Shown piece after piece: positions 1 through 27,105 of a stretch of 27,105 nt of DNA. The notes under the pieces are model-generated. The model ran no database searches. It saw only the letters and a list, made by a program, of their open reading frames with translations, and was not told where the DNA came from. Position 1 is the first letter of the stretch. The number at the start of each line of letters is the position of its first letter. The DNA is taken from IMG/VR virus record IMGVR_UViG_3300008952_000252, positions 1 through 27,105 of that record; one strand, given 5' to 3'. Both the position numbers and the translations under genes were made by a program. The stretch is from a virus.

Positions 1-101
1 TTCCACGCTGTTACCGGTGTCAGTTGGTTGTTATAATTGGACGGAAAATAGCGGTAGCAACCTATTTATCCTTATAGTGTTACGTAAGGAGCTAGTTTTC
101 A
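1..101 (+). promoter_or_regulatory. Leader upstream of the tape measure gene, with a possible extended -10 promoter
   Basis: TGTTATAAT at 29-37 matches an extended -10 element (TGn-TATAAT) exactly. No good -35 lies 16-18 bp upstream, which is tolerable for extended -10 promoters. A strong Shine-Dalgarno AAGGAG lies at 86-91, 10 nt before the ATG at 102. The tail of a preceding gene could end here: one frame stops at TAA 34-36, but the visible stretch is too short to identify. No tail assembly chaperone frameshift site can be judged because the upstream gene is outside the window. Confidence 0.45.
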
Positions 102-3100
102 ATGCCCACCAACGAGGAACTTGAAGGCCAATTAAAGATACAGCAAGACATTAATAAGGTCTTGGCCAAACGTGCCAAGATGTTTGATGCTCAAGCTAAT
201 CAATTAACTGGCCAGGCCCGCCTTGCAAAAGAGCTATGTAATGCGCTAGATTGTAAAGAGCTAGAAGGCATGGATGATCGCCTCGCGGAGATCAAAGATG
301 GCCTTAAGGCGGCCGCCCAAGAGGCCAAGGGTCTTGCTAGCGAGCTTGAAGATGTAGCTGAAGAAGCTGACAACGCCCGCGAAAACTTCGATACCATGTT
401 AGCCGTTGGCGCCGGCGCTGCAGCTGGTGCGGTTAATGGGTTTAAGGGCGCAATTGGTACAATCCAGGCTATGGGTGGTGCTATAACCCGCGTTGTCGGC
501 TCATTATGGAATATCGGTAAAGCTATAGTAGCAATCCCATTTAAGATGTTGAATGGCCTTGTCGGAATGGCATCAAAGTCCGGTGGCGGTGCGCCAGCGC
601 TCAAACAAGCATGGGAAGAAGTCCGAAAAACGTTTGGTTCCTTAAGCAGCGGGATGGGTGGTGCTTTAAAGAAAAGCTTCAAAAACTTTAAAGCACAAGC
701 TAAAGACTTAGGAGGAACCGGTCTAACACTAAGAAGAATCTACGGGCCTGGTAAGGCTGGCTATGCTGCTGCTGTAAAAGAACTCTCCGGCCGAATGGCT
801 GAACTTGGTAGTGCGGCTAATCGTTATACAAAAGAAATAGAAGGCAAGCATGGTCCCGCTATCGCAATGATGGCAAAGGGGCTCTATGAAGAAGCCGACG
901 CCATGAAGGCGATTGATCATCGAGCCCGGGCGTCTGGCAAAACCATGCAAGAGACCATGCTTGAGTTTGGTAACCAGACAGCCCAAATGAGAGATAAGTT
1001 TGGTGTCAATGCTAAGCAGTTCTCTAAAGACATGATGGAAATGGCTGGTGATGCAGAGTATTTTGCCGGCACTGCCTCCACTGAATTAGCTGCTATGACA
1101 GTTTATATCCATAAGCTTGGTATGGAGGCAAAGAGCCTTAAGTCGCTTATTGACAAGTGGGATAACTTCGAGAGTGCAGCAGAGGGAGCCTCCAAATTAG
1201 CTCAGTCATTCGGCATGAATGTCGATGCTATGGAGATGATGAATGAGCAGAATCCAGCTAAGAGAATGGATATGCTCCGCCAGTCATTCTTTGAGAGTGG
1301 CAAGGCAGTTGAAGATCTCACCCGCGCTGAGAAGAAACTATTAGCTGAGCAAATGGGCTTAGCTGATGTTGCTGATCTCGAGAAGGCCATGGCCGATCCG
1401 TCTATAAGTTATGATGATATCCAGGCCGAAGCGGATGCAAATGCAGAGGCATCCTTAACCCAAGAACAAGCTATGTCGAAGCTGGCGGATACGATTGATA
1501 AGACGTTTGGCGGCGGCGGGGGGAAACAGTTTAAGAGTTTTGGCGACGCATTGACCCAGGGTTTCATGAAAGGCATGTCCAAGAACAAAGAGTTCAAGGC
1601 CATGCTTAAGGCTGTACGTTGCGCTCTATATCAGGTATACATGATCGGTAAGGATATCGGTGGGGTTTTCGCTGAGTGGGGCCCAATGAACGATATCTTT
1701 AAGAGTATCACTGAGATCTTTACGAAGATGGACTGGAAAGCGTTCCGTAAGGATATCAAGGAAGCCTTCACAGAATTCTTCAATCTTTTAGAAAGCGATC
1801 CTGAGGCAGCGGTAACGCAATTGGGCGATAAGATTAAAAAGGCTTTTGAAGATAATTTTGATGAAGGTAAAGGATTCTCGAAGACCTGGGAGAAGCTCAA
1901 GGGTGCGTTTAAAAGAATCGGTAATATCCTCAAAGGTCTTTTCTTGAGCCTACTTCCCATGGCCATGGACGGTTTAGCAGAATTAATTACAAAAATCACT
2001 GAAGGCCTTTCCTATATGCTGAGTGGCGATGCCACAAAAGATGCCGGCGCGGCTTTTGATGATATGACGAAGAATATGGATCCTGCTACCAAGAAGGCCT
2101 TCGAGAAGATAAAGACAAGTTGGGATAAAAATCTGGGTCCGGCTATTGATGGATTAGTTGAAGTGGCGAAGCCTCATCTGGAAAAGCTTGGTAGCTTATT
2201 AATGGCATATATATTTGGCTCGACTGTTTTAGGCGGCCTTGGTGGTGGACTTCAGACATTCATGGCAATCAAGGGTGCCGGTATGATCAAGGACGCCCTC
2301 TTTGGCAAAGAGGTAGCTGCACAGGTGACAAAGAAGCCTGGCGCGCTTAGCAAAGCAATCGATTCTAAATATGGTAAAGCTGCCAAGGAAGGCCTTAAGA
2401 AGATTCCTGGCCAGCTTAAGAAAGCCGGAAAGGGTTTATTTAAGCCTGCTACAATGGTTATCGAGGGATCGTTGAAGGCTGGTGCAAAGGTACTTGAGAA
2501 AACAGGCGTAAGTGAATTTGGTCGAGCATCTAAGGCAATGTTCCAACAGGGTATGACAGAAGCCGCCGATAAGGGACTTAAGTCCACCTCAAAAGCGGCA
2601 TCTAAATCTCTTGGTAAGTTTGGTGATACCGTGACCAAATCGGCCGGCAAGATGGCAGCTAAGGCCGGAGGAAAGATTGCTGCCTTAGGAGTAAAGGCAA
2701 TTCCGGTTGTGGGCTGGGCAGTTGCGATTGCCGATGGTGCAGTCGGTATGAGTAAGCAAATGGAGCTTCTAGAGGGACAGCTTGGTGATGATTTAGATGC
2801 AGCAGCACAAACTGCCGGCGCCGGCGCCGCTGGTGTTGTAGAATTTCTTACCTTAGGTCTCTTACCACAACCTATTCTTACTCAAATTGCAAAAACCACT
2901 GCTTCTGTGACCCAAGGCATTGGTAGTTTTATGGATGTGCTTGGCCTTAAGGGTGTTTATGATATGCTGGTTGCAAACCTGAACCTGGTTTTCAAGGTAT
3001 TTGCCGGTGTTGGTGATATCCTTGTTGGTCTATTTACCGGTGATGGTGATAAGGTCACTAGGGGCTTCGGCCAGATATTCGAGGGCGTATGGAACTTTGT

Positions 3101-4961
3101 TAAATCGGTCCCTGGTGCCATTGTTTCTCTTTTAGTTGAGCTTCCGTGGACGATTCTTAAGTTCCTTCTCTCGGCCGTGACATTCATATTCATTAAATTA
3201 CCTCTTAGAATAATCGGAGCAGTTAGTACGATGTTGGCTAACGTTGCAATAGCCATAAAGAATTTTTTTACCGGCTTCTGGAAAGAGGGTGATGCAAATA
3301 CAGGCAAAAAGATCAAGGAGTTTTTCAAGGGAGTTTGGAAGTCAATCAAAGACGGCTTCTTCGCCGGTGTCGAGGCGGTCTATACATTCTTCTCCGAATT
3401 ATGGGATGGAATTGTGTGTGAGGCAAAGAAAGCCTTTGGGATATCCTCACCGTCCTCGGTCTTTGCTGATATTGGTACAGCAATATTAAATGGTATTTGG
3501 TCTATAATATCATTCTTGCCAAAGAAATTTTGGCAATTAGCAACCTGGGCATGGGAGAAATTCTCCGGTATCTTCTCTGGAGTTGGTAAGTGGGCCTCCG
3601 GGTTCCTCTCTGACATTTGGAATGGAATTAAAGCTTTACCTGGCAAATTCTTACAGATGGCAAAAGATGCATGGGCAAAAGTAACTAGCATTTTTGACAA
3701 AGCAAAAGAGCTAGGTGGTGATATTATTGATGGTGTCATGAGTGGACTTGGAAATGTTGTTAGCAAAATCACGGCGCCATTTAAGAAGGCTTGGAAAAAA
3801 GTAAAGGGCTGGTTCGGCGGATCACCGGTTGACTCTCCTAAAGGTAAAGGAGGCTTATTGGGCTCTGGTATTATTGATGGGATGATGTCTAACTTAAGTG
3901 GAATGGCTGATTCGGTTAAGCAGCCATTCATAGATGCTTGGGAATATGTGAAGTCAATATTTAGTCCGACAGCGATTCTAGAACATTTCACGGCCGTCTT
4001 TAACGTTATAAAGGGCCTTGCCACTGCATTATTTGACGCAGTTCTATGGCCATATAAAACAGCATGGAATTGGGTAGCAGGAATATTCTCATTCCCAACG
4101 TTTAATGAAATGTGGGGAAAGATATTTGGAGCAATTAAGGGTTTTGCACAAAAGATATTTGATGTTTTATCTTGGCCATATAAGAAAGCTTATGAAATAA
4201 TAACTCGCCTACTTAGCGGGGAGAGCCTACTGGAGATTGGTAGAGGTATGATCGACGGTATTATGAATGGACTAAAGGCTTTACCTGGAAAGATTAAAGA
4301 CGTTATTAAGGATGCCGTTGGTGGTATTGGTCGCTTCCTCGGCTTGGCATCTCCATCGAAACTTTTTGCTAGTATGGGTGGATTTATGTCTGACGGTATG
4401 TTGGACGGGTTTTCCGGAATGAAAGATAAAATGGTTGCCATGTTCGACAACGTAATGGGCACGATCAAAGGCATGTTCGATAACGTATTAGAGACGTTTG
4501 GTATCACCGGTGCCGTGGAAAGAATTATGGATGCTTTCCGCGAGCCTCATGAAGTACTCGATGCCCTAACTAGCGAGTATGAGTGGCTAAATTATGGCCT
4601 TGAAAGACTAACGTATCAGGTAGATGATATTGCACGCCTTATTACTGAAGATACCGTCGAACGAGTATTAGCAACCGTTGACATGATCTCTGAAATTGTT
4701 GATAACTACAATGAGATAAATAATCTACTATCAGACATCGACCCAATTAACCTGGATGCAAGCATCAACCGCCTCGGTCAAAACATGTCATTGTCAAGCG
4801 AGACCATTACAATTAAGAACAAGCCGATTAACATTACAGTAAACCTCCATGCATCAATGGATGCCAAGGGAATTGCAACGCAGCTATCTAAAAAGGGTAA
4901 TGCCGTACAGTTAGCAGTTGCCAGTCGTAATGGTTCGGCTGTGACGAATAACGTAGGATAA
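102..4961 (+). CDS. Tail tape measure protein
   Basis: This very long protein (1619 aa) would occupy the tail lumen, set tail length and be ejected with the DNA. The N-terminus (about residues 5-100) is charged and helical, coiled-coil-like. Glycine/alanine-rich hydrophobic stretches occur near residues 100-150, 858-880 and 1010-1070. The C-terminal third has repeated Trp/Phe-rich units of the form P(F/Y)K.AW..V..IF. It also has two copies of the SPS motif common in tape measures: GISSPSSVFADIG near residue 1110 and GLASPSKLFASMG near residue 1414, each followed by a G..DG/NG segment. The ATG at 102 is preceded by AAGGAG. By the usual rule of about 1.5 angstrom of tail per residue, the tail would be long (roughly 240 nm); that is inference. 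No lysozyme or peptidase motif is obvious inside it. Confidence 0.9.
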   Translation: MPTNEELEGQLKIQQDINKVLAKRAKMFDAQANQLTGQARLAKELCNALDCKELEGMDDRLAEIKDGLKAAAQEAKGLASELEDVAEEADNARENFDTMLAVGAGAAAGAVNGFKGAIGTIQAMGGAITRVVGSLWNIGKAIVAIPFKMLNGLVGMASKSGGGAPALKQAWEEVRKTFGSLSSGMGGALKKSFKNFKAQAKDLGGTGLTLRRIYGPGKAGYAAAVKELSGRMAELGSAANRYTKEIEGKHGPAIAMMAKGLYEEADAMKAIDHRARASGKTMQETMLEFGNQTAQMRDKFGVNAKQFSKDMMEMAGDAEYFAGTASTELAAMTVYIHKLGMEAKSLKSLIDKWDNFESAAEGASKLAQSFGMNVDAMEMMNEQNPAKRMDMLRQSFFESGKAVEDLTRAEKKLLAEQMGLADVADLEKAMADPSISYDDIQAEADANAEASLTQEQAMSKLADTIDKTFGGGGGKQFKSFGDALTQGFMKGMSKNKEFKAMLKAVRCALYQVYMIGKDIGGVFAEWGPMNDIFKSITEIFTKMDWKAFRKDIKEAFTEFFNLLESDPEAAVTQLGDKIKKAFEDNFDEGKGFSKTWEKLKGAFKRIGNILKGLFLSLLPMAMDGLAELITKITEGLSYMLSGDATKDAGAAFDDMTKNMDPATKKAFEKIKTSWDKNLGPAIDGLVEVAKPHLEKLGSLLMAYIFGSTVLGGLGGGLQTFMAIKGAGMIKDALFGKEVAAQVTKKPGALSKAIDSKYGKAAKEGLKKIPGQLKKAGKGLFKPATMVIEGSLKAGAKVLEKTGVSEFGRASKAMFQQGMTEAADKGLKSTSKAASKSLGKFGDTVTKSAGKMAAKAGGKIAALGVKAIPVVGWAVAIADGAVGMSKQMELLEGQLGDDLDAAAQTAGAGAAGVVEFLTLGLLPQPILTQIAKTTASVTQGIGSFMDVLGLKGVYDMLVANLNLVFKVFAGVGDILVGLFTGDGDKVTRGFGQIFEGVWNFVKSVPGAIVSLLVELPWTILKFLLSAVTFIFIKLPLRIIGAVSTMLANVAIAIKNFFTGFWKEGDANTGKKIKEFFKGVWKSIKDGFFAGVEAVYTFFSELWDGIVCEAKKAFGISSPSSVFADIGTAILNGIWSIISFLPKKFWQLATWAWEKFSGIFSGVGKWASGFLSDIWNGIKALPGKFLQMAKDAWAKVTSIFDKAKELGGDIIDGVMSGLGNVVSKITAPFKKAWKKVKGWFGGSPVDSPKGKGGLLGSGIIDGMMSNLSGMADSVKQPFIDAWEYVKSIFSPTAILEHFTAVFNVIKGLATALFDAVLWPYKTAWNWVAGIFSFPTFNEMWGKIFGAIKGFAQKIFDVLSWPYKKAYEIITRLLSGESLLEIGRGMIDGIMNGLKALPGKIKDVIKDAVGGIGRFLGLASPSKLFASMGGFMSDGMLDGFSGMKDKMVAMFDNVMGTIKGMFDNVLETFGITGAVERIMDAFREPHEVLDALTSEYEWLNYGLERLTYQVDDIARLITEDTVERVLATVDMISEIVDNYNEINNLLSDIDPINLDASINRLGQNMSLSSETITIKNKPINITVNLHASMDAKGIATQLSKKGNAVQLAVASRNGSAVTNNVG

Positions 4962-4965
4962 GAAA

Positions 4966-5274
4966 ATGTCTGAAGAAAAGAAGAATAAAGAGAAGGAACG
5001 AAGAATACCAAAAATATTCGATATGCTCCAGGAAAATAACGCAGTTGATAGTTATATAGAGATGTTTTATCAGGCGTCAAAAGACACTGAAACACCAATG
5101 ACTGAAGAACATAAAGCTATAATGAGAAAATATGCTGAGGACATGTCAGCAAAGTGGGACACCGTCTTAGAGCAGATGGAGGTTTCACTACAAGACCCAA
5201 CAGTTGTATCAGAACTAACGAAGGCGGTGCGGAAAGCATCAAGGATAAAAAATCCGAAGAAGAAATCTGAGTAA
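4966..5274 (+). CDS. Small charged hypothetical protein of the tail module
   Basis: This 102-aa protein is rich in Lys, Glu and Met and is predicted largely helical by eye, with highly basic ends (KEKERR near the start, KNPKKK near the end). It has no cysteines, membrane segment or recognisable enzyme motif. It starts 4 nt after the tape measure stop and ends 2 nt before the next gene, so it is almost certainly co-translated with tail genes. A role in tail assembly or as a minor baseplate component is inferred from position only. The Shine-Dalgarno is weak (AGGA about 9 nt upstream, inside the tape measure end). Confidence 0.65.
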   Translation: MSEEKKNKEKERRIPKIFDMLQENNAVDSYIEMFYQASKDTETPMTEEHKAIMRKYAEDMSAKWDTVLEQMEVSLQDPTVVSELTKAVRKASRIKNPKKKSE

Positions 5275-5276
5275 TT

Positions 5277-8200
5277 ATGTCAAGCCCAAAGAAGCCATTC
5301 GATAAAGAAATTTACGGTCCTGTATACCGACCAGAGGGTTCCGGTAAACATGGTGATCGTGATGGAATGGTGCAAGAGGGTGATGACTTACCAGAAGCCG
5401 GCCCAGGAGCCTCCCGAGCTACATTAGGTGATTACCTTAGTAACCTAACAAAGGATGCCCCTCATGCTAACTACTATAAGGTTGAGGGTGGTTCAAAACC
5501 GGCTGCATCCCATCGCGATGTTAGCGGTAGCCCAAAGATTTATGCGGCCTTTAAGGATGGGGGTGCTGAAACTGGATCCGGTGCTGAGTCAACATTTTTA
5601 GATGAGGCTATCGCAGCTGGAGATGGTGTCGAAGGCGCCGTAAAGGCAGATGATTTCGTGCTTACGGGTCGCGGTACTTATAAGAACCCAAAGGTCAGTG
5701 CCGGTATACTATCAATGGAGGAAGCAGGAGACGGCCCTGCTTATGAAAAGGGTGTTGGTGCCACGAGGGGTACCGGGCACACACTATATTCCGGGATTCA
5801 ACGAGTAGTTGGAGACATAAAATGGTACCCGGGGAAAGGTTATACACCGGATGAAGTAGGCAAACATGATATTCAAAAAAGAGTATCTACGATTTTGCAG
5901 AATAACCGTTTCCACCCTACAAAAAGTTCTCCCTATATTTTGGATGGTGAATTCACATCAGGTAAACAAGGTTCATTAGGCTCAGTCCAGCGTACCCTAG
6001 GGCAATATGATCCGGATTCAGTTGCATTAGACGCTAGAAAGTTAATGGATATTGGTCGTAAGATGATGGTTGCTGGTACTGGCCACCAGGCGTCCGAGGT
6101 TGAAGATCTCGCTGCATTAATTCCAAACTTAAACCAGCTTGGAATTCCGTTTATGAATGTTCCTACTTCCGATCTTGATGCGAGCGCGGTTCTTTCAAAG
6201 ATCGGTCATAGCGGCCCTGCTGAACAAGGACAGCGCAGTTCGATATTAAATCCAGGGGGCGATGGAACAAAGGGTGTGTCTGTTGCTGAAAATGATGCGC
6301 ATATAGGTCGCGGGGCACTAAGTACTCCTGGAGATTCTTACGGTCATCTAAATTCATATTACGAGCCTTTTACTGGGGCTTTTCCATTTGGCATGGCGAT
6401 GGTCGCACTCGGTGGCCTAATATCACTATTAGTTCAAGCTGCTGTTATAGTAGGGATTATAACGCTATTAACGCTTATTCCATCTGCTGATCCACTTGGC
6501 AGAAACCCAGAAAACCCGCTGACCCTCCCAAAAGGACGACGTCAACAACTAAGATCATATGCCGCGCTTGTAGGTCCGGTAATGGAGTGGCTAGGCGTGC
6601 CTGAGCTGGAATCGAATAAATCACTTTTTGATTGTGTTTTTCGAGGAATAGGTACGTTTTATAATGTTCCAAATATGACCGGTCTCCCCGGCCCCATGGA
6701 TTTATTAGATATGCTCTCCGCGTGTGTTGAACAAGGCGGGTTCCTGGCGGTAATGATAAGGCAAGGAACACGAGACCTTGAGCAGGTCATTAATGCCGCT
6801 GTTCCCATGGGCCGAGGTTCTGCGACGGCAATCGTAGGTGGTGTTATTGCAATTATTAAAAATCTCGGTAACTCGAATGCCGTTAAGTTTTTGATGATCT
6901 GTGTACGGCTTGGTGACTTAATGACGGTGGGTGATTCATATCAATTTGCACCATATAGAATGAATCCGGATTTACTACCCCCTAGCGGCACCACAAGGCT
7001 GGCAAAGAGTAGAACAAGCAAAGATGATCCTACCATGATTTGGTCTCATTCATCGCTTCCTTCTGCATTTTTACTACCCAAGTCATTTGCTGTTGCATCT
7101 GCCACATATGGACTAGGGAAAGGTATGGGGTTTTCCGCAGTTCAAAAACCAAAAATGGCCGGCCGCTTTGCCAGTTCGGAGAATCTTAACGAAACCACCG
7201 GTAGAATCTCTGCTGAATATGTCAAAGAGATAGAAAACAAATTAGAAACTGAGTATGTTCCATTTTATTTTCAAGATCTTCGAACAAACGAGGTTGTAGC
7301 ATTCCACGCATTTTTAAGTGGTATCAAGGATGACTATAGCCCCAATTATAATTCGATGGGCGGCTATGGCCGAATGGACAAGGTGCAAATCTATGAATCG
7401 ACTGAAAGGTCAATCAGCTTTTCCTTTCATGTCGTTGCAACAAGTCCCGAAGATTTTGATGCGATGTGGTATTCAATTAATAAATTGGTGACGATGGTAT
7501 ACCCCCAGTGGTCTGGTGGGACTGTTATGAAAAGCGCTGATGATACAAAGTTTGTAATGCCATTTTCTCAAATACCTGCGGCGTCTCCAATGATTAGATT
7601 AAGAATAGGTGATCTTATTAAGTCTAATTATTCAAGATTTAATCTTGCTAGGATGTTTGGCCTGGATCATGGTGATGTGGCTGATGGTTCATTTCATATC
7701 GCTGGTAATGATCTTAACGCCGCGTTTGCCAATTTTGATCCGAATGATCCATCTTTCATGGATTACTTTCTTGCACACTGGACCCCTCCGGTAGATCCTG
7801 CCGACACAACGAATGGATATCAGGATGGAGAACTAGTTTGGGTGAAGACCGGTACATATCAAATATCTGAGCCCGATGATGGAAAGCCGAGCAAGATGGT
7901 ACTTTCAAAGTGGGTAGAAGCAGAAATTGTCGGCAAGGAGTGGCCCGGGTTCATGTTTATCCCATTTATGACTGAACCCTTAGCCCACCCGCCACCATAT
8001 AAGGTAAAATTTAGTCTTGATGCTGATAAAGCAGCTGCAGGTGATATTGGCGAAAAAGAGTTTTATGTTTCTCATAGGTCTGTAGCCATGACTGGAAAGC
8101 AAATTATAAAGGACCTACCAGATATGCAACCGGAACTTCCAGATAAGATTGAAGAAAATGATGTCTCTAAGTGGTTCTTGCCGGCCGAGAATGCGATTGT

Positions 8201-8558
8201 TAGATCATTCGAAGCAACTGCCGGCCGTGGACTTGCAGGATTTATAACTAGTTTAAGCTTCAATCATGATGATGCAACTTGGGAAACAAGGAAGTTGGGA
8301 TCACGGGCACCAATGTGGATGTCAGTTGATATTGGGTTCCAGCCAGTACACGATCTTCCCCCTGGCCTCGATGCTCATGGATTTAATAGAGCACCTCTTT
8401 ATAACGTTGGTGAGATTATGACCGGCCTTTCCGGTCCAGACATACATCAGACGGATGTTTTAGATGCTGATGACGAGATGGTATCAGGCTGGAATGAGGA
8501 GAGATCTAACCTTGTTAAGGTTGAGCCAAAAGACAGTGACGCAAATGCGTCAGACTAG
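5277..8558 (+). CDS. Large baseplate/tail virion protein with one membrane-like segment
   Basis: This 1093-aa protein lies between the tape measure and the LysM baseplate gene. The first 360 residues are Gly/Asp/Ser-rich, with no known fold that I recognise. Residues about 368-401 are strongly hydrophobic (Ala/Val/Ile/Leu), long enough to span a membrane. The C-terminal half (about 655-800) carries TERSISFSFHVVAT, then W.S.NKLVTMVYPQW, then PMIRLRIGDLI. I associate this pattern with phage baseplate or tube-initiator proteins whose beta-rich domains contact the tube end. Position in the TMP / this gene / LysM / hub order supports a baseplate role. The membrane-like segment could shield a hydrophobic core or help penetration; that is inference. 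Nothing points to an enzyme. Confidence 0.7.
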   Translation: MSSPKKPFDKEIYGPVYRPEGSGKHGDRDGMVQEGDDLPEAGPGASRATLGDYLSNLTKDAPHANYYKVEGGSKPAASHRDVSGSPKIYAAFKDGGAETGSGAESTFLDEAIAAGDGVEGAVKADDFVLTGRGTYKNPKVSAGILSMEEAGDGPAYEKGVGATRGTGHTLYSGIQRVVGDIKWYPGKGYTPDEVGKHDIQKRVSTILQNNRFHPTKSSPYILDGEFTSGKQGSLGSVQRTLGQYDPDSVALDARKLMDIGRKMMVAGTGHQASEVEDLAALIPNLNQLGIPFMNVPTSDLDASAVLSKIGHSGPAEQGQRSSILNPGGDGTKGVSVAENDAHIGRGALSTPGDSYGHLNSYYEPFTGAFPFGMAMVALGGLISLLVQAAVIVGIITLLTLIPSADPLGRNPENPLTLPKGRRQQLRSYAALVGPVMEWLGVPELESNKSLFDCVFRGIGTFYNVPNMTGLPGPMDLLDMLSACVEQGGFLAVMIRQGTRDLEQVINAAVPMGRGSATAIVGGVIAIIKNLGNSNAVKFLMICVRLGDLMTVGDSYQFAPYRMNPDLLPPSGTTRLAKSRTSKDDPTMIWSHSSLPSAFLLPKSFAVASATYGLGKGMGFSAVQKPKMAGRFASSENLNETTGRISAEYVKEIENKLETEYVPFYFQDLRTNEVVAFHAFLSGIKDDYSPNYNSMGGYGRMDKVQIYESTERSISFSFHVVATSPEDFDAMWYSINKLVTMVYPQWSGGTVMKSADDTKFVMPFSQIPAASPMIRLRIGDLIKSNYSRFNLARMFGLDHGDVADGSFHIAGNDLNAAFANFDPNDPSFMDYFLAHWTPPVDPADTTNGYQDGELVWVKTGTYQISEPDDGKPSKMVLSKWVEAEIVGKEWPGFMFIPFMTEPLAHPPPYKVKFSLDADKAAAGDIGEKEFYVSHRSVAMTGKQIIKDLPDMQPELPDKIEENDVSKWFLPAENAIVRSFEATAGRGLAGFITSLSFNHDDATWETRKLGSRAPMWMSVDIGFQPVHDLPPGLDAHGFNRAPLYNVGEIMTGLSGPDIHQTDVLDADDEMVSGWNEERSNLVKVEPKDSDANASD

Positions 8559-8566
8559 GAACTAAA

Positions 8567-8863
8567 ATGGGTTTAAGACGATACAATAGAACACCACTAA
8601 TGCTAGCCGGCCGCCAATATGCAACTCCACGTACGCTTGGCCGGCTGCAAAAAGGCATAGCATCAGGCCGAATAGCCTGTAAGCAGTTTGTCTGTACTGA
8701 GCTTGAACGATTAGATATTTTGGCTGGAAAACACTACAATGATAGTCGATTATGGTGGGTAATTGCTGCAGCCAGTGGTATAGGCTGGGCCCTCCAAGTT
8801 CCACCAGGCACAAGATTATTAATACCCATTAAACTAAGCGACATTTCTAGAATAGTGGGGTAG
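8567..8863 (+). CDS. LysM-like baseplate protein (XkdP / P2 gpX / T4 gp53 type)
   Basis: This 98-aa protein ends in a LysM-like fold pattern: ERLDILAGKHYNDSRLWWVI near residues 47-66, then a short turn and VPPGTRLLIP near 79-88. The D.LA...Y.D..LWWVIA...G...PGT.L.IP signature is typical of phage tail protein X and gp53-like baseplate subunits, which contact the hub and tube rather than degrade peptidoglycan. The N-terminal 45 residues are Arg-rich. AGGAA lies upstream of the ATG, and the stop is 1 nt before the next start. The order TMP, LysM, hub matches the XkdO-XkdP-XkdQ order of PBSX-type contractile tails, which is the main hint that this is a myovirus. Confidence 0.8.
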   Translation: MGLRRYNRTPLMLAGRQYATPRTLGRLQKGIASGRIACKQFVCTELERLDILAGKHYNDSRLWWVIAAASGIGWALQVPPGTRLLIPIKLSDISRIVG

Positions 8864-8864
8864 A

Positions 8865-11800
8865 ATGGCAAAGAAAAGTAAATTAGCAATTGCCATTGAA
8901 GAGTTGGGTAAATACTTCGGTGTGTATGGTAAGTCTGCGTTTGTTGATAAGCTACTTGAAAGTGAAAATATTGAAACCTTTAAGGGCTTTCAGTCACTGC
9001 AAGATAAGGATGCCAAACAAACCACAGGCGAAATGCTTTTAGGCAATTTAGAGGGTGGATATCGAACATCTGAGATCTTAAAAGCGATTGATACATGGAT
9101 GCAGGGTACCCCTCCGGTAAAATCAGCGGACTCTACTGGTGATGATTCCTCCGCCGGAACATCAGCCGCGGCCGATGAGATGAGAAAAATATTTGAGGTA
9201 CTTTTTGAACCAGGTGAATTTGCAGGACAGTCAACATGTGTCGCTAAGGTAATTCCAAAGATCGGGGGTAGCGATGGTACCGGCGCGCACGAGTGGTTTT
9301 CTGGATCATATAGTGAGGAAAGTAAGGATGATGCCTCCAATGAAGCCGTTGATGCCCCAGGTGTAGATCCCGATGAGGCAGATATGCATGAGGCAGACAG
9401 GACACCGTCTATTTCGAAGATGATATCAGGCACGAGCGGATTGCTGGATAAGGTCATTGAATTCACCTCTAACGGCACAGGGGATGAGTCCGAATCACCA
9501 AAGGCGGAACTAGCAGAGAAGCTTAAGCTAGCGGCAACAATTAATACTGTTCCCGCAAATCCCTCGAAGGCAGCGCCTGTCTTGTCTGCTTTTATGATAA
9601 AGCCAGCAACAATGACCCCCTGTAATAGGGATACCGGCGCCCTCGGCATATTTCTAAATTTCATTCCCAGCGTAGAGATGAGTAGATGCCAGCCATGGCT
9701 AGACATCCAGATCATTAGCGCGAAACCGGCCCTAAATTCAAAGGGTAAAATCCAGACGATGTCTTTAGCACAGTTCTTAATGGGAAATGTTGAGCTAAAG
9801 GATCCCTCTGGTGACTTCAGTATTAGTAATGCAGTCAACGCATCCATATTATCGCTACAACCCCCTGCTACAGATGATGCTGGGAAAGATGTTCCTCCCG
9901 AATCACAAATTGCTACTGCTGGAATGGAGCTTTTTACAGCACCCCAGACGTTGGTTCCATTGGGGGCAGCAGATCCTACCGACCAGGATATGACGTTCCA
10001 GTACCAGGGTGGTGCGATGAATCATGATGAAAAAGATCCTGGCGGATTTGATGGATCCAGGGCGGCTCCGATTATTGATAAGTTCCGGCCGTTTATGACA
10101 ATATCCGGATTTTCTGTTTCCGTTACTCCGTCTTACGGCATGATGTCTCATGAAACTGCGTCATTAAGTATAACCTTACACGATCGATCGAGGCTATCAG
10201 AAATAGGGGAACTGGTTAAACCAGATCTTTATGGTGCAGTTGAGTTATTGATAGAATATGGTTGGAATCATCCGGATGCTGAATTAATCGCTAGCACTAG
10301 CGTAAATCCGATCGGCAATTTCTTAAATGCAATGAAAGTAAAGAAGAAGTTTAAGGTAAGGAATTCAAGCTTCTCCTTTGATCAAGTCGGACAGGTCGAG
10401 ATTACAGTCGAGCTTTTCTCCGTCGGCCTGATTAATGTTGATACTTCCCATATCGGCAAGATGCCCGGAATGGAATCAACAACGGATCGTCTAAATGCAG
10501 CAATCAAAGTTATCCGTAGTATTAAAGCAGAGTTTGATAAAAATGATGATGGTGCTACAGATACAACTGGGGAGACATTTTCCTTAGGTGCCGCGGACTC
10601 CGTAGGGGAGATCATGGGAATGGATGATGAAACCCTTAAGAAAATGAATGAATATATAGAGAGCCAAAGAAAAGCTGCCGGTAAAGAAGGCAGCAAGGAT
10701 GGTAATCAAACCGCCGGCGATTTGGTGAAAGCACTTGACGAAGCTAAGGAAGCAGCAGGTCAGTTGAAGAGGAGCGTCGCATGGGCATTATGGGTTAAGC
10801 AAATATTCTTGGAATCGAGCTTAAGTGGGGATCCATTTTGGCGTCCAATCCTTCCACCTGATGCAGAAAAGATGAAGTATTTTCCTTTGGTTAGGCTAAG
10901 CGCGTGTTGCCCGTCAGTCGACTGGCAATCCTTCATGGTAGCCCGAGTTGATGGAGAGTCTGAGGCTAAATTTTCTGAAAAACAAGATAAGGCAATCGCC
11001 GCCCTTGGGCAGAATGTAGGATACCCCTTCATTTCCCTAGGGAAGGTTATGCTACTTTATGTTGGTACTCCCCTTGCTACCGATGCTGCATTCGACGAAG
11101 TTCAGTTTTATTTTTATGCATTCAATGCAGATGCATCGTTTATGCACTCAAGAAATATTGCTGAATTCCCAATTAGGATCGATTTGTTTCATGAAGAATT
11201 AAGAAAAATAACGAAGACGTCTGCATTTGTTTCATTACGTCGCTTTTTGGGAATGATACAAAGTAAGTTCATCGGAAAGGTACACTATGATGCTTGGGGC
11301 CTATCTTCTTTATATGAGATAAACAAAGAGGGAAACCGGGTAATGAAAGAAGAGTGGAAAAAAGATCCTAAAAAGCTTAAGTCTCATAAAGATCAAGTCT
11401 TGGCAGCAGCGTATGGTCAGGATATAGAAAGTCCTACCAGGCCCTTAGTATTCCGAAAGCCCCGGTTAACTGTTCAAATGGACGGCATGCCGGCAATTGA
11501 GCCATCCGAGGATGGTGTCGACGGAAAGGTTACAACAATATTACGTATTCATATTTATGACAAGGCATGTACCTCATATTCAGGCATTCAAGCACTGCTA
11601 CAAGGAAAACGCAAAGGCCAGATCAGCGCAATATCAAAAGAGATTCGGGATATTAAACGTACGTCTGATAAGCTTGATAGAGCCGGCCACGAGGAGAACT
11701 TGAAAAACTTACTCACCAAGGCGACTGACGACTGGGGCTTATTAGAGGAAAATAAAGGATCTGACCCGACAACCTATAAGGTCGCTGGAGGATTTCCGAA

Positions 11801-12239
11801 ACTCAAGGCCTTCATAAAATCTAGCATGCCGTCAGCTACTTATGGTACCGCTAATAGCGCAATCTTAAATGCATCTGTGTCCAGTATGAATGATCCACAA
11901 CTGGCATCAATCATGATGCAACGCGCAAACAAGGGCGGTGCTAGCACTGCGATGTCATCTAGGGCAACAGGTGTTCCGCTCCGTACTGTACCAGTAGAAG
12001 TTGAGCTTGAGGTATTCGGCTGTCCAGTCGTCTCATATGGCCAACAGATATTTTTAGACTTTGGTACTGGAACGACCGTCGACAACATATATGCAGTTAA
12101 TGGTATTGATCATGATATCAAGCCCGGCGAGTTCGTAACAAAGATAAAACTAGTACAGCTTGATGCTTTTGGTCGATATGAGGGTGCACTAACACAACTG
12201 AATTCAATTCATACTGAAATCAAAAAGGCTGACGGGTAA
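8865..12239 (+). CDS. Baseplate hub-like tail protein
   Basis: This large protein (1124 aa) follows the LysM subunit directly, with GGGGT as Shine-Dalgarno. The N-terminal 200 residues are acidic and low in complexity (Asp/Ser/Ala-rich). Around residues 405-525 there is a hub-like segment: SGFSVSVTPSYG, then SLSITLHDRSRLSEIGEL, then AVELLIEYGWNHP. The C-terminus (about 1041-1095) reads VEVELEVFGCPVVSYGQQ and FGTGTTVDNIYAVNGIDH, a pattern I know from gpD/gp27-type hub proteins, where an oligosaccharide-binding-like domain closes the ring. It is much longer than P2 gpD or T4 gp27 (under 400 aa), so extra domains must be inserted. The function is inferred from motif style and context, not a firm family match. 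Confidence 0.72.
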   Translation: MAKKSKLAIAIEELGKYFGVYGKSAFVDKLLESENIETFKGFQSLQDKDAKQTTGEMLLGNLEGGYRTSEILKAIDTWMQGTPPVKSADSTGDDSSAGTSAAADEMRKIFEVLFEPGEFAGQSTCVAKVIPKIGGSDGTGAHEWFSGSYSEESKDDASNEAVDAPGVDPDEADMHEADRTPSISKMISGTSGLLDKVIEFTSNGTGDESESPKAELAEKLKLAATINTVPANPSKAAPVLSAFMIKPATMTPCNRDTGALGIFLNFIPSVEMSRCQPWLDIQIISAKPALNSKGKIQTMSLAQFLMGNVELKDPSGDFSISNAVNASILSLQPPATDDAGKDVPPESQIATAGMELFTAPQTLVPLGAADPTDQDMTFQYQGGAMNHDEKDPGGFDGSRAAPIIDKFRPFMTISGFSVSVTPSYGMMSHETASLSITLHDRSRLSEIGELVKPDLYGAVELLIEYGWNHPDAELIASTSVNPIGNFLNAMKVKKKFKVRNSSFSFDQVGQVEITVELFSVGLINVDTSHIGKMPGMESTTDRLNAAIKVIRSIKAEFDKNDDGATDTTGETFSLGAADSVGEIMGMDDETLKKMNEYIESQRKAAGKEGSKDGNQTAGDLVKALDEAKEAAGQLKRSVAWALWVKQIFLESSLSGDPFWRPILPPDAEKMKYFPLVRLSACCPSVDWQSFMVARVDGESEAKFSEKQDKAIAALGQNVGYPFISLGKVMLLYVGTPLATDAAFDEVQFYFYAFNADASFMHSRNIAEFPIRIDLFHEELRKITKTSAFVSLRRFLGMIQSKFIGKVHYDAWGLSSLYEINKEGNRVMKEEWKKDPKKLKSHKDQVLAAAYGQDIESPTRPLVFRKPRLTVQMDGMPAIEPSEDGVDGKVTTILRIHIYDKACTSYSGIQALLQGKRKGQISAISKEIRDIKRTSDKLDRAGHEENLKNLLTKATDDWGLLEENKGSDPTTYKVAGGFPKLKAFIKSSMPSATYGTANSAILNASVSSMNDPQLASIMMQRANKGGASTAMSSRATGVPLRTVPVEVELEVFGCPVVSYGQQIFLDFGTGTTVDNIYAVNGIDHDIKPGEFVTKIKLVQLDAFGRYEGALTQLNSIHTEIKKADG

Positions 12240-12250
12240 TCCTTAATAGC

Positions 12251-12279
12251 GTGAACACCGTAATATCTTGTTGTATGAT
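12251..12279 (+). promoter_or_regulatory. Sigma70-like promoter for the polymerase gene
   Basis: GTGAAC (12251-12256), a 17-bp spacer and TATGAT (12274-12279) form a plausible sigma70 promoter in the 46-bp gap between hub and polymerase. The -10 matches 5 of 6; the -35 matches only 3 of 6. The predicted transcription start (about 7 nt past the -10) falls at or next to the ATG at 12286. No Shine-Dalgarno is visible in this gap. Confidence 0.45.
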
Positions 12280-13506
12280 TATTGTATGATGATATGCGTA
12301 AACTCTGAACTTCTTGGGACGCGACAACATCTGATATATCAGATAGACGATGGCGGTGAGTATTACTGGAGTGAAAAAATACCAGTCGAGGCGTGGGTTT
12401 TTGGAGATTATAGTTCATTACGTAGTTTAGATGTTGTATTTGACTTACTAGGAATTGAGAAGCCAGCTATAGCTGTACAACCGCATGTTCGATCATTCAA
12501 ACTGTTAAGCGCTGCCGATTTTCCGGAAATTCCCTGGCATCAGGTATTACCACCTCATGAGTTTAAGCAGTTAATCGTACGTTTGCTCACCGGCCTCGAG
12601 AATGCCCTTGTGGGGTTTGTTTCTACTAACTATATGGAAACCTTTATGGCAAAGCGCGCCTTGCTTACAAGGCTTTCAAGGGTGACTGTTGACCGTCCCT
12701 TGCTAGCATCCTATATCCGTGATGAAGAGAATGCGACTGTCCGCGGAACACTTAAGTCTTTTTTGCCTGAAGCTGACTCCATATCTGGCTCAGTAACATA
12801 TAACCAGGCAGGAACTGTAACTGGCCGGTTGACGGTCAATGCCGGACCGCAGATTTTAACACTGCCAAAAAAGTATAGAGATATCATGATTTCACGATAC
12901 CCTGGAGGGAGTATAGTCCAGGTCGATTTCACATCCCTCGAGCCGCGTGTGGCACGATTAGCGACCGGTCTTGGTGCTGAGAATGATGTATATCTGCAAC
13001 TGTCTCGTGACCTTTTCAATTCTGCCTTACAGCGGGAAGAAGTAAAGATCGCTGTGTTGTGTGCGCTTTATGGCGTTTCGAAACGTCGATTAGCTCGAAT
13101 GTTAGGAGAAGGCTTTCAGGCTGATGCCGTTATTAGAGAGATCAAGGATTTTTTTGGCATACCTGGATTGGTGAAAGATCTTCGAAATCAGATGATGGTT
13201 AACCATAAGATCAAAAACCACTTTGGTAGGACCATTGAGCCAGATAAGATGGATGACAATATTTTGGTGAACCATTATGTTCAATCAACAGCAGTAGATG
13301 CTGCAATCTTGGGATTTCATCAATTAATGATCATGCTAGAGGGCCTTGCTGTGGATCCTTTATTTGTGATTCATGATGCGTTAGTTTTAGATGTATCCCC
13401 GAAGGCTATGACAGGCGTCCAGGATGCGCTTCTCTCTGGCCTTGATATTCCAACCATGGGAGCTTTTCCGGTGGAATTGAGTGTCATTAGTGACGCTAGG
13501 GAATAA
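12268..13506 (+). CDS. polA: Family A DNA polymerase, polymerase domain only
   Basis: This replicative-type DNA polymerase has 412 aa from the TTG; the ATG at 12286 (406 aa) is the likelier start. The polymerase core has VTGRL before motif A. Motif A is VQVDFTSLEPRVARLATG, with the metal-binding Asp at residue 220. Motif B is R256-xxx-K260-xxx-L264-xxx-Y268-G. The O-helix-distal N..QSTAVD follows, and motif C is FVIHDALVLDV with Asp370. The position equal to E. coli Phe762 is Leu264, and the usual HDE of motif C is HDA. Residues 1-150 show no 3'-5' exonuclease motifs, so proofreading is absent or supplied by another gene. T7 gp5 (704 aa) and Klenow are longer because they include that domain. 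It sits away from helicase and recombinase, between tail genes, with its own promoter and no clear ribosome binding site. Confidence 0.88.
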   Translation: MLYDYCMMICVNSELLGTRQHLIYQIDDGGEYYWSEKIPVEAWVFGDYSSLRSLDVVFDLLGIEKPAIAVQPHVRSFKLLSAADFPEIPWHQVLPPHEFKQLIVRLLTGLENALVGFVSTNYMETFMAKRALLTRLSRVTVDRPLLASYIRDEENATVRGTLKSFLPEADSISGSVTYNQAGTVTGRLTVNAGPQILTLPKKYRDIMISRYPGGSIVQVDFTSLEPRVARLATGLGAENDVYLQLSRDLFNSALQREEVKIAVLCALYGVSKRRLARMLGEGFQADAVIREIKDFFGIPGLVKDLRNQMMVNHKIKNHFGRTIEPDKMDDNILVNHYVQSTAVDAAILGFHQLMIMLEGLAVDPLFVIHDALVLDVSPKAMTGVQDALLSGLDIPTMGAFPVELSVISDARE

Positions 13507-13532
13507 TTAGTTAAGGTACAGGAGGAAAAATT

Positions 13533-14234
13533 ATGCCAATTAAAGGACATCAAATCGCAGACGGCACCGTAGAGGGTGTTGATATTGACTGGGACCCACA
13601 TCTCGAAATGAAGGGACATATCATCCCTGATACTCATGCTACTGGTAATAGTCCATACCCCGGTTGGGATATTGGATCCGCAGAGAAAAAAGTGCGACAC
13701 TTATTCTTGTCAAGCAACTCTCTTTGGATAGGCGATTCTCATAAGGTCGATATCGAAGGTGGTAAGAAGAAGCACAGAAAGCGAAAGAAGTCATCTCCGC
13801 CGAAGTCACTTCGACAATTACGTCAAACATTCTCTCGCTCGTCTTCAGCCACCGCCTCACTAACAACAGCCTCAGAGAGCGCCCAAGACGAGCAGATTCG
13901 TTCCGAGATCGAGGTCATGTTCGCGGGTGTGCCCGTGGATGTCGAGAATAACCAGCCGCCAACAGCACTAGCTCATGTCACATTAGCACAATGGATTCAG
14001 TATGCTCAATCGATTGATGGCCACGGAGACCCGGCATCGCTTACAGTAATGGATATTTTTAACCCTGAAGAAGAAGATGACTGGGAAGAAGTGATAGAAG
14101 ATGGTGAAGGTATTTCGCCTCATGCACCAGCAACTAGTTTATTCTTAAAGTCATCAACCCCGTCATCTACAAAAGTTTTTGAGATAAAAGTTGATGACGC
14201 CGGTACAATCACTGCAACAGAGGTAGTACCATAA
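13533..14234 (+). CDS. Probable virion (tail fibre/appendage-like) protein
   Basis: This 233-aa protein has an excellent Shine-Dalgarno (AGGAGG) before the ATG. Residues about 20-70 contain GHIIPDT..TGNSPYPGWDIGSAEKK and a following R.LFLSSNSLWIGD. That block resembles the D.GS...KFRDLYLSG.SIYIG repeats of phage tail fibres and appendages, where it forms a beta-strand unit. A strongly basic, Ser-rich linker follows (KKKHRKRKK near residues 78-90, then many Ser and Thr), then an acidic segment near 170-190. Only one fibre-like repeat is present, so this is a short appendage or adaptor rather than a full fibre. The receptor is not predictable. Its stop overlaps the next start (TAATG). Confidence 0.6.
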   Translation: MPIKGHQIADGTVEGVDIDWDPHLEMKGHIIPDTHATGNSPYPGWDIGSAEKKVRHLFLSSNSLWIGDSHKVDIEGGKKKHRKRKKSSPPKSLRQLRQTFSRSSSATASLTTASESAQDEQIRSEIEVMFAGVPVDVENNQPPTALAHVTLAQWIQYAQSIDGHGDPASLTVMDIFNPEEEDDWEEVIEDGEGISPHAPATSLFLKSSTPSSTKVFEIKVDDAGTITATEVVP

Positions 14235-14839
14235 TGGGAAGCACAGTTACAGAGGCGTTCATCCGCCGACATATTCGTAGGATTCTTACTGAAGAGGAAG
14301 GCAAGCCCAAGGGCGACAAACCCAAGGATGATAAGCCCAAGGATGATAAGCCCAAGGATGATAAGCCCAAGGAAGAACAATCCCGAGGACAAGGTCAGGT
14401 ATGGTCTGGTGTTAAGGGTGGCCGATTACCCAAGTGGGCGATTGAAGCGTTGGGTGGTAGTAAGAAGGCAACGCGTTTAGCATATACAGACCCGGCAGCA
14501 TTGATGAAAAATCTTAAATTATCACCTGCATCAGGTAATACGACCGTGGAAAGAGTAGCTGATCTGGTGAAACAGTCGATATCGGCACACCAGGAAATGA
14601 AGATGGCCTTTCCCGGGCTCGGTCCGGACGAAACCGACTCCGCTGGCAAAAAGGGTGTCTATATTGCACATGCTGGTGAATTATCTGGCCGAGCCGGTTC
14701 TACTATAGTACATGACTTAATCTACGGCGCATGGAAAGCAGGGTACCTAAGACTAACTGGAAATATCCGAATTGAAGAATTTCAGACCGGAACTATAGTT
14801 TTTAATGTTAGCAAAAGATCTGATCGATGGTCCCGTTAG
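14234..14839 (+). CDS. Hypothetical protein with Arg-rich N-terminal helix and PKDDK repeats
   Basis: I do not recognise this 201-aa protein. Residues 6-22 form a basic helix ending in acid (EAFIRRHIRRILTEEE). This is similar to the start of the protein at 15826 (LLRRYIRESLRAFLEA). Residues about 25-49 are five PK(D/E)-type 5-residue units encoded by a 15-bp tandem repeat, probably a flexible linker. The remaining 150 residues look globular, ending FQTGTIVFNVSKRSDRWSR, with no cysteines, membrane segments or catalytic motif I can name. The start overlaps the previous stop (TAATG) and GAGGTAG serves as ribosome binding site, so it is co-translated with the putative appendage gene. A virion role is inferred from context. 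Confidence 0.6.
   Translation: MGSTVTEAFIRRHIRRILTEEEGKPKGDKPKDDKPKDDKPKDDKPKEEQSRGQGQVWSGVKGGRLPKWAIEALGGSKKATRLAYTDPAALMKNLKLSPASGNTTVERVADLVKQSISAHQEMKMAFPGLGPDETDSAGKKGVYIAHAGELSGRAGSTIVHDLIYGAWKAGYLRLTGNIRIEEFQTGTIVFNVSKRSDRWSR
14306..14380 (+). repeat. 15-bp in-frame tandem repeat, five units
   Basis: Five consecutive 15-bp units begin at 14306, 14321, 14336, 14351 and 14366. The middle three are identical (CCCAAGGATGATAAG) and the outer two diverge. They encode Pro-Lys-acidic-acidic-Lys units inside the gene at 14234-14839. In-frame unit length means slippage changes linker length without breaking the protein. Confidence 0.9.
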
Positions 14840-14841
14840 TA

Positions 14842-14870
14842 TTGTAAATATTTCAAGGGTATGTTATAAT
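14842..14870 (+). promoter_or_regulatory. Strong sigma70-like promoter with extended -10
   Basis: TTGTAA (14842-14847), a 17-bp spacer and a perfect TATAAT (14865-14870) form the best promoter in the window. TG one base upstream of the -10 makes it an extended -10 (TGTTATAAT). It lies in the 59-bp gap after the gene ending at 14839, and the transcript would start near 14877, about 20 nt before the HD-domain gene. It probably drives the HD, MazG-like, small acidic and zinc-ribbon genes using the unmodified host RNA polymerase, as expected for early genes. Confidence 0.75.
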
Positions 14871-14898
14871 GTATTTGAAGGTTTAGTAGGAGTACATT

Positions 14899-15492
14899 AT
14901 GACCGATGACATCGATTTCGAAAAGCTACAATCAAATTGGGAAATGTTCGAAAAGCTTTGTGGCCGCCTTTCGGATGATAATCTAAATAATCTGGTTTCT
15001 GAGTTGGGCGAGCGAGCATGCATGTGCCCAGCATCTCCGCGGCTTGAACAATATGGCGCGCATCCAGGTGGCATGGTTGAGCATGCCCTGCAAGTAACTT
15101 CTATGATGAGAACGTTGAATACTGCACTGGAGTATGAGCTTCCTGTGGCATCGATTTTGAAGGTTGGTTTGCTACATGATTTTGGGAAGGTTGGAAACCT
15201 AAGTACTCGGTATTTCGTCGAGCAAGACTCTAGCTGGCATCGTGAAAAGTTAGGGCAGATGTTTAAGTATAATGAGAACCTCAATAAGATGTCTGTATCA
15301 CATAGGACGTTATGGCTTCTCCAGCATTTTGGGGTCGAGCTTACGTCTGATGAGTGGTTAGCAATTCAACTTGCCCAGGGGTCTCATTTTGAGGAGAATC
15401 GATTTTATGTCGGTCATGAGCCTACCCTTGCATTATTGCTACAACAGGCAAAATCAGTTGTAATCCATAAGAGTAAGAATGCCAACGTATAA
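14899..15492 (+). CDS. HD-domain phosphohydrolase
   Basis: This 197-aa protein has HD-superfamily metal-binding residues: His55 (HPGGM), His62 (VEHAL) and the diagnostic His93-Asp94 in VGLLHDFGK, with later His residues that could complete the site. HD proteins hydrolyse phosphate esters of nucleotides or cyclic nucleotides on a divalent metal centre. Substrate cannot be read from the sequence; a dNTP or nucleotide-monophosphate role fits the neighbouring MazG-like enzyme and the nucleotide genes downstream. A role against a nucleotide-signalled host defence is also possible but unproven. The ATG is preceded by TAGGAG and by the strong promoter at 14842-14870. The 3' end overlaps the next gene by 14 nt in a different frame. 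Confidence 0.82.
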   Translation: MTDDIDFEKLQSNWEMFEKLCGRLSDDNLNNLVSELGERACMCPASPRLEQYGAHPGGMVEHALQVTSMMRTLNTALEYELPVASILKVGLLHDFGKVGNLSTRYFVEQDSSWHREKLGQMFKYNENLNKMSVSHRTLWLLQHFGVELTSDEWLAIQLAQGSHFEENRFYVGHEPTLALLLQQAKSVVIHKSKNANV

Positions 15493-15808
15493 CAAGCTAG
15501 TACGAGATAAGATTCCAGAGATCATTAATGATCAAGGAAAGACATGCGAGTTCTACGTTGCTAATAAAGAAGAGACCGGCCGGCGTTTAATAGAAAAAAT
15601 TCGTGAAGAGATTTCTGAGTTTGAAGAAGATCCTTCTGTCGAAGAGCTAGCTGATGTATATGAGGTTTTTCTTGGGATTTTACGACATCATAATGTCCGA
15701 ATTTCCGACGTTGTATTTTTCGCTAATCGTAAGGCATCTGAGAGAGGCAAGTTCGAAAAGGGTATAATTCTGACGTCGGTGCAAGATCCTTCTTCAGGTC
15801 ATATTTAA
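15479..15808 (+). CDS. MazG-like nucleoside triphosphate pyrophosphohydrolase
   Basis: This 109-aa all-helical protein begins with YNKLVRDKIPEII (residues 4-16), the hallmark of the small phosphoribosyl-ATP pyrophosphohydrolase-like/MazG-like group. The metal-binding acids follow the expected pattern: E43-E44-xx-E47, then E56-xx-D59 in VEELADVYEV. The C-terminal RGKFEKGI matches the usual RG.F..RI ending. The family cleaves NTPs or related nucleotides to the monophosphate and PPi as a house-cleaning or pool-adjusting step. In phages MazG relatives have been linked to lowering alarmone or recycling host nucleotides; which applies here is not known. It overlaps the HD gene by 14 nt, so the two are translationally coupled. 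Confidence 0.85.
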   Translation: MPTYNKLVRDKIPEIINDQGKTCEFYVANKEETGRRLIEKIREEISEFEEDPSVEELADVYEVFLGILRHHNVRISDVVFFANRKASERGKFEKGIILTSVQDPSSGHI

Positions 15809-15825
15809 TGATATGAGGTGTTGGT

Positions 15826-16098
15826 ATGAATGCTCTATTAAGAAGATATATTAGAGAGTCCTTGAGGGCCTTCCTGGAGGCTAAAGATGATGAAGATGAT
15901 GGTTTACTTGTTGAGCCAGATGATCATTCTGGAGAAGAGGCTAAAGAGAATACAATCGGTGGTGGTGGTATAGTCGGTATTACGGCACCATTAGGTGCAG
16001 GTCCTACCTATCCGGATAAACCGAAGACTAAAAAGAAGTTAAAAAAGAAGTCTGACATTAACACTAAAGCTTTTGGCGGCGGCGAATACGAGGATTAA
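15826..16098 (+). CDS. Small acidic protein with Arg-rich N-terminal helix and GGGGIVG motif
   Basis: This 90-aa protein of unknown function has three visible parts. A basic amphipathic N-terminal helix (LLRRYIRESLRAFLEA) leads into a very acidic run (DDEDD). A central NTIGGGGIVGITAPLG segment resembles a glycine-rich motif I have seen in small uncharacterised phage proteins. A lysine-rich stretch near residues 65-80 (KPKTKKKLKKK) precedes the tail. The N-terminus is similar to that of the protein at 14234. GAGGTG precedes the ATG. A virion or scaffold-associated role is possible, but nothing here proves it. No cysteines or membrane segment. Confidence 0.6.
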   Translation: MNALLRRYIRESLRAFLEAKDDEDDGLLVEPDDHSGEEAKENTIGGGGIVGITAPLGAGPTYPDKPKTKKKLKKKSDINTKAFGGGEYED

Positions 16099-16099
16099 G

Positions 16100-16360
16100 G
16101 TGAGCTTTAAGAATATAAAGGACGGGTGGCTTAACTACATTACGTCGATAATGTCTAGAAAAAAACTTCCCCAAGCAATTCAGAAAATGGCAGAAGATCG
16201 GGCCAAGATTTGTGGAGATTGTCCTGAGCTCCACATGGTAACACGCTCAGATGGTGTACCAGTTCGCGGCCGCTGTAAGAAGTGTGGTTGGTTATTTCCT
16301 GCGATGGTATTCGCTCCTGGAAAGCGTTGTCCACTTGGTAAATGGGATGCTAAGAAATGA
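16100..16360 (+). CDS. Zinc-ribbon-like small protein, copy 1
   Basis: The best start is GTG at 16100, with GAGG about 6 nt upstream. It gives MSFKNIKDGWLNYI, which aligns with the start of the next gene (MNLKDFAEGWLNYT). A longer in-frame reading from 16073 overlaps the previous gene and breaks that similarity. With this start the protein is 86 aa. Cysteines are arranged CGDCP, then GRCKKCG, then KRCPLGKW, enough to bind one zinc. This resembles a family of small phage zinc-ribbon proteins of the C..C...C..CG...CPLGKW type. No function is known to me; DNA, RNA or protein binding are all possible. The stop overlaps the next start (ATGA at 16357-16360). Confidence 0.72.
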   Translation: MSFKNIKDGWLNYITSIMSRKKLPQAIQKMAEDRAKICGDCPELHMVTRSDGVPVRGRCKKCGWLFPAMVFAPGKRCPLGKWDAKK

Positions 16361-16608
16361 ATCTAAAAGATTTCGCTGAAGGATGGCTAAATTATACTCG
16401 GGCAGTTATGAACCCAGATTCTTTATCTGGAGAAGCCCGGGAGAAGATAGAGAAAAGATCCGAGATATGTAGGACCTGTCCAGAGTATCAGAGCTTAGTT
16501 CCTAAAGGCACCCAGGGCCCGCTCCAGGGCCGCTGTAAGAAGTGCGGCTGTGCTTTCCCCGCGATGGTATACGCTATCGGAAAGACATGTCCTCTCAATA
16601 AATGGTAG
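16357..16608 (+). CDS. Zinc-ribbon-like small protein, copy 2
   Basis: This 83-aa protein is a diverged duplicate of its upstream neighbour. It shares GWLNY near the N-terminus, CxxCP, the identical GRCKKCG, FPAMV(F/Y)A.GK and the CPL.KW ending. Copy 2 has one additional Cys (CGCAF) where copy 1 has CGWLF. The ATG overlaps the stop of copy 1 in an ATGA arrangement, which means coupled translation. The cysteines most likely bind one zinc ion. Conservation of the Cys pattern in both copies implies both are functional. It is the last gene before the SSB promoter. Confidence 0.75.
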   Translation: MNLKDFAEGWLNYTRAVMNPDSLSGEAREKIEKRSEICRTCPEYQSLVPKGTQGPLQGRCKKCGCAFPAMVYAIGKTCPLNKW

Positions 16609-16615
16609 ATTTTGC

Positions 16616-16712
16616 TTGTACACGCCACACCTTCTGGGTACATTAGTTCTGTGGTAAAAACCACATAAACAATTGAGCCATAAACAGTTCGAAAATTAAG
16701 GAGTTAAAAAAA
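16616..16712 (+). promoter_or_regulatory. SSB promoter, 5' stem-loop and A-rich leader
   Basis: TTGTAC (16616-16621), 17 bp, TACATT (16639-16644) is a fair sigma70-like promoter in this 104-bp gap. Its predicted start near 16651 coincides with a stem-loop: TGTGGT (16650-16655), loop AAAA, ACCACA (16660-16665). After that the leader is A/U-rich and looks unstructured up to the ribosome binding site (TTAAGGAG, 16696-16703) and the ATG at 16713. T4 gene 32 mRNA has a comparable plan, a 5' structure followed by an unstructured A/U-rich stretch bound by gp32 itself. Autogenous control is inferred, not shown. Confidence 0.5.
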
Positions 16713-17540
16713 ATGGCAATCGATTTTGATGCAATTCGTAAGAAGTTGGGCCAGCTTTCTGGTACCAGTAGTCGCCGCAATTCAATGTGGCGTCCGGAAG
16801 AGGGAGAGGAACATACCGTTCGCCTTCTTTCATTCCCCGATAATGATGGGCAGCCCTTCAAGGAGCGCTGGTTTTATTATAATATCGGCAACAACCCAGG
16901 CCTTTTGGCCCCCAAGCAATTTGGCGACCCTGATCCAATTCAGGAATTGATTAACAACCTTCGGGATGATGCCTCGAAAGAGTCATATGAGCTTGCAAAG
17001 AAGCTGTATCCCAAGATGAGGTGCTACGCACCTGTTATCGTCCGAGGTGAGGAAGATAAGGGTGTACGTCTTTGGTCTTTTGGAAAGACCGTATATCAGA
17101 GTCTTCTAAACATTATGCTTGATGAAGACTACGGCGATATTACTGATCCTACTGAGGGTCGTGATGTCAAGGTAACTTGTAATAAGCCGCCAGGTCGTAT
17201 GTGGGCAACTACCACTGTACGCCCTCGAGGCAAGGCTACTGTTCTATCAACCGATGCAAATCAAGTACAAGAGTGGGCTAGCGCAATTCCATCCCTAGAT
17301 GAGTTGTATACTTGTAAGTCATATGAGGAGCTTGAAAAGATTGTTAATGATTGGCTTTCTGGCGACTCTGATGATGATACCGGTTCTTCTCGGGGCCCAT
17401 CCCCGGATCTCAACCTTGAGAGTAAGAGTACTGCTACTACAACGTCGACGGATGAGACTACTACTACCACTACTACCAGTACTGATAGCTCGAAGTATCG
17501 TAGTCTAGATGAGGCTTTTGCAGATCTAGAAGATCTATAG
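16713..17540 (+). CDS. ssb: gp32-like single-stranded DNA-binding protein
   Basis: This 275-aa replication SSB coats single-stranded DNA for the recombinase, helicase and polymerase. The body (about residues 25-185) reads like the OB-fold of T4 gp32 relatives: an N-terminal LGQLSGTSSRRNSMWRP segment, HTVRLLSFP, ERWFYYNIG, then RCYAPVIV and the trailing GRDVKVT. The Cys/His zinc site of T4 gp32 is absent: only three isolated Cys remain (in MRCY, VTCN and LYTC). Residues about 217-258 are a low-complexity Asp/Ser/Thr linker with a run of threonines. The end is the acidic RSLDEAFADLEDL tip expected to contact partner proteins. It has its own promoter and leader upstream and a palindromic terminator downstream, so it is probably a separate, abundant transcript. 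Confidence 0.82.
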   Translation: MAIDFDAIRKKLGQLSGTSSRRNSMWRPEEGEEHTVRLLSFPDNDGQPFKERWFYYNIGNNPGLLAPKQFGDPDPIQELINNLRDDASKESYELAKKLYPKMRCYAPVIVRGEEDKGVRLWSFGKTVYQSLLNIMLDEDYGDITDPTEGRDVKVTCNKPPGRMWATTTVRPRGKATVLSTDANQVQEWASAIPSLDELYTCKSYEELEKIVNDWLSGDSDDDTGSSRGPSPDLNLESKSTATTTSTDETTTTTTTSTDSSKYRSLDEAFADLEDL

Positions 17541-17559
17541 AACATAGTACAATAATGGC

Positions 17560-17587
17560 ACAACGGCAGGGAATTCCCTGCCGTTGT
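17560..17587 (+). terminator. Perfect 28-bp palindromic terminator
   Basis: ACAACGGCAGGGAA and its exact reverse complement are joined directly, centred on GAATTC, giving a 12-bp stem with a 4-nt AATT loop. The 3' side continues TTTATT, a short weak U tract, so it fits an intrinsic terminator after the SSB gene, 20 nt past its stop. The recA promoter follows 3 bp later, which insulates SSB from the recombination operon. Confidence 0.8.
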
Positions 17588-17590
17588 TTA

Positions 17591-17619
17591 TTGAACAAAC
17601 AATAATATCTGTGTATATT
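17591..17619 (+). promoter_or_regulatory. Sigma70-like promoter for the recA operon
   Basis: TTGAAC (17591-17596), a 17-bp spacer and TATATT (17614-17619) match the sigma70 consensus 4/6 and 5/6. The predicted start lies near 17626, about 18 nt before the recombinase ATG, leaving room for the AAGGAAG ribosome binding site. It probably drives recA, the 5' nuclease, helicase and nrdJ, which follow with no gap over 17 nt. Confidence 0.65.
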
Positions 17620-17643
17620 CTGTTAGACCATTAAGGAAGAACT

Positions 17644-18831
17644 ATGGCAAAAAAGAACACCGCCGGCGCCGAAGACTTTACTAGTGACTTAATTAAGTCC
17701 CTAAACAAAGAACATGGAAGTAAGGTCGCATATAATTTAGCATACGACGTTTCTCCAACCCACGTACAACGATGGATTAGTACTGGCTCTAAACAGTTAG
17801 ACTATATTATAGCTAATAGAGCAAACGGCGGAATGCCTGAGGGTCGAATTGTTGAAATCTTCGGCCCTCCGTCAATCGGAAAGTCTCACATAGCAATTCA
17901 GATTGCACGAACAACTCAGCAGATGGGTGGGATTGTTGTATATATCGATACGGAAAATGCTACGTCGGTTGAGAATCTAGGCCTTCTAGGTGTTGATATC
18001 GAGAAGAGATTTGTATATGTCGACACACACTGTACAGAAGAGGTACTATCAATCGCCGAGGCTACAATTCTCAAGGCAAAGGCAATGGATAAGGATGTCC
18101 CAATTACAATTGTCTGGGACTCTGTAGCGGCATCGTCTCCAAAGGCTGAGCTTATTGGTGATTATGATAAAGAGACAATCGGGCTCCAGGCCCGGGCAAT
18201 TTCTAAAGGAATGAGAAAGATTACCGGTGTGATTGCAAATCAGAATGTTTTATTTGTAATCTTGAACCAGATCCGAACTAAGATCGGTGTTATGTATGGT
18301 GATCCTACGACCACTCCAGGTGGTAAGGCAATTCCATTCCATTCCTCTGTGCGGATTAAGCTTGGCGCCGGTCAAAGAATTGAGAACAAGGATAAAGAGG
18401 TTGTAGGAATTCACGTTTCAGCAAAGACAATTAAGAATAAGGTTGCACCTCCCTTTAGAACCGTAAATTTCGAAATTCATTTTGGGGTCGGTATTAAAGA
18501 ACATGAACAAATTTTTGACGTTCTAAGAAAGCATGGTCCTGAGATTATCGATGGAAAGAAGATAGAGATTTCTGGATCAAGCGCCTGGAAAACGTTGCAG
18601 GTTATTGACGTAGCTACTGGTGAAGAGCTGGCCCAAAAGAAATTTCATAAATCTGACTTTGGGGAAGTAATGGCAGCCCCGGAATATTCTGCATATATCG
18701 ACCAAATGCTAGAAAAAGTTTTGGTACGTGAGTTTGATTCGGTAGTTGCTGATGTCGACACAGAATCCTATGAGGAAGTCCGCTCAATTGCTTTAGAGCT
18801 TGATGATGAGCTAATTTCACCAGGTTCTTAA
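17644..18831 (+). CDS. recA: RecA/UvsX-type recombinase
   Basis: This ATP-dependent strand-exchange protein has 395 aa (E. coli RecA has 353). The Walker A motif is G74-PPSIGKS-81. VVYIDTENA follows, then the Walker B-type VWDSVAASSPKAEL. The DNA-binding L1/L2 region carries LQARAISKGMRKITG, LNQIRTKIGVMYGDP and TTPGGKAIPFHSSVRI, which closely follow bacterial RecA (NQIREKIGVMFG, GG.AL.FYAS.R). It is therefore nearer to cellular RecA than to T4 UvsX. The extended, acidic C-terminal region (residues 330-395) is less recognisable. It works with the upstream SSB and downstream helicase in recombination-dependent replication and repair. The next gene starts 1 nt after the stop. Confidence 0.93.
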   Translation: MAKKNTAGAEDFTSDLIKSLNKEHGSKVAYNLAYDVSPTHVQRWISTGSKQLDYIIANRANGGMPEGRIVEIFGPPSIGKSHIAIQIARTTQQMGGIVVYIDTENATSVENLGLLGVDIEKRFVYVDTHCTEEVLSIAEATILKAKAMDKDVPITIVWDSVAASSPKAELIGDYDKETIGLQARAISKGMRKITGVIANQNVLFVILNQIRTKIGVMYGDPTTTPGGKAIPFHSSVRIKLGAGQRIENKDKEVVGIHVSAKTIKNKVAPPFRTVNFEIHFGVGIKEHEQIFDVLRKHGPEIIDGKKIEISGSSAWKTLQVIDVATGEELAQKKFHKSDFGEVMAAPEYSAYIDQMLEKVLVREFDSVVADVDTESYEEVRSIALELDDELISPGS

Positions 18832-18832
18832 T

Positions 18833-19801
18833 ATGGGCATTGATTCCCGCCGCCCAATATTACTGGTCGACGCACTTAATGTCTTTATGCGCCACTATAT
18901 AGCAAATCCAACGATGTCTGATCACGGTCATCATGCTGGTGGTATTGTCGGATTCCTTAAGTCAATTCGGTATTTGGTAGATCAGATTCATCCCTCTGAG
19001 GTCATTATTGCATGGGAAGGTGGTGGGTCGGCGCGCAGGCGGGCCATCTTTAAAGACTATAAATCCGGCCGGCGGCCCCAGCGCCTGAATCGATTTTATG
19101 AAGATGACATCCCGAATACCGTAGAGAATAAAAATTACCAGGTTTCGCGCTGCATCGATATTTTGAAACTTGTACCCGTAAAACAAATTTATGTGGCTGA
19201 CTGCGAGGCCGATGATGTAATCGGTTATCTGGTAAAGAATATATTTTCGAATCAACGTTGCGTAATTGCATCTTCTGATAGGGATTATTACCAACTTCTT
19301 TCGAATAGGGTAATTCAATGGTCACCCGGACAAAAGAAATTTATTTCGGCCGGTGAAGTAAAGAGGAAATTTAATATCTCTCCAGAAAATTTTTGTGTTG
19401 CGAGATGCTTTTGCGGCGATGGTTCTGATGCGATCCCAGGTATAAAAGGTGCTGGTTTTAAGACACTAGCAAAGCGTTTCCCGGAATTGTCGTCTTCGGA
19501 ATTTACATCCGTTGAGGAGATACTTAGCTTAAGTGAACAGCGCTCTATTAATAGCAAAATTAAACTTTACCATAATATTCTCGAGGATAGAGATGTCCCT
19601 CGTCGAAACTGGAAGCTGATGTATTTAGACACAGCGAACTTATCCGCTAGCCAAGTTCAAAAGATTAGCAGCATTGTTGATACTTTTGAGCTATCTCGCA
19701 ATAAAATAGAATTAATGAGAATGCTTAAGCGCGAAGGACTATTAACCTTTGATGCGGATTCATTTTTTATGACACTTAACACTATTCCAAAGTCGGAGTA
19801 A
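18833..19801 (+). CDS. FEN-type 5'-3' exonuclease (RNase H-like flap nuclease)
   Basis: This 322-aa nuclease removes RNA primers and 5' flaps and belongs to the family of T4 RNase H, T5 exonuclease and the N-terminal domain of Pol I. Metal-binding acids are all in place: Asp13 (LLVDALN), Glu125-Asp127-Asp128 (CEADDVIG), Asp149 and Asp151 (SSDRDYYQL), and Asp196 and Asp199 (GDGSDAIPGIKGAGFKT), the last forming the helix-hairpin-helix. An arginine/lysine-rich arch segment (ARRRAIFKDYKSGRR, residues about 65-80) lies between. Because the phage polymerase lacks a nuclease domain, this protein supplies the 5' nuclease activity in trans. It starts 1 nt after recA ends, and the next gene starts 6 nt after it. 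Confidence 0.92.
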   Translation: MGIDSRRPILLVDALNVFMRHYIANPTMSDHGHHAGGIVGFLKSIRYLVDQIHPSEVIIAWEGGGSARRRAIFKDYKSGRRPQRLNRFYEDDIPNTVENKNYQVSRCIDILKLVPVKQIYVADCEADDVIGYLVKNIFSNQRCVIASSDRDYYQLLSNRVIQWSPGQKKFISAGEVKRKFNISPENFCVARCFCGDGSDAIPGIKGAGFKTLAKRFPELSSSEFTSVEEILSLSEQRSINSKIKLYHNILEDRDVPRRNWKLMYLDTANLSASQVQKISSIVDTFELSRNKIELMRMLKREGLLTFDADSFFMTLNTIPKSE

Positions 19802-19807
19802 CAAAAT

Positions 19808-21205
19808 ATGAATCAGACAGTAGTCCATATGGCCCATGATAATCATTCACACTTTGCCCAATACGGAAAACAATTCCAAGAAAAGATTTTCCAGGGATTG
19901 TTGTCTGACCACAGTTGGTCGACACAGATGATTGAGGTAATGAGCCCCAGCTTTTTTGATGTTAAGTATTTAGCATATTTGACTGAAAAGTACTTTGCGT
20001 ATTTTCAGAAATACAAGACGTTTCCCACGTTGCCTTTATTGATTACGATTATCAAGGATGACTTATCTCAAGGAAATGATGTCATTCTTCGTGATCAAAT
20101 TGTGGAGTTCTTACATCGGATCAAGCATAATCCTGATATGGGTGACGTCGCGTATGTTAAAGACAAATCATTGGATTTTTGTAAGAGGCAAGCATTCAAG
20201 GAAGCTCTAGAGCAAGCCGTTGAACTTATTTCAACAGATAAGTTTGAGTCTGTAGTCGGTTTAATGAAGACTGCAGTCGCGGTTGGTATGCCGTCTTCGG
20301 TAGGACATGACTTTTTTGAAGATGCTGAAGCAAGATTTCTTAAGATTAGTCGGCAGGTCTGCCCAACCGGAATTGACAGGCTAGATGCTAGTGATATTTT
20401 GCAAGGTGGTTTAGGCAAGGGTGAACTTGGCGTAATTACAGCAAATACCGGTGTCGGGAAGAGTCATTTCTTGGTACAGATGGGTGCTAATGCTATGCGT
20501 GCTGGTAAAAATGTAGTACACTATACTTTTGAGTTGTCTGAGGTTGCCGTAGGAAGAAGGTATGACTCAAACCTATGTGCGATCCCCAGCAATGATATTA
20601 TCGATAATAAGGAATCTGTCTTAGAGAGATATAACGACAAGGAACTAGGGCGCCTTATTATTAAGGAGTATCCTACCGGCTCTGCATCCATTATTACGAT
20701 TCGAAACCATATTGAAAAATTAACCCTTAAGGGATTTAAGCCGAATGTAGTGATTATCGATTATGCGGATATCATGCGTTCTACACGCAGTTATGACTCT
20801 TTGCGGCACGAGCTTAAGTTAATTTATGAAGAGCTAAGAAATATGTCTATGGAGATGGGTGTCCCAATTTGGACTGCATCTCAAGCTAATAGGGATTCCG
20901 CCAGCTCAGACATCGTCGGCCTTGAGAACATGTCTGAAGCGTATGGCAAGGCGATGGTTGCAGATGTAGTAATTTCTATGTCCAGAAAGCCGATGGAAAA
21001 ATCGACAGGAGCCGGCCGTCTTTTCGTTGCAAAGAATAGAGTAGGTCGAGATGGATTACTTTTTCCAATTCACATCGACACCAGTATGTCTATAATAGAA
21101 GTACTAGACGAGTCTGCGCTAACGTTAGCAGAGGCTACAGAGCAAGATGATAATGCGATGAAAGACCTGCTAAAAAAGAAGTGGAAAGAAGTTAGTAAGA
21201 TATAG
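19808..21205 (+). CDS. dnaB: DnaB-like replicative helicase
   Basis: This 465-aa hexameric replication-fork helicase fits the DnaB/gp41 type. The RecA-like motor begins near residue 185. The Walker A is A212-NTGVGKS-219, the H1a-type motif. The Walker B is VVIIDYADIM with Asp318, followed by WTASQANRD as the DnaB H3 glutamine motif and an arginine-finger-like KNRVGRDGLLFP near residue 405. Residues 1-175 are a helical N-terminal domain, as in gp41, without a primase zinc ribbon or TOPRIM motif, so the primase must be encoded elsewhere. GGAG lies 9 nt before the ATG. It should load on SSB-coated DNA and travel with the polymerase. Confidence 0.92.
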   Translation: MNQTVVHMAHDNHSHFAQYGKQFQEKIFQGLLSDHSWSTQMIEVMSPSFFDVKYLAYLTEKYFAYFQKYKTFPTLPLLITIIKDDLSQGNDVILRDQIVEFLHRIKHNPDMGDVAYVKDKSLDFCKRQAFKEALEQAVELISTDKFESVVGLMKTAVAVGMPSSVGHDFFEDAEARFLKISRQVCPTGIDRLDASDILQGGLGKGELGVITANTGVGKSHFLVQMGANAMRAGKNVVHYTFELSEVAVGRRYDSNLCAIPSNDIIDNKESVLERYNDKELGRLIIKEYPTGSASIITIRNHIEKLTLKGFKPNVVIIDYADIMRSTRSYDSLRHELKLIYEELRNMSMEMGVPIWTASQANRDSASSDIVGLENMSEAYGKAMVADVVISMSRKPMEKSTGAGRLFVAKNRVGRDGLLFPIHIDTSMSIIEVLDESALTLAEATEQDDNAMKDLLKKKWKEVSKI

Positions 21206-21222
21206 GATAAGGACAAATAAGG

Positions 21223-23682
21223 ATGGTAAGTTTTGATAGTGCATTTGAGGAATCTCTAAATTATTTTAGTAATGATGCCCTCGCCGCGAATGTTTTTGTC
21301 TCGAAGTATGCGTTAGTTGATCGTGAAGGTAATTTACATGAGTCGACCCCTGATGATATGCATCGTCGACTAGCACGTGAGTTTGCACGTATCGAAAAAA
21401 AGTATCCGAATCCGCTTACACAGAATGAGATATATCTACTCTTTAAAGATTTTCGGTATGTAGTTCCTCAAGGATCTCCGATGTCTGGGGTGGGTAATCC
21501 ATATCAGGTCCAGTCTATCTCAAATTGTTTTGTTATTGATGCACCCCATGATTCCTATGGTGGCATTCTCAAGGCCGACCAAGAACTAGTCCAGATTGCC
21601 AAGCGCCGCGGAGGTGTTGGGTTTGATATTTCTACAATTCGGCCGGCCGGTAGATCAACAGGAAATTGTGCTCGTACGACGGATGGGATTGAGGTCTTTA
21701 TGGATCGGTTTTCTAATTCCTGTCGTGAGGTTGCACAAAATGGCCGTCGTGGTGCATTGATGTTGACGATATCAGTACACCATCCACAGGTTTTAGATTT
21801 TATTCGGATTAAGAAAGATCTAAATCGTGTTACCGGTGCGAATATTTCCGTACGACTCTCCGATGAGTTTTTGGATGCGGTCAAGCGAGAAGGTGAATAT
21901 GAACTTCGCTGGCCTGTTGACGCAACTAATCCAGACGTCTCTTATCATACTGATGCTGTAAAAATATGGAATGAGATTATTTCTGCGGCTCATGCATGTG
22001 CGGAACCTGGATTGTTGTTTTGGGATACAGCAAAAAACATGTCACCCGCAGACATATATGCTGATGAAGGGTTTGCCTCTGAATCTACTAATCCATGTGG
22101 TGAGATAATCTTGTCGCCGTATGATAGTTGTAGGTTAATGGTGGTAAACCTATATTCATTTGTTACCGGCTTATTCACCCCAGAAGCTAGCTTTAATTGG
22201 GAGCTTTTTGCAGAAGTTGTCCAGAAGGCTCAACGCTTAATGGATGACATGGTTGATCTTGAAATTGAGCAAGTAGATAAAATTCTTGCAAAAATTGAAA
22301 ATGACCCTGAGCCTGATGACGTAAAAGCAATTGAAAAAAATCTTTGGACAAAGATTAGGGAGCAGGCACTTAAAGGCCGCCGAACTGGTCTCGGTGTAAC
22401 GGGCGTAGGTGATACGTTGGCTGGGCTTGGTATAAAGTACGGCTCTGATGCTTCAACTAAATTAGTAGAAGAGATCTATAAGGCACTAGCCGTAAATGCA
22501 TATCGATCATCTTGTATTATGGCTAAGGAACGTGGATCTTTTCCGGTCCACGATCATGATCGTGAGATCGATCATGAGTTTCTAAATAGAATTTGGGAAG
22601 AAGATCCAGAAATTTATGGGATGAATAAGGAGTATGGCCGACGCAATATTGCTCTAACGACGACTGCCCCTGCTGGATCTGTTTCTACGCTTACCCAAAC
22701 AACCAGTGGTATTGAACCTGCATATATGTTAAAGTATACCAGGCGAAAAAAGCTAACACAGAATGATGTAAATGCACAAATTGACTTTGTGGATGACTCC
22801 GGTGACCGCTGGCAGGAGTATGATGTTTATCATCATGGATTTAAGCAGTGGATGGATATCTCTGGTTTATCAAATGAAGAACAGTCGCCGTATTATCAGG
22901 CCACTGCGACAGATATTGATTGGGTACAAAAGGTAAAGCTCCAAGCCGCGGCCCAAAAGTGGATTTGTCATGCCATCTCGAATACGACAAATATCCCAGC
23001 GGATACAAGCATCAATACCGTTAAGAAGATATACATGGAGGGCTGGAGCTCTGGATGCAAAGGCGTAACTGTATATCGCGACGGCGCAAGATCAGGCGTC
23101 CTGGTGTCAAAGGACGATGATACTGGCAGAACATTCAAGATTCATAATGCCCCGAGCAGGCCTCTTGAGTTAGCATGTTCTATTCATCATGCAACTATTA
23201 AGGGCGAGGCTTGGACTATTCTTATCGGCCTATTTGAAGGCCGGCCATATGAAGTAATTGGTGGCCTCTCTCAGTTTGTTGAGATTCCCAAGAAGTATCG
23301 CGAAGGGTGCATTATTAAGCATCATCGTAAGACTAAGAACTCTGTTTATGATTTGGTTTTTGGTGAGAATGGGGATGAGGTTGTCTTAAAGGATATTGTA
23401 TCGCTGTTTGATAATCCTAATCATTCTGCATTCACCAGGACAATATCTTTGGCCCTACGCCACGGCGCTCCTATTCATTATATCGTTGAGCAATTGCAAA
23501 AGGATAGAGATGCTGATCTTTTTTGTTTCTCTAAGGTGATTGCTAGATGTCTAAAGGGATATATATCTAATGGAACGAAGCCTGGCAAAACAGTATGTGA
23601 AAACTGCAGTGCAGAAGATTCTTTAGGGTACCAGGAAGGATGTGTTACATGCACCTCCTGTGGCCATAGTAAATGTAGCTAA
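21223..23682 (+). CDS. nrdJ: Adenosylcobalamin-dependent (class II) ribonucleotide reductase
   Basis: This enzyme reduces ribonucleotides to deoxyribonucleotides with a radical generated from coenzyme B12, so it needs no NrdB partner and works with or without oxygen. At 819 aa it is full length. The active-site cysteines are Cys102 (SISNCFVI), Cys303 (YDSCRLMVVNL) and the thiyl-radical Cys292 within N290-PCGE-294. RRGGVGFDISTIRP, GRRGALM and TTAPAGSVSTLT are further family blocks, and EGWSSGCKGVTVYRDG precedes the C-terminal TSCPD-type domain (from about residue 645). The last 25 residues carry CxxC pairs, the likely thioredoxin-facing or zinc-binding tail. No small subunit gene follows, which supports class II. 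Its presence means the phage depends on host or environmental B12. Confidence 0.93.
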   Translation: MVSFDSAFEESLNYFSNDALAANVFVSKYALVDREGNLHESTPDDMHRRLAREFARIEKKYPNPLTQNEIYLLFKDFRYVVPQGSPMSGVGNPYQVQSISNCFVIDAPHDSYGGILKADQELVQIAKRRGGVGFDISTIRPAGRSTGNCARTTDGIEVFMDRFSNSCREVAQNGRRGALMLTISVHHPQVLDFIRIKKDLNRVTGANISVRLSDEFLDAVKREGEYELRWPVDATNPDVSYHTDAVKIWNEIISAAHACAEPGLLFWDTAKNMSPADIYADEGFASESTNPCGEIILSPYDSCRLMVVNLYSFVTGLFTPEASFNWELFAEVVQKAQRLMDDMVDLEIEQVDKILAKIENDPEPDDVKAIEKNLWTKIREQALKGRRTGLGVTGVGDTLAGLGIKYGSDASTKLVEEIYKALAVNAYRSSCIMAKERGSFPVHDHDREIDHEFLNRIWEEDPEIYGMNKEYGRRNIALTTTAPAGSVSTLTQTTSGIEPAYMLKYTRRKKLTQNDVNAQIDFVDDSGDRWQEYDVYHHGFKQWMDISGLSNEEQSPYYQATATDIDWVQKVKLQAAAQKWICHAISNTTNIPADTSINTVKKIYMEGWSSGCKGVTVYRDGARSGVLVSKDDDTGRTFKIHNAPSRPLELACSIHHATIKGEAWTILIGLFEGRPYEVIGGLSQFVEIPKKYREGCIIKHHRKTKNSVYDLVFGENGDEVVLKDIVSLFDNPNHSAFTRTISLALRHGAPIHYIVEQLQKDRDADLFCFSKVIARCLKGYISNGTKPGKTVCENCSAEDSLGYQEGCVTCTSCGHSKCS

Positions 23683-23694
23683 ACGGAGGGTTCC

Positions 23695-24297
23695 ATGAGA
23701 TGGACAACCGAAATATCTCCCTTAATCAAAGAGGTTGAGTTAAGGAAACAACCCGTAATTATACGGGTCAATAAATTTGATGAAGAGTCTGCTAAGAAGT
23801 TTCATGTTGAATTAGCACAGGCTCATAATACAGGTCAAAAAGTCATTCCGATTATAATTGACTCGTACGGAGGACAGGTGTATTCCTTGATGTCAATGAT
23901 ATCAGCGATAAAGCATGCTGAACTTCCTATTGCAACGATTGTTGAAGGTAAGGCAATGTCATGCGGTGCTATTTTGCTTTCATTTGGTGATGACGGAATG
24001 AGGTTTGCTGATCCGGATGCAACAATTATGGTTCATGATGTGTCTAGCGGCGGGTTCGGAAAGATCGAGGAGCTTAAGGCGGATGTTAAGGAAGCTGAAA
24101 GACTAGACGAAAAGATCTATACTATGATGGCTAGAAATTGTGGAAAAAAAGATGACTATTTTAAGAAGAAGGTATTTTCGAAGAAGCATGCCGACTGGTT
24201 TATGGACTCCACAGAGGCTAAGAAGCATGGGATAGTTAATCATCTTAGAATACCCAAATTTCATATTTCGGTTAACGTCGAAATCGATTTTGAGTGA
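23695..24297 (+). CDS. ClpP-like serine protease
   Basis: This 200-aa protein of the ClpP/crotonase-fold S14 family has a catalytic triad with the expected spacing: Ser89 (GKAMSCGAILLS), His114 (IMVHDVS, 25 residues later as in E. coli ClpP) and Asp171 (WFMDSTEAKKHGIV). The IIIDSYGGQVYSLMSMI block is the typical oxyanion and strand segment. The residue after Ser is Cys where ClpP has Met. A GGAGG ribosome binding site precedes the ATG. Phage ClpP-fold proteins are either prohead maturation proteases or accessory proteases working with host Clp ATPases. Here the gene lies between RNR and lysis genes with no capsid genes alongside, so an accessory role is as likely as capsid maturation. Confidence 0.85.
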   Translation: MRWTTEISPLIKEVELRKQPVIIRVNKFDEESAKKFHVELAQAHNTGQKVIPIIIDSYGGQVYSLMSMISAIKHAELPIATIVEGKAMSCGAILLSFGDDGMRFADPDATIMVHDVSSGGFGKIEELKADVKEAERLDEKIYTMMARNCGKKDDYFKKKVFSKKHADWFMDSTEAKKHGIVNHLRIPKFHISVNVEIDFE

Positions 24298-24304
24298 GGA
24301 AGTT

Positions 24305-25237
24305 GTGGCGGTAGACAAGGTTTTTTATAATGAAGCATCCGCAGCTAAACTAGGGTGGGATCCAAGCTGGTTCGGCGAGTCTGAGTTTGATGATAATCTC
24401 ATTATAGCAATTAAGAAATGGCAACGTGCCCATAAGATTACTGCAGATGGCATGTGTGGCCCGTCGACATATCGACGAGTATGGACAGAACGAGAACTAG
24501 ACATATCTGACTATAAGCCCAGGGCTTCCGCAGTGTATTCACAAGTTGATGCCTGCGTTGCAAAAGACATTGTACACAACGGAAAGTTTTATCCGATTCC
24601 ATGGGACAAGGTTGTCTTATGGGATGAGCCAAATGGCCTCGGCTGTAAATCCGGTACATATTCAAGTTATGCCGGCAAGCCTGATCGAGCACCTTCATTT
24701 TTCGTGAACCACTGGGACGTTTGTCTTTCAGCTGAAAGCTGTGCCAATGTATTAGGCAAAAGAGGAATTTCAGTTCACTTTTGTATTGATAATGATGGTA
24801 CGATATATCAACTATTAGATACACAACATGCTGCTTGGCAGGCCGGCGGCAGGACATGGAACCATAAGAGTATTGGCGTCGAGATTTCAAATGCATACTA
24901 TATGAAGTACCAAGACTGGTATGTAAGGCATGGCTTTGGAGAACGACCAATAACAGCAGATGCTCAATGTCATGGTCGTACATTGGATGAGCATCTAGAT
25001 TTTTACCCCGTGCAATTAGAGGCCCTTAAAGCTCTTTGGGTCGCTATCCATAATGCAACCGGTATACCGCTAGAGTGTCCCACAGATTCCAACGGAGAGC
25101 TTGTGACGACTGTCGATAAGCAATGTGAACGTGGTAGCTTTAAGGGATTTATAAATCATTATAATTTGACACGGCGTAAGATAGATTGTGCCGGTCTAGA
25201 CTTAGTAGAAATGCTAGAGGATGTAAGGCGTGGGTAG
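24305..25237 (+). CDS. N-acetylmuramoyl-L-alanine amidase with peptidoglycan-binding domain (endolysin)
   Basis: This endolysin cuts the amide bond between muramic acid and L-Ala. I chose GTG 24305 as the start, since GAGGA (24296-24300) sits 4 nt upstream. An in-frame TTG at 24290 would add five residues and overlap the protease gene. N-terminal residues about 5-55 are a PG_binding_1-like domain (WFGE.EFDDNLIIAIKKWQRAHKI and DGMCGPSTYRRV). The amidase_2 domain follows, with zinc ligands His136 (NHWDV), His285 (FINHYNL) and Cys295 (KIDCAG), as in T7 lysozyme. It also has GISVHFCIDNDGTIYQL and WNHKSIGVEISN. Domain order (binding first) suits a modular endolysin of a Gram-negative phage. The 3' end overlaps the M15 gene by 8 nt. 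No signal peptide. Confidence 0.9.
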   Translation: MAVDKVFYNEASAAKLGWDPSWFGESEFDDNLIIAIKKWQRAHKITADGMCGPSTYRRVWTERELDISDYKPRASAVYSQVDACVAKDIVHNGKFYPIPWDKVVLWDEPNGLGCKSGTYSSYAGKPDRAPSFFVNHWDVCLSAESCANVLGKRGISVHFCIDNDGTIYQLLDTQHAAWQAGGRTWNHKSIGVEISNAYYMKYQDWYVRHGFGERPITADAQCHGRTLDEHLDFYPVQLEALKALWVAIHNATGIPLECPTDSNGELVTTVDKQCERGSFKGFINHYNLTRRKIDCAGLDLVEMLEDVRRG

Positions 25238-25637
25238 ACAACTTACTAAGAATTTTAGGTTATCTGAATTTAAGTGCAGGGACGGTTCATGCGTTCCTGA
25301 CGAGTATATTGAAAATGTTGAGCTGTTGGCGAAGAATTTACAAGTACTTCGAGACCACATCGGCCGACCGGTTAGGGTAATTAGCGGCTATCGCTCCCCA
25401 AAGTATAATAGAAAGATTGGGGGCGCTCGACGTAGCCAGCATATGTTGGCCAAGGCTGCTGATATAAAAGTTGCCGGCATGTCTCCGGATGAAGTGAGGG
25501 CTGCAATATTACAATTGATTGATGAAGGTAAAATGCAGCAAGGTGGCCTCGGCCGATACCGCAGTTTCACGCACTACGACGTGCGCACCCGCAAGGCCCG
25601 TTGGTCTGGCAGTGGTATCAAGGATGATAGAAAGTAA
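25230..25637 (+). CDS. M15-family peptidase (D-Ala-D-Ala carboxypeptidase-like)
   Basis: This small zinc peptidase (135 aa) cleaves peptide stems in peptidoglycan. Start is GTG 25230, overlapping the amidase by 8 nt. Zinc ligands follow the M15 pattern: His71 (RSQHMLAKAADI), Asp78, seven residues later, and His115 (FTHYDVR). VRVISGYRSPKYN is the M15_3 signature before the first ligand. With the amidase upstream it makes a two-enzyme cell-wall cassette. It could be a second endolysin or, because such peptidases also occur in virions, help at entry; context favours lysis. No holin or signal peptide is visible. Confidence 0.9.
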   Translation: MGRQLTKNFRLSEFKCRDGSCVPDEYIENVELLAKNLQVLRDHIGRPVRVISGYRSPKYNRKIGGARRSQHMLAKAADIKVAGMSPDEVRAAILQLIDEGKMQQGGLGRYRSFTHYDVRTRKARWSGSGIKDDRK

Positions 25638-26332
25638 TGTCAGGAATCAAGAGGGTTGAATTATACGGTGATGACATCGGGGCAGTTGAGTATGTCGAGC
25701 ATATGGGATCTGACTTAACGGTTGTCAATAGCGCCCGCGTTTCTTTTGGCAAACGAAAAGAAGCTTTGGATGAGCGTGACAAGAAGCTTATTCGTTACTT
25801 AATCGACCATAAGCATACCTCAACGTTGGAACATAATATTATTACTTTTCGATTCTGCGTACCCTTGTTTATTCGCAGCCAGCATCATCGTCATCGGACA
25901 TGGTCATATAATGAAATATCCAGACGCTATACTGATGTAGATCTTCAGTTTTATGAACCGAAGGAATTCCGTACTCAGCATAAGAGCAATCGCCAGGCAT
26001 CAAATACTAACGAGCTGCTTGATCCGCAGATTAACGAATCAACATCAGCATCAGGACTCCTTAGAGATCATCATGAAGCTTCGCTATTTGTATATAACAA
26101 ACTTTTGGATGCAGGAGTATGTAGAGAACAAGCCAGGGGCGCTTTACCTCAAAACCTATATACTGAGTACTACGGTACAGTCAACCTTAATAATTTGATC
26201 AAGTTTATAGAGCTTAGAACTCATGAAGGAGCCCAATGGGAGATTCAACAAGTCGCAAAGGCTTGTTTGGGAATAGTTAAAGACCTGTGGCCGGTAACAA
26301 TATCGGCATACAGAGAGATTAGGGATATTTAG
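25637..26332 (+). CDS. thyX: Flavin-dependent thymidylate synthase
   Basis: This enzyme makes dTMP from dUMP using methylenetetrahydrofolate, FAD and NADPH. The 231-aa length is typical. The ThyX motif RHRxxSxNxxSxRY is complete at residues 85-98 (RHRTWSYNEISRRY). HTSTLEHNIITF and ARGALPQNLYTEYYGTVN upstream and downstream are conserved flanks, and FIELRTHEGAQWEIQQVA is the C-terminal helix pair. Start overlaps the previous stop by one base (TAATG). Together with NrdJ it supplies thymidine precursors for phage DNA without a host ThyA. No folate reductase gene is in the window, consistent with ThyX chemistry. Confidence 0.95.
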   Translation: MSGIKRVELYGDDIGAVEYVEHMGSDLTVVNSARVSFGKRKEALDERDKKLIRYLIDHKHTSTLEHNIITFRFCVPLFIRSQHHRHRTWSYNEISRRYTDVDLQFYEPKEFRTQHKSNRQASNTNELLDPQINESTSASGLLRDHHEASLFVYNKLLDAGVCREQARGALPQNLYTEYYGTVNLNNLIKFIELRTHEGAQWEIQQVAKACLGIVKDLWPVTISAYREIRDI

Positions 26333-26411
26333 GTTCTGTACTTAAACATTTGGATGGTAAGATACTTCCCTGAACCATATTTACTATAGTGAAATCTTTG
26401 GGAGATAAGTT

Positions 26412-26651
26412 TTGTCAACGGTAAACACAAATAACACATTTGTAACGTCAGATATTGCAATTGCTGCGTACCTGCAAACCCACGGGTACCGCCTGGTGGA
26501 CTGCAAGCGTCTCTCTGACGGCCGATTTTATTTTGAGTTTGATGATCCGAATGATGAATGTCGAAAGAAGTCTGTTGAGTTCTTAGGATCCGAGTGTTGC
26601 CAATTTGACAATAATGTCAGAAATCTCAAGAAAATTCTGTATAAATCGTAA
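26412..26651 (+). CDS. Small DUF5659-like protein
   Basis: This 79-aa protein uses a TTG start, chosen because GGGAGA lies 6-7 nt upstream and no ATG fits. FVTSDIAIAAYLQTHGYRLVDCKR and GRFYFEFDD, then NLKKILY at the end, resemble DUF5659, small phage and bacterial proteins with a T.D..LAAYL...G..L pattern and a C-terminal LK..L. Function unknown to me; DNA binding or a core accessory role are guesses. Two adjacent cysteines (ECCQF) are unusual. It stands alone after ThyX with a 79-nt gap upstream. Confidence 0.65.
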   Translation: MSTVNTNNTFVTSDIAIAAYLQTHGYRLVDCKRLSDGRFYFEFDDPNDECRKKSVEFLGSECCQFDNNVRNLKKILYKS

Positions 26652-26991
26652 TGAGCTGAATAATTATAGGCGTAACAAGATCTATTTGTTGTTTCGTCTC
26701 ATAAATTAAGTTCGTGGCCCTTCAAGGCCGATCACAGTCAAGTTAGTTTGCTTACGTTTACGAAAACGTGTTTTAAGGAGCAATCAATTTGACTGTTTTT
26801 TTATGTCTAGTACTAAACGAGCAGTAAACTATTTGAGATCGATCACTTGATCTTATTTTATGTCACTTTACCAACCATACTTAATTGAGGTTGGATTCTG
26901 ACATCAACCAGTTCAGTTTTTCTCAGTTTGATTCCATGTTAGGTTAATCGATTAATCATGATAAAAAAACAAACTAATAGGAGAAACTATT
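26652..26991 (+). other. 340-bp noncoding region before the last gene
   Basis: No gene is evident here. Features seen: ACGTTT-ACGA-AAACGT stem-loop (26754-26769); CCAACC (26871-26876) and GGTTGG (26889-26894), a 6-bp stem with 12-nt loop; the palindrome TTAATCGATTAA (26944-26955). A TTG at 26789 sits 8 nt after a perfect AAGGAG and opens a 12-codon reading frame (MTVFLCLVLNEQ) ending at 26827. Promoter-like pairs exist (TTGATT 26928-26933 with ATTAAT 26951-26956, 17-bp spacing) but are weak. A U-rich run follows no strong GC stem, so no clear terminator. The region most likely carries promoter, terminator and leader signals between the metabolic block and the next, probably structural, block. 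Confidence 0.5.
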
Positions 26992-27105
26992 ATGGCTATT
27001 TTAAGCAAAACTGTAGGAACGTCCTATCAGAGTTCTAAGGGCTCGGTAGACGGACCTCCAAATAAACTATATAACACAGACGATAAACTAGTCGTCTCAC
27101 TCGAC
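26992..27105 (+). CDS. Truncated hypothetical protein, cut by window end
   Basis: The reading frame runs from ATG 26992 to the window end (38 residues visible, MAILSKTVGTSYQSSKGSV onward) with no stop. AGGAG lies about 7 nt upstream, a strong ribosome binding site. The visible part is Ser/Lys/Gly-rich, followed by a PPNKLYNTDD segment, with no domain recognisable. Strong ribosome binding site and long upstream leader suit a highly expressed gene, possibly structural. Confidence 0.6.
   Translation, partial: MAILSKTVGTSYQSSKGSVDGPPNKLYNTDDKLVVSLD

Follow-up and report, generated by a model that had tools for sequence, protein, structure and literature searches.

The window analysed here, a virus record of 27,105 bases from IMG/VR, carries a small family A DNA polymerase (mini-PolA) that heads a recombination/lagging-strand gene cluster of a large marine tailed phage and is of the divPolA1 kind, a type already published in 2024 (PMC11348598). 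Mini-PolA is probably accessory to DnaE, i.e. a helper and not the main copying enzyme. The best explanation, which we consider fairly likely, is that it is a proofreading-less, single-function polymerase of the divPolA1 type, with DnaE acting as the replicase and with mini-PolA and a separately encoded FEN-type exonuclease forming a gap-filling "split Pol I". The features discussed below are as follows.

12286–13506, + strand: mini-PolA (divPolA1-like), 406 aa (Pfam, AlphaFold, fold match, 82 relatives)
12922–12954, + strand: motif A, VDFTSLEPRVA, with D214 and E219 (alignment; D and E invariant in 82)
13033–13074, + strand: motif B/O-helix, REEVKIAVLCALYG, with R250, K254, L258 (position 762) and Y262 (alignment)
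13369–13386, + strand: motif C, IHDALV, with H363, D364 and A365 (alignment)
14234–14839, + strand: conserved hypothetical gene between the polymerase gene and slot X, found in some of the relatives (tblastn/HMM; no Pfam match)
14899–15492, + strand: slot X, YhaM-fold HD protein, 197 aa (AlphaFold, fold match, hhalign, residue counts)
16713–17540, + strand: gp32-like ssDNA-binding protein (Pfam gp32, 9.8e-11; phrog_1192)
17644–18831, + strand: UvsX/RecA-like recombinase (Pfam RecA, 4.7e-64; phrog_97)
18833–19801, + strand: separate FEN-type 5′-3′ exonuclease (Pfam 5_3_exonuc_N, 3.4e-27)
19808–21205, + strand: DnaB-like ring helicase (Pfam DnaB_C, 4.8e-20; phrog_19, 4.9e-72)
21223–23682, + strand: class II (B12) ribonucleotide reductase NrdJ (TIGR02504, 476 bits, cut-off 400)
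25637–26332, + strand: ThyX (TIGR02170, 169 bits)

The polymerase ORF is real, and the coordinates and frame initially given for it, opening at a TTG at position 12268 and running to 13506, are right. Since the Met at 12286 is where homologues begin, the protein is assigned 406 aa, and residues are numbered accordingly (Leu264 of the initial annotation, in 412-aa numbering, is L258). The Pfam DNA_pol_A model matches residues 162–390 of the 412-aa numbering (E-value 3.9e-12; 46 bits, cut-off 34).

An exact peptide-pattern search with the mini-PolA protein alone gave no relatives. UvsX used as a query led to 80 marine contigs (76–83% identity), most of which carry a polymerase homologue of 28–55% identity approximately 4–5 kb upstream of UvsX. 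These, together with further sequences from a profile search, make up the set of 82 distinct polymerases. Each contig screened with the DNA_pol_A model contains exactly one such gene or none. In one contig (G058, locus L231) DnaE is present and there is no mini-PolA match, though the expected place of the polymerase gene seems to lie inside the contig.

Alignment of the 82 relatives showed that D214 (corresponding to D705), E219 (E710), R181 (Arg668), R250 (754), K254 (758), H363 and D364 (D882) are invariant. Position 762 is occupied by Leu in 64 sequences, Ile in 17 and Met in one, and motif C reads HDA in 79 and HDS in three. Mini-PolA thus has the motif A Asp and Glu710, the motif B Arg/Lys, the motif C Asp and the Pol I fold of a family A DNA polymerase. 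The DEDD motif of the 3′-5′ exonuclease is absent, the motif-I positions being held by unconserved residues in the 82 homologues, so that the protein is not a proofreading Pol I of the Klenow type. What had been read from the single sequence, namely a small family A polymerase with motifs A, B and C, no 3′-5′ exonuclease motifs, Leu at the 762-equivalent position and an HDA motif C retaining the metal-binding Asp, is therefore borne out. The motif set is not due to chance, and the gene is under purifying selection (dN/dS 0.06–0.12 in the close pairs for which it was computable).

The AlphaFold model of mini-PolA, made with an alignment of 36 relatives' sequences, has a pLDDT of 93.8 and superimposes on the Taq, Bst, Klenow and T7 polymerases with VIA Z scores of 21–23 and up to 393 of the 406 residues aligned. 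Its first residue aligns where the exonuclease domain begins (Klenow 351, T7 1), and therefore the first ~90 residues seem to be the reduced remains of the 3′-5′ exonuclease domain. The model suggests a vestigial exonuclease (approximately residues 1–90), a reduced thumb (~90–160) and palm and fingers (from ~165). The N-terminal region, for which a structural check for an exonuclease fold had been proposed, fits only such a vestigial domain, which would have lost its acidic residues. A BFVD fold search with mini-PolA returned ordinary PolAs only, at no more than 19% identity. A search of 20 contigs for a hidden Pol I exonuclease (PF01612) gave no match; family B polymerases were likewise not detected in these 20 contigs.

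The divPolA1 group was described by Yutin et al. (2024, Virol J 21:200) from 14 phages, with occurrence in marine (GOV) phages, as having an inactivated exonuclease and a truncated thumb and as occurring "in addition to a regular DNAP of family A, B or C" (PMC11348598). Mini-PolA shares the conserved palm residues, the truncated thumb and the inactivated exonuclease, and is followed by SSB, RecA, FEN and DnaB genes, as in Flavobacterium phage immuto. A regular DNA polymerase elsewhere is seen in 21 mini-PolA contigs of relatives, the window itself being a 27-kb fragment. Immuto gp001 is, similarly, a short PolA with palm catalytic residues kept, a truncated thumb and an inactivated exonuclease, and its gene order (pol-x-x-SSB-RecA-FEN-DnaB-RNR) is alike. 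However, the immuto HD homologue lies elsewhere, at 77 kb, and both gp001 and WWT39333 of phage Mel-JY01 have Phe at position 762 and a YDA motif C, in place of the Leu/Ile and HDA found here. BLASTP against gp001 gave an E-value of 6e-4; hhalign gave 2e-8 against gp001 and WWT39333 and 2e-13 against ordinary phage PolA, i.e. the two are no closer. WWT39333 (Microcystis phage Mel-JY01; L309, 7820–9046), annotated as hypothetical, lies in the same gene order and is a very divergent mini-PolA.

Compared with E. coli Pol I Klenow fragment, Taq and T7 gp5, mini-PolA has the same fold, motifs A, B and C and the metal-binding Asp pair, but lacks a functional 3′-5′ exonuclease, has a reduced thumb and an Ala in place of Glu883, is only 13–20% identical, and is accompanied by a 5′ nuclease encoded by a separate gene. 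In cellular Pol I the FEN-type 5′ nuclease is carried within the same chain. The possibility of an RM378-type (Rhodothermus) split polymerase was also considered; the literature search gave nothing on the RM378 polymerase. A 2022 survey required a CDD hit of at least 325 aa (PMC9069017), a threshold that mini-PolA, with its Pfam match of 229 aa, may fall short of.

The initial annotation placed the polymerase physically apart from the helicase and recombinase genes. This does not hold, since mini-PolA opens a conserved cluster of co-directional genes (polymerase, the hypothetical gene where present, slot X, gp32, UvsX, FEN, DnaB, RNR). The gp32, UvsX, FEN and DnaB genes lie 3–8 kb downstream of the polymerase gene, the cluster is kept in every relative covering the region, and the same order recurs in immuto, a cultured phage. 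At 16073–16360 and 16357–16608 the window encodes two small Cys-rich proteins (phrog_13558-like) that are adjacent and resemble each other, and one relative (L170, 10858–11834) carries three putative iron-sulphur cluster assembly genes inserted between DnaQ and gp32.

In relatives, a second complete replicative polymerase was identified, a finding that the initial annotation had itself named as a refutation of its reading. A DnaE of ~1,200 aa (PF07733, E-values as low as 1e-60), joined to a PHP domain, is encoded in 19 of 28 relative contigs, and a second contig set contributed five more, two of which also carry mini-PolA. The total was set at 23 contigs, 21 of them with mini-PolA, with G065 and G030 counted once because they may represent a single phage. 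Those sequences that were inspected have an intact PDID(T/S)D polymerase motif. In the PHP domain nine positions are known to bind metal (PMC3919608), and 19/19 DnaE keep every one of these metal-ligand positions. This applies at L211, L216, L226 and further dnaE loci, whether or not the lineage has DnaQ. The idea that the PHP domain is intact only where DnaQ is absent was ruled out, as it is intact everywhere.

DnaE lies 14–38 kb downstream of the polymerase gene in the 20 contigs with a measurable distance; in one relative (L226) dnaE begins approximately 3 kb past ThyX. Thirteen contigs are without DnaE, 12 of which show less than 20 kb downstream of the polymerase gene, and one mini-PolA contig (G064) has no DnaE within 59 kb downstream. 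The window, with 13.6 kb downstream, contains no DnaE and ends before its expected place. Nor was DnaE found in any contig of its sub-clade, G001 (14 kb downstream shown) and G021 (19 kb) lacking it upstream as well, so for the phage of the window it is the position in the tree that points to a DnaE.

The replicative role initially proposed is thus made unlikely by the full-length DnaE of the relatives, with its intact polymerase and PHP residues, even though none has yet been seen in the window's sub-clade. We regard it as unlikely that mini-PolA is the main replicative polymerase, working without proofreading and with Leu/Ile762 compensating through greater selectivity. This explanation draws on the position of mini-PolA at the head of the replication cluster, a placement from which Yutin et al. 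suggested that divPolA1 takes part in replication (PMC11348598), on the lack of a visible DnaE in the window and the nearest contigs, and on the report that Leu762 makes Taq slower but more accurate (PMC6302109). Against it stand the occurrence of DnaE on the other main branches of relatives and the short thumb, which would argue against high processivity.

The presence of full-size DnaE in relatives points instead to mini-PolA as, probably, a helper polymerase. DnaE would copy the phage genome, and mini-PolA and the separately encoded FEN would act together as a split Pol I, filling gaps in Okazaki-fragment maturation, recombination or repair, where proofreading may often be dispensable. The slot-X product (a YhaM-fold HD protein here, DnaQ in some relatives) would be a polymerase-associated subunit. 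Proofreading has been lost from approximately half of the Pol I orthologues in bacteria, and solo FENs take the place of the fused domain (PMC12926913). The literature search found no biochemistry for any member of the divPolA1 kind.

The slot-X HD protein was modelled by AlphaFold as almost all helical (pLDDT 94.5). By far its best fold match is YhaM (9h3f; VIA Z 17.2, next structure 9.3), with which it aligns over YhaM residues 103–286; hhalign to YhaM gave an E-value of 3.3e-7, including the helices preceding the HD domain. The protein therefore has the YhaM-type fold with its pre-HD helices but, unlike YhaM/Cbf1, lacks the N-terminal OB fold in its 197 aa and has lost most of the conserved metal ligands, a set that includes the HD pair and the C-terminal Asp. 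Among 71 distinct marine HD sequences, the C-terminal metal Asp is replaced by Lys/Arg in 69, the YhaM "HHG" motif lacks its His, the HD Asp is changed to Glu in 34 and the first HD His is lost in 30. In the HD relatives of immuto, Dp-1 and Lak phages the metal site is mostly or fully kept. Despite the dismantled metal site, purifying selection on the marine HD protein is strong, with dN/dS of 0.01–0.08.

In other relatives slot X is occupied by a DnaQ of type 1 (280 aa, PRK09182-like) or of a distinct type 2 (198 aa), both with intact motifs. On the polymerase tree type 1 forms one clade and type 2 appears twice, once as sister to an HD carrier, so that DnaQ replaces HD in slot X at at least three separate places. 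Across 58 contigs, 39 encode HD, 16 an RNase_T-family exonuclease, none both and three neither (short or truncated contigs), a mutual exclusion with Fisher p 1e-11 when kinship is ignored. The alternation between the polymerase and gp32 genes can be seen in the window (14899–15492) and at L057, L079, L176, L177 and L135. One contig (G012), in which the slot is off the contig, carries a third, unrelated DnaQ-like RNase_T gene away from the polymerase cluster (L085, 1375–2220), and L040–L042, apparently the same phage, carry HD; HD may therefore coexist with an unrelated exonuclease.

The finding of HD or DnaQ, and never both in the 58 contigs, suggests a single interchangeable polymerase-partner seat. 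Tentatively, this seat may hold one polymerase-bound subunit, being either an active DnaQ or a YhaM-derived pseudo-exonuclease, its metal site lost, which would hold or steer the primer terminus without cutting it. The alternation is new, and is not in the main text of Yutin et al. (PMC11348598).

That the slot-X protein proofreads for mini-PolA in trans, as DnaQ in some relatives and as an HD-type (YhaM-like) 3′-5′ exonuclease here, is quite improbable. Slot X is at the same place in all relatives, DnaQ types 1 and 2 retain an intact DEDD motif and replace HD repeatedly, and YhaM is a 3′-5′ exonuclease that, with Mn(II), degrades ssDNA as well as ssRNA (PMC11347170). The ligand counts over the 71 distinct sequences, however, oppose an active YhaM-type proofreader, and DnaQ could equally well partner DnaE. 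Thus, of the initial description as "proofreading-free or trans-proofread", the lack of an active proofreading domain stands, and proofreading in trans is possible only in lineages with an adjoining DnaQ, the slot in the window holding a degenerate YhaM-like HD protein.

Family A members that have lost the exonuclease serve in lesion bypass, motif C of single-subunit RNA polymerases reads HDS, and the UvsX/gp32 neighbourhood suits recombination, but a translesion, recombination-primed or otherwise specialised polymerase, or an RNA polymerase/primer synthase, is very improbable given that Glu710 and the other key residues of motifs A and B are of the DNA-polymerase type in 82/82 sequences.

With mini-PolA read as a helper of DnaE, Leu762 in a phage PolA does not necessarily mark a replicase. 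The virioplankton Leu762 PolA groups, which share this residue, are associated with SF1/SF2 helicases and little RNR (Nasko 2018, PMC6302109), whereas mini-PolA is found with a DnaB ring helicase and a class II RNR (window 19808–23682) and with ThyX. Since a Leu762 polymerase is accompanied here by a ring helicase and a class II RNR, and by DnaE in relatives, inferring replication mode or lifestyle from position 762 can mislead. The present results extend divPolA1, so far published from 14 genomes, to a large marine clade. The repeated replacement of HD by DnaQ offers a case in which to test how proofreading partners of phage polymerases are gained, lost or replaced.
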